Below, piece after piece: positions 1 to 64,000 of a stretch of 64,000 nucleotides of DNA (its first letter is position 1; each line of letters opens with the position of its first letter). The stretch is taken from the NCBI RefSeq assembly GCF_006346395.1, contig NZ_VDMS01000001.1, positions 2,170,001 through 2,234,000 of the forward strand. The letters are read 5' to 3'. Below the pieces are notes generated by a model. That model did no database searches, had not been told where the DNA came from, and saw only the letters and a program-made list of their open reading frames with translations. Made by a program: the position numbers and the translations under genes. The stretch is from Nocardioides plantarum. GTDB lineage: Bacteria; Actinomycetota; Actinomycetes; Propionibacteriales; Nocardioidaceae.

Positions 1-1533
1 CGGGGTGGGCACTCCCTCGGTGGGCGGTGTGACGGGATCGCTGGGGGGCGGCGACGAGGGCGGGGAGGTCGGCGGGGACGACGGCGGCGACGAGGGCGGG
101 GAGGACGGCGGGGACGACGGCGGCGACGAGGGCGGCTCGCTCGTCGGGGTCTCCGGTGCGTCGTCCCAGTAGGTCACCGTGATGGTCTCGCCGGGCTGGA
201 CGTCGCCGCTCGGGGACACGGCGGTGACCTGTCCGTCGAGGTCGGGGTTGTCGTTGTCCTGCCCGTTGCGCTGGACCCGGAGGTCGAGCTCGCGCAGGTC
301 GGCCTCGACGTCGTCGACCTGCTGGCCGACGTAGAGGCCCTCGTCGACCGAGACCGTGCCGGGTGCGGTGCTGGTCGGTGTCGTCTCAGTAGGCGCTGTC
401 GACCGGCCCGTGGTGCTGGGGGGAGTGGAGGCCGGTTCGGAGTCGTCGTCGTTGCCGGTGAGCAGCAGGATCACGACGACGGCCAGCGCCACCACGAGGA
501 GCACGACGAGCACGAGGGGCCAGGGGTTGGTGCGCTCGTCGTCGGCGACGGGGGTGCTGCTCGTCGCCGGGGCGGCCGCGGGCTCGTGGGCGGGCTCGTA
601 GGACGGCTCGTAGGGCGTGGCCGCGAGCACCTGGGTCTGGGTGGCGTCGGACGCTGGCACCACGGGCGCGACCGCGGGCGGGCGCTGGACGGCCGCCGTG
701 GCCGGGTCGCGCAGCGCCGCGGCGAACGCCGCCCCGTCGGGGTAGCGGTCCTCGGGGCTCTTGGACAGCGCGCGGGTGACGACCGCGGCCAGGTCGGCCG
801 GCACCCGGGCGGGCAGCGACGGGACGGGCTCGCGGATGTGGGCGAGCGCGGTCGCGACGGGCGACTCGGCGTCGAAGGGTCGTCGTCCGGCCAGGCACTC
901 GAAGGCCACGACCCCGAGGGCGTAGACGTCGGAGGCGGCGGTGGCAGGGCGGCCCTCGGCCTGCTCGGGGGAGAGGTACTGGGGGGTGCCCATGACCGCA
1001 CCGGTGCGGGTGATGCCGACGCCGTCGGCGGCGCGGGCGATGCCGAAGTCGGTGACCTTGACCTTGCCGGCCGGGGTGACGATCAGGTTGGCGGGCTTGA
1101 CGTCGCGGTGGATGATGCCGGCGCGGTGGGCGGCACCGAGGGCCTCACCGACCTGGGCCAGCAGGTCGCGGACCGCCACCGGGTCGAGGTCGCGCCCGGC
1201 CCCGATCAGGGCCGAGAGCGGCTGGCCCTCGACCAGCTCCATCACCAGGAACGGGCGGGGGTGGCCGGAGCCGTCGGTGGCGTCACGCTCACCGACGTCG
1301 TAGACGGCCGCGACCCCGGGGTGGTGCAGGGCGGCGGCGTGCCGCGCCTCGGTCTCGAAGCGGGAGCGGAAGACGGGGTCGTCGGCGTACTCGGTCTTGA
1401 GCAGCTTGACGGCGACCTCGCGCCCGAGGGCGGTGTCGGTGGCCCGCCACACCTCGCCCATGCCGCCCGTGGCGATCCGGGAGTCGAGCCGGTAGCGGCC
1501 GGCCGTGTCGGCGAACTCCTGCGACTCGGTCAT
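1..1533 (-). CDS. PASTA-domain serine/threonine protein kinase, C-terminus cut by window edge
   Basis: Membrane Ser/Thr kinase of the PknA/PknB group, expected to sense cell-wall fragments and phosphorylate division and cell-wall proteins. ATG start at 1533, just after pbpA. The kinase domain covers about residues 14-270 with a Gly-rich loop (ATGGMGEV), HRDVKPANL, DFGIA and GTPQYLSPEQ. A Pro/Ala linker leads to one transmembrane helix near residues 335-355 and one visible PASTA-like repeat (about 390-455). A PPSS-rich tail then runs off the left edge without a stop. In mycobacteria the gene directly after pbpA is pknA, which lacks PASTA repeats. Here the first kinase has one, so neither symbol is assigned. 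Confidence 0.93.
   Translation of the reverse strand, partial: MTESQEFADTAGRYRLDSRIATGGMGEVWRATDTALGREVAVKLLKTEYADDPVFRSRFETEARHAAALHHPGVAAVYDVGERDATDGSGHPRPFLVMELVEGQPLSALIGAGRDLDPVAVRDLLAQVGEALGAAHRAGIIHRDVKPANLIVTPAGKVKVTDFGIARAADGVGITRTGAVMGTPQYLSPEQAEGRPATAASDVYALGVVAFECLAGRRPFDAESPVATALAHIREPVPSLPARVPADLAAVVTRALSKSPEDRYPDGAAFAAALRDPATAAVQRPPAVAPVVPASDATQTQVLAATPYEPSYEPAHEPAAAPATSSTPVADDERTNPWPLVLVVLLVVALAVVVILLLTGNDDDSEPASTPPSTTGRSTAPTETTPTSTAPGTVSVDEGLYVGQQVDDVEADLRELDLRVQRNGQDNDNPDLDGQVTAVSPSGDVQPGETITVTYWDDAPETPTSEPPSSPPSSPPSSPPSSPPSSPPTSPPSSPPPSDPVTPPTEGVPTP
50..134. repeat. 36-bp tandem repeat coding for the PPSS tail of the kinase
   Basis: A 36-bp unit beginning GGCGACGAGGGCGGGGAGG starts at 50 and 86 and again, partially, at 122. 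Read on the minus strand it encodes Pro-Pro-Ser-Ser repeats in the extracytoplasmic tail of the kinase. The period is a multiple of three, so copy-number change would keep the frame. Confidence 0.8.
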
Positions 1534-1558
1534 CTCGTACTCCTCACCCTGGTCTGGC

Positions 1559-3022
1559 TCACTTGTCGAGCACCGCTTCCATCACGGCCTTGGCGATGGG
1601 ACCGCCCAGGCGTCCGCCGGCGATCTCCTGGCCCGGCGCCTCCTCGATCATGACGGCGACCGCCACGTCGGCGTCACCGGCGGGGGCGAAGGACACGAAC
1701 CAGCCGTAGGGAGGCTTGCCGGCCACGCCGCGCTGGGCGGTGCCGGTCTTGCCGGCGACCTCGACGTCCTCGATCTGGGCCGGCGTGGCCGTGCCCTCGT
1801 CGACGGTGGAGACGAGCACGTCGGTGAGGGTCTTCGCGGTCTCGGAGGAGATGGCGCGCGACAGCTCCTCGGGCTCGGTCGTCTCGGCGTCGTAGTCGGC
1901 CTGCTGGACCTCGTCGACGATGTAGGGCCGCATGACGACCCCGTCGTTGGCGATCGCGCCGGCGACCATCGCCATCTGCAGCGGGGTCGCCTGCACCTCG
2001 AACTGGCCGATGCCGGTCTGGCCGACCTCGGGCGGGGTGAGGTCGGAGGGGAACGCCGAGCGGACCTGGCCGTCGAGGTCCTCGAGGTAGTCGCTGTTGA
2101 ACCCGAACTTCTCGGCCTGGCGCAGCATCCCCTCGGAGCCGACCTTGATGGCCAGCTGGGCGAAGGTCGTGTTGCAGGACTGCTCCATCGCCTTGCGCAG
2201 GGTGAGCCCGTCGGCCGGGCAGGAGCGGCCCTCGTTGTCGATCTGGCCCGTGGCGCCGGAGGTCTGCGGCAGCTGGAAGGTGTCGCCGCCGGGGACGATG
2301 TCGTCGGGGCCGTCGTAGTCACCCGACTCGAGCGCTGCCGCCGCGGTGACCAGCTTGAACGTGGAGCCGGGCGCCAGGCGCTTCTGGATGCCGCGGTTGA
2401 GCAGCGGCTCGCTGCTGTCGCGCTCGAGCGTCTGGTAGAGCTTGTCGCGGGCCGCGAAGTCGTGGGTCGCGAGGCGGTTGGGGTCGAAGCTCGGCACCGA
2501 GACCATCGCCAGGATCTTGCCGGTCTTGGGCTCGATCGCCACGACGGAGCCCTCGACCCCGTCGCCGAGCGCCGTCAGCCCCTTGTACGCCGCCCGCTGG
2601 GCGTCGGGGTCGAGCGTCAGCTGGACGCTGCCCCCCTTGGGCGGCTTGTTGCCGAGCAGCTCGACCAGGTTGCTGATGAACAGGCGCGGGTCGTCGCCCG
2701 AGAGCACCTTGTTCTGCGACGACTCGATGCCGGTGCTGGAGCCGAACGAGAAGTAGCCGGTGACCGGGGCGTAGAGCCCGCGGTCGGGGTAGGTGCGTAG
2801 GAACTTGAACTCGTCGTCGACGGCCTTGCTCTGCGCGATCGGGGTGCGCCCGACCAGGATGGCGCCGCGCTCGCTGGAGTAGGCGGCCTCCTTGACGCGG
2901 CGGTTCTCGGGGCGCTTGTCGAGGCTGTCGGCGGCGACGAACTGGTAGTAGGTCGCGTTGAGCATCAGCGCCAGGAACAGCAGCATGAAGAAGATGGAGA
3001 CGGTGCGGATCGGCTTGTTCAT
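1559..3022 (-). CDS. pbpA: Penicillin-binding protein PbpA (class B transpeptidase)
   Basis: Peptidoglycan D,D-transpeptidase, 487 residues, anchored by one N-terminal transmembrane helix (about residues 7-25). The PBP dimerisation region precedes the transpeptidase domain, which carries the active-site motif APGSTFK near residue 220, then SCN and KTGTAQ. The ATG at 3022 overlaps the rodA stop by 4 bases (ATGA), implying translational coupling. It partners the SEDS glycosyltransferase RodA in wall elongation and is a known target class for the neighbouring kinases. The end of the gene leaves a short gap to the downstream kinase. Confidence 0.96.
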   Translation of the reverse strand: MNKPIRTVSIFFMLLFLALMLNATYYQFVAADSLDKRPENRRVKEAAYSSERGAILVGRTPIAQSKAVDDEFKFLRTYPDRGLYAPVTGYFSFGSSTGIESSQNKVLSGDDPRLFISNLVELLGNKPPKGGSVQLTLDPDAQRAAYKGLTALGDGVEGSVVAIEPKTGKILAMVSVPSFDPNRLATHDFAARDKLYQTLERDSSEPLLNRGIQKRLAPGSTFKLVTAAAALESGDYDGPDDIVPGGDTFQLPQTSGATGQIDNEGRSCPADGLTLRKAMEQSCNTTFAQLAIKVGSEGMLRQAEKFGFNSDYLEDLDGQVRSAFPSDLTPPEVGQTGIGQFEVQATPLQMAMVAGAIANDGVVMRPYIVDEVQQADYDAETTEPEELSRAISSETAKTLTDVLVSTVDEGTATPAQIEDVEVAGKTGTAQRGVAGKPPYGWFVSFAPAGDADVAVAVMIEEAPGQEIAGGRLGGPIAKAVMEAVLDK

Positions 3023-4428
3023 CGCGAGACCTTGATCAGCTGGGTGGCCTCGTTGGCCTCGGCCTGCTCGTCGACGGGCTCGAGGGCGGGCAGGGGGCGG
3101 CGGGCCTGGTCGGAGATGCGCAGCAGCAGCGCCACGACGACCCAGCTCGCCACCAGCGAGGAGCCGCCGTAGGACAGGAACGACGTGGTGAGCCCGGTGA
3201 GCGGGATGAGGCGGGTGACGCCGCCGATGACGACGAACACCTGCAGCGCGATGATGCCGGCGAGCCCGGTCGCCATCAGCTTGCCGAACCCGTCGCGCGA
3301 GATCACCGCGGTGCGCAGGGCCCGCTCGACGAGCAGGCCGTAGAGGACCAGGACGGCCAGGACGGCGGTCAGGCCGAGCTCCTCGCCGATCGAGGCCATG
3401 ATGAAGTCGGACTCGGCGTAGGAGGTGCGCGCCGGGTCGCCGCCGCCGAACCCGCGGCCGATGAGCCCGCCCCAGGCGAACCCGAAGAGACCCTCGACGA
3501 GCTGGTCGCTGTTCTGGCCGAGCGGGCCGCGGTAGTACTCGAAGGGGTGCAGCCAGGTGTCGACGCGGACGCGCACGTGGCCGAACAGCCGGTAGGCCGC
3601 GGTGGCCCCGGCGAAGAACATCACGCCGCCCACGATGATCCACCCGGGCCGCTCGGTGGCGACGTAGAGCATCAGCAGGAAGAGGCCGAAGAAGAGCAGG
3701 CTGGAGCCGAGGTCCTTCTGGAACACCAGGATGCCGAGGCTGACCAGCCACATCGCCACGATCGGGCCCAGGTCGCGCCCGCGCGGCAGGTCGACGAACA
3801 GCACCCGGCGCCCGGCCAGCGCCAACGCGTCGCGGTGGAGCACGAGGTAGCCGGCGAACGCGACGACCAGCAGCACCTTGGCGACCTCGCCGGGCTGGAA
3901 GCTGAAGGGGCCGACGCCGATCCAGATACGGGCGCCGTTGATGTTCTTGCCGATGCCGGGAAGGATCGGCATGAGCAGCAGCACGATCGCGAGCAACCCG
4001 AACGTGTAGGTGAACCGGGCCAGCACCCGGTGGTCGCGCAGCACGAGCAGGGTGCCGGCGAAGAGGATGACGCCGACCGTCATCCAGGTCAGCTGCTGGC
4101 GGGCGAAGGTGTGGTCCTCGGCCAGGTCGATGCGGTGGATGACCGCCAGGCCCAGCCCGTTCAGGGCCGCCACGACCGGCAGCATCACCGGGTCGGCGTA
4201 CGGCGCCACGAGCCGCACCACGACGTGGGCGCCGACCATCAGCGCCGCGAGCCAGCCGCCGTAGCCGATGATGTCGGGCGGCACCTTGCCCTGGACGCCG
4301 AGACCGACCGCGGCGTAGCCGCCCACGCCGACCCCGAGTGCGAGTACGAGCAGGAACAGCTCGGCCCCTCGACGCCGCCGGTGGACGAAGCCCATCAGCG
4401 TCGACGGGTTGCCCGGTGTGGTGGCCAT
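3019..4428 (-). CDS. rodA: SEDS-family peptidoglycan glycosyltransferase RodA
   Basis: FtsW/RodA/SpoVE polytopic membrane protein of 469 residues that polymerises lipid II into glycan strands. It has roughly ten to twelve hydrophobic segments. The conserved SEDS signature is seen in the stretch with SDFIMASIGEELG and in the C-terminal PLTGLTTSFLSYGGSS motif. ATG at 4428, 4 bases downstream of the pstP stop, and the 3' end overlaps pbpA by 4 bases. The position between pstP and pbpA is the conserved actinobacterial order, which favours RodA over FtsW. Confidence 0.95.
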   Translation of the reverse strand: MATTPGNPSTLMGFVHRRRRGAELFLLVLALGVGVGGYAAVGLGVQGKVPPDIIGYGGWLAALMVGAHVVVRLVAPYADPVMLPVVAALNGLGLAVIHRIDLAEDHTFARQQLTWMTVGVILFAGTLLVLRDHRVLARFTYTFGLLAIVLLLMPILPGIGKNINGARIWIGVGPFSFQPGEVAKVLLVVAFAGYLVLHRDALALAGRRVLFVDLPRGRDLGPIVAMWLVSLGILVFQKDLGSSLLFFGLFLLMLYVATERPGWIIVGGVMFFAGATAAYRLFGHVRVRVDTWLHPFEYYRGPLGQNSDQLVEGLFGFAWGGLIGRGFGGGDPARTSYAESDFIMASIGEELGLTAVLAVLVLYGLLVERALRTAVISRDGFGKLMATGLAGIIALQVFVVIGGVTRLIPLTGLTTSFLSYGGSSLVASWVVVALLLRISDQARRPLPALEPVDEQAEANEATQLIKVSR

Positions 4429-4432
4429 CTGC

Positions 4433-5833
4433 TCAGCCGCCGGTCTCGTCGGTCTCGTCGGGCAGCCGCTTGGCGCCGAGCTCGTCGACCCGGTCGCGGG
4501 CCTCGGCGAGGTCGTCGACCGGGATGCCCTCGCGGACCAGGTTGCGGTCGAACTCCGCGAGCTCGTCGACGCGCAGCGTCGTCACGACGACGACCTCGGA
4601 CAGGTCGAAGCCCGGGAGCGAGGCGTCGAGGCCGTGCTGGATGACCACCACGCCGTCCTCCTCGCCTACGTAGTACTGGCGCTGCACGTAGGACCACGCG
4701 GCGGCCGCGCCGATCCACAGCAGGCCGACGACGATCACCAGGACCATGACCCGGCGCAGCCACGTGTAGCGGGGCCGCGGCTGCGGGGCGTAGCGGGCGG
4801 CCTCGGGGTCGACCGGCCGCAGCGGGTCGGAGGCGACGGCGAACGGCAGGTTGGCGGGGAGGTCGGCCTCGACCGGCTCGAGCTCGCCGGTGTCGCCGGA
4901 GCGGTGGCCGCGGAACAGGCCGCGCGGCAGCTTGCGCTTGAGCTCGGCGGCCGCGCCGACGAGCATCGGCTCGAGCTCGGCGTACGCCGGGTCGGCCGCG
5001 GCGGCCTCGGGCGTCACGACGTCGGCGACGACGCACGTGACGTTGTCGGAGCTGCCGGCCTCGAGGCTGGCGCGGACCAGCTCGACGGCGGCGAAGTCGG
5101 GGGTGCCCATCGAGAGGATGTCGGCCAGCCGGCCGTCGTCGAGCACGCCGCAGGCGCCGTCGCTGCACAGGAACAACCGGTCGCCGTCGACGAGCTCGAG
5201 CATGAAGAGGTCGGGCTCGGCCTCGTGGATGCCGTCGAGCGCCTTGAGGATGAGGTTGCGGTTGGGGTGGACCCGCGCCTCGGCCTCGGTGATGCGGCCC
5301 TCGTCGATGAGGCTCTGCACGAAGGTGTGGTCGGTGGTGAGCTGACTGATCTCGTTGTCGCGGAAGAGGTAGGCGCGGCTGTCGCCGACGTGCCCGATGC
5401 CGACGCGACGGCCGTCGAAGAGCGCGACCGTGGCGGTGGTGCTGGTGCCGCTGATCGTGGGGTCGGCGTCGACGAGCCGCCCGATCTGCTCGTGGGCCGA
5501 GTGGAGAGCGCGGGTGACCCGGTCGAGCAGGGGTCCCTGGCCGTCGGGCGGGTCGGCGTCGAGGTTGCGCAGCTCGGAGACCGCGGTCGAGGAGGCGATG
5601 TCGCCGCGGGCGGCGCCACCGACGCCGTCGCAGACCGTCAGCAGCCACGGACCGGCGTAGCCGGAGTCCTGGTTGTCCTTGCGGACCCGGCCGACGTCGG
5701 AGATCGCCGAGTAGTGCAGCAGCAGGGGTTCGACCGGGGCGGGTGCGCCCGAGACCGTGGCGCTCTCGCGGGTGGCCTCCGGGTCGGCGCTCGCCTCGGC
5801 GGCCGCGTCGGGCTCCTGGGGGGTGCCGGTCAC
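4433..5833 (-). CDS. pstP: PP2C-family Ser/Thr phosphatase PstP
   Basis: Metal-dependent protein phosphatase that reverses phosphorylation by the PknA/PknB kinases, 466 residues. The catalytic domain contains the PP2C metal motifs VRKDNQDSGY, VCDGVGG, LCSDGACG and SSDNVTC over about residues 38-275. A linker, one transmembrane helix near residues 360-385 and an extracytoplasmic tail follow. The start is a GTG at 5833 that overlaps the fhaB stop (GTGA, 4 bases). Longer in-frame upstream reading would cover all of fhaB and is not credible. Confidence 0.95.
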   Translation of the reverse strand: MTGTPQEPDAAAEASADPEATRESATVSGAPAPVEPLLLHYSAISDVGRVRKDNQDSGYAGPWLLTVCDGVGGAARGDIASSTAVSELRNLDADPPDGQGPLLDRVTRALHSAHEQIGRLVDADPTISGTSTTATVALFDGRRVGIGHVGDSRAYLFRDNEISQLTTDHTFVQSLIDEGRITEAEARVHPNRNLILKALDGIHEAEPDLFMLELVDGDRLFLCSDGACGVLDDGRLADILSMGTPDFAAVELVRASLEAGSSDNVTCVVADVVTPEAAAADPAYAELEPMLVGAAAELKRKLPRGLFRGHRSGDTGELEPVEADLPANLPFAVASDPLRPVDPEAARYAPQPRPRYTWLRRVMVLVIVVGLLWIGAAAAWSYVQRQYYVGEEDGVVVIQHGLDASLPGFDLSEVVVVTTLRVDELAEFDRNLVREGIPVDDLAEARDRVDELGAKRLPDETDETGG

Positions 5834-6306
5834 TTCTGCAGCTCCAGGATCGTCTTGCCGATGCGGACCTGGGTGCCGAGGGTGATCGTCGTCGGCTGGG
5901 TGATCCGGACGCTGCCGATGTAGGTGCCGTTGGTGGAGCCGAGGTCCTCGACGAACCACTGGTCGCCGGAGGCGGCGATGCGGGCGTGCCGGGTCGAGAC
6001 GTAGTCGTCGTCGAGGCGGATCGCGGCGTCGGTGCCGCGCCCGATGAGGATGGGTGCGCGGTCGAGCCCGGCCGTCGCCCCGGTGTTGCTGCCCTGGGTG
6101 ACCGCGACGCGCGTCGGCGAGCCGCGCCGCTTCGATGCCTTCTGCTTCGGCGGCTTGGGGGCGTCGGGGGCGCGCACGGTGCGCTGGGCCTCGGGCACCC
6201 GCGCGCCGAACATGTCGGAGCGGATCACCGAGATGGCGGCCAGCACGAAGATCCACAGGATCGCCAGGTAGGCGATCCGGATCAGGAAGTAGGTCAGCTC
6301 AGACAC
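5830..6306 (-). CDS. fhaB: FHA-domain protein FhaB (FipA)
   Basis: Phosphothreonine-binding adaptor, 158 residues. An N-terminal membrane helix (about residues 5-28) is followed by a basic linker and a C-terminal FHA domain with GRGTDAAIRL, STRHARI and LGSTNGTYIG, the residues that hold phosphothreonine. GTG start at 6306, overlapping the end of fhaA by 8 bases. In mycobacteria FhaB is a substrate and partner of PknA/PknB; the operon position here is the same. Confidence 0.95.
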   Translation of the reverse strand: MSELTYFLIRIAYLAILWIFVLAAISVIRSDMFGARVPEAQRTVRAPDAPKPPKQKASKRRGSPTRVAVTQGSNTGATAGLDRAPILIGRGTDAAIRLDDDYVSTRHARIAASGDQWFVEDLGSTNGTYIGSVRITQPTTITLGTQVRIGKTILELQK

Positions 6307-7021
6307 CGTGGGCCTCCTCGCGCACGATGCGCAGCGTCATCGTGGTGGTGCCGACCTTGACCTGGGAGCCCTCGCGCAGCGTGGCGCGGGGGACCTTGCG
6401 GCCGTCGACGGTGATGCCGTTGGTGGAGCCGAGGTCGTGGACCTCGACGAGCGGGTCCTGGCCCTCGCGGCCCAGGGTGATGTTGAACTCCAGGTGGCGC
6501 CGGCTGATGCCCGGGTCGTTGATGCGCAGGTCGGCGTCGGTTCCGCGGCCCACGACCAGCCCCGGCGGCAGCAGCGGGTGCTGGCTGCCGTTGACCTCGA
6601 TCAGGGCCTGGGCCCGGGTGACCTGCGTGTGGGTGGCGGTGCCGACGACCTTGGCCTGGGCGGCGCTGCGGATGCGGAACCGGCCGGTCGTCAGGTCGCC
6701 GGCCTCCTCGAACCCGATCCGGATCGGACCGGGGAAGACGTAGGACTGCCCCTGGGCGTGCTCCTGGAGCTGGTCGGACAGCTCGCGCGCCAGCGTGGAG
6801 TCGTACGGCGCCAGGCGGCCCAGGTCGGTCGCCGACAGCTCGACGTGGAAGTCGTTGGGCACCATGCGCCGGTCGCGCGACAGGATCTGCGCGTTGTTGT
6901 CGATCTCGCGCTCGAGTGCGGCCGCGATCTCCACCGGCTGCACCGCGCTGCGGAAGGCCTTGGCGAACGCGCCGGAGATCATGGACTCCAGGCGTTGCTC
7001 GAAGCGCTGCAATCCCCCCAC
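6299..7021 (-). CDS. fhaA: FHA-domain protein FhaA with DUF3662 N-terminus
   Basis: First gene of the cell-wall signalling operon, 240 residues. The N-terminal DUF3662 region begins GGLQRFEQRLESMISG, with AFAKAFRSAVQPVEIAAAL. The C-terminal FHA domain has GRGTDADLRI, SRRHLEF and LGSTNGITV. The GTG at 7021 is chosen because an AGGAGG ribosome site lies 6 bases upstream and family members start at this GGLQRFEQ. An ATG at 7069 would add 16 unconserved residues. FhaA is reported to bind the MviN/MurJ complex and regulate peptidoglycan synthesis in mycobacteria. Confidence 0.92.
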   Translation of the reverse strand: MGGLQRFEQRLESMISGAFAKAFRSAVQPVEIAAALEREIDNNAQILSRDRRMVPNDFHVELSATDLGRLAPYDSTLARELSDQLQEHAQGQSYVFPGPIRIGFEEAGDLTTGRFRIRSAAQAKVVGTATHTQVTRAQALIEVNGSQHPLLPPGLVVGRGTDADLRINDPGISRRHLEFNITLGREGQDPLVEVHDLGSTNGITVDGRKVPRATLREGSQVKVGTTTMTLRIVREEAHGV

Positions 7022-7194
7022 GACCCACCTCCTCGACACGGCACGCGCCACGAGACCCTCGCGTGGCATGACAACAGCCGGTCGGACGACCGGAAGTTCG
7101 CTCGATGGTAGCGAGACGAGGCCCGCGAGCCACGCAAGCAGGACCGGGGCGACCCGGCGTGTGCCGGGTCCGGGACGCTCACGGCGCTACCGGT

Positions 7195-7224
7195 TTGGGT
7201 GGTGATCGTGGGCTGGGCTAGTCT
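7195..7224 (+). promoter_or_regulatory. Promoter of tRNA-Leu
   Basis: A -35 like TTGGGT (7195-7200) and a -10 TAGTCT (7219-7224) are separated by 18 bases. The expected start of transcription is about 7231, seven bases before the mature tRNA 5' end. Confidence 0.6.
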
Positions 7225-7237
7225 TCAGCGGCTACTT

Positions 7238-7320
7238 GCGCGAGTGGCGGAACGGCAGACGCGCTGGCTTCAGGTGCCAGTGTCCGAAAGGGCGTGGGGG
7301 TTCAAATCCCCCCTCGCGCA
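7238..7320 (+). tRNA. tRNA-Leu (anticodon CAG)
   Basis: Class II tRNA of 83 bases without encoded CCA. The acceptor arms GCGCGAG and CTCGCGC pair fully with discriminator A at 7320. The anticodon stem CTGGC/GCCAG encloses loop TTCAGGT, giving anticodon CAG for CUG codons. A long variable arm follows (TGTCCGAAAGGGCG) and the T arm is GGGGG-TTCAAAT-CCCCC. CUG is the dominant leucine codon in this GC-rich genome. tRNA-Leu genes are frequent integration sites, and accessory genes start on its 3' side. Confidence 0.96.
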
Positions 7321-7363
7321 CACAGACCGGCGCAGGGAACTTCCTGAAACGGTTTACGCAATG

Positions 7364-7403
7364 GAGAGGCCCCTGACCTGGGACGATGGTCAGGGGCCTT
7401 CTC
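7364..7403 (+). terminator. Hairpin terminator after tRNA-Leu
   Basis: Twelve-base perfect arms AGGCCCCTGACC (7367-7378) and GGTCAGGGGCCT (7388-7399) flank a 9-base loop, with additional pairing outside. No strong T tract follows (TCTCCGTTC), as is usual in high-GC actinobacteria. Confidence 0.75.
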
Positions 7404-7751
7404 CGTTCGGCCGGCAGAAGAGGAGGCGGAGTTGAACCCGCAAGCTCTACCTGCCCGCTGTGGGCCGCTATGGGGTCTGCTCCGCCCAGGCCAGGCGAAA
7501 CTGAACACCCCACGACGGCCCCGCCGACCCCGGGGAGCATCCTCACCGATGGGGCAGCCGCGTCGTCCTGACCCGCACACCACACTCCACGCCGTGCCAG
7601 AGTCACGCGCCGATGACCGTCCGGCTCCCGCCCTTCCCGGTTGAATCGTTGGGTTCTGGTCGGGTCGCCGTGCGCTGGTGCGGTGCGGTGCGGTGCAGTC
7701 AGGGGGGTCCGTCGAGTGGGGAACTGGCCAACTGGTGGTTAGACAGGATGC

Positions 7752-7763
7752 GTTTAAACAGTT
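7752..7763. promoter_or_regulatory. Second copy of the GTTTAAACAGTT motif
   Basis: GTTTAAACAGTT is identical to 12 of the 16 bases of the palindrome at 7996-8011, and the missing left part is degenerate. It lies 244 bp upstream of the full site. Two spaced sites are consistent with cooperative binding or looping, which is inference. Confidence 0.45.
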
Positions 7764-7995
7764 GCGTCGTGAGCCGAACGCGGACAACACCCCCTGCTGC
7801 CCATCTGCCCAGCTGCCGACCTGCCAGCCCCTGCCGGCCTGACCCAGCTCGCTGGACGACGTGGAGCGACCGACCACGGAATCTCTCCGTTTCGCGCAAC
7901 GAAGTGGTGCTCGACGAACCGGCCCTCGCCCACGGCCGATGCAACGAGGACGGCCGCTAGGTTCGCCGCCGCATACCGGCATCGCTCAACCACCA

Positions 7996-8011
7996 AACTG
8001 TTTAAACAGTT
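7996..8011. promoter_or_regulatory. Perfect 16-bp palindrome, candidate operator
   Basis: AACTGTTTAAACAGTT is a perfect inverted repeat centred 52 bases before the start of the AlbA_2 gene at 8055. TACACT at 8017-8022 is a plausible -10, so the palindrome would lie between the -35 and the -10. Autoregulation by the winged-helix C-terminus of the downstream protein is possible but not shown. Confidence 0.6.
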
Positions 8012-8054
8012 GGTCGTACACTTAGCCAGTGCACAGCGACCGAGGGATGACGCG

Positions 8055-9884
8055 ATGATCGAGGTGGACAGCGTCGAGACACTGGACGAGCTGCTAGGCG
8101 AGCTCCGCACCCTCAAGGTCGACCATCAGGTCGTGGAAGCCAAGGCCTCCCGCAAGGCACTCCCAGATTCCCTCATGGAGTCCGTCAGTGCCTTCGCCAA
8201 CACCGACTCTGGCGGTCTCATCCTCCTCGGAGTGGACGAGAACGATGGCGCGTTCGACGTCGTAGGGGTCGAGAACCCCAAGCCAGTGCACGACACCTTC
8301 GCTGCGCGATGTGCGCTCCTCGACCCACCGATGCGCCTGGCCATCTACGCGCTCGACCACCCAGACGGTGTCGTCCTCACTGCCCGGGTCCCGTCGGTTC
8401 CGAGGCACCAAAGACCATGCCATCGCCAAGGCGAGCCCTACACCAGCTCCTACATCAGAGTCGGTGACCGCGATGACCTGATGAGTCGACCCGAGGTCGA
8501 TGACCTGCTCGCGAACCGGACGGGCAAAGACCACAGTGCCCGCGCCGCACCCGAGGCAGCGATGCTCCGAACAGATCTCGTTGAAATGTTCCTCACTGCC
8601 GCCAGGCAGGTAACGCCTCGCAACGAGGAACTGCCCCCCGACCGCCTCATGCACAAGTACCGAATCACAGACGACGCCGGTACGCCGACGCTGGCGGCCA
8701 TCCTCGCCCTCGGAGACAGCCCCGAGTCACAAACCCCAGCGGCCCGCGTTTCGTACCAGGTCGCGCCTGCGGCGGGCGACGACTCCGTCCGTTTTGCGAC
8801 AGCAACTCACCTCGAGGGGACTATCGGGGAAATCCTCGACGAGGGCATCGCACTACTGCGCCGCGACCTGAGGAGCAGTGTCGCGTCGCGTTCCGACGGC
8901 CACGTGGTGAACCGCTTGGAGGTACCGGTCGAGGCGCTTCGAGAGATCCTCGGCAACGCACTTGTCCACCGCAGCTTCGCCCCGGGTCAAGACCAGTCCT
9001 CGTCGCGGCTCGTCGTCCAGGACGACTACGTCTTGGTGACGAGTCCCGGCGGCATCCACGTCGACGTCGACCCCCGCGACCTAGGTCATGCCGCCACCCT
9101 CAGCACCCCCCGCAATCTCACGCTTACCAGGATCTGCGAACTGCTCACGACACCGAGTGGTGCCCGGCTGACCGAGGGTCAAGCCTCGGGTATCCGGGCA
9201 GCAGACCGGGCCTGCCACCAGACTGGCAACGCCCCGGCATTGTTTGCTTCCCGGCCGGCCCGCTTCTGCGTCGCCCTCTTCCGGGGTCCTCTCGACACAG
9301 CACGCACCGCCTCGCTCTACGACTCGTCAGGCTTCTCCCTGAACGTTCGCGAAGCTCGGATCGTGGCCTTCGCTCGGCGGCTCGAGGACTTCCTCGCTCA
9401 GGACCTCAGCTCGGACTTCAATGAGGTCCGCTTGGACGCACGCCTAGCGGCACGTCTCTTCGAGCGCACCGACCAGGAGCGAGTCACAGTTGAACTCGCC
9501 GGGCTCGAGGAACGGGGAATCCTCCGCAGCCGCCGTATCGCCGACCGCGTCGCTTGGTCACTCACCCCGACCGAAGAGCTACGCGGCGGCGCGCCGGGAG
9601 AGCCGGACGGCGGCGATTCCGGAACCAAGCGCCCCCGCCGTAAGAGTCGCTCTGAGCAGATATCAGTCCTCCTCAGCGCGATCACCGAGGCAAGACATAG
9701 CGAGGTGAGGCTGAGCGACGCCATGGACGCGCTGGGAGTGTCGCGCGCGACGGCAAACACCGTCATCCGGATCGCCGCGGAAAAGGGTCTCGTCGAGGCA
9801 ACGACTGATGTGGTCCACTCCCCGAATCGTGCATACCGCCTGACTCCGACTGGCGAGGCTGCCGCAGCCCGCAGGCGCCGCTAG
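8055..9884 (+). CDS. AlbA_2 (Schlafen-like) / ATP-binding winged-helix protein
   Basis: A 609-residue putative transcriptional regulator. The N-terminal AlbA_2/Schlafen-type domain is marked by VVEAKASRKAL near residue 28 and FANTDSGGLILLGVDE near 47-62. The middle looks like the HATPase_c_4 module, with REILGNALVHRSF (N-box-like) and TSPGGIHV. A C-terminal winged helix contains DALGVSRATANTVIR. ATG at 8055 follows a GAGGG ribosome site; a GTG at 8010 would overlap the palindromic operator. Codon use is less GC-biased than the core genes and the gene abuts a tRNA, both consistent with transfer. The family occurs in stress, mobile-element and defence settings, and the role here is unknown. Confidence 0.85.
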   Translation: MIEVDSVETLDELLGELRTLKVDHQVVEAKASRKALPDSLMESVSAFANTDSGGLILLGVDENDGAFDVVGVENPKPVHDTFAARCALLDPPMRLAIYALDHPDGVVLTARVPSVPRHQRPCHRQGEPYTSSYIRVGDRDDLMSRPEVDDLLANRTGKDHSARAAPEAAMLRTDLVEMFLTAARQVTPRNEELPPDRLMHKYRITDDAGTPTLAAILALGDSPESQTPAARVSYQVAPAAGDDSVRFATATHLEGTIGEILDEGIALLRRDLRSSVASRSDGHVVNRLEVPVEALREILGNALVHRSFAPGQDQSSSRLVVQDDYVLVTSPGGIHVDVDPRDLGHAATLSTPRNLTLTRICELLTTPSGARLTEGQASGIRAADRACHQTGNAPALFASRPARFCVALFRGPLDTARTASLYDSSGFSLNVREARIVAFARRLEDFLAQDLSSDFNEVRLDARLAARLFERTDQERVTVELAGLEERGILRSRRIADRVAWSLTPTEELRGGAPGEPDGGDSGTKRPRRKSRSEQISVLLSAITEARHSEVRLSDAMDALGVSRATANTVIRIAAEKGLVEATTDVVHSPNRAYRLTPTGEAAAARRRR

Positions 9885-10395
9885 GTAGTGGTTTCGATCG
9901 ATGTCGCCCACGCGGACTGCGTATCCGATGAGGTGGCGTTCTGAGATCATGAAGACCTCGTCAATCCATGTGGCATCAGCGAGAGCGGTGGCCGATCTCG
10001 GTGAGTCGGTGACTTGGAGCGAGTGCGCGCATGCACTCGCCGAGTAGGTGGACGGTTTCGTAGGCGATGCGAGGCCCTGTGGTCCGATTTCCGAGTCAGC
10101 TGGGACGGACCGCCGGATCAGACCCGGGGCGACTCAGTCGCCGCCACCAACCCGTTGGCCGACGAACTCCCGATGATCACGCTGCGTCGAGGGCTCGACC
10201 GCGCCAACTCGGTGGCCCCTGCGCTCACGGCGGCCGGCATTGAGAGGAGAGCGGTCCGTCCGTCCGCGGCCGGCGGGCGCACGGGCTAGACCACTCGGGG
10301 TGGAGCCGATGAAAGATTGCCAAACATGCCATCAAGGGTTGACGTGACTGGCAAGTCTTGTTCTGATCGTCATCCACCCCTGATCGAAGGCCGCG
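9885..10395. other. 511-bp stretch with no supported gene
   Basis: Several frames are open but none has a convincing start or family resemblance. On the minus strand near 9950 a short reading begins MISERHLIGYAVRVGD and continues only into the antisense of the AlbA_2 gene. It could be a decayed remnant. The right end carries a promoter, listed separately. Confidence 0.5.
10339..10367 (+). promoter_or_regulatory. Candidate promoter of the 959-residue protein gene
   Basis: TTGACG (10339-10344) and TCTGAT (10362-10367) are separated by exactly 17 bases. The predicted transcription start lies about 20 bases before the ATG at 10396, which has a GAAGG ribosome site. Confidence 0.5.
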
Positions 10396-13275
10396 ATGAC
10401 CCAGACGACCGACGCCACCAGCTCCTCGACTCCGACGCCCATCGAGCAGATCTATCACCAGCTGATGGGCCTGTTCGGCGGCACGAATCCGAACCAGTTC
10501 CTCAACATGAGCCTGCCGGGCACGGTGCTGACGCAGTCGGACTTCGCGTGGGACGTGACCACGTCCAAGCCCGCGCTCGTTGCTGAGGCCGAGTCGCGGC
10601 TCGTGGACCAGATGTACGACGTCGCGCAGATCTCCGGGGCGTCCAACGGCCAGACGCTGTCGTCGCAGTACACCCAGGCCCTGAGTGCGCTGGTGCCCCG
10701 GTTCGAGCCGGGTGTGGCCGCCATGAAGAACAAGCTTCGCGAGTTCCTGACCTCGGCTGCGCCGCCCGCCTCCACGGTCAACGGCACGCCGTTCACCGGC
10801 ACGCTGCAGGAGCTGTACTTCGCGCTCTACGAGTCGTGGCTGGAGAAGAAGTCCGAGTGGGACACCCTGGTCGTCCAACAGCGGTCGGGCCTCAGCTCGG
10901 AAGAGTTCCTGAAGTGGTACGAGGAGGTCGCCGAAGGGCACCTCGCGCGCATCGACGCGGCGGAGGGCCGGCTGCTCGCGGTGCTCTCGCCGTCCGACAT
11001 GGACGCCATCCTGGGCGCGCTCGCCGCAGGGCCGGGTGGCCAGATGCAGGAGAGCCTGGATCAGGTGCTCGACCTGAGGCTGCCGTCGCCCTCGGGCGGC
11101 TACGTGTACCCCGTCGACCTGACGCCGACCGACTGGTTCCTCGGTCTCGCGTCCGACCTGGACCCGGTGGACCTCCTGGGTGATCCCCAGTTCATCGCCT
11201 TGACCCTCAGTGGGCGGACCCAGGCCGTGATGGCGAGCATCAGCCAGGTCCAGGCGTTGCTGGCCCAGGTGCCTTCCAGTGACGCGGCCGCCAGGGCGGC
11301 GGCCGCATTCACGACCGCCCAGACCACGTTCACCTCGGCGCAGAACTCGCTGATGAACACCTACACCTCGAACACCGTCACCGCGGTGCAGATGGTCATG
11401 AGTGCGGTCGGTGGTGGTGAGATCGCCGCAGGTGCGAAGGGTCTCGAGGAGCTCGACTCCGCCGTGACCTCGGTCAGCACGGCCAACAAGGACGAGGCGG
11501 TCGAGACTGCGGCTGCGCGGGCCGATGGCAGCCCGTTGACCCCCGAGGACTTCGACAAGCTGGTGGCCGGGCAGCAAGCGGCGATCGCTGCACAGTCGGC
11601 ACTGACCAGCAGCGCGCAAGCGCTGTCCGACGCGGGAATGAACCTGGCGTCGACCCAGGCCCGCCAGTTCGGGAACCTGCCGGTGCTCCTTGCTCGGCTC
11701 CAGAGCCAGCTCGCAGACGTGCAGACACTTCAGAGCCAGCTCGCCGCCTCTGTCTCGTCCGGCTCGACCACGCGTGCCGTGGTTCCGGTGACGTACGCCG
11801 ACGCCGACAAGCCCGCCATCGCCAGCGTCGCCGCGCTGCTGACCCCGACCGACCAGCCCAGCCCGATCGCCTGGCTCACCAGCGTCTGGGCTGCCATCAC
11901 CCCGACGACCACAGGCGCCACCCCTCCGGCGGAGCTGTTGCCCCTCTACCGTGGGGCACTCCGAGCGTGGGCCCAACCGTCGGCGGACGCCGTACGGGCA
12001 GCCGCCGCCAACCTTGCCGGGCTCGTCAACGCGGCTGAGGACGCGTTCCGTACGGCCACCTCCACGCCTTCGCCGGCCCTCGAGGACGTCCTCGATGCGC
12101 TGAAGAACGTGGTGAACGCGCCCGCCGTGCCCAGTGATCTCCAGGCCGCCAGCGCCTCGCTCCTCATGTCCGATCAAGCTGACGTGTCGTCTGCCGAGAC
12201 GGCGTTCCCGGCCAGTGCCGCTGCCCTCCGCACGCTCATCCAGGCCGCCACGGCGGCAGTCGACACGGGGCTGAACGACGTGAACTCGCCGGTGGCCCCG
12301 ACCGCGACAGACGACACCCCCGTCGTCGCGGAGGTCAAGAAGATCTCTCCGCTCCCGAGCGAGGCGTTCAGCTACCTGGTCGCGCAGGGCACCACCCCGC
12401 AGGCAGCGTCGTCGACCTTCGCGACGATGACCAGGGCGGTCCAGGGAGTCCTCGCCGGCTACACCAGCGGCGCACCCGCATCCACCAAGGCCGCGGCCGA
12501 CGACCGCTGGATGCAGGTCCAGATGTCGTTCTCCCAGTCGGAGATGCAGAAGCAGTCGTCGGAGGCATCCCTGGCGAGCACCTCGTCGTGGAGCTGCGAC
12601 TTCTTCTTCGGGAGCGCCGGCTCCAGCTCCAGCTCGAGCTCGTCCTCGGTGTCCGACCACAGCTTCGAGGAGGGCTCGACCATCGCGATCGGGTTCAACG
12701 CCACGAAGGTCAACGTCAACCGGGGGTGGTTCGACCCCGGTGTCTTCAAGCTGTCCTCCGACATGTCGCGACTGACCACGGCGCCGGTCTCCGTCGGTGC
12801 CGTCGAGTTCGACGGGGCCTCTGCGAAGCAGACCCTCGAGGCGGCCAATGCTGCTCTGCTGCCGTGCTTCCCGGTCGCGTTCCTCGTCGTGAAGGACGTG
12901 ACCCTCCGGTTCAGCGTCCACGAGTCCCAGCTCGACGCGGTCCAGTCCGTGGTGGACAGCCGCTCGGCCTCGGGCGGGGGCTTCTTCTGCTTCTCCTCCG
13001 CCAGCTCGTCCTCGTCGCACTCCGACAGCTCGTCGATGAGCAGCGTCTCGTCCGACAATGCGATCTCGGTGACCATTCCCGGGCCTCAGATCCTGGGTTG
13101 GTTCCTCGAGTTCACCCCGAAGGACGACAGCACCCGCCTGATGGACGAGGTCCCCGCCGCCGGCCAGGAGCTCGACATCACCCAGTTCGTCGAGGAGCTG
13201 CGCCGCTACCAGGACCCGGACGTGCCGGCCGCCGTGACCGACGGTGGACCGTCGGGGCGACACGCCTCCGAGTAG
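10396..13275 (+). CDS. Unrecognised 959-residue protein with two Ser-rich insertions
   Basis: Family not recognised. There is no signal peptide or transmembrane helix, so it is probably cytosolic or exported by a non-Sec route. About the first 700 residues are Ala/Ser/Thr/Gln-rich and look mostly helical. The C-terminal 230 residues carry a paired pattern. First, SWSCDFFFGSAG followed by nine Ser (about 732-750), then IAIGFNATKVNVNRGWFDPG. Second, LPCFPVAFLVVKDVTL (about 822), GGGFFCFSSASSSSSHSDSS (about 860-880) and IPGPQILGWFLEFTPKD (about 894-910). Each Ser run follows an aromatic/Cys patch. Start ATG with GAAGG upstream. Two small genes follow at 13372 and 13773, possibly a unit. Confidence 0.85.
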   Translation: MTQTTDATSSSTPTPIEQIYHQLMGLFGGTNPNQFLNMSLPGTVLTQSDFAWDVTTSKPALVAEAESRLVDQMYDVAQISGASNGQTLSSQYTQALSALVPRFEPGVAAMKNKLREFLTSAAPPASTVNGTPFTGTLQELYFALYESWLEKKSEWDTLVVQQRSGLSSEEFLKWYEEVAEGHLARIDAAEGRLLAVLSPSDMDAILGALAAGPGGQMQESLDQVLDLRLPSPSGGYVYPVDLTPTDWFLGLASDLDPVDLLGDPQFIALTLSGRTQAVMASISQVQALLAQVPSSDAAARAAAAFTTAQTTFTSAQNSLMNTYTSNTVTAVQMVMSAVGGGEIAAGAKGLEELDSAVTSVSTANKDEAVETAAARADGSPLTPEDFDKLVAGQQAAIAAQSALTSSAQALSDAGMNLASTQARQFGNLPVLLARLQSQLADVQTLQSQLAASVSSGSTTRAVVPVTYADADKPAIASVAALLTPTDQPSPIAWLTSVWAAITPTTTGATPPAELLPLYRGALRAWAQPSADAVRAAAANLAGLVNAAEDAFRTATSTPSPALEDVLDALKNVVNAPAVPSDLQAASASLLMSDQADVSSAETAFPASAAALRTLIQAATAAVDTGLNDVNSPVAPTATDDTPVVAEVKKISPLPSEAFSYLVAQGTTPQAASSTFATMTRAVQGVLAGYTSGAPASTKAAADDRWMQVQMSFSQSEMQKQSSEASLASTSSWSCDFFFGSAGSSSSSSSSSVSDHSFEEGSTIAIGFNATKVNVNRGWFDPGVFKLSSDMSRLTTAPVSVGAVEFDGASAKQTLEAANAALLPCFPVAFLVVKDVTLRFSVHESQLDAVQSVVDSRSASGGGFFCFSSASSSSSHSDSSSMSSVSSDNAISVTIPGPQILGWFLEFTPKDDSTRLMDEVPAAGQELDITQFVEELRRYQDPDVPAAVTDGGPSGRHASE

Positions 13276-13371
13276 GGCTGGCCGTCCACCGCTCGGGACC
13301 GCCTTCAGACCGCAACCTCCGCTCCCACCCCAGCCAGAAACCAAGCGCAACCCACCACAGATTGGAAGACC

Positions 13372-13659
13372 ATGCCGCTACCGACCCTCAACACCCCGGT
13401 CACCGACGAGCAGGTGAGAGCCTGCATCAACCTCGAGCACTTCCCGGAAGCGACCCCCGGTTCGAAGGGGTGGCACGAGGGCCTCTTCGAGCCCTGGACG
13501 AGGTCGTACGGCTATCCCGGCGGCATGGCCGTCTACGGTTCGGTCACGGTCGGCGACAGCGAACATCACATCTACTACCTCAACGATCGCCGGCAGTGCC
13601 CCATCATCCTGCGCCGCGGAGAGACGCCGCAGAACTACGGGGTGGATCCGGAGGCCTAG
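13372..13659 (+). CDS. Hypothetical protein, 95 residues
   Basis: Not recognised. Acidic/aromatic small protein without signal peptide, starting MPLPTLNTPV and ending in YGVDPEA. It contains a Gly/Tyr-rich centre (YGYPGGMAVYGSV) and a predicted beta-rich stretch (HHIYYLNDRRQCPIILRRG). GGAAG lies 6 bases upstream of the ATG. It sits 96 bases after the 959-residue gene and 113 before the hydrolase-like gene. Its first four residues (MPLP) match those of the next protein. The stop is TAG. Confidence 0.7.
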   Translation: MPLPTLNTPVTDEQVRACINLEHFPEATPGSKGWHEGLFEPWTRSYGYPGGMAVYGSVTVGDSEHHIYYLNDRRQCPIILRRGETPQNYGVDPEA

Positions 13660-13772
13660 TGGCAGTAACCGCAGTGAGCCGGTCGCCCCTGTCCGCGCGG
13701 CTGGTCTCTCACGAATGACGTCACCTCACGGGTGATCCGAGCCGATCCCCATCCATCACCAGGAGACCCGCC

Positions 13773-14168
13773 ATGCCGCTCCCCGTCAAGCAAGCCCTCC
13801 AGCGCGCAGCCGCGCAGTCCGCACACGGTCCGGCCTTCGGCGTCAACGAGTGCCAGATGCAGTGCCGTCTGCTGTACGAGGTGCCGTCGAACGGCACCCT
13901 GACCGCCGCCGACGACTGGAACAAGTCGAAGAACAAGCACACGGGCAACCCCCACGACGCGCCCGTGGGCGCGTTCCACCGATGGACCGGTGGATCGACC
14001 GGAGCCGGTCACGTCGCCGTCAGCCAAGGAGCCGGGAGCGTCTGGTCCACCGACATCAAGCGCCCAGGCTACTTCGACCTCACCACGGTGGACCACATCA
14101 ATCAGGCCTGGACCCACCTGCACTACGTCGGCTGGACCACCGACATCGACGGCGTCGTCTGCGTCTGA
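13773..14168 (+). CDS. NlpC/P60- or CHAP-like putative hydrolase, 131 residues
   Basis: Small single-domain protein resembling the cysteine amidase/peptidase fold of actinobacterial and phage lysin-like proteins. Candidate catalytic residues are Cys27 (NECQMQC), His80 (GAGHVAVSQG) and Asp94 (SVWSTDIKRPGYF). The segment FHRWTGGSTGAGHVAV and the C-terminal YVGWTTDIDGV fit this family. No signal peptide is visible, so it either acts inside the cell, leaves by another route, or is a toxin-like domain. AGGAG lies 9 bases upstream of the ATG. Assignment rests on motif spacing by eye and is moderate. Confidence 0.7.
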   Translation: MPLPVKQALQRAAAQSAHGPAFGVNECQMQCRLLYEVPSNGTLTAADDWNKSKNKHTGNPHDAPVGAFHRWTGGSTGAGHVAVSQGAGSVWSTDIKRPGYFDLTTVDHINQAWTHLHYVGWTTDIDGVVCV

Positions 14169-14258
14169 CCGTTCAGGCTGCGCGAGGCGGGCGCGGAGCG
14201 AGACCTCCGGCCGGCTGCTCCCGCATCCGACGGACCGGGTCCCGTCGTACTCCGAGCG

Positions 14259-14483
14259 TCAGCCGCAGCACCAGTGCGGGTCAGAGCGCCGGGGCGGGAC
14301 GACCGGCCCACCTGTCGGCGGGTCCGTCGGCAGGTCCGTGGGCGACGATGTGGTCCCCGAGGGGGACTCGTCCGGAGTTGCCGACGCCGGGACAGCAATC
14401 ACCCCGCCACACCAGGCCACCACCGGTGCGGTGACACAGACCAGAGCGGCAGCGGCGATGCCGTGAGCGAGTTTCGTGGGCAA
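14259..14483 (-). CDS. Small secreted protein, 74 residues, divergent from XRE-TPR gene
   Basis: Short frame with a TTG start at 14483 and GGTGAGG about 8 bases upstream. The product begins with a clear Sec signal peptide (PTKLAHGIAAAALVCVTAP, then more hydrophobic residues and a likely cut after VPASA). A Ser/Thr/Pro-rich mature part follows and ends DPHWCCG. Family not recognised. It is transcribed away from the XRE-TPR regulator starting at 14779, with about 295 bases of shared upstream DNA. TPR regulators of this type often read small exported peptides, so a signalling role is a hypothesis. Confidence 0.5.
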   Translation of the reverse strand: MPTKLAHGIAAAALVCVTAPVVAWCGGVIAVPASATPDESPSGTTSSPTDLPTDPPTGGPVVPPRRSDPHWCCG

Positions 14484-14778
14484 CGGTCGGTCCTCACCTT
14501 GGATGCGGGCCGCACTGGAAGCCGACCGCGAGGACGGCAATAAGACAGCTCCTGCACCGGTGCCATGCGACGAACTACCCAAGATCGCTAGAGCGGGCCA
14601 CGGTGACCAGCCCGAGCAGACGGCGAAGTGTGACCGGTCGGCGGTTGACGTACGCCGCTTCGCCACGGCCATGGCTCGATGCCACCGCCACCGCCACCGC
14701 CGCCCAGGCGGCACGGTCTCGGCGCACGTGGACCGGCCCCATCCTCTCCACTTGCTGATCGGGCGCGACAATGCCCAC

Positions 14779-16143
14779 GTGCGCTCAGAGCTGTGGGAGG
14801 CCATCGCGGCCGTCGACCCCGTCCTTCTTGGACGGCGACTCAAGGAAGCGCGGCTCGAGGCAGGTCTGACCCAGCCGGAGGCCGTGGGCGACGGCATGTC
14901 GGCGGCGTACCTGTCGCGCGTGGAGCGAGGACAGCGCCGCCCCAGCCCGGCAGCCCTGGAGAAGCTCTGCGACCGACTCGGTGTCTCGATGGACCTCGTC
15001 GTCCGTGGGACCGACCGGACCGACCCGCGCGCCGTCGAGTGCGAGGTCGGGTTCGCCGAGCTCGCGGCACTGTCAGGTGCCTCCCACGACGCCTTGGCAC
15101 GAGCCACCCGGCTGCTCGAGAGCGGCGAGCTCGACGGGTCGACGCACCTGCACGGTCGCATCCTGATGGTCCTGGGCACCGCCCAGGCCGCCCTGGGCAA
15201 CCCGGCAGACGCCGTGGAGACCCTCACTCGGGTCCTGGCCTCGAGCCCACCGACGCACCTCCGCGCGCAGGCCAGCCTCCGACTGAGCCGACTGCTCCGC
15301 GAAGGCGGCGACCTCCCCCGAGCGACCTCGGTGGCCGAGGACGCGATCGACGTCCTCGACAACGACGGCGGGCGCTCGGCGCAGGTCGCCGACGACACCG
15401 CCCACCTCAAGGTCACCCTTGCGGCCGCCTGCTGGGAGAGCGGTGACGTCGAGCGCGCTCTCCTCATCTGCCGCCAGGTGGCCGCCGAGAGTGAGATCGG
15501 TGGCTCCCCGGCAGGCCGGGCCGCGGCCTACTGGAACACCGCGATCATCGAGTCCGAGGCGGGCAACCTCGACGAAGCGCTGACCCTCACCCGGAAGGCA
15601 CTGCACCTGTTCGAGAACGAGACCGATCTCAGGCTCTACGCGAGGCTGCGGACCCAGCTCGGGGAGCTTCTCCTCCGTATCGACCCGCCGGAGACCGACG
15701 AGGCCTTCGAGCACCTGACGGCAGCCAGCCAGGCGCTGGGCCTCACCTCTGCCGACTCCTACGACGTGCTCCACAACACGATGGCGCTCGCCCGCGCCAG
15801 CTTCGCCCGCGGTGACCTGGAACGAGCTCGACGAGACGCCGCGGCCTGCCTGGACCAGGCCGACGGCCACCCCTACGTGGCGGCCACGGCTGCGACCCTG
15901 CTGAGCCGGATCGCCGGGCAGGAGTCCGACCGGAGCGCTGAGCGAGACCACCTGCTCGCGGCCGTCGGCTACCTCGCACACGCGGGTGCCGACCGGCGCA
16001 TAGCCCAGCTCTGGTTCACGCTCGCGAGCTCGCTCGACGAGGTCGGCCTCACCGAGGAGGCCAAGGACGCCTACCGACGCGCCGCCGCCTCGACCGGTCT
16101 GACAGCCACCTACTCGAACGCCGCCAAGGCGCAGCACATCTAG
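14779..16143 (+). CDS. XRE-family regulator with TPR domain
   Basis: A 454-residue transcription factor. An N-terminal XRE helix-turn-helix (LGRRLKEARLEAGLTQPEA, SAAYLSRVERGQRRPS) is followed by about 350 residues of tetratricopeptide-like helices, the arrangement of the RRNPP-type peptide-responsive regulators and of many actinobacterial XRE-TPR proteins. GTG at 14779 is preferred because GACAAT at 14766-14771 is a good -10 for leaderless transcription and the HTH starts about 15 residues in. The frame is open further upstream (to 14476) but that part is His/Arg-rich noise. It ends in a gap before a convergent hydrolase gene. Confidence 0.85.
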   Translation: MRSELWEAIAAVDPVLLGRRLKEARLEAGLTQPEAVGDGMSAAYLSRVERGQRRPSPAALEKLCDRLGVSMDLVVRGTDRTDPRAVECEVGFAELAALSGASHDALARATRLLESGELDGSTHLHGRILMVLGTAQAALGNPADAVETLTRVLASSPPTHLRAQASLRLSRLLREGGDLPRATSVAEDAIDVLDNDGGRSAQVADDTAHLKVTLAAACWESGDVERALLICRQVAAESEIGGSPAGRAAAYWNTAIIESEAGNLDEALTLTRKALHLFENETDLRLYARLRTQLGELLLRIDPPETDEAFEHLTAASQALGLTSADSYDVLHNTMALARASFARGDLERARRDAAACLDQADGHPYVAATAATLLSRIAGQESDRSAERDHLLAAVGYLAHAGADRRIAQLWFTLASSLDEVGLTEEAKDAYRRAAASTGLTATYSNAAKAQHI

Positions 16144-16202
16144 CCATCCCGGGGTCGCTGACCTCGCCGAGCACGGCCTGCGGACGCAAGGTCATCGTCA
16201 GC

Positions 16203-17285
16203 TCAGCGCGCGCCGAGCAGCTCCTCGACGAAGAACGGGACCACGACCTGCTTGGTGCGCTGCCGCTGCTGGGCGGGAGTGAGGGCCCGGTCGCACGGTT
16301 CGAGCGCGTCGTCCTCGCCGCCGATGCGGCCCGGTGACCACCACGTGTTGAAGAAGTTGTGGTTCCCGCCCACGATGCGCGCCTGGGACGCGCCGGGGTT
16401 GGACCCGCGTACGTCGTCGACGTAGGCACTGCCTCGCTCGCCGACCGCGCCGTCGCAGCTGGCGGTGACGACCTTGAAGGGCACCTTGGTCACCAGCGTG
16501 TCCTTGTTGCTCTCGCCGGGCGGGACGAAGTAGACGGGCGCGAGCGGCAGCACGGCGCGGACCCGGACGCCCTTCGGCCACTCGGAGCGGTGCTGGTCGG
16601 AGGCCTGCCACATGACGGCCTTGCCGGCGCGGGAGTGACCCAGCGTGCCGACGTTGCGTGTGTCGACGTGGCCGCGGAAGGCGGGGTGGGCACGCTTGCC
16701 GGTGCGCTGGTTCCAGAACCGTCCGGCGAGCGGACCCTTGCCGGTCGTGACGAGCGTCTGCCACATCGCGAGGTGCTTGTTGATCAGGTGGGCCCGGCCC
16801 CAGTAGCCGGGGTCGCCGAGGGCGTGCGCGTTGATCGCGTTCGCGCTGATGGAGACGACGACGAAGCCGCGTGCGGCCAGGCTCTTCGCCAGGTAGTCGT
16901 AGCCGCGGTAGCTCGGCAGCGGTGTGGTCCCCTTCGTGCAGGGCCAGTCGTTGGTGGGCTTCCCGGCCCGCTTGTCGAGGCAGGTCCACCAGCTGCCGTG
17001 CTCCATCACGATGAGCGGGTGCTCGGTCCGACCCAGGCGGGTGGGGTAGTGGACCACGGCGGCGAGCTCCTGGCGCACCGGTCGGTCGGGGTGCTCGATG
17101 TCGGTCACCGTCGGGTCGACGAAGACCTCGTCCCCCAGGTCGTAGGCGACGGTGGAGACCGGCACCCACCGGGTCCGCGTGGGCGCCTCCTGCGCGGCGT
17201 ACGACGGGGCCTGGGCCTGGGCGACCGTGGCCGGCCCCAGGGTGATCAGGATCGTCGCCAACGCCGTCAGCCATGCTCGTCTCAT
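16203..17285 (-). CDS. Secreted alpha/beta hydrolase
   Basis: A 360-residue exported hydrolase with a Sec signal peptide (cleavage probably after VAQAQA). The alpha/beta-hydrolase core has the oxyanion region VMEHGSWW, the nucleophile elbow GTLGHSRAGKAVMW and a C-terminal GGNHNFFNTWW that supplies the catalytic His. Several Cys (WTCLDKR, WPCTKG, TASCDG, LEPCDRA) suggest disulfides. Similar enzymes act on esters or lipids such as the PAF-acetylhydrolase type; the substrate is not inferable. ATG at 17285, divergent from the two-component operon. Confidence 0.88.
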   Translation of the reverse strand: MRRAWLTALATILITLGPATVAQAQAPSYAAQEAPTRTRWVPVSTVAYDLGDEVFVDPTVTDIEHPDRPVRQELAAVVHYPTRLGRTEHPLIVMEHGSWWTCLDKRAGKPTNDWPCTKGTTPLPSYRGYDYLAKSLAARGFVVVSISANAINAHALGDPGYWGRAHLINKHLAMWQTLVTTGKGPLAGRFWNQRTGKRAHPAFRGHVDTRNVGTLGHSRAGKAVMWQASDQHRSEWPKGVRVRAVLPLAPVYFVPPGESNKDTLVTKVPFKVVTASCDGAVGERGSAYVDDVRGSNPGASQARIVGGNHNFFNTWWSPGRIGGEDDALEPCDRALTPAQQRQRTKQVVVPFFVEELLGAR

Positions 17286-17424
17286 CAGTCCTCTTTCGCA
17301 TCGGTGAGCTGTCCCGATGGAGCGTCACACGCTGATGTCAGGAACTTGTCCGGGTCCTGTGGGCCTGGTGTCCGTGCCCGCGACGGGCGGCACGTCGGGC
17401 CAGAGCGGCTGCGGTGCGACTCCT

Positions 17425-17430
17425 TATAGT
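17425..17430 (+). promoter_or_regulatory. -10 element of a leaderless promoter for the response regulator
   Basis: TATAGT, a near-consensus -10, ends 7 bases before the ATG at 17438. Transcription would therefore start at or next to the start codon. No Shine-Dalgarno is present in the 7-base gap, supporting leaderless translation. Confidence 0.65.
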
Positions 17431-17437
17431 CGCCGCC

Positions 17438-18130
<693 letters not shown>

Positions 18131-18131
18131 G

Positions 18132-19934
18132 GTGCGGGTCCGGGCGCGGCACAGCCTGCTGGTCCGGCTGGGCGCAGGAGCGGTGCTGGTCGCGGTCGCC
18201 TCGACCGCGGCGACCGCCTGGCTCGTGGCGCGCAGCACGACGGTGGCGATCGAGCAGCAGCAGGGGGAGGCCCTGAGCGACGACACCCGGATCTACTCGG
18301 TCCTGCTCGACTACGCGGCGACCCACCCGGACTGGACCGCGGTCGGGCCGGTCGTCGCCGCACTGGCCGAGTCGACCGGGCGCGACATCACCCTCACCAC
18401 CGAACGACGCGAGCCGATCACCGGGGGTCCCGGGCCGCTGGCCCGCAACGCCTCGTCGGTGGTGGACCCGCTGGCCGTGGACCCTGCCCTCGTCGCCGAC
18501 AGCCCCGCCAACCGGATCGACCGCGCGGTGGTCGGTCCGTACCGGCTCACGCCGGGTGAGTCCACGCGCCTGGCCGCCCTCGCCCGGCGCGACCTGGCGT
18601 GCGTGCGCGCGCAGACCGGCGCGGGGAGCATCGCCACCAGCCCGGGCGGCCGACCCCGCATCGTCGGGGTCGACCTCGACGTGGTCGCCACCTGCCCCGC
18701 GGCCGCCGACGCGACGAGGGAGCAGGGCCCTGTCCGGGGTCGGCTGGACCGGCCCACGGCGACCGAACGGGCCGCGCTCGGTGAGCTCACCCGGCTGACC
18801 AACACGTGCCTGGCGACGCGAGGCGCGGGCCGCGTCGAGGTGAGCCTCGGCTTCACCTGGAGGGCCCGGTCGAGTCATACACCCCCCGCCCGGCGAGCCG
18901 TCGAGACGTGTCTGGCGACCAGCCGGCGGAGCCAGCTCGAGCCGTACGTCGCGCCACCGGCCCTGCTCTTCCTCGGCTCGCCCAGCAGTGCGACCGCGAC
19001 CGTCGACCCGCTGACCGACGTACGGCGGGTGGCCGGGGTCGCCGGCATCGTCCTGCTGGCGACGCTGGCGATCGCCCTGGTCGGGGCCCACCAGCTGGTC
19101 CGACCCGTGCGCGCGCTCACCGGCGCGGCCCGCCGGCTGGCTGCGGGCGACGAGACCGCCCGGGTGCCGGAGCGCCGACGTGCCGACGAGGTCGGTGAGC
19201 TCACCGCGGCGTTCAACGACATGGCCGACAGCCGAGCCCGGGCCGAGTCCCTGCGTCGCGCGATGGTCAGCGACATCGCCCACGAGCTACGGACACCGCT
19301 GAGCAACATCCGTGGCTGGCTGGAGGCGGTCGAGGACGGTCTCGCCGAGCCCGACGCCGAGCTCCTCGCGTCCCTGGGCGAGGAGGCGGCGCTGCTCCAG
19401 AGCATCATCGACGACCTGCGCGACCTCGCCACCGCCGACGCCGGGCGCCTGGTGATCCACCCCGAGCAGCTCCACCTCGCGACGCTGTTCGAGCAGTCCC
19501 TCGACGCGTTCGGCTACCAGGCCACGGCGACCGGGGTCCGCCTGGAGGCCTTGGTGGACGACGAGCTGGAGCTCGAGGCCGACCCGGTACGCCTACGCCA
19601 GGTCCTCGCCAACCTGCTCGGCAACGCATTGCGCCATACCGATCGCGGCGGTTCGATCACGCTCACCGGCCGCGCCGAGGGCGACTGGGTGGTCCTGGAG
19701 GTCACCGACACCGGGACCGGCATCCAGGTCGCGGACCTGCCGCACGTCTTCGACCGGTTCTGGCGGGCCGACCCGTCGCGCAGCCGCCACCACGGCGGCA
19801 GCGGCCTGGGACTGGCGATCGTGCGCAGCCTCGTCGAGGCGCACGGCGGCACGGTCGGCGTGGCCAGCACCGTGGGCGCGGGAACCACCTTCACGCTGCG
19901 CCTGCCCCGACGAGGGCCGGGACCTGCTTCTTGA
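18132..19934 (+). CDS. Sensor histidine kinase, HAMP-HisKA-HATPase
   Basis: A 600-residue membrane kinase partnered with the regulator just upstream (1-base gap, GTG start at 18132). A transmembrane helix at about 10-32 and another near 305-325 enclose a large extracytoplasmic sensor of about 270 residues containing four Cys (near 157, 188, 226 and 260). HAMP follows, then HisKA with phospho-acceptor His384 (SDIAHELRTPLSN), and HATPase_c with NLLGNALRHTD, DTGTGI and GGSGLGLAI. Four spaced Cys in a Sec-side sensor suggest disulfides. The ligand is unknown. Confidence 0.94.
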   Translation: MRVRARHSLLVRLGAGAVLVAVASTAATAWLVARSTTVAIEQQQGEALSDDTRIYSVLLDYAATHPDWTAVGPVVAALAESTGRDITLTTERREPITGGPGPLARNASSVVDPLAVDPALVADSPANRIDRAVVGPYRLTPGESTRLAALARRDLACVRAQTGAGSIATSPGGRPRIVGVDLDVVATCPAAADATREQGPVRGRLDRPTATERAALGELTRLTNTCLATRGAGRVEVSLGFTWRARSSHTPPARRAVETCLATSRRSQLEPYVAPPALLFLGSPSSATATVDPLTDVRRVAGVAGIVLLATLAIALVGAHQLVRPVRALTGAARRLAAGDETARVPERRRADEVGELTAAFNDMADSRARAESLRRAMVSDIAHELRTPLSNIRGWLEAVEDGLAEPDAELLASLGEEAALLQSIIDDLRDLATADAGRLVIHPEQLHLATLFEQSLDAFGYQATATGVRLEALVDDELELEADPVRLRQVLANLLGNALRHTDRGGSITLTGRAEGDWVVLEVTDTGTGIQVADLPHVFDRFWRADPSRSRHHGGSGLGLAIVRSLVEAHGGTVGVASTVGAGTTFTLRLPRRGPGPAS

Positions 19935-19996
19935 GCAAACGTTTGGTTGCGGATCCGGCATGCCCGGCTGTGCGCTCGGTTAGCCTGGGGCGCCGT

Positions 19997-20027
19997 CCCC
20001 CGCTCGACCGTGGGGGGAGAGCGGGGG
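19997..20027 (+). terminator. Possible terminator hairpin after the sensor kinase
   Basis: Arms CCCCCGCTC (19997-20005) and GAGCGGGGG (20019-20027) pair perfectly across a 13-base loop. No T tract. It lies between the kinase stop and the next same-strand gene. Confidence 0.4.
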
Positions 20028-20074
20028 GCGGCTTCGTCCCCCTCCTCGTGGGACGGCACCACTAGGTTCAGGTC

Positions 20075-21073
20075 ATGCGCATCCCGCCGCCGCGGCTGAC
20101 CGCGTTCGCCGACGCGGCACTCGATCGGTCCCTGGTCCTCGGCTACACCCGGATCGGGCCGGCCCTGCGGCGCCGGTGGTGGCCGGCCGACCCCGAGCCC
20201 GGGTGCCTCGACGGCCAGCGGGTCGTCGTCACCGGGGCGACGTCCGGCATCGGCGAGGCGATGGTGACGCTGTTCGTGTCGCTCGGCGCGACCGTGCACG
20301 TGCTGGGCCGCAACGCCGCCAAGGTCGAGACCGTCCTGGCCGACGTACGCCGCGCGCTGCCGTCGGCCGACCTGGTCGCCGAGGTCTGCGACGTGAGCGA
20401 CCTCGACGCGGTCCGGGCCTGGTGCGACGACCTGTCGTCGCGGGTCGACAGCCTGCAGGGCCTGGTGCACAACGCGGGGGTGCTGACCCGGGCGCGCGAG
20501 GAGTCGGCCCAGGGCCACGAGCTGGGGCTCGCGGTGCACGTGCTCGGCCCCCACCTGATGACCGAGCGGTTGCTGCCGCTGCTGGGCGCCGACAGCGCTC
20601 GGCCCGGCAGCGTCGTGTGGATGTCGTCGGGTGGGATGTACAGCGCCGGCCTGCGCAGCACACCCGACGAGATCGAGTACCGCGAGCCGGGCAAGGCCTA
20701 CGACGGTGTGCGCGGCTATGCCCGCACCAAGCGGATGCAGGTCGAGGTCGTCGATGCCTGGAACGATCGGTTGCGCGGCGGTGCGGTGCGCGTCGAGAGC
20801 TGCCACCCGGGCTGGGCGGCGACGCCTGGCGTGACCGACAGCCTCCCCGGCTTCGGCCGGCTGATGGGGCCGCTCCTGCGCGACGCGGCGTCGGGTGCCG
20901 ACACGGCCGTCTGGCTCGTCGCGACCCGACCCACCTCGGCGGGCACCCACCACTTCTGGCACGACCGGGCGCCGCGCCCCACGACGTACCCCGTGCAGCG
21001 GCGACGCGACCCGGTGGCCCGGCGGGCCTTCCTCGACCACGTCGCGGCGGCCACGGGGACCGTCTGGCCCTGA
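20075..21073 (+). CDS. Short-chain dehydrogenase/reductase
   Basis: A 332-residue NAD(P)-dependent SDR resembling the DHRS12-like group. The Rossmann nucleotide motif is TGATSGIG (residues 53-60), the structural motif is NAG, the catalytic Ser lies in WMSSGGM and the catalytic pair is Y-A-R-T-K near residue 214. A 45-residue N-terminal extension precedes the fold. TAGGTT at 20063-20068 lies 6 bases before the ATG, so the gene probably has its own leaderless promoter. Substrate not inferable. Confidence 0.9.
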   Translation: MRIPPPRLTAFADAALDRSLVLGYTRIGPALRRRWWPADPEPGCLDGQRVVVTGATSGIGEAMVTLFVSLGATVHVLGRNAAKVETVLADVRRALPSADLVAEVCDVSDLDAVRAWCDDLSSRVDSLQGLVHNAGVLTRAREESAQGHELGLAVHVLGPHLMTERLLPLLGADSARPGSVVWMSSGGMYSAGLRSTPDEIEYREPGKAYDGVRGYARTKRMQVEVVDAWNDRLRGGAVRVESCHPGWAATPGVTDSLPGFGRLMGPLLRDAASGADTAVWLVATRPTSAGTHHFWHDRAPRPTTYPVQRRRDPVARRAFLDHVAAATGTVWP

Positions 21074-21091
21074 GGCCTCGGCGCCCGCAGG

Positions 21092-21511
21092 TCAGTCGGG
21101 GCGGGGGCACCTGGTCAGGCGGCGACGCTCGTCGGCGGTGAGCCCGCACAGCCGGGCCCGGAGGGTGGCGACGTCGACCCCGAGGTCCTCGGCGACCTCG
21201 GGCAGGTGGGGTGACCACTGGACGGCGCAGGCCAGGTCGTCGAGAGGGATCAACCGACGCGCCGCCTCGTGGCGCACCGCCCGCTCCTCGCGCGGCACGA
21301 GCCAGCGGGGCACCCCGCCGCGCTCGTCGTGGACGAGCTCGTGGGCCACCACGCACCGGCTCTCGTGACGCGGCATGGCACGGCGCATCCGGATCTCGCC
21401 GGTGGCGAACTCCAGGCAGCCCCGACGACCCCGATCGGTCCACACCAGCCGCAGGTGGGTGCGCCGGGCCAGCTCGGCCCAGGGGTTCCACGGGGTGACG
21501 GACTCCGGCAT
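21092..21511 (-). CDS. ImmA/IrrE-family metallopeptidase
   Basis: A 139-residue zinc peptidase-like protein with the HExxH motif in CVVAHELVHDERGG. Family members cleave or sequester XRE-type repressors (ImmA with ImmR in ICEBs1, IrrE with DdrO in Deinococcus). The gene lies 34 bases downstream of an XRE gene on the same strand, the usual pairing. ATG at 21511, with only a weak ribosome site visible. Whether this one cuts its neighbour is inference from context. Confidence 0.85.
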   Translation of the reverse strand: MPESVTPWNPWAELARRTHLRLVWTDRGRRGCLEFATGEIRMRRAMPRHESRCVVAHELVHDERGGVPRWLVPREERAVRHEAARRLIPLDDLACAVQWSPHLPEVAEDLGVDVATLRARLCGLTADERRRLTRCPRPD

Positions 21512-21545
21512 GCCGGCACCCTAGGGGCGGGCACCGACACGGGCC

Positions 21546-22007
21546 CTAGGAGAGATCGGCCTCGGGGCCTTCGTCCGGGCCTTCGTCGGCCCCTTCGTCG
21601 GCCCCTTCGTCGGCCCCGTCGTACGCCGCTCGCTCGGCGGGGGTGGCGTCGGCCTGCAGGCGTCGTCGCCGCGAGCTGCGGCCCTCGTCGAGGCTGGGCA
21701 ATCGGGCACCGGGACCGGCCCGCCGCGCTGCCAGCTCGTCGAGGAGCTCATCCAGGGTGGCCTCGTCGAGCCGAGGTGGGAGCCCGTCCGGGGCGCCGGT
21801 CGTCTCGGGACGCGGGTGGCCGTGCTCGTCGAGCCCGAGGACCTCGAGCACGGTGGCGCGCTTGGTGTCCTGGACCGACTCGCCGGCCTCGACCTTGCGC
21901 CAGGTGTCGCGGGCGATGCCGGCCTCCCGGGCGGCGGCCTGCACGCTCCAGCGAAGCGCGACGCGTCGGGCCGCGACCCGGCGTCCGAGATCCGTGGCCC
22001 ACGTCAT
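21546..22007 (-). CDS. XRE-type HTH protein with acidic DEGA-repeat tail
   Basis: About 153 residues. An N-terminal helix-turn-helix (LGRRVAARRVALRWSVQAAA, REAGIARDTWRKVEAGES) is followed by a linker, a basic patch (RSSRRRRLQ) and a C-terminal tail of DEGA/DEGP repeats coded by a 12-base direct repeat near 21570-21612. ATG at 22007 is chosen at the edge of the HTH; a GTG at 22037 would add 10 residues and sit inside the direct repeats upstream. It is paired with the ImmA/IrrE-like peptidase downstream and is probably a repressor. Confidence 0.78.
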   Translation of the reverse strand: MTWATDLGRRVAARRVALRWSVQAAAREAGIARDTWRKVEAGESVQDTKRATVLEVLGLDEHGHPRPETTGAPDGLPPRLDEATLDELLDELAARRAGPGARLPSLDEGRSSRRRRLQADATPAERAAYDGADEGADEGADEGPDEGPEADLS

Positions 22008-22020
22008 GCCCGCATGCTGC

Positions 22021-22047
22021 CAGTCACGCCAGGTCACCTCCAGTCAC
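22021..22047. promoter_or_regulatory. Three direct repeats at 10-bp spacing, candidate operator
   Basis: CAGTCAC (22021), AGGTCAC (22031) and CAGTCAC (22041) recur on one face of the helix, followed by CGGTGACG in the other orientation. They lie just upstream of the XRE gene and between it and the divergent small HTH gene at 22148, as expected for an autoregulatory site. Confidence 0.5.
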
Positions 22048-22111
22048 AGGTCGGTGACGAGGGCTCCCGCACCAGATAGTGACGAGAACTGTCATTCTTC
22101 CTGGTCAGTAC

Positions 22112-22147
22112 TTGCCACCATGTTCAGAGTTGTCTAACTTGTTAGTC
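22112..22147 (+). promoter_or_regulatory. Leaderless promoter with overlapping palindrome
   Basis: TTGCCA (22112-22117) and TAACTT (22135-22140) are 17 bases apart. The -10 ends 7 bases before the ATG at 22148, so the transcript would be leaderless. CTAAC-tt-GTTAG (22134-22145) is a palindrome lying directly over the -10 and is a likely repressor site. Confidence 0.65.
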
Positions 22148-22399
22148 ATGCCTGCCACCGACCGCACGATCGAGGTGCACGGGTTCGCGCTCCGGGAGAT
22201 CCGAGAGCTGCGCGGCCGCACCGTGACCGACCTGGCCGACGCCCTCGGGGTCGACCGGTCCTACATCACCCACCTCGAGATCGGCAGCAAGCGACGCGTC
22301 AGTCCCGAGCTCTACCACGCCTTGTGCGCCGAGCTCCTGGTCCGCGACGCCCGGGCGCTGCTCGCGGTCGCGCCGGTGCGCCAGCACGCGTCCGCATAA
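22148..22399 (+). CDS. Small XRE-family HTH protein
   Basis: An 83-residue single-domain regulator with the helix-turn-helix IRELRGRTVTDLADALGV followed by DRSYITHLEIGSKRRVSPEL. ATG at 22148 is set by the leaderless promoter; an open upstream extension to 22079 has no family support. It is divergent from the XRE/ImmA-IrrE pair, forming a three-gene regulatory module. The palindrome over its -10 suggests autoregulation or control by the neighbouring XRE protein. Confidence 0.85.
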   Translation: MPATDRTIEVHGFALREIRELRGRTVTDLADALGVDRSYITHLEIGSKRRVSPELYHALCAELLVRDARALLAVAPVRQHASA

Positions 22400-22474
22400 C
22401 CGCGCCGACCTCGGTCGGCGCCCCGGATCCGGCGCGGGAGCAGCCCACGCCAGGGCAACAGAAGGAGTTCTCGG

Positions 22475-23509
22475 GTGAACACACAGCGACGACAGCGATG
22501 GCTGGTCCTGGTCGGGGCGGCGGTCCTGGTCGGCACCGGCCTGGGTCCGGTGGCGACGCCGGGCCCGGCCGGGGCCGACGACGGTGAGCAGCGCACCACG
22601 CAGCGGACCGCGGACGGCATGGTGGTCGAGACCATCACCCGCGGTGACACCACGGTCACCACCTACGGCGCCAGCGGCGCCCAGGTGCAGTGGGAGGCCG
22701 CGGGGCCCGACGAGGCACTGGTCGGCGTCACCATGCCGACGTCCCCCTCGTCGGGGTCGACGCTCGCGTCCGACGCCGTCGCTCCCACCGTCTACGAGAT
22801 GTCGCTGGCCTCGGGGATGTCGGCGGCCCAGGCGTGCGAGTTCGCGCGTGACCTGGACGCGCAGGGGTGTCGCACCTCCGCCCAGGTCGAGGCGGCCGCG
22901 ACTCGCACGGCCGCCACCCCGACGGCGGCCACCCCGACGTCGGCCACCCCCACGGCTGCGACCCGCACGGCCGGGGTCTCGGCGGCGGCCAGCTCGATCC
23001 ACGACTCGTTCTGCTACGACTTCAAGACCACCAAGGGCGACGGCACCAAGTACAACCACGCCTGCGTGGTGCGTTACCTCGACGCATCCAACTCCAAGTA
23101 CGTCTGGATGGCCAACAAGATGAAGGCCACCGGCTGGGTCAAGAACCCCGGCGCCATGTACGACCGGCTCAAGGGCGTCGGCATCCGGCTGGAGTACGTC
23201 AGCGAGCGATCGACGGCGGTCGACTGGGATCCCTACTCCAGCGAGTCGATCGGCTCGTGCCGCAGCACCGACGTGTCGGTCGAGGGCAAGAACGGCGCCA
23301 GCTACTCCTCCTCCACCGAGATGTGCCCCGACCGGCTCAACCCGTGGGCCTCCGAGGACTTCCAGTACTTCGGGGCGAAGTGGACCTCCAGCGGCCAGGC
23401 CCCCGCCGACGAGACCCGCGGTGTGGTCGCCACCTCGCTGCAGCGGATCTCCAAGGGCAGCGCCGGCGGGTCTCGCGCCAGCATCCACGCCTGGCTCAAG
23501 TGGAGCTGA
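22475..23509 (+). CDS. Secreted hypothetical protein with Thr/Ala/Pro repeat linker
   Basis: A 344-residue exported protein of unrecognised family. GTG start at 22475 with a strong GAAGGAG site. The signal peptide is followed by a predicted cleavage near PAGADDG. A Thr/Ala/Pro repeat linker (TAATPTAATPTSATPTAATR) separates an N-terminal region from a C-terminal domain with five Cys (FCYDF, HACVV, GSCRS, EMCPDR and one earlier, GCRTS). The next gene starts inside its 3' end, so they form a unit. Confidence 0.8.
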   Translation: MNTQRRQRWLVLVGAAVLVGTGLGPVATPGPAGADDGEQRTTQRTADGMVVETITRGDTTVTTYGASGAQVQWEAAGPDEALVGVTMPTSPSSGSTLASDAVAPTVYEMSLASGMSAAQACEFARDLDAQGCRTSAQVEAAATRTAATPTAATPTSATPTAATRTAGVSAAASSIHDSFCYDFKTTKGDGTKYNHACVVRYLDASNSKYVWMANKMKATGWVKNPGAMYDRLKGVGIRLEYVSERSTAVDWDPYSSESIGSCRSTDVSVEGKNGASYSSSTEMCPDRLNPWASEDFQYFGAKWTSSGQAPADETRGVVATSLQRISKGSAGGSRASIHAWLKWS

Positions 23510-23835
23510 GCACGAAGCGGCTCCGTCGGGCGCTGGTCGGGGCGATCGCCATCGCGGTCGTGCTCGCGATCGTGGTGGTGGTCCTGGCCCTGGCCCTGAC
23601 CGGGCGCTCCGACGGCCGCGCGCGGGAGGGGAAGACCGTGACCGCCGAGGTGACGGCCGTGAGCTCGAGCGGACGGAGCCTGTGCGTCGATCGCGCCGAC
23701 AGCGACGACGACTGCGGGTTCCCGGTCGTGCTCCCCGGCAGCAAGGGCCGCCTGGTCGCGGGCAGCACGATCACCGTGACGGAGCTGTGGATCACCCGGG
23801 ACGGCACCACTCGGCTCGCCTGGCTGGTCGAGTAG
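23500..23835 (+). CDS. Small membrane-anchored protein
   Basis: A 111-residue protein with one N-terminal transmembrane helix (LVGAIAIAVVLAIVVVVLAL) and a short extracytoplasmic beta-rich domain with two Cys (SLCVDRAD and DDCGFPV). The GTG at 23500 overlaps the end of the preceding secreted-protein gene by 10 bases, implying coupled translation. Family not recognised. It may anchor or assist the upstream secreted protein, an inference from coupling only. Confidence 0.7.
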   Translation: MELSTKRLRRALVGAIAIAVVLAIVVVVLALALTGRSDGRAREGKTVTAEVTAVSSSGRSLCVDRADSDDDCGFPVVLPGSKGRLVAGSTITVTELWITRDGTTRLAWLVE

Positions 23836-23876
23836 CGCGCGGACGTCCCGCGTCACCCGGCCCGTGATCGGGCACC

Positions 23877-24497
23877 ATGGGCCGGGTGACGGAGCAGGGT
23901 GAGGGATCAGGCGGCCACGCACCGATGCCCGGGGCCGAGGGCTTGGCCGAGCCGCTGCGGTCCCGCTGGAGCCCCAGCGTCCTCGACCCGACCCACGAGC
24001 TGTCGGCCGACGACGTCGCCACCCTGCTCGCCGCGGCCCGCTGGGCCCCCAGCGCCGGCAACAGCCAGCCCTGGCGCTACGTCGTCGCCCCCCGCGGCAG
24101 CGCCGCCCACACCGCCTTCGTGCCGCACCTGACCCGCGGCAACGCGGGATGGGTGCCGCGGGCCTCGCTGGTGCTCGTCGCCGGCGTCGAGGTCGTCGAC
24201 GTCAAGGACCCCGACATCGCGCGCCACGACCTGGGCCAGGCCTCGGCCCACGTGACGCTCCAGGCCCGGGCGATGGGGCTGCACGCCCACCAGTTCGCGG
24301 GGTTCGACAAGGAGGCCGCCGCGCGCGCGCTCGGCGTACCCGACAGCGTGCGACTGATGGCCGGCATCGCGATCGGGGTGCTCGGCGACCCCAGCCAGGT
24401 GCCCGAGAGTGACGCCGAGCGCGACCGGCGCGAGCGGGTCCGCCGTCCCCTCACCGAGATCGCGTACGACGTCGGCTGGCGGCCGTGGGCCGACTGA
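23877..24497 (+). CDS. Nitroreductase-family protein
   Basis: FMN-dependent nitroreductase-type flavoprotein of about 206 residues. The FMN-binding signature AARWAPSAGNSQPWRYVV occurs near residue 50, and the dimer core includes HVTLQARAMGLHAHQ. The likely reaction is NAD(P)H-dependent reduction of nitro or quinone compounds; the natural substrate is unknown. ATG at 23877 is used, and a GTG at 23886 is equally possible. Its end overlaps the next gene by 13 bases. Confidence 0.9.
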   Translation: MGRVTEQGEGSGGHAPMPGAEGLAEPLRSRWSPSVLDPTHELSADDVATLLAAARWAPSAGNSQPWRYVVAPRGSAAHTAFVPHLTRGNAGWVPRASLVLVAGVEVVDVKDPDIARHDLGQASAHVTLQARAMGLHAHQFAGFDKEAAARALGVPDSVRLMAGIAIGVLGDPSQVPESDAERDRRERVRRPLTEIAYDVGWRPWAD

Positions 24498-25150
24498 GGG
24501 CGAGCCGATGGGGCAACAAGGGCGCGCTGGCCGTCCTGCTGCTGATCGTCGTGGTCAACCTGCCCTTCGTGCACGGCGCCTGGGTGGGGCGCGACGTCGA
24601 GCGCCACGGCGTCGACGTCACCGCGACGGTGACCGCCTCCCGTGCCTCGGGTGACGACGGTGGCCTGGTCGACTTCCGCTTCGACCAGCAGATCGACCCC
24701 GACCAGGACACCTGGACCGCCGCGCTCGAGGCCGACGCCTACGACGACGCCACCGCCACCAAGACGATCCAGGTGCGCGTGGTGCCGGGCTCGCCGAACC
24801 GCTCCCGGGTGGCAGGTGAGCAGGGGGCCGGAGTGCTGATGGTGCTCACGGTCGTCGCCGACGTCTTCCTGCTCCTCGCCCTGGTGCTCGTCTGGCGGCG
24901 GCGACCCGCCGGGCTGCTGGGCCTGGTGGCACTCGAGGACGTGAGCCGGGCGCGCCCCGGCGGCCGACTCGACCGGCTGTCGCCGACGACGTACCTCGTC
25001 ACCGGCGAGGTGAGCGCGATCGAGGCCGACGCGGTGGTGCTCGACGTGGGCACCCAGCACGTGCGCATCCAGCTCGGCGGCTTCGACAACCCCGTGGGAT
25101 ACGAACAGCCCGCACAGGTGAGGGCGCGCCTGCCAGAATCACCAGCATGA
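24485..25150 (+). CDS. Membrane protein with two transmembrane helices
   Basis: A 221-residue hypothetical membrane protein. It has a helix near residues 13-32, an extracytoplasmic domain of about 75 residues (VDVTATVTASRASGDDGG), a second helix near 118-138 and a cytoplasmic C-terminal domain that looks beta-rich. GTG start inside the nitroreductase stop region; the gene also overlaps the glutathione peroxidase start by 4 bases, so the three genes are translationally linked. Family not recognised. Confidence 0.78.
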   Translation: MGRLRASRWGNKGALAVLLLIVVVNLPFVHGAWVGRDVERHGVDVTATVTASRASGDDGGLVDFRFDQQIDPDQDTWTAALEADAYDDATATKTIQVRVVPGSPNRSRVAGEQGAGVLMVLTVVADVFLLLALVLVWRRRPAGLLGLVALEDVSRARPGGRLDRLSPTTYLVTGEVSAIEADAVVLDVGTQHVRIQLGGFDNPVGYEQPAQVRARLPESPA

Positions 25151-25629
25151 CCTCACTCCAGGACTTCAGCGCTACCACCCTCGACGGGGAGCCCGTCGAC
25201 CTCGCGGCGTACGCCGGCAAGGTGGTGCTCGTCGTCAACACCGCCTCCCAGTGCGGCTTCACCCCTCAGTTCGAGGGCCTGCAGAAGCTGTGGGAGACCT
25301 ACGGTGAGCAGGGCTTCGTCATCCTCGGCTTCCCGTGCGACCAGTTCGGTCACCAGGAGCCCGGCGACGAGGCCGAGATCGGCGCCTTCTGCCAGAAGAA
25401 CTACGGCGTCACCTTCCCCATGATGAGCAAGGTCGAGGTCAACGGCGACGACGCCCACCCGCTCTACCAGTGGCTCCGCAAGGAGAAGAGCGGCCTGCTC
25501 GGCGGCAAGATCAAGTGGAACTTCACCAAGTACCTCGTGGGCAAGGACGGTCAGGTCGTCGACCGCTACGCCCCCACCACCAAGCCCGAGAAGATCTCGG
25601 GCGACATCGAGAAGGCACTCCAGGCCTGA
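25147..25629 (+). CDS. Glutathione peroxidase-family thiol peroxidase
   Basis: A 160-residue peroxidase of the GPx fold. The peroxidatic Cys is C36 (VVNTASQCGFT), in place of selenocysteine. GFPCDQFGHQEPG carries the resolving Cys region and KWNFTKYLV the conserved Trp/Asn. Non-seleno bacterial GPx proteins normally use thioredoxin or mycothiol-linked reductants to remove hydroperoxides. ATG overlaps the upstream stop (ATGA). Confidence 0.95.
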   Translation: MTSLQDFSATTLDGEPVDLAAYAGKVVLVVNTASQCGFTPQFEGLQKLWETYGEQGFVILGFPCDQFGHQEPGDEAEIGAFCQKNYGVTFPMMSKVEVNGDDAHPLYQWLRKEKSGLLGGKIKWNFTKYLVGKDGQVVDRYAPTTKPEKISGDIEKALQA

Positions 25630-25632
25630 TCC

Positions 25633-26100
25633 TTGAGCACCTTCTCCTCCTCCACCACCGCCGAGGCGGTCGTGCCCGTGGAGCGCGAGCGGGTCTGGGC
25701 GGCGCTGACCGATCCGGCCCTGGTCGCGGCGTTCACGCCCTTCATCTCCCAGATCACCGTCGAGGGTGACGACCACTGGATCTGGCGCCTCTCGGGGCTG
25801 CAGGTCCTCGGCAAGGGCTTCTCGGCGACCTTCACCGAGCGGATGACGCTCGAGGAGGGCAAGCGGATCGAGTTCACCCACGACCCGCCCCCGGGTGCCA
25901 AGGAGCGGGCCGGCGTCCACGGCTGGTACGCGCTGGCCGACCACCCCCGGGGCGTCCTGCTCGAGACCAGCATGGAGATCTGCGTCGACCTCCCCCTGCC
26001 CAAGGTGTCCGGCGGCGCGGTGCGCACGACGATGCGCGGGGTCATCAACCAGATGGGCGACCGGTTCAGCAAGAACCTGCTCCACCACCTCGGCGTGTAG
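25633..26100 (+). CDS. SRPBCC-family protein, CoxG-like
   Basis: A 155-residue START/Bet v1-like (SRPBCC) protein resembling the carbon monoxide dehydrogenase subunit G family, with VPVERERVWAALTDP at the N-terminus and VLGKGFSATFTERM in the sheet. It probably binds a hydrophobic ligand in an internal cavity. TTG start at 25633, three bases after the peroxidase stop, with no obvious ribosome site, so it may depend on upstream translation. No cox genes are nearby, so a CO-oxidation role is not supported. Confidence 0.82.
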   Translation: MSTFSSSTTAEAVVPVERERVWAALTDPALVAAFTPFISQITVEGDDHWIWRLSGLQVLGKGFSATFTERMTLEEGKRIEFTHDPPPGAKERAGVHGWYALADHPRGVLLETSMEICVDLPLPKVSGGAVRTTMRGVINQMGDRFSKNLLHHLGV

Positions 26101-26187
26101 GACGCGCCCTCGGTGCGCTCAGGACCACAACGACCGCAAGGTGCCCCTACTCGCCCGTAACGGGGCCGCGGTGACAAGGTGGCGGGC

Positions 26188-27577
26188 GTGACCCGGACCG
26201 CCACCACCTCGTCGTACTCGATCACCATGCGTCTCCACACCGCGCCCGACCACGGGGTCGTGGGCGCCGTGGCCACCGCGATCGCGGCGGCCGGCGGCAT
26301 CGTGACCGCCATCGACGTGGTCGAGTCGTCCCACACCCGGCTGGTGCTCGACGTGACCTGCTCGGCGGGCGACGCCGACCACGCCGCCCTCCTCGAGGAG
26401 GCCGTCGACGCGGTCGAGGGCGTCGAGGTCCACAAGGTCAGCGACCGCACGTTCCTGCTCCACATCGGCGGCAAGATCGAGGTCTCCTCCAAGGTTCCCC
26501 TGCGCAACCGCGACGACCTGTCGATGGCCTACACGCCCGGGGTCGGCCGGGTGAGCATGGCGATCTACGAGAACCCCGAGGACGTCAGCCGGCTGACGAT
26601 CAAGGGCAACTCGGTCGCCGTGGTGACCGACGGGTCCGCCGTCCTCGGCCTGGGCAACATCGGTCCCGGTGCCGCGCTGCCGGTGATGGAGGGCAAGGCG
26701 GCGCTGTTCAAGCGGTTCGCCGACATCGACGCGTGGCCGATCTGCCTGGCCAGCCAGGACACCGACGAGATCGTCCGGGCCGTCGAGATGATCGCGCCGG
26801 GCTTCGGCGGCATCAACCTGGAGGACATCGCCGCCCCGCGCTGCTTCGAGATCGAGCGGCGGCTGCGCGCCAGCCTCGACATCCCGGTCTTCCACGACGA
26901 CCAGCACGGCACCGCGATCGTCGTCCTCGCCGCCCTGACCAACGCGATGCGGGTCGTGGAGAAGGAGCTGGCCTCCGCCCGGGTCGTCGTGGCCGGCGCC
27001 GGCGCGGCCGGTACGGCGATCGTGACGCTCCTGCTCGCCGCGGGGGTCACCGACGTGGTCGTCTACGACCGGGTCGGCTGCCTGGTGCCCGGCCTCGAGG
27101 GCCTCTCCCCGGCCCAGGAGGAGCTCGCCCAGGCGACCAACCCCCGTCGGGTGACCGGCGGGCTGCACGACGCGCTGAAGTCCGACGGCGGCGCCGACGT
27201 CTTCGTCGGGGTCAGCGCCCCGGGCATCCTCGACGCCGAGTGGATCCGCGACATGGCCGACCGGGCCGTGGTCTTCGCCCTGGCCAACCCCGACCCCGAG
27301 GTCGACCCCGCCGAGGCCGGCAAGTACGCCGCCGTGGTCGCCTCGGGCCGGTCGGACTACCCCAACCAGATCAACAACGTGCTGGCCTTCCCGGGGGGTG
27401 TTCCGCGGGCTGCTCGACGCCCGGGCCAGCGAGATCACCGTCGACATGCTGCTGCGGGCCGCCCACGCCATCGCCCTCGTGGTCCGCGACGACGAGCTCA
27501 ACTCGAGCTTCATCATCCCGACGGTCTTCCACCCCGACGTGCCCAAGGCCGTGGCCGCGGCGATCCGGGGCAGCTGA
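26188..27577 (+). pseudogene. NAD-dependent malic enzyme gene with a +1 frameshift
   Basis: Decarboxylating malate dehydrogenase (malate to pyruvate and CO2) with an N-terminal ACT domain (about 1-85), then SMAYTPGVGRVS, the metal-binding region VFHDDQHGTA and the Rossmann motif VVAGAGAAGTA. GTG at 26188 follows an AAGG site; GTG at 26179 is an alternative. The frame breaks in the G6 run at 27393-27398. Reading with five Gs restores the expected ending (FPGVFRGLLDARASE through VAAAIRGS, stop at 27575-27577). All other family motifs are intact, so a homopolymer sequencing error is as likely as a real mutation. Confidence 0.88.
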
Positions 27578-27579
27578 GG

Positions 27580-28248
27580 TCAGGACTGGCGGACGACCAC
27601 CTGGTCGGCGGGACGGAAGGTGACCAGCTCGTCGAGCGCCGTGTCGCGCACCCGCCGGTCGGGGGCCTCGACGGTGACCGAGAACGGGTGGCCGGCGTAG
27701 GCCACCGTCACCCGGTAGAGCCCGTTGCTCCCGGCACTGGACCCTCGGAACACCAGCCGCTCGCCATCGGCCTCGCTGACCGGCTTGGCGCCGTAGGAGG
27801 CGCGTAGCGCCTTGAGCAGGTCGTCGGCCGAGGACCGCGCGGTGTAGGTGACCGTGACCGGGCGCTGGTCGAAGCGCAGCGCACACGCGACCTGGTAGGG
27901 GCTCGAGCTGCCGCGGCGCTCCAGCGGCACGCAGCGCTCGTCGCGGATCTGGTAGCTGGGGAAGACCCAGTGCAGGCCGCGACGACCCCGCGGCTCGGTG
28001 CAGTCGGTGACCGGGGCGCTCTGGCCGTCCCAGCAGGTGACGTCGGGGCCGGTCAGCTGGCGATCCGGGATGTCGGCCCAGAGCATGCCCGCCCCGATGG
28101 CGGCCGCGATCAGCAGCCCGGCCAGGAGGGGGACCAGCACCAGGACCGAGCGGAGCCGGAGCAGCGTGCGCAGCACGACGTTGCGCTCGCCCGTCTCGCC
28201 GTCGGGGGCGTCGCCGCCGAAGCGGGTGGGGGGAGCCGGGTCGGACAT
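27580..28248 (-). CDS. Hypothetical membrane-anchored protein
   Basis: A 222-residue protein with an N-terminal cytoplasmic segment, one transmembrane helix (about 34-57) and an extracytoplasmic domain with four Cys (VTCWDG, TDCTEP, ERCVPL, ACALRF). Family not recognised. ATG at 28248. It is convergent with the malic enzyme gene, with only 2 bases between stops, and divergent from the alkane hydroxylase operon. Confidence 0.75.
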   Translation of the reverse strand: MSDPAPPTRFGGDAPDGETGERNVVLRTLLRLRSVLVLVPLLAGLLIAAAIGAGMLWADIPDRQLTGPDVTCWDGQSAPVTDCTEPRGRRGLHWVFPSYQIRDERCVPLERRGSSSPYQVACALRFDQRPVTVTYTARSSADDLLKALRASYGAKPVSEADGERLVFRGSSAGSNGLYRVTVAYAGHPFSVTVEAPDRRVRDTALDELVTFRPADQVVVRQS

Positions 28249-28320
28249 GGGGCCATTGTGACGTGTCCGGCCGGGTTGAGCGCGATCGATTCCAGCAGCC
28301 ACTTTACAAACGGCTACCTC

Positions 28321-28360
28321 TTGTCAACGGGGTTTACATGTCCTACGGTCCTGTAAACCC
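28321..28360 (+). promoter_or_regulatory. alkB promoter with inverted-repeat operator
   Basis: TTGTCA (28321-28326) and TACGGT (28344-28349) are 17 bases apart. Perfect 9-base arms GGGTTTACA (28330-28338) and TGTAAACCC (28352-28360) enclose the -10 across 13 bases. A further related half-site, TTTACAAAC, lies near 28304. The TetR gene at the end of the operon is the obvious candidate ligand-responsive repressor, an inference from context. Confidence 0.75.
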
Positions 28361-28380
28361 GCGACGACGCAGGAGGCGCG

Positions 28381-29847
28381 ATGACCGACCCGATCCGCAA
28401 CAGCACGGTGCCCGAGGGCTCGAGCGCGACGTGGCGCGACGGCAAGCGCTACCTGTGGCTGATCGGGCTGGTGGTGCCGTCGCTGGCCTTCGTGGCCGGC
28501 GGCCTGTGGGCGCTGACCGGCTGGGGCGTGTGGTTCTGGATCGGCCCGATCGTCGTGCTCGGCGTGGTCCCGGCCATCGACCTGGTCGCCGGCCTCGACC
28601 GCAGCAACCCGCCCGACGACGCGATCGAGGCCCTCGAGAAGGACCGCTACTACCGGTGGATCACCTACCTGTTCCTGCCGATCCAGTACGTCGGCTTCGT
28701 GGCCGCCTGCTACGTGATCGCCGAGGGGGCGCCGTACGGGCTCGGTGAGCTGACCCTGGTCGACAAGATCGGGCTGGCCATCTCGATCGGCACCATCGGC
28801 GGCATCGGCATCAACACCGCCCACGAGCTCGGCCACAAGCGCGAGGCCAACGAGCGGTGGCTGTCGAAGATCGCCCTGGCCCAGAGCTTCTACGGCCACT
28901 TCTACATCGAGCACAACCGGGGCCACCACGTGCGCGTGGCCACCCCCGAGGACCCTGCGTCGTCCCGGCTGGGCGAGAGCTTCTACGCCTTCTGGCCCCG
29001 CACCGTCCTCGGCTCGCTGCGCAGCGCGTGGAGCCTGGAGAAGAAGCGCTACGCCCGCAAGAAGACGCACCCCTTCCACCTCGGCAACGACGTGCTCAAC
29101 GCCTGGCTGATGTCGGCGGTGCTGTTCGGCGGGCTCGTCGCCTGGCTGGGCGTCGAGCTGGTCCCGTTCCTGCTCATCCAGGCGGTGGTGGGCTTCAGCC
29201 TGCTCGAGGTCGTCAACTTCATGGAGCACTACGGGATGCTGCGCCAGAAGGTCGGCACCGGCGCCCGCCAGCGCTACGAGCGGGTCGACCCGTCGCACTC
29301 CTGGAACTCCAACAACATCGCGACCAACGTGCTGCTCTACCACCTGCAGCGTCACAGCGATCACCACGCCAACCCCACCCGCCGCTACCAGACCCTGCGC
29401 GACTTCGAGGAGAGCCCGGTGCTGCCGACCGGGTACGCCGGGATGATCGTGCTCGCGCTGGTCCCGCCGCTGTTCCGCGCGGTGATGGACCAGCGGGTCG
29501 TGCGCCACTTCGGCGGTGACGTCACGCTGGCCAACGTCCAGCCGCGCCTGCGGTCCCGCTACCTCGAGCGCTACCCCCGGCCCGCGACCGTGCTCGAGGC
29601 CGAGCGCGTGGCCCGCGAGGACGTCGCCCTCGCCGCGGCGGCCGCCGCCGCCACGCAGGAGGTGCTGGCGGCGCGCTGCCCCGGCTGTGGCTACACCTAC
29701 GAGGTCGAGACCGGCAACGAGCTCGAGGGGTTCGCCGCCGGGACCGCCTGGAAGGACATCCCCGACGACTGGTGCTGCCCCGACTGCGGGGTGCGCGACA
29801 AGGTCGACTTCGTCGCCCTGTCCGACACCGAGCGACAGGAGGCGTGA
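28381..29847 (+). CDS. alkB: Alkane 1-monooxygenase fused to rubredoxin
   Basis: Membrane di-iron hydroxylase converting n-alkanes to 1-alkanols, 488 residues, with a built-in electron carrier. The AlkB part has several membrane helices and the eight-His clusters: HELGHK near 145, HNRGHH near 179 and LQRHSDHHANP near 322. The C-terminal rubredoxin (about 435-480) has its iron ligands in CPGCGYTYE and CCPDCGV. AlkB-rubredoxin fusions are known in alkane-degrading actinobacteria. ATG at 28381 with an AGGAGG site. A ferredoxin gene follows after one base and a TetR gene after that. Confidence 0.96.
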   Translation: MTDPIRNSTVPEGSSATWRDGKRYLWLIGLVVPSLAFVAGGLWALTGWGVWFWIGPIVVLGVVPAIDLVAGLDRSNPPDDAIEALEKDRYYRWITYLFLPIQYVGFVAACYVIAEGAPYGLGELTLVDKIGLAISIGTIGGIGINTAHELGHKREANERWLSKIALAQSFYGHFYIEHNRGHHVRVATPEDPASSRLGESFYAFWPRTVLGSLRSAWSLEKKRYARKKTHPFHLGNDVLNAWLMSAVLFGGLVAWLGVELVPFLLIQAVVGFSLLEVVNFMEHYGMLRQKVGTGARQRYERVDPSHSWNSNNIATNVLLYHLQRHSDHHANPTRRYQTLRDFEESPVLPTGYAGMIVLALVPPLFRAVMDQRVVRHFGGDVTLANVQPRLRSRYLERYPRPATVLEAERVAREDVALAAAAAAATQEVLAARCPGCGYTYEVETGNELEGFAAGTAWKDIPDDWCCPDCGVRDKVDFVALSDTERQEA

Positions 29848-29848
29848 G

Positions 29849-30058
29849 GTGGCCGCGCGCATCGTGGTCGACCGCGAGCGGTGCGAGGGGCTCGGCATGT
29901 GCGAGGCGATGGCCTCGGACTACTTCGAGCTGACCGAGACCGCCGACGGCGAGGACGAGCTGACCGTCCTGCACGACGAGGTCCCCGACGCCGATCGTGG
30001 ACACGTGCACGCCGCGACCCAGGCCTGTCCCGTCCTGGCCCTCACCCTGACGGGATAG
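29849..30058 (+). CDS. [3Fe-4S]-type ferredoxin
   Basis: A 69-residue small ferredoxin with the Cys pattern of single-cluster actinobacterial proteins: ERCEGLGMCEAMA near the N-terminus and ACPV near the C-terminus, with only three cluster Cys, as in 3Fe-4S types. GTG start at 29849, one base after alkB. It probably delivers electrons to the hydroxylase or another oxygenase. No dedicated reductase lies in the operon. Confidence 0.9.
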   Translation: MAARIVVDRERCEGLGMCEAMASDYFELTETADGEDELTVLHDEVPDADRGHVHAATQACPVLALTLTG

Positions 30059-30081
30059 GACCGCTGCCTACGCTGGTCGAC

Positions 30082-30678
30082 GTGAGCGACACGGCAGCGG
30101 CCCCGGGCACCTCCACGCCGGGCACCACGACGCGCGAGCGCGTCGTCGACGCCGCCGTCCGGCTGACCAGCGAGATCGGCTGGTCGCAGGTGACCATGGC
30201 CAAGCTCGCCGACGTGGTGGGCGTGAGCCGTCAGACGGTCTACAACGAGATCGGCACCAAGCCGGGGCTCGCCGAAGCGATGATCGCGCGCGAGCTCGAC
30301 CGCTTCCTCGCCGTCGTCCAGCTCGCGTTCGACCAGCACCCCGACGACCTCGTCGAGGCGATCCGGCTGGCCTCGCGCACCGTGCTCGAGAACGCCGAGG
30401 ACAACCCCCTCCTGCACGCGGTCGTGTCGGCCACCCACGGCGCCGACACCGAGCTGCTCCCGCTGCTGACCACCCACGCCCAGTCGCTGCTCGTGGTCGC
30501 CAAGGCCGTCATCTCCGAGCGCATCGCGCCCTACGGCGTACCCCTGGACGCCCCGCGGCTCGACGCCGCCACGGACATGGTGGTCCGGGTCGTGCTCAGC
30601 CACGTGATGCAGCCCAGCGGTCCGGCCGCGGCCACGGCCGACGACATCGCCTGGATCGCCGCGCGCGTCCTGCGCTGA
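30082..30678 (+). CDS. TetR-family regulator of the alkB operon
   Basis: A 198-residue repressor-type protein. The N-terminal HTH is [20 protein letters not shown] and the ligand-binding domain follows. GTG at 30082, preceded 7 bases upstream by TACGCT, so it may have its own leaderless promoter as well as read-through from alkB. Adjacent TetR genes usually control alkB-rubredoxin operons in actinobacteria. The inverted repeat at 28330-28360 is the likely operator. Confidence 0.9.
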
Positions 30679-30739
30679 GGGCCGTTCGGAGCACACACGT
30701 TGCCCGGCCCAACTACGCTCGGCTCGGAGGGAGGGGTCG

Positions 30740-32008
30740 ATGACGATCTCGCGTGCACGCAGCACCGCCGCCGTGGCCGCGGTGCTGCTGGTGTCCGCCT
30801 GCTCTGGTGACCCCGGCGCTACCGCTCCGGCCACCGACTCGGCCACCGGCCCCGCCACTGCTTCGTCGTCCGGCACGTCCGACCCCACGGGGTCGTCGAC
30901 CCCGCCGCCGCCGACCGCCACCACCCCCGGCGCCGCCTCGACCGCTGCGGTCCTCGATCCGGCGTACGCCGTGGCCGCGCCGGGCAAGCGCCGGGGCCCG
31001 CTCGGGGCCGCCGACATCCTGATCTCGGCCAAGCAGACGCTCAGCCCCGAGCTGGTCGCCCGGCTGCGCGACCTGCAGGGCGTCACCGCCGTCACCACGA
31101 TCTCGCTGGCCAACGTGCCGCTCGAGAACAAGGTCTACAACCTCGCGGCCGTCGACCCGGCCCAGTACCGCCGGTTCACCTCGCAGGAGAGCGCCGACCT
31201 GCAGGCGCAGTGGGACCGCGTCGCCGCCGGGGAGGTCGCCGTCTCCGACGACCTGCGCAAGCGGCTGCCGGTCACCAAGCAGGGCGTGCTCACCCTGGGC
31301 CAGGAGGCCGGCGCCGACGTGCACGTCGGTGCGTGGGCGCCCCAGGCCGAGAAGATCGACATGGTGGTCAACCGCAAGCGCGGCGCGGCCCTGGGCATGG
31401 TGGCCGACAACGCGATGCTCATCAGCACCGGGCAGACCGCGCCCGAGTCGCTGCGCAAGCCCATCGCCCGCCTCGTCGGCGACACCGCGGTGGTCCAGAA
31501 CCTCGACGCCGTGGCCCGCTACGGGCTCGACCCCGGCAAGTTCGACAGCGCGGTCCTGGTCGGCGACTTCGCCGACGCCGTCGGCGTCTTCGACTACACC
31601 CCGACCGGCGGCGGCCGGATCACCCCCGACCCGTCGTGGGTGCGCAGCCACATCGTCACCGAGACCGTGCCGATCCTCGGCTCGGTCACCTGCAACAAGT
31701 ACCTCATGCCGCAGCTCAAGGCCGCCCTGGCCGAGGTCGTCCAGCTGGGGCTGGCCTCCACGATCAACCCAGACCAGTACGCCGGGTGCTACTACCCCCG
31801 CTTCATCGCCGGCTCCACGACGCTGTCCAACCACTCCTTCGGCCTGGCCCTCGACCTCAACACCCCCGGCAACCAGCGCGGCACGGTCGGCGAGATGGAC
31901 CGGGGCGTGGTCGCGGTGTTCAAGCGGTGGGGCTTCGCGTGGGGCGGCGACTGGCGCTACACCGACCCCATGCACTTCGAGCTGTCGAAGATCGTGACGC
32001 CGGGCTGA
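30740..32008 (+). CDS. Lipoprotein with M15-family D-Ala-D-Ala carboxypeptidase domain
   Basis: A 422-residue exported protein with a lipobox (LLVSACSG) and a Ser/Thr/Pro-rich linker. The C-terminal M15/VanY-type zinc peptidase domain has [13 protein letters not shown] (SxHxxGxAxD-type ligands) and [11 protein letters not shown] supplying the second His. The expected role is trimming peptidoglycan stem peptides at the outer membrane face. The middle region is not recognised. ATG at 30740 with a GGAGGGAGG site. Confidence 0.88.
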
Positions 32009-32045
32009 TCCCCTCGGTCCGGCCCGGCGTACGACCCACGATCCC

Positions 32046-33326
32046 TCACCCGACGGTGACGCTCCCGTCGGGCTGGCGCCGGCAGGTCAGGGCCGCCGCG
32101 CCACCGGTCCACGCGGCGCTCAGGCACTGCCCGAGCACCTGGTGCCCGGCCGCGCTGGGGTGCCACGACTCCTGGCAGGTCTGGTAGTAGTCGGAGCAGG
32201 TGTCGGTCACCCGCTTGATGTCGAGCTTGTCGAACGGACCGAAGCTGTCGACCTTGACGCCGGTCGGGCCGTCCATGACGCGCAGCGGCGTGGGCAGCGC
32301 GCCGGCGGGGCTCCCCGGGTTCTCGCACAGCCGGGCGCCGTCGAAGGCGTGCTGGACGTCGAGGTAGGCGATGTCGCTGCCGGGCCGCTCGGCCTGCAGG
32401 GTGGTGGCCACCCCCGCGACCAGCGCGCCCAGCCCCTCGCTGAAGCGGTGGGCGGGGGCGAGCGTGGCGACGTCGGCCGGGCAGCCGGCGGCGTACCGCT
32501 CGTCGACCAGCGCGCGGTACTTGTCGCGCTCGTCGTCGCGACCGTCCTCCTCGAGGTAGTCGGCGGCGTAGGTCTCGGGCAGCGGGTTGACGTAGTCCTG
32601 CAGGACGACGCGGTGCTGACCGTCGGGGTCGATCTCGTCGAGGGCGTCGAGCACCTGGCGGAGCGCGGCCGTGGTGTCGGCCTGGGCGGCGGAGAACTGG
32701 GCCGGGGTGGCGAGGTCGTCGTCGGTGCAGGGCTCCTGGTCGAGCTCGGTGCCGCTGATCCAGTTGATCAGGTCGATCCAGACCTCCCACCAGCCGGTGT
32801 AGCCGTCGCCGACGAACCGTCCGGCGCACTCGGCCGCCACCGTGCCGAAGGTGAAGTGGGCGTTGTTGGACCCCAGCCCGATCAGCACCAGGTCGATGTC
32901 GTGGGTGGTGGCCACCTGGCGCAGCTGGTCGATCTGGCTGGCGACGCTGCGTCCGCCCGGACGGGCGCTGGAGGGGTTGGCCATGTCCTGCGGCTGGCCG
33001 CCGCTGCAGGCGAGGTTGACCCGCTCGGTGATGCCAGGGAGGTCCGCGACCGCGATGCTCGCGTGGGGCGAGCGGTGGCAGAAGTAGGGGTTGGCGTTGT
33101 CGGCGTCCCAGCCCGGGAAGCCCTGGCTGGCCCCGCTCTGGTCGGTCACGGCGAGGTAGTCGCCGGCACCCTCGCCGCTGATGAACGAGTCGCCCAGCGC
33201 GACCGCGGTCGGGGGCAGGACGTCGGCCCGGGCGGCCGGGGCCTGGGTCGTCTGGACGACGGTCAGCGGGGCGAGGACGAGCGCGGCCGCGGCGGCGATG
33301 GCGCGGACGGGTCGGCGTAGGGACAT
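32046..33326 (-). CDS. Secreted SGNH/GDSL-family hydrolase
   Basis: A 426-residue exported esterase/lipase-like enzyme. The signal peptide is cut near APAARA. SGNH blocks are seen as ALGDSFISGEGAGDY (catalytic Ser), the Gly block around LACSGGQPQD, GLGSNNAHF (Asn) and SWHPSAAGHQVLG (Asp/His-type block V). Several Cys pairs suggest disulfides. The GDSFISGEGAGDY form is typical of large secreted actinobacterial SGNH proteins. ATG at 33326; convergent with the M15 gene and divergent from the oxidoreductase. Confidence 0.9.
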   Translation of the reverse strand: MSLRRPVRAIAAAAALVLAPLTVVQTTQAPAARADVLPPTAVALGDSFISGEGAGDYLAVTDQSGASQGFPGWDADNANPYFCHRSPHASIAVADLPGITERVNLACSGGQPQDMANPSSARPGGRSVASQIDQLRQVATTHDIDLVLIGLGSNNAHFTFGTVAAECAGRFVGDGYTGWWEVWIDLINWISGTELDQEPCTDDDLATPAQFSAAQADTTAALRQVLDALDEIDPDGQHRVVLQDYVNPLPETYAADYLEEDGRDDERDKYRALVDERYAAGCPADVATLAPAHRFSEGLGALVAGVATTLQAERPGSDIAYLDVQHAFDGARLCENPGSPAGALPTPLRVMDGPTGVKVDSFGPFDKLDIKRVTDTCSDYYQTCQESWHPSAAGHQVLGQCLSAAWTGGAAALTCRRQPDGSVTVG

Positions 33327-33473
33327 GTGGGGGACCTCCCGAGAGGGGCCCGTTCCCGAGAGCGGGCCGTTCTCCGCACCCTCGTCCTGCCCCGCCGGGC
33401 GGTCAACGGGAAGGTTCCGGCCACCACCGGGTGGGCCCCGCCCCGACGTGGGCGGGCTGGTTGGATCGGGGTC

Positions 33474-34439
33474 ATGCGCGCAGTCCAGGTCATCACGCCC
33501 ACCGGTCCCTCCGACGTCGTCGTCCGCGAGGTCGACGAGCCGATCCCCGGTGCCGACGACGTGCTGATCGAGGTGCACCGCGTCGGGGTCAGCTTCCCCG
33601 ACCTGCTGCTGAGCCGCGGCGAGTACCAGATGAAGCCCGAGATGCCCTTCTCGCTCGGCGTCGACGTCGCCGGAACCGTGGTGAGCGGTCCCGGGTTCGA
33701 GCCCGGGCAGCGGGTCGCCGCCGTGGGCGGCTGGGGTGGCGCGCAGGAGCGCGCCGTCGTGCCGGCGATGTTCACCTTCGCGCTGCCCGACGCGACGTCG
33801 TACGACGAGGGGGCGGCGCTCCCGATGAACTACCTGACCGCGGAGTTCGCCCTGTTCGAGCGGGGTGGCCTCGAGCCCGGCGAGACCGTGCTCGTGCACG
33901 GTGCCGCCGGCGGGCTCGGCACCGCCACGATCCAGGTGGCCAAGGGCATGGGCGCCACGGTCATCGGCGTGGTGTCGACCGAGGCGAAGAAGGCCACCGC
34001 GACGCAGGCCGGGGCCGACCACGTGGTGCTGCTCGAGGGGTTCAAGGACGCGGTCAAGGAGCTGACCGGCGGCGCCGGGGTCGACGTGGTCGCCGACATC
34101 GTGGGCGGCCCTGCCTTCACCGACTCCCTGCGCTCGCTGGCGACCCAGGGACGCCTGCTGGTGCTGGGGTTCGCCTCCGGCGCGGGCATCCCCGAGGTCA
34201 AGGTCAACCGGCTGCTGCTCAACAACGTCGACGTCCGCGGGGTCGGGTGGGGCGCCTTCGCGATGATGCGGCCGGGCTACATGCAGGAGCAATGGGCGCG
34301 ACTGGTGCCGATGATCGAGGCCGGCCACGTCAAGCCGACGGTCGGCCGGGTCTACGAGCTCGAGGAGTTCGGCCAGGCGCTCGTCGACATGGACGAGCGG
34401 CGCACGCTCGGCAAGTCGGTGGTGCGTGTCCGCGACTGA
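33474..34439 (+). CDS. Zinc-free alcohol dehydrogenase / quinone oxidoreductase family
   Basis: A 321-residue NADPH:quinone-reductase-like medium-chain dehydrogenase. The N-terminal GroES-like domain lacks the Cys/His ligands of catalytic zinc. The nucleotide site is VLVHGAAGGLGTATIQVAK. Members reduce quinones or enoyl substrates with NADPH. ATG at 33474. The next gene begins inside its last 14 bases, suggesting a two-gene operon. Confidence 0.92.
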   Translation: MRAVQVITPTGPSDVVVREVDEPIPGADDVLIEVHRVGVSFPDLLLSRGEYQMKPEMPFSLGVDVAGTVVSGPGFEPGQRVAAVGGWGGAQERAVVPAMFTFALPDATSYDEGAALPMNYLTAEFALFERGGLEPGETVLVHGAAGGLGTATIQVAKGMGATVIGVVSTEAKKATATQAGADHVVLLEGFKDAVKELTGGAGVDVVADIVGGPAFTDSLRSLATQGRLLVLGFASGAGIPEVKVNRLLLNNVDVRGVGWGAFAMMRPGYMQEQWARLVPMIEAGHVKPTVGRVYELEEFGQALVDMDERRTLGKSVVRVRD

Positions 34440-35229
34440 CTCCTCGGGCATCGACCCGGCTCACCGGCAGACGGCGTCCGCCGTGCGCCTGGAGTGGGGG
34501 CCGACCGGCGCCGGGGCCGTCGCGGCCGGGTGTGACGTCGCCGTGGTGGTCGACGTGCTGTCGTTCACGACCACGCTGACCGTCGCCCTCGACCTCGGCA
34601 TCACCGTGCTGCCCTACGCCTGGAAGGACTCCCGTGCCGAGGCGTACGCCGCCGAGCGCGACGCCGTGCTCGCCGTCGGTCGTCTCGAGGCGCGGCAGTG
34701 GCGCGCCGGAGTCTCGCTCTCGCCGGCGTCGCTGGCCGCCCTCGGACCCGACCACGGCATCGAGCGGATCGTGCTGCCGTCGCCCAACGGGTCGGCCATC
34801 TCGTTCGCGCTGCGCGACTCGGGCTGCACGGTCGTGGGCGCCTCCCTGCGCAACGCGCTGGCGGTCGGCGCGTGGGTCGCGTCCCAGGTCGAGAGCGGCG
34901 CTCTCGTCGCCGTCGTACCTGCGGGGGAGCGGTGGTCCGACGGCTCGCTGCGACCCTCGGTCGAGGACCTGTGGGGTGCCGGAGCAGTGCTCTCGTCGTT
35001 GGGTCGACTTGTCGACATGTCGTCTTGGTCGCCGGAGGCGCGAGCCGCGGCGACGGCGTACGACGCGGTGCGGGCGACGATCAAGGACGAGCTGATCGCC
35101 TGTGCCAGTGGGGCGGAGCTCGTCGACAAGGGTTTTGCGAGCGACGTCTGGATCGCCGCCGAGACGGGCGTGTCCGAGGTGGTGCCGGTGCTGACCGACG
35201 ACGCGTTCGGCGACGCGACCCGGGAGTGA
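34426..35229 (+). CDS. ComB-family 2-phosphosulfolactate phosphatase-like protein
   Basis: A 267-residue member of the ComB family, whose archaeal prototype hydrolyses 2-phosphosulfolactate in coenzyme M synthesis. Family features are VVVDVLSFTTTLTVALDLG, the LPSPNGSAIS loop and GAWVASQV. Bacteria without coenzyme M also carry it, so the substrate here is uncertain. GTG start overlaps the previous gene by 14 bases. Confidence 0.85.
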   Translation: MSATDSSGIDPAHRQTASAVRLEWGPTGAGAVAAGCDVAVVVDVLSFTTTLTVALDLGITVLPYAWKDSRAEAYAAERDAVLAVGRLEARQWRAGVSLSPASLAALGPDHGIERIVLPSPNGSAISFALRDSGCTVVGASLRNALAVGAWVASQVESGALVAVVPAGERWSDGSLRPSVEDLWGAGAVLSSLGRLVDMSSWSPEARAAATAYDAVRATIKDELIACASGAELVDKGFASDVWIAAETGVSEVVPVLTDDAFGDATRE

Positions 35230-35242
35230 CGGGCGCCGACGC

Positions 35243-35998
35243 CTACCGGCCGTCGCGCGGGCCGAAGGCGCCCAAGGCCTCGACATCGCCCGCGGGCCGG
35301 CGCACCATCTCGTCGAGCCAGTCCACGACGCCGGGCATCGTGGACAATCGAGCCGTGGTGTCGACCAGCTCGGTGGGATCGATCAGCGTGCGACGCAGGG
35401 TCACAGCGCCGTCGTGGAGCAGCGCCCAGTGGGCACCGGGCCGGCCGTAGGGAAGGCCGACGCTGCCCGGATTGACCACGAGGCGGCCGCTGGCCAGACG
35501 CACGAAGGGCATGTGGGTGTGGCCGCAGACGACGGTCTCGATCTCGGGCGGCAGGTCCTGGAACACCTCCGCCCACCGCTCGACACGGCTGTCGACCAGG
35601 ACGACCTCCTCGTCGTCTCGCGGCGTCGCGTGGCAGAACCGGACGGCGCCGAACCCGGGGACCTCGAGCGTCACCTGCTCGGGCATGACGCCGAGAGCCT
35701 GCTGGTGCCCGGGACGGAGCTGGGTGGCGCCCCACGTCGACACCGGGTCGCCGCCCAGTCCGAGGTCGACCCCGCGCGACATCTCGAGCAGCTCGCGGTC
35801 GGCGTTGCCGCGGACCAGCACGGCCCGGTCGCCGAGGCCCAGCAGGCGGTCGAGCACCTCCGTCGGCTGAGGCCCCCACACGTGGTCCCCGGTGACGACG
35901 ACCAGGTCGGCCGCCGCCACCGCGGGCTCGGCGAGCACCCGGTCCAGGGACACGAGCATCCCGTGGACGTCGGAGAGCACCGCCACCGTTCTCAGCAT
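35243..35998 (-). CDS. Calcineurin-like metallophosphoesterase (YfcE/MJ0936 type)
   Basis: A 251-residue dinuclear-metal phosphoesterase with all family motifs: LSDVHG, VVTGDHV, RGNADRE, CHATPRDD and VVCGHTHMPF. This group is typically a phosphodiesterase of small substrates. ATG at 35998, downstream of and on the same strand as the MFS gene with a 55-base gap. Convergent with the ComB-like gene. Confidence 0.92.
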   Translation of the reverse strand: MLRTVAVLSDVHGMLVSLDRVLAEPAVAAADLVVVTGDHVWGPQPTEVLDRLLGLGDRAVLVRGNADRELLEMSRGVDLGLGGDPVSTWGATQLRPGHQQALGVMPEQVTLEVPGFGAVRFCHATPRDDEEVVLVDSRVERWAEVFQDLPPEIETVVCGHTHMPFVRLASGRLVVNPGSVGLPYGRPGAHWALLHDGAVTLRRTLIDPTELVDTTARLSTMPGVVDWLDEMVRRPAGDVEALGAFGPRDGR

Positions 35999-36053
35999 GT
36001 CGCCAGCCTGGCACCGACCCGGACGGGACGAGGTGGGCTTCTGCTCTGAGCAG

Positions 36054-37481
36054 TCAGGCGGCGACGGCCAGCTCGGCGATCTCCTCCGCGCTCGGCTTGA
36101 GCTGCCGCGACGCGGCCGCCAGCACCAGGATCCCCAGGCCGAGGACGGCGGTGAGCAGCAGCCCGCGCTCGTAGGCGTCGGCGAGGGCGGCCGTCGGAGA
36201 GCCGCCGTCGGCCAGCGACGACGTCGCGGCTGCGGTGGCCAGGCTCGAGATGACGGCGAGCCCGAGGGCGCCCCCGACCTGGTAGCCGGTGTTGATGATG
36301 CCCGAGGCGGCGCCGGCGTCGGCGTGCTCGATCTCGGAGAGCGCGCTGATCTGGGCCGGTACGCCGACGCCCATGATCCCGGCGCCGTAGAGGACGAAGC
36401 CCGGCAGGAGCTCGGTGGCGTAGGAGCCGTCGGCCGAGGCCTGGGCGAGCAGCAGCAGGCCACCGACGGCCACGAGCGCGGACCCGACCTGGACGGGGCG
36501 GGTGCCGAAGCGGGGGAGGAGCTGGGTGGCGAGCAGGGCGCCGGCGATCGCGGCGACGCCCATCGGCAGGAACTGCAGGCCGGTCTCGAGGGCCGAGAGG
36601 CCCTTGCCCTGCTGCAGGAACAGCGCGGAGAGGAAGAACATCGCAAGGAAGGCGCCGCCGTTGAGGCCCAGGACGAGCGTCGACTGGCTCAGCGAGCGGG
36701 ATCGGAACAGCCGCAGTGGCACCAGGGGTGCGCTCGAGCGCGACTCGACGACCACGAACAGGGCGAGCAGCGCCGCGCCGGCGACCAGGGACCCGATGAC
36801 CTGGGCCGAGCCCCAGCCGAGCGGCTCGGAGCGGATCACGCCGTAGATCAGGGCGAGGACCGCGCCGGTCCCGAGGGCCGCGCCGGCCAGGTCGAAGGAC
36901 CGAGGGCCGTCCGAGACGACCCGGCTGTCGGCGACGGTCGAGCGGGTCAGGGCGAGCAGGGCGACGCCGATCGGCACGTTGACGAAGAAGACCCACTCCC
37001 AGCCGAGGGAGTCGACCAGCACGCCGCCCGCGACCACGCCGAGCGTGCCGCCCAGCCCGGCCAGTCCGCCCCAGATGCCCATCGCGATGTTGCGCTCGCG
37101 CCCGGCGGCGTACGTCACGGTGAGGATCGACAGGGCGGCGGCCGACATCAGCGCGCCGCCGAAGCCCTGCACGGCCCGCGCGGCGATGAGGAACGCCTGC
37201 GACGACGCGAGCCCGCCGACCAGCGAGGCCGTGGTGAAGAGCGCCAGGCCGCCGGTGAAGACCCCCCGTCGCCCGAGCACGTCACCGAGCCGGCCGCCCA
37301 GCAGCAGGAAGCCGCCGAAGGCCAGCGTGTAGGCGCTGATCACCCACTGCAGGTTGTCCGGGCTGAAGCCCAGGTCGGCCTGCAGGTCGGGCAGCGCGAC
37401 GTTCACGATCGTGACGTCGAGCACCACCATGAACTGGGCGAGCGCCAGCACCGCCAGCGTGGCCCACGGACTCTTCCTCAT
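36054..37481 (-). CDS. MFS drug exporter, DHA2 (EmrB/QacA) type
   Basis: A 475-residue transporter with about 14 hydrophobic segments. The N-terminal QFMVVLDVTIVNVALPDLQ is the classic DHA2 motif, with GGRLGDVLGRR as motif A and a motif C-like GPxxGG variant (GTLGVVAGGVL). It probably exports drugs or metabolites using the proton gradient. ATG at 37481 with AAGGGGA upstream; a further upstream ATG at 37508 lies inside the regulatory region. Divergent from a TetR gene. Confidence 0.93.
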   Translation of the reverse strand: MRKSPWATLAVLALAQFMVVLDVTIVNVALPDLQADLGFSPDNLQWVISAYTLAFGGFLLLGGRLGDVLGRRGVFTGGLALFTTASLVGGLASSQAFLIAARAVQGFGGALMSAAALSILTVTYAAGRERNIAMGIWGGLAGLGGTLGVVAGGVLVDSLGWEWVFFVNVPIGVALLALTRSTVADSRVVSDGPRSFDLAGAALGTGAVLALIYGVIRSEPLGWGSAQVIGSLVAGAALLALFVVVESRSSAPLVPLRLFRSRSLSQSTLVLGLNGGAFLAMFFLSALFLQQGKGLSALETGLQFLPMGVAAIAGALLATQLLPRFGTRPVQVGSALVAVGGLLLLAQASADGSYATELLPGFVLYGAGIMGVGVPAQISALSEIEHADAGAASGIINTGYQVGGALGLAVISSLATAAATSSLADGGSPTAALADAYERGLLLTAVLGLGILVLAAASRQLKPSAEEIAELAVAA

Positions 37482-37520
37482 TGCTGTTCCCCTTCCGGAA
37501 CGATGCATCTACGACGTACC

Positions 37521-37566
37521 TGTACGCCGTACATCTACACCGGACAGGATCCATGTACGGTGTACA
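37521..37566. promoter_or_regulatory. Paired TGTAC-N3-GTACA operators in the MFS/TetR intergenic region
   Basis: Two perfect 13-bp palindromes, TGTACGCCGTACA (37521-37533) and TGTACGGTGTACA (37554-37566), are centred 33 bp (three helical turns) apart. The second overlaps TACAGT at 37563-37568, the likely -10 of the TetR gene, which ends 8 bases before its ATG. The layout fits one repressor controlling both divergent genes. Confidence 0.8.
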
Positions 37567-37576
37567 GTTGTCAACC

Positions 37577-38263
37577 ATGGCCACCAAGACGAGAGCCGCG
37601 ACGGCGGCGAAGGAACGGTTGAGCCGCGACACGGTCGCCCGCGCGGCCCTCGGGCTGGTCGACGCCGAAGGCCTCGACGCCCTCACCGTGCGCCGCCTGG
37701 CCACGGGGCTCGGGGTCACGCCGATGGCGCTCTACTGGCACTTCAAGGACAAGGACGCCCTGCTCGACGGGGTCGCCGAGCAGCTCCTCGCGGAGGTGGC
37801 CCTGCCCGCTCCCGACGACACGGTCACGTGGGACGTGCAGCTGCGCGCCGCGCTCGAGGCCCTGCTCGCCGGTCTGGCCGCCCACCCCGCCGTCGCCCAG
37901 CTCGTCGGGCGGCGGATCCTGCTCAACGACCCCGGCCGCGAGATCGCCGAGCGGATCCTCCGGCTGCTCCGCGACGGTGGCTGCTCACCCGAGCAGGCCT
38001 CCCAGCTCGGGATGTACGCGCTGATGTTCATGACCAGCCTCGTCGCCGACGAGCCCGGCCTCGCGGTCGGCACGACCAACGACGAACGTGACCAGGAGGT
38101 CCGGGCCAAGTGGGCTGCGCTGCAGGCGCTGCCGCCCAAGCGGTTCCCGACGATCATCGAGTCGGCGGAGACGCTCACCGACTGTGCTGCCTCCGAGCAG
38201 TGGCTCGGGTTCGGCCTCGACACCCTGCTGGCCGGCATCCGCGGCGTGGCGCCGGGCGCATGA
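37577..38263 (+). CDS. TetR-family regulator with TetR_C-like domain
   Basis: A 228-residue repressor with HTH ALTVRRLATGLGVTPMALYW, where the ALYWHFKDKDALLDG helix is characteristic of the TetR/tetracycline-repressor-like subgroup. It is divergent from the DHA2 exporter, so the pair looks like an inducible efflux system. ATG at 37577 fits the leaderless -10. Its stop overlaps the start of the dimethylargininase gene (ATGA). Confidence 0.92.
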   Translation: MATKTRAATAAKERLSRDTVARAALGLVDAEGLDALTVRRLATGLGVTPMALYWHFKDKDALLDGVAEQLLAEVALPAPDDTVTWDVQLRAALEALLAGLAAHPAVAQLVGRRILLNDPGREIAERILRLLRDGGCSPEQASQLGMYALMFMTSLVADEPGLAVGTTNDERDQEVRAKWAALQALPPKRFPTIIESAETLTDCAASEQWLGFGLDTLLAGIRGVAPGA

Positions 38264-39024
38264 ACCGGCGCGCCCTCGTCCGTCGTCCGGGCCCGCGGCT
38301 GGCCGACGGTCTGGTGACCCACCTCGAGCGCGTCCCGGTCGATGTCGACCTCGCGCAGCGGCAGTGGGCGGCCTATGTCGCAGCACTGCAGGCCGAGGGG
38401 TGGGAGACCGTCGAGGTCCCGCCGGCCCCGGACTGTCCCGACGCGGTGTTCGTCGAGGACACGGTCGTCGTCTACGGCGACCTGGCGGTAATCTCGCGCC
38501 CGGGCGCCGACGAGCGCAAGCCCGAGACCGCGGGCACCGAGCAGACCCTGCGAGAGCTCGGCTACCGGATCGCCCGCATCGAGGCCCCCGGGACCCTCGA
38601 CGGCGGCGACGTCCTCAAGCACGACGGCACCGTGTGGGTCGGGCTGGGCGGCCGGACCGACCGGGCCGGGCTCGACCAGCTCCGCGCCCACCTCGCGCCG
38701 CTGGGGGCCGAGGTGGTCGGCGTACCCCTCACCAAGGTGCTGCACCTGAAGTCGGCGGTCACGGCCCTGCCCGACGGCGTCGTCGTGGGGTTCGAGCCCC
38801 TGGTCGACGACCCGACGGTCTGGTCGCGCTTCCTGGCGGTGCCCGAGGAGCCGGGCTCCCACGTCGTCCTGCTCGACGAGCGCACGGTGCTGATGTCGAC
38901 CAGCGCGCCGCGCACCCGCGAGCTGTTCGAGGGCCGAGGACTCCGCGTGGTCGCCGTCGACCTCACCGAGTTCGAGAAGCTCGAGGGGTGCGTCACCTGC
39001 CTGTCGGTGCGCCTGCGCGGCTGA
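38260..39024 (+). CDS. ddaH: Dimethylargininase (DDAH) / amidinotransferase-fold hydrolase
   Basis: A 254-residue enzyme hydrolysing methylated arginine to citrulline and methylamines, or a close relative acting on arginine-like guanidines. Guanidine-fold motifs are DAVFVEDTVV, GTLDGGDVLK, the His in TKVLHLKSAV and the nucleophilic Cys in the C-terminal GCVTCLS. ATG overlaps the TetR stop by 4 bases, so it is co-transcribed with the regulator, an unusual partner for it. Confidence 0.9.
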   Translation: MNRRALVRRPGPRLADGLVTHLERVPVDVDLAQRQWAAYVAALQAEGWETVEVPPAPDCPDAVFVEDTVVVYGDLAVISRPGADERKPETAGTEQTLRELGYRIARIEAPGTLDGGDVLKHDGTVWVGLGGRTDRAGLDQLRAHLAPLGAEVVGVPLTKVLHLKSAVTALPDGVVVGFEPLVDDPTVWSRFLAVPEEPGSHVVLLDERTVLMSTSAPRTRELFEGRGLRVVAVDLTEFEKLEGCVTCLSVRLRG

Positions 39025-39087
39025 CCAGGTGGAGCGTCATCGCGACCTCGGCGCGGGCACGAGATGCCGCACACCAAGCGGAGGCGT

Positions 39088-39699
39088 TCATTCGGGCGTC
39101 GCGCGCGAGGTCCGGCCGAGTAGACCGACTGCCCCGGCTCGGGCATATGCCGCGGCCGCGACCACGACCGTGGCACCGATGACGATCACGAACGTCGATG
39201 AGACGTCGCGGTTGTAGAGCAGGTTGGCTTCGAACGGCACCAGTCCGGGCGCGCTCATCGTGAAGGCTGTGGCTGCTGCCGGAAGCCATCCGAGTCGGGT
39301 GCCGAGCAACGCGTTGCCGGCGATGTTGACCCCGGCAAGCAGCAAGGTGTCGGCCAGCACGAGCGCGATGGGCAGAGCGACCGCCCAAGCCATCGCAGTG
39401 GAGAACAGTGCAGCCGTCAGCAGGTACCCCGTGATGAGCGCGATCCGCGTGGTGGTGAGGCGACGTGCGGCCGATCGAACGAGGTCGGCAGGGCCTTCGT
39501 CGAGTGCGAGGTTCATGACTGCCAGCGGAATCAGCAGGCCGATGACGACCCCTGAGTCAAACACCTGCCCGCGGGCCTCGTAGGGATACTTGAGCGGGAC
39601 CGTGATGGATGCGAACCCCCACAGGGCCACCCAGCTGCCGACGGCGACCAGCACCCAACGGCGTTCGATGTGGTGAGCGAGCAGCCAGGTTCGGAGCAT
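39088..39699 (-). CDS. Membrane protein of an ABC exporter operon
   Basis: A 203-residue polytopic protein with about six hydrophobic segments, family not recognised. Last gene of a four-gene minus-strand operon (secreted protein, ABC ATPase, large permease, this gene). ATG at 39699 lies 4 bases after the upstream stop. It may be the second permease subunit or an immunity-type membrane protein. Confidence 0.78.
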   Translation of the reverse strand: MLRTWLLAHHIERRWVLVAVGSWVALWGFASITVPLKYPYEARGQVFDSGVVIGLLIPLAVMNLALDEGPADLVRSAARRLTTTRIALITGYLLTAALFSTAMAWAVALPIALVLADTLLLAGVNIAGNALLGTRLGWLPAAATAFTMSAPGLVPFEANLLYNRDVSSTFVIVIGATVVVAAAAYARAGAVGLLGRTSRATPE

Positions 39700-39703
39700 C
39701 GCG

Positions 39704-41074
39704 CTAGCGCTCGATCGTCGCAAAGTCTGACCATTCAACGGTGCCGTCGCGCAGGGACTGCGTGTGTGACTCGAACCAGCTCGCTCGTTCGACGGCGTCC
39801 ATGCCCTCGAACGCGTCGATGTCTGCTGCATGCTGGCTGTAGTCGAGGTAGCGGTCGTCCAGCAGCGGCGCCCCCGCACCGCCTGATCCGTCGACAGGAA
39901 CGTCCAATGCCGTGAGGTACCAGCGGTAGATGGCGTCGGTGGGCGTCGCGGTCGGCAGGATGACCTCACCGCCAGGCTCCGTATCGCCTACATCGACGGG
40001 TGAGGCGGGAATGAGCGCCGCGATGAGGCCGTAGTGAAACTGATCGGTGCTGAGCTGCGTCCGCGCGCTGAGATCACCGGCTTCGGAGAAGAAGACCAAC
40101 ACCCGTCCCTGTCGGTGCTGTTCGGCGGTCACCGTGTTGATCGAGCGATCGGCGTCAGGTGAGACGCCGCGGGCTTCGTCGTCGATGAACGCGACCTCCG
40201 AGGGCAGCAGCCCTTCGAGAAGGTCCAGCCCCCGGCTGGCCTGCGCCATCAGGGCGCCCTCGAGCTCTGACTTCGCCCGCGGCAGACAGATGGTCGTGTC
40301 CGCTTCGGTGGTGCAGGCCATCTCGACGTCCGATGCCGTGACCGCTCGGGTGGCCGGCGTGACGTACAGCAGTGGCGCAGCCGCAAGACCGGCTGCCACC
40401 AGCGCACCGGACGCGGCGCGGGGGAGCGCGGCACGTCGTAGCACCACAGCGGCGATCACGAGGGTCCACAGCAGTGCCTGCAGGACGAGGACCCACCAGA
40501 TGATGTGGTGAAACGTCATCCACCGTTCGTCGACGGGGGTGAGGGAGAGCAGCAGCCGGTCCGCGTTGAATGACAGAAATCCTAGAAGCACGTAGGCGGC
40601 AGCGGCGCAGACCGGGGCTCCGAGATACCACGGCATGCGGGTGCCTGCGAGGTGGCCGAGCGTCGTCATGCCGCCCAGGCAGGCGAGCTGCGCGACGATC
40701 GGGAGTGGACGTGGATGGCCGACGTCGGCCGTCAGCGCTGTGGCGACGTAGGCGGGAGTGCAGGCCAGGACGAAGCCTGCCCAGATCCACACGACAGGTT
40801 CGCCGAGCTCGCGTACGGCGACACAGATCGGCGAGGCGCTCGCCCCCGCTTGCAGCGCGCTCACTCCGCCGCGGGCGTTCTGCGCCCCCACCCAAGCACC
40901 TGCAGCGGATGCGGCCGGGACACCGAAGATGAAGGCAATGCCCACGTAGTTCTGGGTCTCGGACCAGACGCCGAGCCACTGATCCCACCGGCCGACATAG
41001 GTGGCCGGGAGAGAGACGGCCAGCGCGAGGCACAGCGGCAGGCCGCGGCGCCACGTCAGGACGAGCATCTGCAC
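39704..41074 (-). CDS. Large membrane protein of an ABC exporter operon
   Basis: A 456-residue protein with roughly seven membrane helices in its first 250 residues (including WAGFVLACTPAYVATAL and WVLVLQALLWTLVIAAVVL). An extracytoplasmic C-terminal domain of about 200 residues follows, with a Cys pair (MACTTEADTTICLPR). GTG at 41074 is two bases after the ATPase stop; an ATG at 41068 is an alternative start. The permease role is inferred from operon position next to the ATPase. Confidence 0.8.
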   Translation of the reverse strand: MQMLVLTWRRGLPLCLALAVSLPATYVGRWDQWLGVWSETQNYVGIAFIFGVPAASAAGAWVGAQNARGGVSALQAGASASPICVAVRELGEPVVWIWAGFVLACTPAYVATALTADVGHPRPLPIVAQLACLGGMTTLGHLAGTRMPWYLGAPVCAAAAYVLLGFLSFNADRLLLSLTPVDERWMTFHHIIWWVLVLQALLWTLVIAAVVLRRAALPRAASGALVAAGLAAAPLLYVTPATRAVTASDVEMACTTEADTTICLPRAKSELEGALMAQASRGLDLLEGLLPSEVAFIDDEARGVSPDADRSINTVTAEQHRQGRVLVFFSEAGDLSARTQLSTDQFHYGLIAALIPASPVDVGDTEPGGEVILPTATPTDAIYRWYLTALDVPVDGSGGAGAPLLDDRYLDYSQHAADIDAFEGMDAVERASWFESHTQSLRDGTVEWSDFATIER

Positions 41075-41076
41075 GT

Positions 41077-41865
41077 TCAGGGTCCTTCGGTGGACACGAT
41101 GTTGATGAATCCGCTGCGCAGGCGCGACTGACTGGAATCCTCGCCGTCGGAGCTCATGGCCTGCAGCTCATCCGTCGTGCCGTCGAAGGACAGCGAGCCT
41201 TGCTCGAGCACGAGGATGCGGTCTGCCGTCGCCTCGACATCCTCGAGGAGGTGGGTCGAGATCAGCAGCGACCGGTCGGCTGCGAGCGTGCGGATGATGT
41301 CGTGGAATCGCGCGCGCTGTTCGGGGTCGAGGCCAACCGTGGGCTCGTCGAGGACGACGAGGTGAGGGTCGTGGACGATGGCTTGGGCGATGCCGGCACG
41401 GCGAAGCATGCCGCCGGACAGCTGGCCGAGGCGCCGGCGGCGCTGGTCGTCGAGGTCGACCTGATGGATCGCACGGTCGATCGCGGTGCTCGTCTCAGCC
41501 TTGGGCACCGTCTTCAGCCATGCGGCGTAGCGAAGGTATTGCTCGACGGTCATGGACATCGGCGCGGTGAGCGTCTGCGGCAACCATCCCGTCTGCGAGT
41601 GGTGATGCCGCCAGTCCGCCCTCGAGGTAACGGCCGCACCATCACGCAACACGCTGCCGCTCGAGGGCGTCTCGAGGCCGGTGAGGATCCGGCTCAGGGT
41701 CGACTTTCCAGCGCCGTTCCTTCCCAGGAGCACCGTCGTGCCGAGGCCCAGCGTGAAGCTGACCGAGCTGAGCGCCCGAACATCGCCGTAGCGGCGGGAA
41801 ACGTCGGCGAGGCCCACCGCGGTGGCGCGGCGGGCCTCACTCAGATCATGGCGTCGCGTGCTCAC
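41077..41865 (-). CDS. ABC transporter ATP-binding protein
   Basis: A 262-residue ABC ATPase. Walker A is LLGRNGAGKST near residue 48, the signature is QLSGGMLRRAGIAQAI near 150, Walker B is LVVLDEPTVGLDP and the switch His lies in LISTHLLEDVE. The GTG at 41865 overlaps the stop of the small secreted-protein gene (GTGA), and an ATG at 41892 would lie inside it. The coupling suggests the transporter serves the upstream product or protects against it. Confidence 0.92.
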   Translation of the reverse strand: MSTRRHDLSEARRATAVGLADVSRRYGDVRALSSVSFTLGLGTTVLLGRNGAGKSTLSRILTGLETPSSGSVLRDGAAVTSRADWRHHHSQTGWLPQTLTAPMSMTVEQYLRYAAWLKTVPKAETSTAIDRAIHQVDLDDQRRRRLGQLSGGMLRRAGIAQAIVHDPHLVVLDEPTVGLDPEQRARFHDIIRTLAADRSLLISTHLLEDVEATADRILVLEQGSLSFDGTTDELQAMSSDGEDSSQSRLRSGFINIVSTEGP

Positions 41866-42254
41866 CAGTAGTCGTTGTCTTGAGATCCGCACCCGTCGGG
41901 CAGGCCGGTGCGGTCACGGCAGACCTTCCAGCCCGCGCCATCGGCGCTCGGCGGGATCGGCACGACCTGCGAGCAGGACCCGCCACGCGTCACGTACGAC
42001 GAGGAGGTGGTGTTGTCCGAGATCCGGTCGCAGGTGTAGTCGGTGTAGTTGTTGTAGACCACGATGCCGCGGTAGTACACCTTGTTGCCGGTGTTCGAGC
42101 GCAGGTTTCCGGTCGATGAGAACGACTGGTCACCGTGCGAGGTGACGCGCTGGCTGCCGTTGCCGTCGTTCGACGACACGTTGCCGGCGTAGGCCGCAGC
42201 AGGCGCCAAGGCTACTCCGAGCGTGAGGGCCGCGACCCTCAGCAGTTTCTTCAT
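41862..42254 (-). CDS. Small secreted four-Cys protein encoded with an ABC transporter
   Basis: A 130-residue precursor with a signal peptide (MKKLLRVAALTLGVALAPAA) probably cut after AYA. The mature protein of about 107 residues is Asn/Ser/Tyr/Gly-rich and contains four Cys (DYTCDR, GGSCSQ, KVCRD, DGCGSQ), enough for two disulfides, and ends DNDYW. Family not recognised. It is the first gene of the ABC operon, with its stop overlapping the ATPase start. The arrangement resembles lactococcin 972-type bacteriocin operons, but sequence similarity is not evident, so bacteriocin function is only a hypothesis. Confidence 0.8.
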   Translation of the reverse strand: MKKLLRVAALTLGVALAPAAAYAGNVSSNDGNGSQRVTSHGDQSFSSTGNLRSNTGNKVYYRGIVVYNNYTDYTCDRISDNTTSSSYVTRGGSCSQVVPIPPSADGAGWKVCRDRTGLPDGCGSQDNDYW

Positions 42255-42387
42255 GTGAGCTCCTCGTCGTGGCGGCGGGGCGCCGCAGGGCGACCGTAGA
42301 TTGTCTTTCCTTGTCACGTCTAGATGTCGGACCGACAAGACTGGTCTTGAGCCACGTCGCTGGAGAAGCCCGACTCCCCGGGTGGAC

Positions 42388-42557
42388 CTAGTGGCACGGG
42401 GCCGAAGTTCTTGGCCGCTTCGCGCACTGATGGCACGCACCTCGCGGCAGCGGCGATCCTCGGAAGACAACCGGGTATGCCGTCGGACCGCCGCCACCGC
42501 GAAGGCACGCACCCTGAGCACGCCAAGCCATCAAGAACCTCGGACCCGCGGCACTAG
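42388..42557. mobile_element. 170-bp MITE-like element, copy A
   Basis: The element begins and ends with CTAG and has imperfect terminal inverted repeats: CTAGTGGCACGGGGCCGAAG on the left, while the right end reads inward as CTAGTGCCGCGGGTCCGAGG. Repeats extend about 26 bases to GTTCTTG. It is the reverse complement of the element at 46733-46902, with about 8 differences over 170 bases. No transposase is encoded. It fills most of the gap between two genes, and its right-hand CTAG supplies the TAG stop of the next gene (42554-42556 on the minus strand). Confidence 0.85.
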
Positions 42558-42823
42558 TCGCCGGAGATCTCCTCGATGGCCCGGACCGACTGCCAGGGAC
42601 GGTGGACCGTGTAGCGCGCGTCGCCGTTGCGGGGGTCCATCAGGCAGTCGACCGACCACCAGGTGCGGCGTACGTCGACCACCTGCTGCTCCAGGTAGCC
42701 CGGCGGTGTCGTGTAGCAAGCCTCGCTCGCGTGGTCGAGCGAGACCTGCAGGCCCGACCAGCTCAACCCCGCCGAGACCACCACCAGAGCGGCGGTCACG
42801 AGTGGACGGCGACGGGACGACAC
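42554..42823 (-). CDS. Small secreted protein, 89 residues
   Basis: Short exported protein with an N-terminal hydrophobic signal (LVTAALVVVSAGLSWSG) and two Cys in the mature part (EACYTTPPG and SVDCLMDP). Family not recognised. GTG start at 42823 with GGGGA about 12 bases upstream. The stop TAG falls inside the terminal CTAG of the adjacent 170-bp element, so the natural C-terminus may have been altered by its insertion. Confidence 0.65.
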   Translation of the reverse strand: MSSRRRPLVTAALVVVSAGLSWSGLQVSLDHASEACYTTPPGYLEQQVVDVRRTWWSVDCLMDPRNGDARYTVHRPWQSVRAIEEISGD

Positions 42824-42899
42824 AGGGGTGAGTATCCCCGAGCAGGCGCGGCCTGCCGACGCCGTCGTCGAGACGGCTGGACGTCGGAGTGGTGCGTGG

Positions 42900-44396
42900 T
42901 CAGGGCGTCGAGCAGGTGGTGAACCGCGCGCTCTTGCTCATCGTCTGGTGGACCCCGTGCTTGAGGTAGGTCGCCTTCGCTGTCAGGAGGTAGCTGCGGC
43001 CGGGCTTCAACGCACGTGCCGGGATGGTGCGGTAGATCTTCTGGTTCCCCAGCGTCACCGAGGTGCTCTGCAGCCGCCACCCCTTGGCGGCCTTGGCCGT
43101 GACCTCGAGCGTGGTGTTGACCAGCGGCAGGCACGAGACCGGTGCGGTGAGCGTGAGACGCCCCGCCCTCGACGACGTGGTCACCGGGCTGGTCAGGGCG
43201 GGGAGCAGGATGGGCCGGGCCACCAGGGCGCTGTGGCCGGTGGCGATCCACACGACCCACCCTCGGCCGCTCGGGTTGGTCGCGATCTGCGCGTCGACGC
43301 CGGTGACGCTCAGCCCGGTGCGGAACTGCGTCAGGGCACCGGCGGCGCCGGTCTGGTGGTTGCCGATGGCGAGGGTGTCGCACCCGATGGCCACCGACGA
43401 CATGCGACCGCTGGCGTCGGTGGCCACGTCTCGACCACCGGTGGCGCACGACTGACCGACCAGTGCCGGGACGGGCTTGCTGAAGGCGTGGGCCGTCGAC
43501 CTCCAGCTCGCGACGACCGACTGCTCACCGCCCTTCTTGGTGTCGCGGGCCGTGGCGAGCAGTCGGATCCCCCGGGAGGTGGTCGTCATCCGGGCCGTGT
43601 TGTGGTCGGTCGTGGTGCCGGCGACGGAGGCGAAGCTGCTCCAGGCGCCCGAGCCGGAGGGCTTCCACGCGACGCGGACGGGCGCGGTGACCGCGGCGTA
43701 CTGGTCGATGAGCATCACGCTAGAGGTGCCGTCGTCGGCGAGCTGGACGTTGCCCACGGCGTACGGCGCGCGCAGCGTGGTCGGTGACGCCGGCGTCGAC
43801 GTGGACAGGGCGTCGTAGTAGTAGACCGTGCGGGCGTCGTCGTCGGGTCCGGACACGAGCGCGGCGCTGATCCCGCGCGGCCCGGCGTTGACCGCCATCA
43901 GGGTGCTCTCGCTCGGTGCCGAGGCGACGTCGGTGCCCGGCATCAGGTGGCCGTCGACGACCTGCGCGGCCGCGATCCGGTCCTGCATCGGGTCATCGGT
44001 GGACGCATCGCCACTGAGGTGGTGCCAGACCAACGTGGCCTGGTCGTCGGACGCCACGACGAAGAGCTGCTCGGCGGTGACCTTCTCGAGGGCGTCGATC
44101 GTCTGGATGCCCCCAGCGCACGCGGTCGCCCCCACCGGCAGCACGCACACGTGCACCTGGGAGAACAGGTCGTCTCCGGGGTGGGAGCTGATCCAGCCGA
44201 CGTACGACGTGCCGGCCCGGTCGGTGGCCACGTCGAACCGGGAGTAGTTGGCGTCACGGTCCAGGACGACCGAGGCACCCGCCGATCCCGGACTCCCGGC
44301 AGCGGCCCGAGGCTCCGAGGAGGACGCGGCGGGCCCGGAGACGGACCCGAGGGCGAGGGCAGCAACAACCGCGACGGCGGGTCGGGAGAATCTCAC
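42900..44396 (-). CDS. Large secreted hypothetical protein
   Basis: A 498-residue exported protein with an N-terminal signal (PAVAVVAALALGSVSGPAAS). The body is beta-rich with repeating SYVGWIS- and VWHHLSG-like strands, reminiscent of a beta-propeller, and the C-terminal 120 residues look like Ig/FN3-type sandwich repeats with Cys (VSCLPLVN, TTCSTP). Family not recognised. GTG at 44396; the frame is open upstream to 44495 but without a signal peptide. One of three adjacent secreted-protein genes on this strand. Confidence 0.8.
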   Translation of the reverse strand: MRFSRPAVAVVAALALGSVSGPAASSSEPRAAAGSPGSAGASVVLDRDANYSRFDVATDRAGTSYVGWISSHPGDDLFSQVHVCVLPVGATACAGGIQTIDALEKVTAEQLFVVASDDQATLVWHHLSGDASTDDPMQDRIAAAQVVDGHLMPGTDVASAPSESTLMAVNAGPRGISAALVSGPDDDARTVYYYDALSTSTPASPTTLRAPYAVGNVQLADDGTSSVMLIDQYAAVTAPVRVAWKPSGSGAWSSFASVAGTTTDHNTARMTTTSRGIRLLATARDTKKGGEQSVVASWRSTAHAFSKPVPALVGQSCATGGRDVATDASGRMSSVAIGCDTLAIGNHQTGAAGALTQFRTGLSVTGVDAQIATNPSGRGWVVWIATGHSALVARPILLPALTSPVTTSSRAGRLTLTAPVSCLPLVNTTLEVTAKAAKGWRLQSTSVTLGNQKIYRTIPARALKPGRSYLLTAKATYLKHGVHQTMSKSARFTTCSTP

Positions 44397-44520
44397 GCCA
44401 GCGTATTTAACACGAGGCAGCCGGTGCCGTGGCTCGACCTCCTCCGGATCCTTCCGCAAGGGCCCGCGGTGCCCCTGCGAGGTGGCGGGAGGCATCCAGC
44501 AGTCGGCCTCGACAAGGACG

Positions 44521-44553
44521 CGAGCCCCACTCCCGCCGGGGGAGTGGGGCTCG
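44521..44553 (-). terminator. Hairpin terminator after the 44618-45568 gene
   Basis: Fourteen-base perfect arms (CGAGCCCCACTCCC and GGGAGTGGGGCTCG) enclose a 5-base loop. It lies 65 bases beyond the minus-strand stop at 44618. Symmetric, so it could work in both directions. Confidence 0.75.
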
Positions 44554-44617
44554 GTCGTCGTCGTGCGTGGCGCGGTCGGGGGTCACCGACCCGTCGATGC
44601 GCGCGACGTGGCCCGGG

Positions 44618-45568
44618 TCAGGCGGCGTAGCCCGTGACGTAGTGGACGCCGTCGTTGTTGCCGGTCCGGTTGGTGCTGAAGTAGAGCTTGTTGCTCTCGG
44701 GGCTGATCCCGACGCCCTCGATCTCGAACTTGGCGTAGTTGGCGCTGGTGATGTCGATGTCGATGCCGCTGTTGGGCGACACCGGTTGGGTCTTGGGCAG
44801 GGAGATGGTCGGCGCGATGTTGTCGTACACCAGGACCCTGCTGCGGTTCGCGCGGGTGATGGGCCGGTAGAAGCGCTGCGTCGCGGCGTCGTAGTGGACG
44901 CCTTGAGACGCCCAGCCGTCCGGCTTGCCGTTCATCGTGAACGCCTTCGCGAGGTGGATGTCGTTGGCGCTGCCTCCCTCGGCGGTCACGTCGAGGCTCC
45001 CGTGGTAGACCTTGTCGTCGGTGCTGAAGAAGAAGTCCACGGTGTTGCCGTTCTGGGAGATCTTGCTCAGGCCGCTGACGCCCAGGGTGTCCGTGCCGTT
45101 CAGGATGTTGTAGGTGTGGTCCCACTCGTAGCTGGTGCCGTCGTACTTCAGCTTGACCAGCTGCTTGGCGCTGTTGGCGCCGTCGTCGCTGCCGAACATG
45201 GTGACCACGAACATGTAGGTCTGATCACCCACGGTGACGATCTGCATGTCGTTGGCGTGCCCGAGCCAGGTGTTGACGTTGGAGTCGCTCGTCGCGTTGT
45301 GCATCAGCTCCCGGTCGCCGGTCTCGCGGTTGAACCGGTAGATGACCGACTTCTTGTGGTCCGAGTCGGTCTTGATGGTGTAGAGGAAGTTTCTGGTCAC
45401 GGCGAAGCCCTGCGCCGCTGTGCAGGCATCCGAGCCGCAGTCGTAGTCGGGTATCTCGGCCTTGGTCGTGTAGCCCGTGTAGCTCGCGGCCTGGCTGGGC
45501 GTGGCCATCGTGACCGTGGCGGCCAGGACGGACGTCATCAGCATCGCCAGCTTGCGTGTTGTTCTCAC
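44618..45568 (-). CDS. Secreted protein, possible helveticin-like fold
   Basis: A 316-residue exported protein with a signal peptide ending near SQAAS. The body shows repeated aromatic strands and the motifs FLYTIKTDSDHKKSVIYR, WLGHANDMQIV, YMFVVTMFG and KQLVKLKYDG. These recall the beta-propeller-like helveticin J class of large bacteriocins, but I cannot confirm the match by eye. GTG at 45568 with GGGAGAA upstream. The codon pattern is slightly less GC-biased than the core genes. A strong hairpin terminator follows. Confidence 0.78.
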   Translation of the reverse strand: MRTTRKLAMLMTSVLAATVTMATPSQAASYTGYTTKAEIPDYDCGSDACTAAQGFAVTRNFLYTIKTDSDHKKSVIYRFNRETGDRELMHNATSDSNVNTWLGHANDMQIVTVGDQTYMFVVTMFGSDDGANSAKQLVKLKYDGTSYEWDHTYNILNGTDTLGVSGLSKISQNGNTVDFFFSTDDKVYHGSLDVTAEGGSANDIHLAKAFTMNGKPDGWASQGVHYDAATQRFYRPITRANRSRVLVYDNIAPTISLPKTQPVSPNSGIDIDITSANYAKFEIEGVGISPESNKLYFSTNRTGNNDGVHYVTGYAA

Positions 45569-45692
45569 GTGGTTCTCCCGAGAGTCGATGGATGGTGGTG
45601 ACGGGGCTAGACCCGTCGACACGAGGTCTGCCCCGACGTTGTCGATGTCAACCACCGTGCGTCCACCATGCGCCCCGCGACATCCACTCCGG

Positions 45693-46355
45693 TCACGGAC
45701 CCCCGCGCCAGTGCTCGATGCGTCGGTGGTCGGGCAGGAACCCGTTGCGCACTCCCCAGAGGACCGCCTGGGTCCGGCTCTCGACGTCGATCTTGCGGTA
45801 GAGACCGCGGATGTAGGACTTGACCGTGTTGGGGCTCAGGTAGGTCAGCGCGGCGACCTCGGCGTTGCTCTTGCCCTGGGTGATGAGGGCGAGGACCTCC
45901 GCCTCCCGGTCGGAGAGTCCTTCGCCGCGGCCGGGCCAGTCGCCGGCGGTGTTGCGGGCCTTGGGTGCCGAGGCACTGACCACGATCTCGCCGGCGTGGA
46001 CGGCCTCGAGCGCGGCCACCAGGTCGCGGGCGCTCAGGGCCTTGGACAGGTAGCCGTGCACACCGAGGTCGCGGGCCATCGCGACGAGCTCCGGGTGGAA
46101 GTTCCAGGTGTAGACCACGACCCGGCGGGCCAGGGGGTTGTCGATCAGCGTCTTGATCTCGTCGTGGTCGGACTCGGGCTGCGCGAACGAGTCGTAGAGC
46201 GCGATGTCGACGTCGTCGATCACGGCCTTGTTGGTGTCGAGCTCGGCCACCACGACCCGGTCGCGGTAGGGCTCCAACATGTTGGCGACCCCGACCACCA
46301 CCACGTCGTAGTCGTCGACGAGGGCGACCTGGATGGGGTCACGAGGGCTGCTCAT
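45693..46355 (-). CDS. NarL/LuxR-family response regulator
   Basis: A 220-residue response regulator. The receiver has VDD at residues 13-15, a candidate phospho-acceptor Asp in DVDIALYDSF, Thr in VVVYTWN and Lys in YLSKALSA. The C-terminal LuxR HTH is LSDREAEVLALITQGKSNAE with LSPNTVKSYIRGLYRKI. No cognate kinase is adjacent. ATG at 46355; divergent from the GlsB-like gene across a GGGGTG-rich region. It may control the secreted-protein genes beside it. Confidence 0.92.
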   Translation of the reverse strand: MSSPRDPIQVALVDDYDVVVVGVANMLEPYRDRVVVAELDTNKAVIDDVDIALYDSFAQPESDHDEIKTLIDNPLARRVVVYTWNFHPELVAMARDLGVHGYLSKALSARDLVAALEAVHAGEIVVSASAPKARNTAGDWPGRGEGLSDREAEVLALITQGKSNAEVAALTYLSPNTVKSYIRGLYRKIDVESRTQAVLWGVRNGFLPDHRRIEHWRGGP

Positions 46356-46375
46356 ACGGGCACCCTAACCGCCCT

Positions 46376-46418
46376 AGGGGTGTGTCGCACCCCTCAGGGG
46401 GGTGGTTGCGTACACCCC
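46376..46418. promoter_or_regulatory. GGGGTG inverted repeats between the response regulator and GlsB genes
   Basis: AGGGGTG (46376-46382) and CACCCCT (46388-46394) form perfect 7-base arms around 5 bases. GGGGTGT at 46377 pairs again with ACACCCC at 46412-46418. Nested inverted repeats in a divergent intergenic region are typical of regulator binding. The adjacent LuxR-type regulator is the first candidate. Confidence 0.5.
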
Positions 46419-46457
46419 AAGGGCCGCGACCGGCAGCCTCGAAGGAAAGGCACTCAC

Positions 46458-46736
46458 ATGCTCGGACTCATCCTGACCATCATCGTCGTCGGCGCCATCG
46501 CCGGCTTCGTGGCTCGTCTCCTCGTCCCCGGCCGGCAGGACCTCTCGATCGTGGCCACGATCGTGCTCGGCATCGTCGGTTCGTTCGTCGGCGGGTTCCT
46601 GGGCTACCTGCTGTTCGGCAAGGACGCCGGCGACGGGCTGCTCCAGCCCGCGGGCATCATCGGCTCGATCATCGGCGCGGTCATCGCGCTGCTGATCTGG
46701 ACGGCGTCGCAGCGCCGGACCGGCGCTCGGGTCTAG
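46458..46736 (+). CDS. GlsB/YeaQ/YmgE-family membrane protein
   Basis: A 92-residue stress-associated small membrane protein with three hydrophobic segments. The family pattern is GFVARLLVPGRQDLS, then ATIVLGIVGSFVGGFLGYLL and GSIIGAVIALLIW. Family members are linked to general stress responses; molecular function is unknown. AAGGAAAGG lies upstream of the ATG. The stop codon TAG is part of the CTAG that begins the 170-bp element copy B. Confidence 0.92.
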   Translation: MLGLILTIIVVGAIAGFVARLLVPGRQDLSIVATIVLGIVGSFVGGFLGYLLFGKDAGDGLLQPAGIIGSIIGAVIALLIWTASQRRTGARV

Positions 46737-46902
46737 TGGTGCGGGTCCGACGTTCTTGATGGCTTGGCGTGCTCAGGGTGCGTGCCTTCGCGGTGGCGGC
46801 GGTCCGACGGCATACCTGGTCGTCTTCCGAGGATCGTCGCTGCCGCGAGGTGCGTGCCCTCAGTGCGCGAAGCGGCCAAGAACGTCGGCCCCGTGCCACT
46901 AG
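46733..46902. mobile_element. 170-bp MITE-like element, copy B
   Basis: Inverted relative to copy A at about 95 percent identity, the same length and the same CTAG ends. The left end reads CTAGTGGTGCGGGTCCGACG and the right end reads inward as CTAGTGGCACGGGGCCGACG, with GTTCTTG following on both sides. GGTGCGTGCC occurs twice inside. A short frame can be read in both copies but looks non-coding. The CTAG at 46733-46736 contains the TAG stop of the GlsB gene. Confidence 0.85.
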
Positions 46903-46922
46903 GACACGCTCCAGGACCCACG

Positions 46923-46962
46923 CGCACGACAGCCGCCGGCTCGAGCCGGCGGCTGTCGTGCG
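46923..46962. terminator. 40-bp perfect palindrome, bidirectional terminator
   Basis: Arms of 20 bases beginning CGCACGACAGCCGCCGGCTC meet without a spacer at position 46942/46943. It lies between the converging GlsB-like and threonine-aldolase-like genes, where a two-way terminator is expected. Confidence 0.8.
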
Positions 46963-46982
46963 TCCGGGCGGCGCCGACTGGG

Positions 46983-48149
46983 TCAGGTGGGCCGTGGGGA
47001 AGCAGATGGCCCGAGCAGCTCACCGATCAGCCCGGCGATCTCGACCGCGTCCAGCTCCAGCGCACCCTCGCCGACCGCGATCTCGCAGTGCACCCGGCCC
47101 GGCTGGTCGGTGGGCGACCAGGGCGAGGTCAGTAGCAGCCGGTGCTCCTCGGCGTACGACGCCAGGCGGCGGTTGACGTCGTCGGGCTCACCGTCGGCGT
47201 AGAGGAGGAAGGTGCCCGTGTGGGGCACCGGAGGCACCACGGTCACCGACGCCGGCAGCGCGGCGGTCATCGCGCGGGCCCAGCGCACGCAGTCGCCCAT
47301 CAGGGGCAGCCGGTCGCGGAGCCCGACCAGGGCGGAGACGACCTCGGGGGTGGACCGGAAGAGGGTGCCGCCCATCCGCCGCCGCCAGCGCCGCGCCTCG
47401 TCGATGACGTCGGGCGCGCCGACCAGCGCGGCGCCGGCCAGACCGCCGAGACCCTTGTAGAACGAGACGTAGACGGTGTCGGCGAGAGCAGTGATCTCGG
47501 ACAACGGCCGGTCGAGGTGGGTCTGCGCCTCCCAGAGGCGGGCGCCGTCGACGTGCAGCCGCACCCCGCGCTCGCGGCAGGCGGCCGACAGCGCCGCGAG
47601 CTCGTCGTACGTCGGCACGAGGCAGCCGGCGTCGCGCAGCGGGATCTCGACGAGCACGGCGGCCAGCCGCCCGGGGATCGCGGCGAGGTGGTCGGCGGTG
47701 GCGACGACAGGGCCGGTCGTGAGGTGCTCGACCTCCAGCTGCTGCAGGATCCGCGGGCCGTCGAGCTCGTGCACGAGCAGGTGGCTGAGGTCGGGCATGG
47801 CCACCCGCCGACTGCCCGCGCGGTCGCACCAGATGCGCAGCGCGACCTGCTGGGCCATGACCCCGGAGGGGAAGTACGCCGCCGACTCGGCCCCGAGCAC
47901 CGAGGCGACCTCGGACTCCAGGCGGGCCACGGCTCCGCGCTCGCCGTAGCCGTCCCACTCGTCGATGTCGAGCTCATGGCAGGCGGTCGCGAGCTCGGCG
48001 AAGACCTCGGCCGGGGTCTGGAACGGCCGGCCCGGCACGGTGCGGGTGCAGGCACGCGCGGCGGCGCGCAGGCGGGGGCCGAGGTCGGCGTCGACCGTCG
48101 GATCAGGTGTCGGACCGGTCGGCGGACCGGTCGGCGAGCCGGGGATCAG
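46983..48149 (-). CDS. Threonine aldolase-like PLP enzyme
   Basis: Fold-type I PLP-dependent enzyme of the low-specificity L-threonine aldolase / beta-eliminating lyase group. Motifs are FPSGVMAQQVALR near the N-terminus, LHVDGARLWEA with the PLP-contacting Asp, and SFYKGLGGLAGA with the PLP Lys near residue 232. Similarity starts around the segment LRAAARACTRTV, so a start upstream of it is needed. No ATG, GTG or TTG lies in frame between that segment and the ABM stop. A CTG at 48149 just after the ABM gene is used provisionally; a GTG near 48040 would cut into conserved sequence. Confidence 0.8.
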   Translation of the reverse strand: MIPGSPTGPPTGPTPDPTVDADLGPRLRAAARACTRTVPGRPFQTPAEVFAELATACHELDIDEWDGYGERGAVARLESEVASVLGAESAAYFPSGVMAQQVALRIWCDRAGSRRVAMPDLSHLLVHELDGPRILQQLEVEHLTTGPVVATADHLAAIPGRLAAVLVEIPLRDAGCLVPTYDELAALSAACRERGVRLHVDGARLWEAQTHLDRPLSEITALADTVYVSFYKGLGGLAGAALVGAPDVIDEARRWRRRMGGTLFRSTPEVVSALVGLRDRLPLMGDCVRWARAMTAALPASVTVVPPVPHTGTFLLYADGEPDDVNRRLASYAEEHRLLLTSPWSPTDQPGRVHCEIAVGEGALELDAVEIAGLIGELLGPSASPRPT

Positions 48150-48433
48150 ACCTCTCCCAGCACGTGGATCGCGATCTCGCCGGCCAGCAGCGGCCCGGCG
48201 ACCTCGAACGCCTCGGCGACGTGGGGCTGGGACATGTGGGCGTCGAGGTCGGCCTGCGCGCGCCACTCCTCGATGGTGACGAACGTGCCCGGCACCGACG
48301 TCGAGGCGAAGACCTCGTAGCGCAGGCATCCCTCGTCGGAGCGCGAGGCGGCGGCCAGCCCGGCCAGGGCCGGTCCGGCCTCGTCGACGCGGGCGGGGTC
48401 GATCGGGATGGTGGCCACCACGTGAAGGGTCAT
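48146..48433 (-). CDS. Antibiotic biosynthesis monooxygenase (ABM) family protein
   Basis: A 95-residue dimeric alpha/beta-barrel protein with the ABM pattern CLRYEVFASTSVPGTFVTIE and W followed by a HMSQPHV segment. Members include quinol monooxygenases and heme-degrading enzymes, but most are uncharacterised. ATG at 48433. First gene of a pair with the threonine-aldolase-like gene, whose proposed start overlaps its stop. Confidence 0.9.
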   Translation of the reverse strand: MTLHVVATIPIDPARVDEAGPALAGLAAASRSDEGCLRYEVFASTSVPGTFVTIEEWRAQADLDAHMSQPHVAEAFEVAGPLLAGEIAIHVLGEV

Positions 48434-48481
48434 GCCAGGGACAGTACGGCGACAGCCGTCACCCGGATAGTGTCGATTCCC

Positions 48482-50500
48482 GTGAGCATTCTCGACGACG
48501 CCCGCGAGGGCATGGACCTCGACATCCGCCCCCAGGACGACCTGTTCGGCCACGTCAACGGACGCTGGCTCGAGACCGTCGAGATCCCGAGCGACCGCTC
48601 GAGCTGGGGTCCGTTCGTGCAGCTGGCCGACGCTGCCGAGGCGCAGGTCAGGATGATCATCGAGGAGCTCGCGGTCTCGACAAGCTCGACCACCGAGGGG
48701 GGCTCGACCACCGAGGGGGGCTCGACCACCGAGGGGGGCTCGACCACCGAGGGGGCCGTCGACGAGGACGCGCGCAAGATCGGCGACCTCTACGCCTCCT
48801 TCATGGACACCGATGCGATCGCGGCCCGCGGCACCGAGTCGCTGCGCCCGCTCATCGACGCGGTCGGCGCGCTGCGCGACACCCGCGACCTGGCGGCGTT
48901 CCTGGGTGAGTTCGAGCGGATCGGCGGACACGGCGTCTTCGGGTCCTACATCGACAACGACGACAAGAACTCCGACCGCTACCTCACCAACCTCTACCAG
49001 GGCGGGCTCGGGCTCCCCGACGAGTCCTACTACCGCGACGACAAGTTTGCCGACAAGCGCGCGGCGTACGTCGACTACCTGACCAGGCTGCTGACCCTCG
49101 GCCGTCACGAGAACGCGCCCGAGGCCGCCCAGACGATCCTCGGCATCGACACCCGGATCGCCGCCGGCCACTGGGAGCGGGCCGAGACCCGCGACGTGCA
49201 GAAGACCTACAACCTGATGACCTACGCCGAGCTGGTGGCGCTGTGCCCGAGCTTCGACTGGGACGCCTACGTCCGCAACCTCGGCGGCAGCCGCGAGACG
49301 ATCGCCGAGGTCTGCGTCCGGCAGCCGTCGTTCTTCGCGCACCTGTCGACCGTGCTCGACGAGGTGCCGATCGAGGACTGGAAGGCCTGGCTGCTCAGCC
49401 ACGTGCTGCGCTCGGCCGCGGCGTACCTCACCGACGACTTCGTCGAGACCAACTTCGACTTCTACGGCCGCACCCTCAACGGCACCCCCGAGCTGCGCGC
49501 CCGCTGGAAGCGCGGCGTCGCGATCGTCGAGGGCGCGCTCGGCGAGGCGGTCGGCAAGGTCTACGTCGAGCGGCACTTCCCGCCCGAGAGCAAGGCGCTG
49601 ATGGACGAGCTGGTGGGCGACCTGATGGAGGCCTACCGCCAGTCGATCGAGCAGCTCGACTGGATGACCGACGCCACGAAGCAGCGGGCCTACGAGAAGC
49701 TCGCGACCTTCCGGCCCAAGATCGGCTACCCCGACACGTTCCGCGACTACAGCGCGCTGAGCGTCGACCGCGGCGACCTGCTCGGCAACGTCTACTCCGC
49801 CGCGGCGTTCGAGACCGACCGCCAGCTGGCCAAGATCGGCTCGCCGGTCGACCGCGACGAGTGGTTCATGCTGCCGCAGACCGTCAACGCCTACTACAAC
49901 CCGGGCACCAACGAGATCTGCTTCCCCGCCGGCATCCTGCAGCGGCCGTTCTTCGCCCCCGACGCGCTGGCAGCCGAGAACTACGGCGGCATCGGCGCCG
50001 TCATCGGCCACGAGGTCGGCCACGGGTTCGACGACCAGGGCGCGCAGTACGACGGCCAGGGCAACCTCAACGACTGGTGGAGCCCTGACGACAAGGCGGC
50101 CTTCGAGGTGAAGTCGAAGGCCCTGATCGCGCAGTACGACGCCTTCTCGCCTCGCGCGCTGCCCGGTGAGACCGTCAACGGCGCGCTCACCGTCGGCGAG
50201 AACATCGGCGACCTGGGCGGCCTCACCATCGCCCTCAAGGCGTTCGCGATCAACCGCGCCCGCCACGGCGAGGAGGTCACGCAGGAGGGCCGCGAGACGC
50301 TCTTCCTCAACTGGGCCTACGTGTGGCGCACCAAGCGGCGTACGGAGCAGGAGCAGCAGTACCTCACGATCGACCCGCACAGCCCGCCGGAGTTCCGCGC
50401 CAACATCGTGCGCAACCTCGACGAGTTCCACGAGGTCTTCGGCACCGCCGAGGGCGACGGGCTGTGGCTCGACCCGGCCGAGCGCGTCCGCATCTGGTAG
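48482..50500 (+). CDS. M13-family zinc metalloendopeptidase (neprilysin-like)
   Basis: A 672-residue peptidase with the zinc motif GHEVGHGFDDQG (His510) and the third ligand region GENIGDLGGL. The N-terminal M13 domain begins DDLFGHVNGRWL. No signal peptide is visible, so it is probably cytosolic, as for many actinobacterial M13 enzymes. GTG at 48482 lies 8 bases after TAGTGT, so a leaderless start is likely. An in-frame array of STTEGG repeats interrupts the otherwise conserved stretch between EELA and DARKIGDLYASFMD (see the repeat entry). Confidence 0.94.
   Translation: MSILDDAREGMDLDIRPQDDLFGHVNGRWLETVEIPSDRSSWGPFVQLADAAEAQVRMIIEELAVSTSSTTEGGSTTEGGSTTEGGSTTEGAVDEDARKIGDLYASFMDTDAIAARGTESLRPLIDAVGALRDTRDLAAFLGEFERIGGHGVFGSYIDNDDKNSDRYLTNLYQGGLGLPDESYYRDDKFADKRAAYVDYLTRLLTLGRHENAPEAAQTILGIDTRIAAGHWERAETRDVQKTYNLMTYAELVALCPSFDWDAYVRNLGGSRETIAEVCVRQPSFFAHLSTVLDEVPIEDWKAWLLSHVLRSAAAYLTDDFVETNFDFYGRTLNGTPELRARWKRGVAIVEGALGEAVGKVYVERHFPPESKALMDELVGDLMEAYRQSIEQLDWMTDATKQRAYEKLATFRPKIGYPDTFRDYSALSVDRGDLLGNVYSAAAFETDRQLAKIGSPVDRDEWFMLPQTVNAYYNPGTNEICFPAGILQRPFFAPDALAAENYGGIGAVIGHEVGHGFDDQGAQYDGQGNLNDWWSPDDKAAFEVKSKALIAQYDAFSPRALPGETVNGALTVGENIGDLGGLTIALKAFAINRARHGEEVTQEGRETLFLNWAYVWRTKRRTEQEQQYLTIDPHSPPEFRANIVRNLDEFHEVFGTAEGDGLWLDPAERVRIW
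48673..48756 (+). repeat. In-frame 18-bp repeat array derived from a REP-like sequence
   Basis: GGTCTCGACAAGCTCGACCA at 48673 resembles a short dispersed repeat I recall from intergenic DNA of actinobacteria. Its 3' part, CTCGACCACCGAGGGGGG, is then repeated four times (48685, 48703, 48721, 48739). The period is 18, so it adds six residues (STTEGG) per unit to the M13 peptidase without breaking frame. Confidence 0.8.
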
Positions 50501-50513
50501 CCGCCGGTCGCCC

Positions 50514-50735
50514 TCAGCGCACGACCACCGCCAGCACCGGGCGGTGGTGCTGCTGCTCGGCGCGGCTGCGCAGGCCGCCGCGGCGGCGTACGGCGTTGGT
50601 CACGAAGACGACCTGCTCGCGCTCCGGGAGCGCACCGCTGGTGACGACGGGGACGACGGCGGGGGCGGGGGAAGGGGCGGGAGCAGGCAGCTCGTGCAGG
50701 GTCACGGTGGTGCGGGAGGGGGGCGTCTGGCGCAT
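50514..50735 (-). CDS. Small hypothetical protein, low confidence
   Basis: Frame of 73 residues from an ATG at 50735, with Pro/Ala-rich centre (PAPAPSPAPAVVPVV) and a basic C-terminus. Family not recognised and no ribosome site is seen. The main support is that it fills the otherwise empty gap between two plus-strand genes. Confidence 0.35.
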   Translation of the reverse strand: MRQTPPSRTTVTLHELPAPAPSPAPAVVPVVTSGALPEREQVVFVTNAVRRRGGLRSRAEQQHHRPVLAVVVR

Positions 50736-50860
50736 GGGGGGAACTGTCCTCACGGCCCTTCGGGAATCCTGGGTGAATCCTGTCCGGATCCTCACGACGC
50801 CGGAGCGACCCTGTGGAGGACGGCTCCGGGCTGTCGGGGGGCGCTGGTAGACAGGCGGGC

Positions 50861-52984
<2,124 letters not shown>

Positions 52985-52997
52985 TAGCGTCAGTGCT

Positions 52998-53327
52998 ATG
53001 GGCACGATGGGAAACGACCTGGTGCGGGAGGCGCGCAAGCGGGCCCGGCTGACCCAGCGCGAGCTGGCCGAGTTGGCCGGCACCACGCAGAGCGCCATCG
53101 CCCGGCTCGAGTCGGGCCGGACCAGGCCGACCTTCGACAGCGTGCTGAGGATGGTCCGGCTGTGCGGCATGGATCTCGACGTGATGCTCGTCGAGCGCGA
53201 CGACTCCGACTGGGTCCAGGCTCAGCGGCTGCTCGCACTGACCCCCGCCGAGCGGGTCGCCAGGGCGGTTCGGACCGCGCGGACCATGCAGCGGATTCGT
53301 GGTGGTCAGCGCGATGACGCTGCGTGA
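52998..53327 (+). CDS. XRE-family HTH protein, probable antitoxin
   Basis: A 109-residue DNA-binding protein with HTH LTQRELAELAGTTQSAIARL and a C-terminal tail (ERVARAVRTARTMQRIRGG). TAGCGT at 52985-52990 ends 7 bases before the ATG, so the pair has its own leaderless promoter despite following recQ closely. Its 3' end overlaps the nucleotidyltransferase gene. An XRE antitoxin with a nucleotidyltransferase toxin-like partner is a recognised toxin-antitoxin layout. Confidence 0.82.
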   Translation: MGTMGNDLVREARKRARLTQRELAELAGTTQSAIARLESGRTRPTFDSVLRMVRLCGMDLDVMLVERDDSDWVQAQRLLALTPAERVARAVRTARTMQRIRGGQRDDAA

Positions 53328-53811
53328 GTACGATCCGGGCGCGATCCTGGCGGTGCTGGTCGAGCGCCGGGTCGACTTCGTCCTCATCGGCGGGCTGGCC
53401 GCGATCTCCCACGGATCCCCCTTCCCGACCGAGGACGTCGACGTGACTCCCGAGCGGAGCAGGCACAACCTGGACCGGTTGTCCGACGCGCTGCGGGAGC
53501 TCGGTGCGCGGATCCGCGCTGACGGGATCGACGACGGACTCCCCTTCGAGCACGACGGGGCGTCCCTGGCCGCTGCGGACGTCTGGAACCTCGTCACCGA
53601 CCGCGGTGACCTCGACATCTCCATGGTCCCGAGCGGTACCGACGGCTACGCCGACCTCCTGACGGACTCGGCCGGGACGGAGATCATGGGCGTGGGAGTG
53701 CGCGTCGCGTCCTTGGCCGACGTCATCCGCAGCAAGCAGGCCGCCAACCGTCCCAAGGACCAGCGGGTCCTCCCCACGTTGCGCGAGCTGCTCGACCGCC
53801 GCCGGGGTTGA
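53314..53811 (+). CDS. Nucleotidyltransferase-fold protein, probable toxin partner
   Basis: A 165-residue protein of the AbiEii-like or DUF1814-type nucleotidyltransferase fold. The active-site region is FVLIGGLAAISHGSPFPTED with VDVT, giving G-G-x(n)-D-x-D-like geometry, and a further acidic residue in GDLDISMV. ATG at 53314 is used; GTG at 53299 or 53302 is possible. It overlaps the HTH gene by 14 bases. The likely role is toxin or phosphotransfer partner in a two-gene module, inferred from layout and fold. Confidence 0.75.
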   Translation: MTLREYDPGAILAVLVERRVDFVLIGGLAAISHGSPFPTEDVDVTPERSRHNLDRLSDALRELGARIRADGIDDGLPFEHDGASLAAADVWNLVTDRGDLDISMVPSGTDGYADLLTDSAGTEIMGVGVRVASLADVIRSKQAANRPKDQRVLPTLRELLDRRRG

Positions 53812-53838
53812 GCCACCCTCGTCACTAAGGTCGAGTCC

Positions 53839-54723
53839 ATGCGCTTCGGCCTCACGATCCTGACCGACCTCCCCTGGGCCGAGGCCCGTCCGCGCTGGCA
53901 GGCGGCCGAGGAGATGGGGTTCGACCACGCGTGGACCTACGACCACCTGGTGTGGGGCGGGCTGCCCGAGGCGCCGTGGACCACCGCGACCCCGGTGCTC
54001 GGGGCCGTCGCCCAGGTCACCTCGACGATCGGGCTCGGCACCCTGGTCGTCTCGCCCAACTTCCGCCACCCCTACCTGCTGCTGCGCGACGCGCAGGCGC
54101 TCGACGACCTCAGCGGCGGGCGGTTCCTGCTCGGGGTCGGCACCGGTGGCAACCTCGACTCCTCGATCCTGGCCCTGCCCGAGCTGTCGGTGCGCGAGCG
54201 GGTCGACCGGTTCCAGGAGTTCGTCGAGACCCTGGTCGCGCTGCGCGACGGCGACCACGTCACCCGCGACGGTCGCTGGTTCTCCGTGGCCGACGCCCGC
54301 ACGCTGCCCCCGTTGCGGCGCACCCCGCTGCTCGTCGCCGCCAACGGCCCGCGGTCGCTCCGTTTCGCCGCGCGGGTCGGTGACGGCTGGGTGACCACCG
54401 GGCCCAACGCGGAGTCCGACGAGGAGTGGTGGAGCGGCCTGGCCGCCGCCGCGGCGACGTACGACGAGGCGCGGGCGGCGGCCGGGCGCGGCCCGGCGCC
54501 GCGCTACCTCATGACCGACGCGGCCCCTCGGCTCGCTCGCCACGGCCGGTTCGCGCTCAGCAGCCGCGGCTACTTCGAGGAGGTTGCCGGACGAGCGGCC
54601 GACCTCGGGTTCACCGACCTGGTGACCCACTGGCCGCGCCCCGACGAGCCCTACGCCGGCGACGTCGCCGTGCTCGAGGAGGTCGCACGCGACGTGCTGC
54701 CGGGGCTGCGCGACGCGGGCTGA
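53839..54723 (+). CDS. LLM-class flavin/F420-dependent oxidoreductase
   Basis: A 294-residue luciferase-like TIM-barrel oxidoreductase. Characteristic segments are MGFDHAWTYDHLVW, TIGLGTLVVSPNFRHP, GGRFLLGVGTGGN and the C-terminal RFAARVGDGWVTTGP. In actinobacteria most LLM enzymes use F420 rather than FMN; the substrate is unknown. TAAGGT at 53826-53831 ends 7 bases before the ATG, so transcription is probably leaderless. Confidence 0.92.
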   Translation: MRFGLTILTDLPWAEARPRWQAAEEMGFDHAWTYDHLVWGGLPEAPWTTATPVLGAVAQVTSTIGLGTLVVSPNFRHPYLLLRDAQALDDLSGGRFLLGVGTGGNLDSSILALPELSVRERVDRFQEFVETLVALRDGDHVTRDGRWFSVADARTLPPLRRTPLLVAANGPRSLRFAARVGDGWVTTGPNAESDEEWWSGLAAAAATYDEARAAAGRGPAPRYLMTDAAPRLARHGRFALSSRGYFEEVAGRAADLGFTDLVTHWPRPDEPYAGDVAVLEEVARDVLPGLRDAG

Positions 54724-54792
54724 GGCCCGGCTGACTCCCCGGTGGGTGCCGGATTGACGGATTCCGGGCGCCGTTCGGCTTAGGGTCCGCCC

Positions 54793-55866
54793 ATGAGCTC
54801 CCTCGACCCCACCGCCCCCACCCCGCGTGATCCCGCCCCGGACCGCGGGCCGCTCCTCACCCTGCGCCGACCCGAGGTGCGCCGCGACAGCGTCGCCGTC
54901 GCCCTGGGGGTCGCGTTCCTCGCGGCCGCCGTGGTCGTGTCGGGCACCCGCGCCCGGTCCGGGCCGAGCGGCGACCTCGACCTCACGGTGTTCCTCGTCG
55001 GTGTCGCCGCCACCGTCGTCCTGCTCGGGTTCGGCGTCCTCGCCCGGGCGAGCGTCGCCGATCGCGTCACCGCGCACGCGCTGATGTCGTGGCCGCTGGC
55101 CTTCGGCACCGTGGGTGCCGGCCTGATGCTCGGCATCCTCCTCGACGACGGCACCAGCACGACGTACATCGCCGGCGCCCTGGTGATCGCGCTGGCCGCC
55201 GCCAGCTACCTCCTGGTGCCGAGCGCCCCGCCGGTGGTCGCCGGCATCTTCGGGGTCCTCCTGGTCTACGGGCAGGCCTTCACCGACGTCGTCGACTTCG
55301 ACGTCGTCGAGGACAACGGCTTCAAGACCTTCGCGTTCGCGGTGTTCCTCTTCGTCGCCATCGTCACCGCCATCGGCTGGGTGCTGCCGCCGGCGCGGAC
55401 CGTCGTACCGGTCGTCGTGGGCGTCGGCGCCGTGGTCGCCTACGCCGGGCTGATGGCCGCGATCGCCGTCACGGCGATCTTCGTCGGCGGGTTCGCCGAG
55501 CTCGACGAGAGCGGCGAGACGCCCGAGCCGCCGAGCTACGACGGTGACGTCTACACCCTGTTCGCCTTCGCGGCGGTGCTCGTCGTCGGCTGGCTCGTCC
55601 TGGGCTACCTCACCGACGCCACCGGCTACCGGGTGATCATCGTGGCCATGGTCGCCACGGTGTTCCCCGCGGGCATCTCGCTGCTGGCCGTCGAGCACCC
55701 GACCGTCTGGGGTGTTGTGGTCGCCGTGCTCGGCACCCTGGTCCTCGCGGTCGTCGGCGCCCGCGCCGCGTCGCACCGGTCGACCGGGTCGGCCACGCCG
55801 ACCGGCCCGACCGGCCCGACCGGCCCGCCCCCGTCGACCCCGCCCCCCGGCCCCTACGCCGGCTGA
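54793..55866 (+). CDS. Polytopic membrane protein, unknown function
   Basis: A 357-residue protein with about eight to nine hydrophobic segments, no signal peptide and a Pro/Thr/Gly-rich tail (TPTGPTGPTGPPPSTPPPG). Family not recognised. TAGGGT at 54781-54786 ends 6 bases before the ATG, consistent with a leaderless start. It is followed by the KstR-like palindrome and the DapB-like gene. Confidence 0.8.
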   Translation: MSSLDPTAPTPRDPAPDRGPLLTLRRPEVRRDSVAVALGVAFLAAAVVVSGTRARSGPSGDLDLTVFLVGVAATVVLLGFGVLARASVADRVTAHALMSWPLAFGTVGAGLMLGILLDDGTSTTYIAGALVIALAAASYLLVPSAPPVVAGIFGVLLVYGQAFTDVVDFDVVEDNGFKTFAFAVFLFVAIVTAIGWVLPPARTVVPVVVGVGAVVAYAGLMAAIAVTAIFVGGFAELDESGETPEPPSYDGDVYTLFAFAAVLVVGWLVLGYLTDATGYRVIIVAMVATVFPAGISLLAVEHPTVWGVVVAVLGTLVLAVVGARAASHRSTGSATPTGPTGPTGPPPSTPPPGPYAG

Positions 55867-55872
55867 GCTCGT

Positions 55873-55908
55873 TGCCCGCAGACTAGAACACGTTCTAGTC
55901 TGCGGGCA
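55873..55908. promoter_or_regulatory. KstR-like operator over a leaderless promoter
   Basis: Perfect 17-base arms TGCCCGCAGACTAGAAC and GTTCTAGTCTGCGGGCA flank AC. The core TAGAACACGTTCTA (55884-55897) fits TnnAACnnGTTnnA, the KstR consensus of steroid-catabolism genes. TAGTCT at 55896-55901 is a -10 ending 6 bases before the ATG at 55908, so the operator covers the promoter and reaches the start codon. Confidence 0.8.
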
Positions 55909-56942
55909 TGGCCCTGCGTGTGATCCAGTGGACGACCGGCAACATCGGGCGTCGCTCGCTCGCCGCGATCATCGACCGGCCCGACCTCGAGCTAGTCGGG
56001 GTCTACGCCCACGGCGCCGACAAGGTCGGCCAGGACGCGGCCGCGCTGTGCGGTAGGGCGGAGCCGACCGGGGTCCTGGCGACCGACGACGTCGCGGCGC
56101 TGGTCGCGCTGGGGGCGGACGCGTGTTGCTACAACCCGTTGTGGCCCTCGATCGACGACCTGGTCACCCTGCTCGAGCACGGCGTCAACGTCTGCACCAG
56201 CGCCGCCTGGATCACCGGCGCCAAGCAGACCGCCGAGGACCGGGCCCGTATCGAGAGGGCCTGCGAGGTGGGTGGGTCCTCGATCTTCGGGTCGGGCGCG
56301 CACCCCGGCATGACCAACCTGGTCGGCATGGTGCTCAGCGGGTCGTGCGAGCGGGTCGACGAGATCCGGATCACCGAGTCGGTCGACTGCTCGACCTACG
56401 AGTCGGCCGCCACCCAGACCGCCATGGGCTTCTCGCAGGACCCCACCACCCCCGGGCTGGCCGAGTCCGTACGTCGCGAGAGCGAGGTCTTCGCCGAGTC
56501 GGCCGCGATGATGGCCGACGCGCTGGGCGTCACCCTGGACCGGCTCACCTTCGACGTGGAGTTCTCGGTCGCCACGGACGACTCCGACCTCGGGTTCATG
56601 ACGATCCCGGCCGGCACCGTGGGCGGGGTGATGGGCTACCACCGCGGCTGGGTGGGGGAGCGCAACGTCGTCAGCGTTGGCTTCAACTGGACCATGGGGC
56701 AGCACGTGGTCCCGCCCAAGCCGCTGGCCCACGGTCACGTCATCCAGGTGTTCGGGGTGCCCAACATGCGCACCGTCATCCACTGCCTGCCGCCCGCGGA
56801 CTGGTCGGAGGGGTTCATGGACCTCGGCATGATCTACACCGCGATGCCGGTCACCAACGCGGTCCCGCGGGTCGTGGCCGCCCCGCCCGGCATCGTCACC
56901 CTCGCCGACCTGCCCCCGATCACGGGGCGCGTCGTGGTGTGA
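55908..56942 (+). CDS. NAD(P)H-dependent dehydrogenase with DapB-like N-terminus
   Basis: A 344-residue enzyme of the dihydrodipicolinate-reductase-like / native amine dehydrogenase family. The nucleotide site is VIQWTTGNIGRRSLAA, followed by GVYAHGADKVGQDAA and GSGAHPGMTNLVG. Homologues act on amino or keto compounds; the steroid-type operator upstream points instead to a lipid or steroid-related substrate. ATG at 55908 fits the leaderless promoter. No KstR gene is in the window. Confidence 0.87.
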   Translation: MALRVIQWTTGNIGRRSLAAIIDRPDLELVGVYAHGADKVGQDAAALCGRAEPTGVLATDDVAALVALGADACCYNPLWPSIDDLVTLLEHGVNVCTSAAWITGAKQTAEDRARIERACEVGGSSIFGSGAHPGMTNLVGMVLSGSCERVDEIRITESVDCSTYESAATQTAMGFSQDPTTPGLAESVRRESEVFAESAAMMADALGVTLDRLTFDVEFSVATDDSDLGFMTIPAGTVGGVMGYHRGWVGERNVVSVGFNWTMGQHVVPPKPLAHGHVIQVFGVPNMRTVIHCLPPADWSEGFMDLGMIYTAMPVTNAVPRVVAAPPGIVTLADLPPITGRVVV

Positions 56943-56965
56943 CCCGCCTCGCGGCTTTATGGTGT

Positions 56966-56988
56966 CTTATGAAACCTCCATTCATAAG
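56966..56988. promoter_or_regulatory. AT-rich inverted repeat between converging genes
   Basis: Arms CTTATGAA (56966-56973) and TTCATAAG (56981-56988) pair perfectly around 7 bases. It is far more AT-rich than its surroundings and lies between a plus-strand and a minus-strand gene end. It could be a terminator stem or a protein-binding site. Confidence 0.5.
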
Positions 56989-57027
56989 GATTCATCACGT
57001 GTGGTCGACTCACCGACCAGGGCCGCC

Positions 57028-57537
57028 TCAGCAGGTGAAGGTGGCCTCGATCCGGACCTTCTCGTCGCTGCCGATCTCTGGTGCGTCCGCCTGGATCGTG
57101 GCGCCGCTTCCGTCGGCCTCCACGTCGACCGACCCCTCACCGAACGGCACCGCGAAGCTGCGACCGTCGGCGAGCAGGGTCACCGTCGCGTCGTCGAAGC
57201 CGTTGCCGACGGCGCTGACCGTCAGCATGTAGCCGTCGTGGTTGCTCTGGTAGGTGGCCGGCGGCGCGACGTCGCTCTCGCTGACGTCGACCTTGGCGCC
57301 GCCTGACCACTGGGCCGTGAGCGCGCCGCCGAGCGTGACGTCGGAGTCGCAGTCCTCGCCCTGCAGGGCCGGGACGTCGCCGGCGTCGTCGTCGCTGGTG
57401 TCGCTGGTGTCGCTGGTGTCGGAGGTGTCGTCGGAGGTGTTGTCGGAGTCGTCGCCACCGCAGCCGGTGAGCAACAGGAGCGGTACGGCGGCGAGAGCCG
57501 CCAGGCGGGCACGGGTCGGGGGAGTCAGGGTGGTCAC
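57028..57537 (-). CDS. Putative lipoprotein with SDT-repeat linker
   Basis: A 169-residue exported protein with a lipobox (LLLTGCGG), so the mature form is lipid-anchored. A Ser/Asp/Thr repeat linker (NTSDDTSDTSDTSDTSDDD) precedes a beta-rich domain with two Cys (GEDCDSD and the C-terminal TFTC). Family not recognised. GTG start at 57537. It resembles small actinobacterial lipoproteins of unknown function. Confidence 0.8.
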   Translation of the reverse strand: MTTLTPPTRARLAALAAVPLLLLTGCGGDDSDNTSDDTSDTSDTSDTSDDDAGDVPALQGEDCDSDVTLGGALTAQWSGGAKVDVSESDVAPPATYQSNHDGYMLTVSAVGNGFDDATVTLLADGRSFAVPFGEGSVDVEADGSGATIQADAPEIGSDEKVRIEATFTC

Positions 57538-57600
57538 GAGCGCATCGTGCGCGAGGGGCGTTCGAGAACGGTGACGGAATCGTTCGGGTCAGGCCGCTCG

Positions 57601-58032
57601 TCAGGCGGCGCCGGACAGCGCGTCGTAGGGCAGGGGGACGAGGTCGACGTCGGTGGCCAGGTGCACCACCTCGGTCCGTACGCCGGCCTCGCGGCACGCC
57701 CTGACCAGGCCGTGCGCCCACGCCCGGTCGACTTCGGTGACGCCGGTCCCGCCGGGCCGGGAGAGCAGGAACGCCCAGCGCCCCGCCGGCGCGAGGTCGT
57801 CGAGCAGGGTGCGGGTCAGGTCGGCGAACCCGGCGAGCAGGTCGGGGTCGGGCGCCTCGTCGCAGCCCTCGACCTCGGTGAGCCCGGGCAGGGGGCGGTC
57901 GTCGGCGTCGAGCAGCATCAACCAGACGCTGCTGCGCGAGAAGCCCAGCGGCTCCATGAGGTGGCGCCAGGCGCGCTCGAGGTCGGCCTGGGTACGGATG
58001 GTCGGGCGGAAGGGTTCCGACAGATCGGTCAT
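57601..58032 (-). CDS. Hypothetical protein, 143 residues
   Basis: Soluble acidic protein without signal or membrane segments. It contains a dominant helix pattern around LERAWRHLMEPLGFSRSSVW and ends LPYDALSGAA. Family not recognised. ATG at 58032 is used; an in-frame ATG at 58053 is also possible. Divergent from the SNF2 helicase. Confidence 0.75.
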   Translation of the reverse strand: MTDLSEPFRPTIRTQADLERAWRHLMEPLGFSRSSVWLMLLDADDRPLPGLTEVEGCDEAPDPDLLAGFADLTRTLLDDLAPAGRWAFLLSRPGGTGVTEVDRAWAHGLVRACREAGVRTEVVHLATDVDLVPLPYDALSGAA

Positions 58033-58170
58033 GCGTCCCAGCGTGGACGACATCGCCGATCGCCGCTCGCGTCATCCACAGGCCCCGCGAGGCCGGCGGG
58101 AACTCCTTGTCGGCACGGGCCGTTACGGTCTGAGTCTGCCCTCCCGTCGAGCCGCCGCTCGGCCCCGCCC

Positions 58171-58200
58171 ACCCCCGCCCACCCCCGCCCACCCCCGCCC
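58171..58200 (+). repeat. 10-bp tandem repeat upstream of the SNF2 gene
   Basis: ACCCCCGCCC occurs three times in register, with partial units on both sides, immediately before the GTG and ribosome site of the helicase gene. Repeat number could change spacing of upstream control DNA. Confidence 0.7.
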
Positions 58201-58218
58201 ACCCCGCAGAGGAGGCCC

Positions 58219-60945
58219 GTGAGCTTCGTCCCGGTCACCGGCGTCGCGACCTTCCGCGCCGCGGTCCCCCCGCGCGACAGCGTCGTCGAGTTCAGCGACG
58301 AGCGGCGCACGGTCGCGCTGCCGATGCGAGCCGCCCTGCCGGTGCTGACCAAGGTGCGCGGTCGCGACGACGTCCACCCCAGCGTGGGGCTGTTGTCGGG
58401 GGCGGTGCTACTCGGCATGCGGCTGGTCGCCGACGGCAAGTTCGAGCCCGGCGAGGGGGCCTGGCGGATCGCGCCGCTCGACGAGCGCGACACCGAGCGG
58501 GTGACCCTGCTGGCCGACGCCCGGGTGCACGACGACCTCGACGCCGAGGCCGCCGTGGCGGTGGTGCGCGGGGTTCTCGACGCCATCGCCGACACCATGC
58601 CGCGCAGTGCTCCGATGGCGCCCGCCCGCCGTACCCCGCCCGCGCCGGTGGCCGCGACGCCCACCCCCACCACGCAGCCCGACTTCGCCGACCGCCTCCA
58701 GGCCCGCATCGCCCGCCACCGCACGGCCGCGGCGCGGGCCGACCTGCCCCAGCTCGTGCGGCTGTCGCTGCGGGTCGAGGCCGACGAGGAGGAGCTCGTG
58801 GCCGGGTCGCTGCGGGTGGTGCTGCAGGTGCACGACGAGCAGGACCCGCTCCACCTGTGCGACGCCGCGGTGCTGTTCACCGCCGACCACGAGACCCACG
58901 GGTTCGGCGACCGGGCGCGCACCCACGCCAGCATCGCCCTGCGTGCGGCGGCCGAGGCCTGGCCGGCGCTCGACCGGATGCTCGCGCTGCGGGTGCCCGA
59001 CGAGATCGGCCTCGACCACGACGAGCTCGTCAGCCTGCTCGAGGGCGGGGTCGCGGCCCTGGCCGAGCGGGGCGTCGACGTGTTGTGGCCCAAGGCGCTG
59101 GGCCACGACCTGACGTCGTCGGCCGTCCTCGATCTCGCCCCCTCGCGCACCGCTCCCGGCGGCGCCGCCCGCGAGGAGCCGCTCAACCAGCCGCTGCTGT
59201 CGACCGAGACGCTGTTCAGCTTCCGGTGGCAGCTGGCGCTGCACGGCGACCCGCTCACCGACGACGAGATGGACCAGCTCGCCCAGGCGGCCTCGCCGGT
59301 GCTCAAGCTCCGGGGCGCGTGGACCGTCGTCGACCCGGCCACCGCGCGCAAGGCCCGCAAGCGCCTGATCCGCACCGCCAAGCCCGCCCAGGCCCTCGCC
59401 GCGGCGCTGACCGGCGTGGTCGAGGTCGCGCCCGACACCGACACGGCCGTCGTCGTGGGCGCGAGCCTGCTCCGGGTGCGTGACCGGCTGCTCGCAGCGG
59501 CGTCCCGCGAGCCGATCGAGCCGCCCGCGGGTCTGCACGCCCACCTGCGCGACTACCAGCGCCACGGCCTCACCTGGCTCGCCGACCTGACCGCGCTGGG
59601 GCTCGGCGGCTGCCTGGCCGACGACATGGGCCTGGGCAAGACCATCACGGTGATCGCGCTCCACCTGCACCGCGTCGCGGCCGGGGCGACCGGTCCGACC
59701 CTGGTCGTCTGCCCCGCCAGCCTGCTCGGCAACTGGGAGAACGAGATCCGCCGCTTCGCCCCCGGCGTCGAGACCCGGCGGTTCCACGGCACCGAGCGCG
59801 ACCTCGAGGGCGCCGTGCAGGGGGGCGGCTTCGTGCTCACCACCTACGGCACGATGCGCGTCGGGGCCGACGACCTGGCCGCGGTCTCGTGGGACCTCGT
59901 GGTGGCCGACGAGGCCCAGCACGTCAAGAACCCCGCCTCCTCGACGGCCCGCCGGCTGCGCTCGATCCCGAGCGCGGCGCGGGTCGCGCTGACCGGCACC
60001 CCCGTCGAGAACAACCTCACCGAGCTCTGGGCGATCCTCGACTGGGCGGTCCCCGGCCTGCTCGGCAGTCGCGGCGCGTTCCGCAAGGCGTGGGCCGGGC
60101 CGATCGAGTCGGGCGACGAGCCGAGCAAGGCCCGCCAGTTCGCCGACCTCGTCGGACCGTTCCTGCTGCGCCGCCGCAAGTCCGACCCCGGCATCGCCCC
60201 CGAGCTGCCGCCCAAGACCGAGACCGACCACCCGCTCACGCTGACCCGCGAGCAGGTCGTCCTCTACGAGGCGTTCGTCCGCGACACCATGGACCGCATC
60301 GAGCGCTCCGACCCCGACGCCCGACGCGGCCTGGTGCTCGCTCTGCTCACCGGTCTGAAGCAGATCTGCAACCACCCGGCGCAGTTCCTCAAGCAGTCCG
60401 GCGCGGTCCGCCTCGCCGGTCGCTCCGACAAGCTCGACCTGCTCGACGAGCTCGTCTCGACCGCCGTCGCCGAGGGCGGCTCGGTGCTCGTCTTCACCCA
60501 GTACGTCGCCATGGCCCGTCTTCTCGAGTCCCACCTCGACAAGGCCGGCCACCGCTCCCAGCTCCTCCACGGCGGCACGATGGTGCGTGAGCGCGAGCGG
60601 ATGGTCGAGCGCTTCCAGGCCGGCGAGGTGCCGGTGTTCCTGCTGTCGCTCAAGGCCGGCGGCACCGGCCTCAACCTGACCCGCGCCGACCACGTCGTCC
60701 ACGTCGACCGCTGGTGGAACCCCGCCGTCGAGGAGCAGGCCACCGACCGCGCCTACCGGATCGGCCAGACCCGCCCGGTCCAGGTGCACCGGATGATCAT
60801 GCGCGGCACCGTCGAGGAGAAGGTCGCCGAGCTGCTCACCCGCAAGCGCGCCCTGGCCGACTCCGTCCTGGGCCGCGGCGAGGCGGCGCTGACCGAGCTC
60901 GACGACGACGACCTGCGTGACCTCGTCACCCTGAGACCGGCATGA
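58219..60945 (+). CDS. SNF2-family DEAD/DEAH helicase
   Basis: A 908-residue Swi2/Snf2-type ATPase. The N-terminal 450 residues are a bacterial SNF2-specific region. The motor has DDMGLGKTITV near 467, DEAQHVKN near 564, LTGTPVENNLTELW, and in the C-terminal lobe DRAYRIGQTRPVQVHR. Bacterial members of this group (RapA/HepA-like or Snf2 with SWIM partners) remodel protein-DNA or polymerase complexes; the exact target is unknown. GTG at 58219 with a GGAGG site. Overlaps a SWIM protein gene. Confidence 0.92.
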   Translation: MSFVPVTGVATFRAAVPPRDSVVEFSDERRTVALPMRAALPVLTKVRGRDDVHPSVGLLSGAVLLGMRLVADGKFEPGEGAWRIAPLDERDTERVTLLADARVHDDLDAEAAVAVVRGVLDAIADTMPRSAPMAPARRTPPAPVAATPTPTTQPDFADRLQARIARHRTAAARADLPQLVRLSLRVEADEEELVAGSLRVVLQVHDEQDPLHLCDAAVLFTADHETHGFGDRARTHASIALRAAAEAWPALDRMLALRVPDEIGLDHDELVSLLEGGVAALAERGVDVLWPKALGHDLTSSAVLDLAPSRTAPGGAAREEPLNQPLLSTETLFSFRWQLALHGDPLTDDEMDQLAQAASPVLKLRGAWTVVDPATARKARKRLIRTAKPAQALAAALTGVVEVAPDTDTAVVVGASLLRVRDRLLAAASREPIEPPAGLHAHLRDYQRHGLTWLADLTALGLGGCLADDMGLGKTITVIALHLHRVAAGATGPTLVVCPASLLGNWENEIRRFAPGVETRRFHGTERDLEGAVQGGGFVLTTYGTMRVGADDLAAVSWDLVVADEAQHVKNPASSTARRLRSIPSAARVALTGTPVENNLTELWAILDWAVPGLLGSRGAFRKAWAGPIESGDEPSKARQFADLVGPFLLRRRKSDPGIAPELPPKTETDHPLTLTREQVVLYEAFVRDTMDRIERSDPDARRGLVLALLTGLKQICNHPAQFLKQSGAVRLAGRSDKLDLLDELVSTAVAEGGSVLVFTQYVAMARLLESHLDKAGHRSQLLHGGTMVRERERMVERFQAGEVPVFLLSLKAGGTGLNLTRADHVVHVDRWWNPAVEEQATDRAYRIGQTRPVQVHRMIMRGTVEEKVAELLTRKRALADSVLGRGEAALTELDDDDLRDLVTLRPA

Positions 60946-61634
60946 CCGCGGCCGTGGTCGCTCACCCACCCGTCGCGGCCCGGCGGGGCGCGACGCGGTC
61001 CTCGACCTGGTGGGGCAAGGCCTGGGTGCGTGCGGTCGAGGAGGCGGCGTACGCCGAGGGCGACCTGCGGCGGGGCCGCACCCTGGCCCGCAGCGGACGG
61101 GTCGGCGGCATCTCGATCACGTCGGGCCGGATGGTCGCCGCCGTGAGCGACGAGCACGGCCTGTTCACCGTCGACTGCCGGCTGCCCGAGCTCGACCCCG
61201 AGGGTCGGGCCACCCTCGTCGAGGTCGTCGCCGCCGAGTCCGGCCGGATCGGCTCGCTGCTGGCCGGCCAGCTGCCCCACTCGCTGGTCGAGCACGCCGA
61301 CGAGGCTGGTGTCGAGCTGCTCCCCTTCGGCACCGAGCTCGAGACCACCTGCACCTGCGTCGGCTGGCTCGACCCCTGTCCCCACGCGCTCGCGGTGCTG
61401 TCGCAGGTCGCCTGGCTGGTCGACGCCGACCCGCTGGTCCTGCTCCACCTGCGCGGCCTGCCCCGCGACGACCTCCTGGCCGGCCTGCACGCCCGCACCG
61501 TCACCGCCGTCGCCCAGACCGGCGAGGTCGACGCCGCCTACCTCGACACCGCCCTCGACGCCGCGGCCCGGGCCGCGCGGCTGCTCGACGTCATCGACGG
61601 CGACGACGACGCCCGCATCGACCACCTGCTGTAG
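60942..61634 (+). CDS. SWIM zinc-finger protein partner of the SNF2 helicase
   Basis: A 230-residue protein with a SWIM zinc motif, CTCVGWLDPCPHALAV (CxCx(n)CxH), near residue 136. ATG overlaps the helicase stop by 4 bases (ATGA). SNF2-SWIM gene pairs are common in actinobacteria, so a shared nucleic-acid transaction is likely. The remainder is helical without known domains. Confidence 0.9.
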   Translation: MTAAVVAHPPVAARRGATRSSTWWGKAWVRAVEEAAYAEGDLRRGRTLARSGRVGGISITSGRMVAAVSDEHGLFTVDCRLPELDPEGRATLVEVVAAESGRIGSLLAGQLPHSLVEHADEAGVELLPFGTELETTCTCVGWLDPCPHALAVLSQVAWLVDADPLVLLHLRGLPRDDLLAGLHARTVTAVAQTGEVDAAYLDTALDAAARAARLLDVIDGDDDARIDHLL

Positions 61635-61721
61635 AGAATCTTCTTATGGCAGCTGAGCCCGCGGGCCGTTGTCCATAATTAACCTTCTCCATTAGTTATG
61701 GGATGGTGCATAGTGAGACCT

Positions 61722-63485
61722 GTGGCCATAAGTTTCGGCGCTGACCCCGTGCGAGCCGAGGTACGTGACCTGTTGGACAGAATCGATCGCGGTGAGCTCG
61801 TCGATCACACGGTCGAGCGGCAACGGGTCGACCTGAAGGAAGAAGCCGGCCGTCGCGATGCCAGCGGCAGACCTGGGCCAGGGTCGGCAAACAACGAGGC
61901 TGCCGCCAAGAAGTTGGCTGGTGAAGCGGCCTGTATGGCCAACACTCCAGGCGGCGGTGCGCTGATCGTCGGCGTTGCCAACGATGGCGCACTGTTGGGG
62001 GCTGATCTCGACGAGGAGTGGCTTCGACAACGCATCTACGCGCTGACTGACCGTCGGCTCACGGTGGACGTTGACGTGGTGCATGTGTGCAACACGAGAC
62101 TTCTCGCCGTGGTAGTGCCTACTGCGGTCGAACCCATCCGATGGAACAACAAGATCCACTGGCGGGTCGGCGACTCCTGTGTCGAGGTCGATGCCTCGAC
62201 GTGGCACGCCAAGCGGATGAGCCAGCTCCACTACGACTGGTCAGCGGAGGAGTCCAACGCACCGGCTGAGAGCGTCCGACCTCAGGCCATGGGCGCAGCA
62301 CGCGACTTCCTTCTGGACTCAGGGGACGGCGGGGCCGCCGACCTCGCCGGCTCGAGCGACATGCAGATTCTCCGTCGTCTGAATGCCGTCACCGGCCGGG
62401 GCATGCTCACCAATGCCGGCGTGCTCGCCTTCGTCGGGCGGCAGGCTCCTGCGCTGGACTACGTGCACCGGGACTATGCCGGCGGGGACAGCACCGCGCG
62501 GGTCAGGCGGTCCGATCGGTCGTTGCTCGAAGAGCTGCAGGAAGTATTCGTCACCATCGATGCCAACAATGCGACCCGGCACGTGCAGACCGGATTGGCA
62601 ATCGGGCAGGTGCGTGACATCCCCAGGCTTGCGGCTCGCGAGGCAGTCGTGAACGGGGTTGCTCACCGTGAGTGGGGTGTCCCGGACCCAACGGTGATCG
62701 AACACGTCGGACGTACTCTGCGCGTGACGAGTCCCGGGGGCTTCTTCGGTGGGGTCACCGAGGCGAACATCATCACGCATCCCTCGCAGTCGCGTAACCG
62801 CACGCTGACGCAACTCCTGGCCGACCTCCGCGTGGCCGAGCGAGAAGGCATCGGCGTCGATCGAATGGTCCGCGAGATGGTTCGGGTCGGCCACCAGCCG
62901 CCAGACATCCGCGAGATCAACGGCCCCTACGTCCGTGTGTCACTTGTCGGCGACGCGCTCGACGAGGCATGGGTCGGCTGGCTCGGGAGGATCCAGCCCA
63001 AGGACGAGACGAGGGACATCAACTCGCTGCTGATCTTGCGACGGCTGGTGATGAGCGGGTGGGTCGACGTCACCGTCGCCGCTCCCATCATCCAGCTGAC
63101 AGTCGAGGAGGCGCGCGGCGCGATCCTCAAGCTCGCCGCAGCCACGGTGGGAAGCATTCCCGTGCTTGTCCTCGTGGATGGAGTCCCCGACGGAACCGAG
63201 CCGGTCTGGCGGCTCGCCCCAGAAGTCCTGGACGACTTGGTGACGGCCGATCGCGCGCTCGGAACCCACCGCCACACGCCCACCCGATCTGAGGTGGCAC
63301 GTGCCTACGCGCGGGCACGAGGACGTATCAGCACCACGGAGCTCGGCTCGCTCGTCGGTGCGCGACCCAACAACGTCGGTGGCGTTCTCAAGGATCTTGA
63401 ACAGGAAGGACTGCTGACGCCCTCTTCCGTGACGGGCAGGGGCCGAGGCTTCTACTACCGGTGGGCTGGCCCCGCGTCCGGCTAG
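61722..63485 (+). CDS. AlbA_2 / ATP-binding winged-helix protein, second copy
   Basis: A 587-residue putative regulator, related in architecture to the gene at 8055 but divergent in sequence. The N-terminal AlbA_2 domain has VERQRVDLKEEAGRR and MANTPGGGALIVGVAND. The ATP-binding part has REAVVNGVAHREWG and TSPGGFFGG. A C-terminal winged helix is ISTTELGSLVGARPNNVGGV. CATAGT at 61709-61714 lies 7 bases before a GTG at 61722, supporting that start; ATG at 61698 is an alternative. Composition before the gene is AT-rich and the gene itself is less GC-biased than its neighbours, suggesting transfer. Confidence 0.85.
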   Translation: MAISFGADPVRAEVRDLLDRIDRGELVDHTVERQRVDLKEEAGRRDASGRPGPGSANNEAAAKKLAGEAACMANTPGGGALIVGVANDGALLGADLDEEWLRQRIYALTDRRLTVDVDVVHVCNTRLLAVVVPTAVEPIRWNNKIHWRVGDSCVEVDASTWHAKRMSQLHYDWSAEESNAPAESVRPQAMGAARDFLLDSGDGGAADLAGSSDMQILRRLNAVTGRGMLTNAGVLAFVGRQAPALDYVHRDYAGGDSTARVRRSDRSLLEELQEVFVTIDANNATRHVQTGLAIGQVRDIPRLAAREAVVNGVAHREWGVPDPTVIEHVGRTLRVTSPGGFFGGVTEANIITHPSQSRNRTLTQLLADLRVAEREGIGVDRMVREMVRVGHQPPDIREINGPYVRVSLVGDALDEAWVGWLGRIQPKDETRDINSLLILRRLVMSGWVDVTVAAPIIQLTVEEARGAILKLAAATVGSIPVLVLVDGVPDGTEPVWRLAPEVLDDLVTADRALGTHRHTPTRSEVARAYARARGRISTTELGSLVGARPNNVGGVLKDLEQEGLLTPSSVTGRGRGFYYRWAGPASG

Positions 63486-63536
63486 TGGTCTGCAGTCACC
63501 GGCAACCGAAACAGGTGCCCGACCGCTGTAGGCGGT

Positions 63537-64000
63537 GTGAGCGAGGTGACCGACCTGCGACGTGACCGATCGGCGGGGACGACGACCTCGTTCGAGTCGT
63601 TCGCCGCGCCGGTACGACGGCCGCGGTGGTCGCGGGCATCGCGTTCGGTGCCGCGCAGCTCGACCGGTCCGGGTCGAGGTCGGAGGTCGCCGCCCCTTCC
63701 CCCAGCGCGTCCACCACGCCCAGCACGACCAGTACGACCCCGGCACCGCCGACCGACGTCGAGTGCCCGCCTGAGCTGCGCATCGATGGTCCTCGACCGG
63801 ACGGTGTCGCCGCCGCGTTGCCCGAGGACGCCGTGGTGGTGCGGCTGTGCCCGACGAGGTGGTCAGCCTCTTCGCCGACCTCGTCAACGACGGCAGCAGC
63901 GACGCCCGAAGACTGACGACCGATGCATCGTTGGTGGACGTCGACGGGACGCTCGACGTCCAGGCCAATGACGTGACCGCTGCCGATCCCAGTGAAGGCC
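63537..64000 (+). pseudogene. Decayed membrane-protein gene, truncated by window edge
   Basis: Reading starts at a GTG (63537, MSEVTDLRRD) and then needs two frame changes to stay protein-like. About 63600 it moves to the frame with AGTTAAVVAGIAFGAAQLDR, a probable membrane helix, followed by a Ser/Thr/Pro linker. About 63850 it moves to the frame with DEVVSLFADLVNDGSSDARR, which runs off the edge. The pieces join into one plausible membrane-anchored protein. Two single-base indels explain it, so it is a pseudogene or poor sequence. Confidence 0.6.

Follow-up and report, generated by a model that had tools for sequence, protein, structure and literature searches.

An actinomycete ABC transporter triad with unrelated small secreted partners looks like an overlooked kind of bacteriocin and self-protection module

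Introduction

Bacteriocins of the lactococcin 972 (Lcn972) type are described, in the relevant parts of the published accounts, as thought to be exported by Sec, to adopt a beta sandwich and to bind lipid II, with the ABC transporter genes of their loci being proposed (albeit not proven) to provide immunity (PMC4055356, PMC11796350, PMC8538875). Sec-exported beta-sandwich bacteriocins with ABC immunity are, according to portions of two of these sources, already known (PMC11796350, PMC4055356). In staphylococci, the Pmt system (PmtABCD) both exports and gives immunity to the cell's own secreted peptide toxin, as stated in part of the text of PMC5354552.

Here we analyze a four-gene operon located in a window of 64,000 nucleotides (G000:C1:2170001-2234000) of a Nocardioides-group genome. 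A preliminary description of this DNA presented the locus as an ABC exporter operon headed by a four-cysteine secreted protein, and pointed to a resemblance in gene order with Lcn972-type loci.

Results

Organization of the operon

The open reading frames, re-read from the sequence, place all four genes (A to D) on the minus strand at the coordinates reported in the preliminary description:

41862..42254, minus strand: A, secreted four-cysteine protein of 130 aa (signal residues 1-23; Cys 75, 94, 112 and 122)
42260..42264, minus strand: probable ribosome-binding site AGGAG, 5 bases 5' of the ATG of A (direct reading)
41077..41865, minus strand: B, ABC ATPase of 262 aa (PF00005), kept in six A loci
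39704..41074, minus strand: C, 456 aa, predicted from its fold to be a type V ABC permease with an extracytoplasmic domain
39088..39699, minus strand: D, membrane protein of 203 aa, probably a second permease half

The tight packing described earlier was reproduced exactly: B starts with the GTG at 41865 and overlaps the stop of A by 4 bases (GTGA), 2 bases separate B (end 41077) from C (from 41074), and 4 bases separate C (end 39704) from D (from 39699). The mature length of A (107 residues with four cysteines) was likewise recovered from the ORF, with cleavage after residue 23 judged by eye. An amidinotransferase-like gene, present in 29 out of 39 relatives at any strength, follows the operon on the 3' side, and an 89-aa ORF without an assigned family lies 300 bases upstream; neither has an apparent membership in the operon. 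A comparison of flanking genes revealed no empty site, as the 13 aligned loci match the window inside the amidinotransferase-like gene alone.

Distribution and conservation of protein A

Homologs of A were found in 5 of 145 relatives by a single-sequence search (the genome under study included) and, by a profile search, in 5 of 294 genomes of the family, none of these five outside the genus, and in 3 of 393 genomes of the class. Altogether these are seven distinct genomes (G000, G062, G035, G023, G359, G404 and G135), the nearest relative that has A being Nocardioides gilvus; a scan of named genomes with the A profile returned two loci, both already in the set. The concern that A might occur mainly apart from ABC genes, or belong to a known enzyme family, was not borne out: it matches no such family, and in six of the seven genomes it is accompanied by the ABC genes in the order A-B-C-D, which argues against a chance set of ORFs. 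In the most distant of these loci (L016, in G404), tblastn was strong for A and B only (E 0.003 for D, none for C), and C and D were assigned from their position, size and alignment; their later profile scores follow by construction. In the seventh genome (G135), the only triad member following the A homolog (profile E 3.5e-13) is a gene weakly resembling D (E 8e-5); both the ATPase and C are missing. The ATPase of the G023 locus (L008) reads as if frameshifted. With this co-occurrence, the earlier proposal, a novel secreted protein that is antimicrobial or signalling and has a transporter of its own, is strengthened and, as judged from gene content, appears to be the best reading of the locus.

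Compared with N. gilvus, A is the best conserved of the four products (about 77% versus 57% for B, 36% for C and 36% for D). The respective dN values are 0.20, 0.41, 0.67 and 0.76, at a dS of ~1 that is near saturation (0.96 for A). A is thus the most constrained of the four genes, which supports a real, working protein. On the other hand, an arms-race toxin would be expected to vary most, so that this conservation speaks to some extent against a rapid arms race.

The N-terminus of A is Sec-like (KK, a hydrophobic stretch, then AYA), with the signal peptide apparently ending after residue 23 (by eye). This feature bears on the exporter function originally assigned to B-C-D. Operon structure and gene order would fit a dedicated exporter of A, but A carries its own Sec-type signal and has no double-glycine leader, and C gives no match to a peptidase domain. 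We consider export the least probable of the roles weighed here, self-protection being likelier for a protein with its own Sec-type signal.

All six sequences compared retain Cys 112 and Cys 122, near the C-terminus, and the remaining cysteines are present or absent as a pair (G359 lacks both), as expected for two disulfides. AlphaFold2, run on six sequences, produced an all-beta model with 8 strands (pLDDT 87.9, pTM 0.81; 72.5-87.9 over five models), and we predict that A is a disulfide-stapled beta sandwich. Fold searches returned generic Ig-like or FnIII-like sandwiches alone (best Foldseek E 0.026) and singled out no relative in the PDB (best Z 7.9, i.e. under 8). The solved Lcn972 structure is absent among the matches listed, which tells nothing either way.

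At the sequence level, A had nothing above chance in Pfam (best E 0.29) or NCBIfam, bacteriocin families included. A PDB sequence search with its profile gave a best E of 0.17, and PHROGs yielded no family of known function and one of unknown function (E 0.019). PADLOC matched neither A, C nor D, and the relatives of these three proteins reached no curated cut-off. Overall, Pfam, NCBIfam, PADLOC and PHROGs revealed no known defence, phage or enzyme family for A, C or D.

A could instead be a secreted signal or sensing ligand that the ABC transporter reads or clears, thereby setting the level of communication. A small secreted protein with a dedicated ABC system would suit this role, and in other lineages the pump stands behind an ECF sigma factor and anti-sigma protein, which are signalling proteins. 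However, the A loci share no sensor kinase or regulator, and a folded sandwich of 107 aa is large for a pheromone, making this role improbable.

The ATPase and its membrane partners

The assignment of B as an ABC ATPase holds (PF00005, E 1.8e-29). It is a plain ABC ATPase, nearest by sequence to the ABCA family among solved structures, and in NCBIfam it stays under the cut-off of each of the 25 models among the matches listed. C and D had been called membrane proteins of unrecognised family and remain so by Pfam, NCBIfam and PADLOC: the best Pfam hit of C (E 0.064) is not above chance, NCBIfam returned none for it, and D matched neither Pfam nor NCBIfam.

The model of C (pLDDT 78.1, pTM 0.70) comprises about 6 transmembrane segments (residues 8-236) and a second, predicted extracytoplasmic domain of about 210 residues (about 247-456). 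Residues 1-218 match type V permeases, including NosY (Z 13.3; rmsd 3.3 over 209 residues), ABCA4 (11.6), CcmABCD (10.5) and PmtCD (10.1), and the best Foldseek match has E 0.021 at probability 1.00. The outer domain opens with a two-cysteine hairpin (C254/C263), both cysteines being present in 24 of 24 aligned C proteins, a set chosen so that every context is represented. By its predicted fold, C is a type V (NosY/PmtCD-like, ABC-2 type) permease with an added extracytoplasmic domain, and D would probably be the second permease half. The permease fold of this class (in C) and an ABC ATPase partner (B) are thus both found.

NosD is a beta-helix protein. The Nos complex offers the closest solved fold to C and includes a secreted partner of an ABC pair, which favors A as an extracytoplasmic accessory subunit in a NosD/NosFY-like complex, on which the pump would do conformational work or through which a substrate would be passed. 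The strict linkage and order of A-B-C-D, and the better conservation of A than of C and D, also speak for such a subunit. In general fold type, the predicted Ig-like sandwich of A is unlike the NosD beta-helix, and no nos (nitrous oxide) genes occur among the seven neighboring proteins scanned against Pfam. In view of the exchange of partners described below, we regard the accessory role as unlikely, albeit the most serious alternative.

Comparison with lactococcin 972 and other ABC systems

The preliminary description had noted that A does not match the Lcn972 family by eye, and the profile searches agree. Neither A nor five homologs (including that of G135) matched PF09683 at E<=1 (scans of P0005, P0007, L003, L004, L013 and L005), so that membership in this family was dropped. 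Among 226 class genomes, 4 are positive for PF09683, and G000 and G062 are negative. In two Lcn972 control loci (L102 and L103) the peptide is followed by a membrane protein of 696 and 692 aa, respectively, and then by the ATPase; a third (L104) is similar, with a merged gene call of 794 aa, and the fourth (L105) has no visible partner. None of the four control loci contains a match to C or D.

The resemblance in outline therefore stands and the kinship does not. In both cases a small protein with a Sec-type signal (by eye in A) comes first, a beta sandwich in Lcn972 and predicted to be all-beta in A, and ABC genes follow, the ABC pair being the proposed self-immunity in the parts of PMC4055356 and PMC11796350 that describe the Lcn972 loci. 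In contrast to the single membrane partner of about 690 aa (the size looked for being about 650-700 aa), the operon has two, of 456 and 203 aa, encoded after an ATPase of a different type. Lcn972 itself is presented in part of PMC8538875 as devoid of cysteines, versus four in A. At most, the operon may work like an Lcn972 locus without being a member of that family.

With Pmt the likeness that could be seen is that of the type V permease fold, not a sequence relation; Pmt, by the account in part of PMC5354552, exports its peptides too, and C has the extra extracytoplasmic domain. The LanFEG lantibiotic immunity transporters, which protect their producer, likewise combine an ATPase with two membrane proteins, but B scored only 117.5 bits versus a TIGR03740 cut-off of 309.75, and no lanthipeptide genes were recognised at the locus. 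Membership of B in the daunorubicin exporters (DrrAB) was rejected likewise (155.1 bits versus 312.45 for TIGR01188). No paper listed in searches of an open-access library appears to describe the A-B-C-D module, which is weak evidence of absence.

A wider family of B-C-D triads and its secreted partners

A C profile built from A-type loci alone detected at least 41 of 393 class genomes and at least 12 of 294 family genomes, these counts being lower bounds with 4-5 candidates scored per genome. Judging by these matches, B-C-D is a broad actinomycete family occurring in two settings. In one of them, the order is ECF sigma factor, putative anti-sigma protein (with a weak zf-HC2 in the one scanned), ATPase, C and D; this label applies to 11 of the 42 rows of the ATPase tree, with some loci too narrow for a judgement. 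These sigma-type triads have no peptide, which implies that the basic function of the pump does not need one.

In the other setting, a small secreted protein is encoded directly 5' of the ATPase. Beyond the A type, 11 further B-C loci are headed by small secreted cysteine proteins (F2-F5), and one remnant was seen:

F1: the A family
F2: L049 (a second locus in this genome, near G000:C1:1790200) and L093; remnant in L042
F3: L066 and L082
F4: L094, L096, L085 and L048
F5: L088, L089 and L091 (two tandem copies in L091)

The mature peptides are about 75-136 aa long and contain 4 cysteines (2 in F5), and none of the scanned F2-F5 representatives rose above chance in Pfam or NCBIfam. A common origin of the five peptide families was considered and set aside. 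Between F1 and F3 the similarity is confined to a short C-terminal stretch (P about 0.006), F2 and F5 are weakly related at best (39.8% probability) and other pairs gave nothing, in a comparison with two members each available for F2 and F3; the families were therefore kept apart.

The association was quantified with a filter accepting a same-strand ORF of 70-200 aa that ends at most 200 bases 5' of a gene and has a signal-like N-terminus, at least 2 cysteines and no further transmembrane segment. It was passed by 13 of 35 focal ATPases, and of the 349 other genes on that DNA 4 passed; without the six A-type loci, the figures are 8 of 29 versus 4 of 349 (Fisher p 1.8e-7). Some real cases missed by the filter (L091, L093 and L016) were entered as misses. 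By judgement, the four control passes are not secreted-looking.

On the ATPase tree (42 rows), the peptide-type labels need 18 changes compared with 25.1 after shuffling (0 of 200 shuffles as low), and in this reconstruction peptide type is seen to track the tree. The F2 and F5 rows fall in starred sets, each with one peptide-less row; neither F1 nor F3 emerges as a single clade, and the row of L054 is short and unreliable. Six triads without a visible peptide (L078, L079, L080, L083, L087 and L092) adjoin peptide-bearing ones. L084 is isolated on the tree, and L095 is cut by a contig end.

The reverse situation, a peptide without transporter, was met in two cases, G135 with its D-like remnant and Streptomyces sp. 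S8 with a short peptide gene. From these comparisons an asymmetry emerges: transporters without a peptide occur, and lone peptides are rare and look decayed. The exchange of secreted partners among these pumps weighs against the accessory subunit, since the partner proteins belong to several unrelated families with the pump constant, and the sigma-type triads and several near relatives have no such partner at all.

Plasmid-borne loci

Linear plasmids of Streptomyces are the setting of some of the B-C-D loci behind small secreted cysteine proteins. F5 peptides are encoded in 8 Streptomyces plasmid records, with ATPase, C and D adjacent in 7 of them. Four of these have the order peptide-ATPase-C-D by annotation, and for two the adjacency is inferred from hit coordinates only. 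In the S. alboflavus record the order is peptide-C-D-ATPase, with C and D assigned by size and position, and the S8 record has no ABC gene near its peptide. A Kitasatospora plasmid carries one F4 locus with its genes in order. Every peptide in the annotated plasmid records is named hypothetical protein. No plasmid copies of the A or C of the window were found.

Discussion

The reading we favor, with a probability of roughly one in two, is that the operon encodes a Sec-exported bacteriocin-like protein with dedicated ABC self-protection, similar to Lcn972 in its working and not its kin. In this scenario A, exported by Sec as its signal peptide suggests, would fold outside the cell into the predicted disulfide-stapled sandwich and act on the envelope of competing actinomycetes. 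B (by sequence), C (by predicted fold) and D (as the putative other half) would assemble into a heteromeric type V ABC transporter that removes A, or target-bound A, from the producer's own membrane, the extracytoplasmic domain of C being the probable contact with A. The same triad, where it is seen under an ECF sigma/anti-sigma pair, may serve as an inducible envelope-defence pump; coupled to differing secreted proteins, it would provide self-immunity.

The strongest computational support comes from the swappable secreted partner, from pumps without partners as opposed to decayed-looking lone partners, from the plasmid-borne loci, and from the parallel between a sensor-controlled and a self-immunity pump. 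The strongest counterweight is the high conservation of A, whose toxicity is putative. More tentatively, and at somewhat less than even odds, at least five families of Sec-exported, disulfide-bonded small proteins may share one ABC triad with a two-cysteine permease domain as an interchangeable immunity cassette, which would also occur alone, as an ECF sigma-controlled resistance pump, and on linear plasmids, the whole being an undescribed class.

Taken together, B-C-D with its unrelated small secreted proteins looks, from comparative genomics, like an overlooked kind of bacteriocin and self-protection module. If this is true, an antagonism system would be hidden among the "hypothetical proteins" of Streptomyces, Kitasatospora, Nocardioides and their relatives, and the two-cysteine permease with the gene before its ATPase would provide a search handle for new antibacterial proteins and supply immunity genes for direct tests. 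It would also suggest a shared ancestry of the stress-controlled resistance pump and the toxin-immunity pump.

Surroundings of A and its homologous loci

Upstream of the gene for A (the secreted four-Cys protein of the window's operon), at a distance of 300 bases, lies an ORF that is outside the operon; its product has two Cys and one hydrophobic segment, and a Pfam search with it gave no match.

42554-42823 (window), minus strand: 89-aa ORF

At the A locus of genome G023 (L008), the ATPase gene is apparently frameshifted at about 8085, and in a near relative, G308, the triad of ABC transporter genes (L078) is present with no peptide visible. The most distant A locus, from a MAG (L016), carries a short tandem repeat immediately 5' of the start codon of the A homologue.

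7748-7918 (L016): short tandem repeat

Other triad loci

The N. plantarum genome itself (G000) contains another such locus, L049, whose secreted protein is also four-Cys, belonging to a family (F2) unrelated to A.

4202-7280 (L049, within G000:C1:1786000-1797000): secreted protein, ATPase, C, D

An ECF sigma factor gene and a putative anti-sigma gene precede the triad in many genomes of the class (L050-L065, L081); the permeases that were tested are covered by no Pfam or NCBIfam family.

On Streptomyces alboflavus pMDJK44.2 (L126), the same four kinds of genes occur in permuted order, C and D being named here by size and position. At two further loci (L091, L107), the secreted protein of family F5 is duplicated in tandem ahead of a single triad, the copies having diverged.

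3845-7133 (L126): peptide, C-sized, D-sized, ATPase
about 3278-4245 (L091): tandem F5 pair
4001-4929 (L107): tandem F5 pair

Follow-up and report, generated by a model that had tools for sequence, protein, structure and literature searches.

The two inverted 170-base segments in the window (the whole 64,000-nucleotide stretch of Nocardioides plantarum DNA analysed here) are confirmed as copies of a real, once-mobile element. In our judgement this element is probably a non-autonomous transposon built of two modules: outer ends of the IS630 type and a conserved hairpin core that is a putative RNA (Table 1). As the preliminary description of the window had proposed, each segment matches the reverse complement of the other (at 95% over 171 nt), CTAG is present at all four of their ends, and the ORF list contains no transposase in either copy or between them. 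The same description had confined the inverted repeat within each copy to about 26 bases; instead, it extends across all 170 bp, with the element matching its own reverse complement at 70–71% as DNA over this length, and one strand reaching near-complete pairing over the whole element as RNA. No further inverted repeat of comparable quality is present in the window. The terminal inverted repeat (TIR) pattern, with no occurrence expected in the window by chance, is found at all four element ends, and four of the 27 CTAG sequences in the window (versus about 167 expected from base composition) are the ends of the two copies.

Table 1. Positions of the two element copies and of their parts in the window.
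Feature	Position	Strand	Remark
Element copy 1	42388..42557	-	Well-folding (W) strand: minus strand of the window
Element copy 2	46733..46902	+	W strand: plus strand of the window
Left arm, copy 2	46733..46767	+	Matches IS630-family terminal inverted repeat (~34 bp)
Right arm, copy 2	46868..46902	-	Terminal inverted repeat
Arm, copy 1	42388..42422	+	Terminal inverted repeat
Arm, copy 1	42523..42557	-	Terminal inverted repeat
Conserved hairpin core, copy 2	46763..46878	+	Derived form; AA/CAA bulges of the wider family filled by extra pairs
Conserved hairpin core, copy 1	42412..42527	-	
CTAG end, copy 1	42554..42557		TAG serves as stop codon for the minus-strand gene 42554-42823
CTAG end, copy 2	46733..46736		TAG serves as stop codon for the GlsB-like plus-strand gene, which ends at 46736
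Second CTAG end, copy 1	42388..42391		
Second CTAG end, copy 2	46899..46902		

The 4.68-Mb genome carries 10 full copies of the element as well as one 85-bp copy with an internal deletion. Nine of the full copies are 94–100% identical to the query and one is 82% identical; all ten are dispersed, with sharp CTAG ends and unrelated flanks. Relatives of the element are found in 39 of 150 genomes of the genus, and the core is spread class-wide among many actinomycetes of the soil, with Streptomyces, Kitasatospora, Nocardioides, Kribbella and Frankia among the genera that have it. Two further candidates were rejected: a 22-bp match at C3:116942, considered in the search for a parent insertion sequence (IS) in this genome, is coding sequence, and half-matches on Streptomyces plasmids, considered as autonomous versions carrying the core, are hairpins with one diverged half. 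As for the 4.2 kb that the two window copies bracket, the response regulator and GlsB genes adjoin each other in the nearest relative (G021), which has no element there; we saw no second location of the block and found no evidence that the two copies mobilised it.

Copies with CTAA...TTAG ends indicate that TA, not CTAG, is duplicated on insertion. The empty sites with a single CTAG that a transposable element leads one to expect were found in related families and not for the Nocardioides copies. The f21/g64 genus provides two two-sided examples, CTTCCGCGCGTC-CTAG-AGGGAGCAG and GAGCGCAC-CTAG-GATGTGCC, and a Streptomyces plasmid a one-sided one; nested insertions of elements were also observed. 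For the window copies, G021 yielded no orthologous empty site: its GlsB gene ends in TGA and there is no CTAG at that position, so this genome is uninformative about the junction. Among 60 Streptomyces relatives compared for a copy in genome G538 the genes are conserved and the intergenic sequence is too diverged for an empty site to be found, and in the near-identical plasmids NBC_00012 and NBC_00046 the syntenic site was not recovered.

Full-length insertion sequences sharing the terminal repeats exist, but in sister genomes (G014, G037, G052, G062 and G067). The outer ~34 bp of the element match the ends of these full IS630-family ISs, which have CTAG on both sides and whose transposase scores 245 bits against the IS630-family model NF033545 (cut-off 100 bits) and also matches PF13358. 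The suggested IS5-group parent is thus not that of the window family; ends of the IS5 type are those of sister families. In its Streptomyces form the element has ends, CTAAGGGCTGTCCCGTAA, that are common to IS112 and other IS5-family elements, and the ends of family B probably derive from an IS427-like IS5-type parent. The same core is therefore carried on IS630-type, IS112/IS5-type and probably also IS427-like IS5-type ends, with core homology across the different ends at z 10.7 relative to hairpin-preserving shuffles, which indicates that the core is conserved and the ends are exchanged. The IS sequences examined do not contain the core. Counting against the proposed transposon, we found within the N. 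plantarum genome no autonomous IS630 of the matching kind, the TIR pattern occurring only at element ends, and across the genus IS630 presence is not associated with element presence (elements in 6 of 19 IS630 genomes and in 39 of 150 overall). The IS630 family targets TA and duplicates it (PMC2170065), and the title of a 1991 paper by Tenzen and Ohtsubo (cited in PMC2170065) states that an IS630-associated composite transposon prefers the TA in 5′-CTAG-3′. Taken with the matching ends, this suggests that the element would be mobilised in trans by an IS630 transposase. Several copies, a CTAG target, IS-shared ends and empty sites in related families bear out the earlier proposal of a non-autonomous transposable element and mark it as a miniature inverted-repeat transposable element (MITE) of the IS630 type.

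The W-strand RNA of copy 2 folds at -131.4 kcal/mol (z -13.6), compared with -93.6 kcal/mol (z -7.7) for the other strand, and the whole element forms one hairpin on one strand only. In all 34 non-redundant elements compared, the W strand is the better-folding one, with 8.3 G.U pairs per element versus 2.3 on the other strand. Structure has been kept much more strictly than sequence in a set of 38 diverse cores taken from several families within the class: the covariation score is 0.395, compared with 0.126 for shuffled controls (0/500) and 0.04–0.10 for slid controls, and the covariation equals in strength that of recognised structured RNAs. Wobbles are fixed at particular positions (U.G in 37 and G.U in 33 of the 38 cores), G.T outnumbers A.C in the lower stem by 200 to 20, and tandem G.A pairs exchange with Watson-Crick pairs (GA/GA in 21 cases, CC/GG or GC/GC in 12). 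In the window genome's own subfamily ordinary pairs replace the AA/CAA bulges and the tandem G.A pairs, so both motifs are dispensable in some copies. Rfam at its gathering threshold recognised only a tRNA in the window and did not match the element; relaxed thresholds gave chance plant and animal miRNA-like matches far below the cut-off. The preliminary description had held that conservation as a structured RNA would speak against a transposable element; a covarying fold is indeed present beyond both kinds of control, and mobility stands alongside it. Ordinary miniature transposons do not have a strongly folded, strand-specific, RNA-like core that occurs with the ends of several, probably at least three, transposase families.

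On the two-module model, the terminal inverted repeats of the outer module would be recognised by an IS630-family transposase supplied in trans, which would excise the element and insert it at the TA within CTAG, with duplication of the TA. Since CTAG is rare in this GC-rich genome and often contains a TAG stop, insertions would fall at gene ends with the stop restored. The inner module, a hairpin core of presumed non-IS origin, would be maintained as a folded single strand in one orientation, most likely as RNA, and would have come, in the course of evolution, to be joined to ends from several families of CTAG-targeting transposases. The hairpin may aid the element's own spread or tolerance and not one neighbouring gene. 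We infer from this a mobile structured RNA (or single-stranded DNA) module that hitchhikes on CTAG-targeting transposases.

It is unlikely that the W strand is instead selected as single-stranded DNA, in the form of a REP- or attC-like hairpin serving replication-coupled mobilisation or recombination. Single-strand transposons do select one strand (REP/IS200, attC elements), DNA likewise tolerates G.T better than A.C, and the conserved G.T could reflect a single-stranded stage; the terminal repeats are also part of the fold, with 28 G.T and no A.C in the outer 20 bp of the Nocardioides elements. However, the ends match DDE transposases, which act on double strands and duplicate TA, neither a tyrosine-HUH nor an integron recombinase was found at the element, and conserved tandem G.A pairs together with numerous wobbles are a typical feature of RNA. 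As judged from such pairing patterns, the molecule under selection would be RNA rather than single-stranded DNA.

A cis-acting 3′ UTR or terminator function, with the hairpin ending or stabilising the mRNA of the gene whose stop it adjoins, would accord with the positions of the copies: about 41 of 52 clean-ended copies begin at a gene's TAG or TAA stop, which the target duplication restores, and they often lie between convergent genes. ERIC-type repeats, moreover, influence mRNA stability (PMC2229807). We nevertheless consider this quite unlikely, as orientation is symmetric: of the 52 copies, 24 adjoin a stop with the W strand running with the gene, 27 with it running against the gene, and 10 in both ways. 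Given that symmetry, selection on the neighbour's mRNA cannot explain why pairs are retained on the W strand only, and a W-directed 3′ UTR function was rejected on the same ground. The copies examined also lack a U-tract after the hairpin.

Bacterial MITEs are usually regarded as insertion sequences in decay that carry no content of their own, whereas in this element conservation resides in the interior and it is the transposase-specific ends that can be exchanged. An ordinary MITE, in which the hairpin simply follows from a long inverted repeat and both its strand bias and its conservation are neutral, is a very unlikely account, even though a near-palindromic sequence with a stable fold is found in many bacterial MITEs (PMC10969869; PMC2229807) and short back-to-back TIR copies without the core exist, so that the core is not required for every insertion. 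Neutral decay of a palindrome would yield G.T and A.C equally, and would leave unexplained the uniform strand bias, the wobbles fixed at identical positions in several families within the class, the strong covariation with exchange between tandem G.A and Watson-Crick pairs, and the single core on different transposase ends. A stable RNA gene family that never transposes would fit a structure kept far better than sequence, but is scarcely tenable given near-identical copies at unrelated sites within single genomes, exact CTAG boundaries and nested insertions, and is already refuted by the empty sites.

The two-module transposon has partial counterparts among known systems. RUP of Streptococcus pneumoniae is likewise non-autonomous (107 bp), is mobilised by IS630-Spn1, shares its ends with an IS630-family IS and targets TA; its host and sequence differ, and neither a one-strand fold nor an exchange of transposase ends is described there (PMC2229807). 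ERIC/IRU and Correia/NEMIS are similar 100–170 bp inverted repeats with TA ends and long stem-loops that can sit in mRNAs (PMC2229807, PMC10969869); compared by description, they differ from the window family in its CTAG stop-codon target, end-swapping core and tandem G.A. The IS630 family in sister genomes shares ends and CTAG target with the window family, whose element lacks a transposase and has a core absent from the ISs, while IS112 and other IS5-family elements of Streptomyces share their ends with the Streptomyces form and are not the parent of the window family. No earlier description of these elements was found in the open-access literature searched. More tentatively, they may constitute a new actinomycete class of mobile structured RNA, with an ancient fold-conserved core, successive IS630, IS112/IS5 and IS427-like IS5 ends, concealment at stop codons and an RNA acting in the element's own cycle. 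If the RNA is real, the principal antibiotic-producing bacteria would hold an abundant, uncatalogued RNA family, and the element would exemplify parasitism on several transposase families. The question of why a hairpin would benefit a transposon becomes testable, and the two-module reading accounts for a large group of repeats that are bounded by CTAG and lie at gene ends.

Pairwise alignment matched the two window segments as reverse complements at 95% identity over 171 nt and placed CTAG at all four of their ends, confirming the inverted pair of 170-bp segments reported in the preliminary description. By BLAST, the Nocardioides plantarum genome (4.68 Mb in nine contigs) holds 10 full copies, 94–100% identical to the query except for one at 82%, and in addition one 85-bp internal-deletion copy. 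The further copies with common ends expected of a MITE exist in this genome. Nine of the 10 are recent relatives of one another. The window copies lie 4.2 kb apart, and a second inverted pair, on contig C5, is spaced by 4.0 kb; these pairs are more clustered than 10 randomly placed copies would be. We found no sign that the 4.2-kb block between the window copies moves: in another genome (G021), its response regulator gene and GlsB lie side by side with no element there. A 40-bp perfect inverted repeat located 3′ of copy 2 resembles a terminator native to this convergent gene pair.

A TIR pattern search of ten genus genomes recovered, besides element ends, a TIR pair 1.16 kb apart in G014. These TIRs enclose the gene for an IS630-family transposase of 368 aa (NF033545, 245 bits versus a cut-off of 100; also PF13358). 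This gene lacks a stop codon of its own, the TAG being supplied by the CTAG target end. Close relatives of this IS occur in G037, G052 (13 copies), G062 and G067, with CTAG on both sides and, at one end, the terminus CTAGTGGCGCGGATTTGAAGTTGTTGGACGGTTGGC or a closely similar sequence; the arm consensus of the element in the genus is CTAGTGGYGCG.....GAAGTTSTTGNACGGTTGGC. IS630-family transposition duplicates TA (PMC2170065), and the reference list of that paper contains the title 'Preferential transposition of an IS630-associated composite transposon to TA in the 5'-CTAG-3' sequence'. Since the element arms match IS630 ends with CTAG flanks, and given the TA/CTAG targeting of the IS630 family, the window family has an IS630-type parent, and not the IS5-group parent suggested initially; the anticipated full-length IS with the same terminal repeats is present in these genus genomes. 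TIR pattern and transposase searches found no IS630 of matching type in the N. plantarum genome itself, and across the genus, having an IS630 is no predictor of carrying the element (carriers are 6 of 19 IS630 genomes versus 39 of 150 overall). Thus, the local copies may be immobile at present.

Streptomyces-type copies have junctions of the form C-TA-AGGG...CCCT-TA-G, indicating that the duplicated unit is the TA inside CTAG. Empty sites with a single CTAG, a check proposed initially, were seen in related families. In the f21/g64 genus of large-genome actinomycetes, a site occupied by the element in G440 is empty in G458 (GAGCGCAC-CTAG-GATGTGCC), and a second G440 site, carrying the element and a 1-kb IS, is empty in G458 as CTTCCGCGCGTC-CTAG-AGGGAGCAG, where the CTAG provides a TAG stop codon; a Streptomyces plasmid displays a one-sided empty site (GGT-CTAG-TCGTCGCC). 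At five places in G440, one of them listed in the table, a 1.0-kb IS has entered a hairpin element at its CTAG. When a stop was counted if at least 100 open codons preceded it (a frame test, not gene annotation), 24 of 52 clean-ended elements began at the stop of a gene codirectional with W, the better-folding strand of the element, 27 at that of an anti-W gene and 10 at both. In the window, copy 1 sits at the stop of the minus-strand gene 42554-42823 and copy 2 at that of the GlsB-like gene ending at 46736. Because the stop codon is kept on both sides, insertion should be nearly harmless.

The plus strand of copy 2, folded as full-length RNA, reached −131.4 kcal/mol (z −13.6), compared with −93.6 kcal/mol (z −7.7) for the other strand, a difference explained by G·U pairs on one strand being A·C mismatches on the other. 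W was the better-folded strand in 34/34 non-redundant CTAG-ended elements (mean −129 versus −103 kcal/mol), with 8.3 G·U pairs per element versus 2.3 on the opposite strand. An alignment of 38 diverse cores gave a covariation score of 0.395, compared with 0.126 for shuffled alignments (0/500 reaching it) and 0.04–0.10 for slid controls, and showed both-sided changes at 25 of 40 pairs. Wobble pairs are fixed in position (U·G in 37, G·U in 33 and U·G in 27 of the 38 cores), and tandem GA/GA occurs at three sites, where it alternates with Watson-Crick pairing (counts at the first site are 21 for GA/GA and 6 each for CC/GG and GC/GC). A palindrome decaying under neutrality is expected to show G·T and A·C in equal numbers; the lower stem of the core alignment contains 200 G·T cells versus 20 A·C. 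The constraint on the interior is one-stranded. Rfam 15 contains no family matching the element. In the N. plantarum subfamily, pairs fill the AA/CAA bulges of the wider family, which marks it as a derived form.

The core is shared by elements with other ends. In its Streptomyces form it is bounded by CTAAGGGCTGTCCCGTAATCC; a full IS with these ends encodes an IS5-family transposase (NF033581 at 129 bits, just below the 140-bit cut-off; PF13613, PF13359 and PF01609 above theirs), and IS112-annotated relatives likewise bear ends of this type. The ends of family B, a second hairpin type with four copies in N. plantarum, are nearly identical to the terminal ~14–16 bp of genus IS elements of 970–980 bp that encode another IS5-type transposase (NF033580). 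One family B copy and one copy of the window family (A) have a CTAG in common, reflecting nested or adjacent insertion. The core of a third hairpin, type C, connects those of A and B. Against hairpin-preserving shuffles, IS630-ended and IS112-ended cores are homologous (z 10.7, 0/500), the A–C and B–C links score z about 8, and the direct A–B link is weaker (z 3.6). This homology across IS630, IS112 and B/C ends means that the core has been conserved while its ends were exchanged; a conserved core on exchangeable ends is the unusual feature of the element. Mini-hairpins of 40–60 bp lack the core and consist of a pair of transposon ends joined back to back. Elements with another arm type lie directly upstream of start codons at four loci; this arm reads GGAGGTGACCACTnATG, resembling a ribosome-binding site carried on the element end.

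Locations of elements and associated features (window positions, or contig or extracted stretch and position)
Feature	Location	Ends or sequence
Window copy 1 (−)	42388-42557 (C1:2212388)	CTAG
Window copy 2 (+)	46733-46902 (C1:2216733)	CTAG
Second inverted pair	C5:295145, C5:299190	
Inverted repeat	46923-46962	CGCACGACAGCCGCCGGCTCGAGCCGGCGGCTGTCGTGCG
IS630 transposase gene	L175:1726-2832	
Family B copy (L055-L058)	C1:1835707-1835875	CTAGGGCGTGTCTCTC
Family B copy (L055-L058)	C2:323965-324133	CTAGGGCGTGTCTCTC
Family B copy (L055-L058)	C2:719400-719568	CTAGGGCGTGTCTCTC
Family B copy (L055-L058)	C5:313792-313960	CTAGGGCGTGTCTCTC
Type C hairpin (L054)	C1:513102-513200	CCTAGGAGCC
1.0-kb IS in G440	L117:3647-4655	CTAGATGAGTGAGTCC
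Mini-hairpin	L379 ~1165-1225	
Mini-hairpin	L168 ~1501-1542	
Mini-hairpin	L180:870-919	
Elements upstream of start codons	L031, L037, L039, L043 (centres)	TGGTCACC...
Core on viral contig	L331:1252-1316	

We propose that visiting CTAG-targeting transposases would mobilise the element in trans and that the W strand would function as RNA, its wobble pairs allowing the RNA to stay folded while the DNA escapes being a perfect palindrome. Since orientation relative to neighbouring genes is symmetric, the constraint probably serves the element itself and not the mRNA of one neighbour. The RNA could promote transposition, protect the element or recruit a host protein; our preferred reading is that it would help the element itself to spread or to be tolerated. 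The main uncertainty is that the W strand may instead be selected as single-stranded DNA. Judged against open-access papers, the element as a transposon adds a new member to the IS630-derived MITEs and in principle comes close to RUP (PMC2229807). Its structured core, which is conserved, strand-specific and independent of the transposase, makes it a new variant among MITEs, and it may be a categorically new mobile RNA.

A first covariance model, built from 34 genus cores, detected relatives in 72 of the 200 family genomes and in 50 of the 346 class genomes. The core fold, like the core pattern, is present in named Nocardioides records. The exact pattern TCGCAAGGCGNNGG...CAACGCNGCGAGGTGC matched at least 120 stretches, and the matches listed include Streptomyces, Kitasatospora, Nocardioides, Kribbella, Microtetraspora, Sphaerimonospora, Marmoricola and Frankia, as well as one viral contig (IMGVR_UViG_2872980847_000001) carrying the core.
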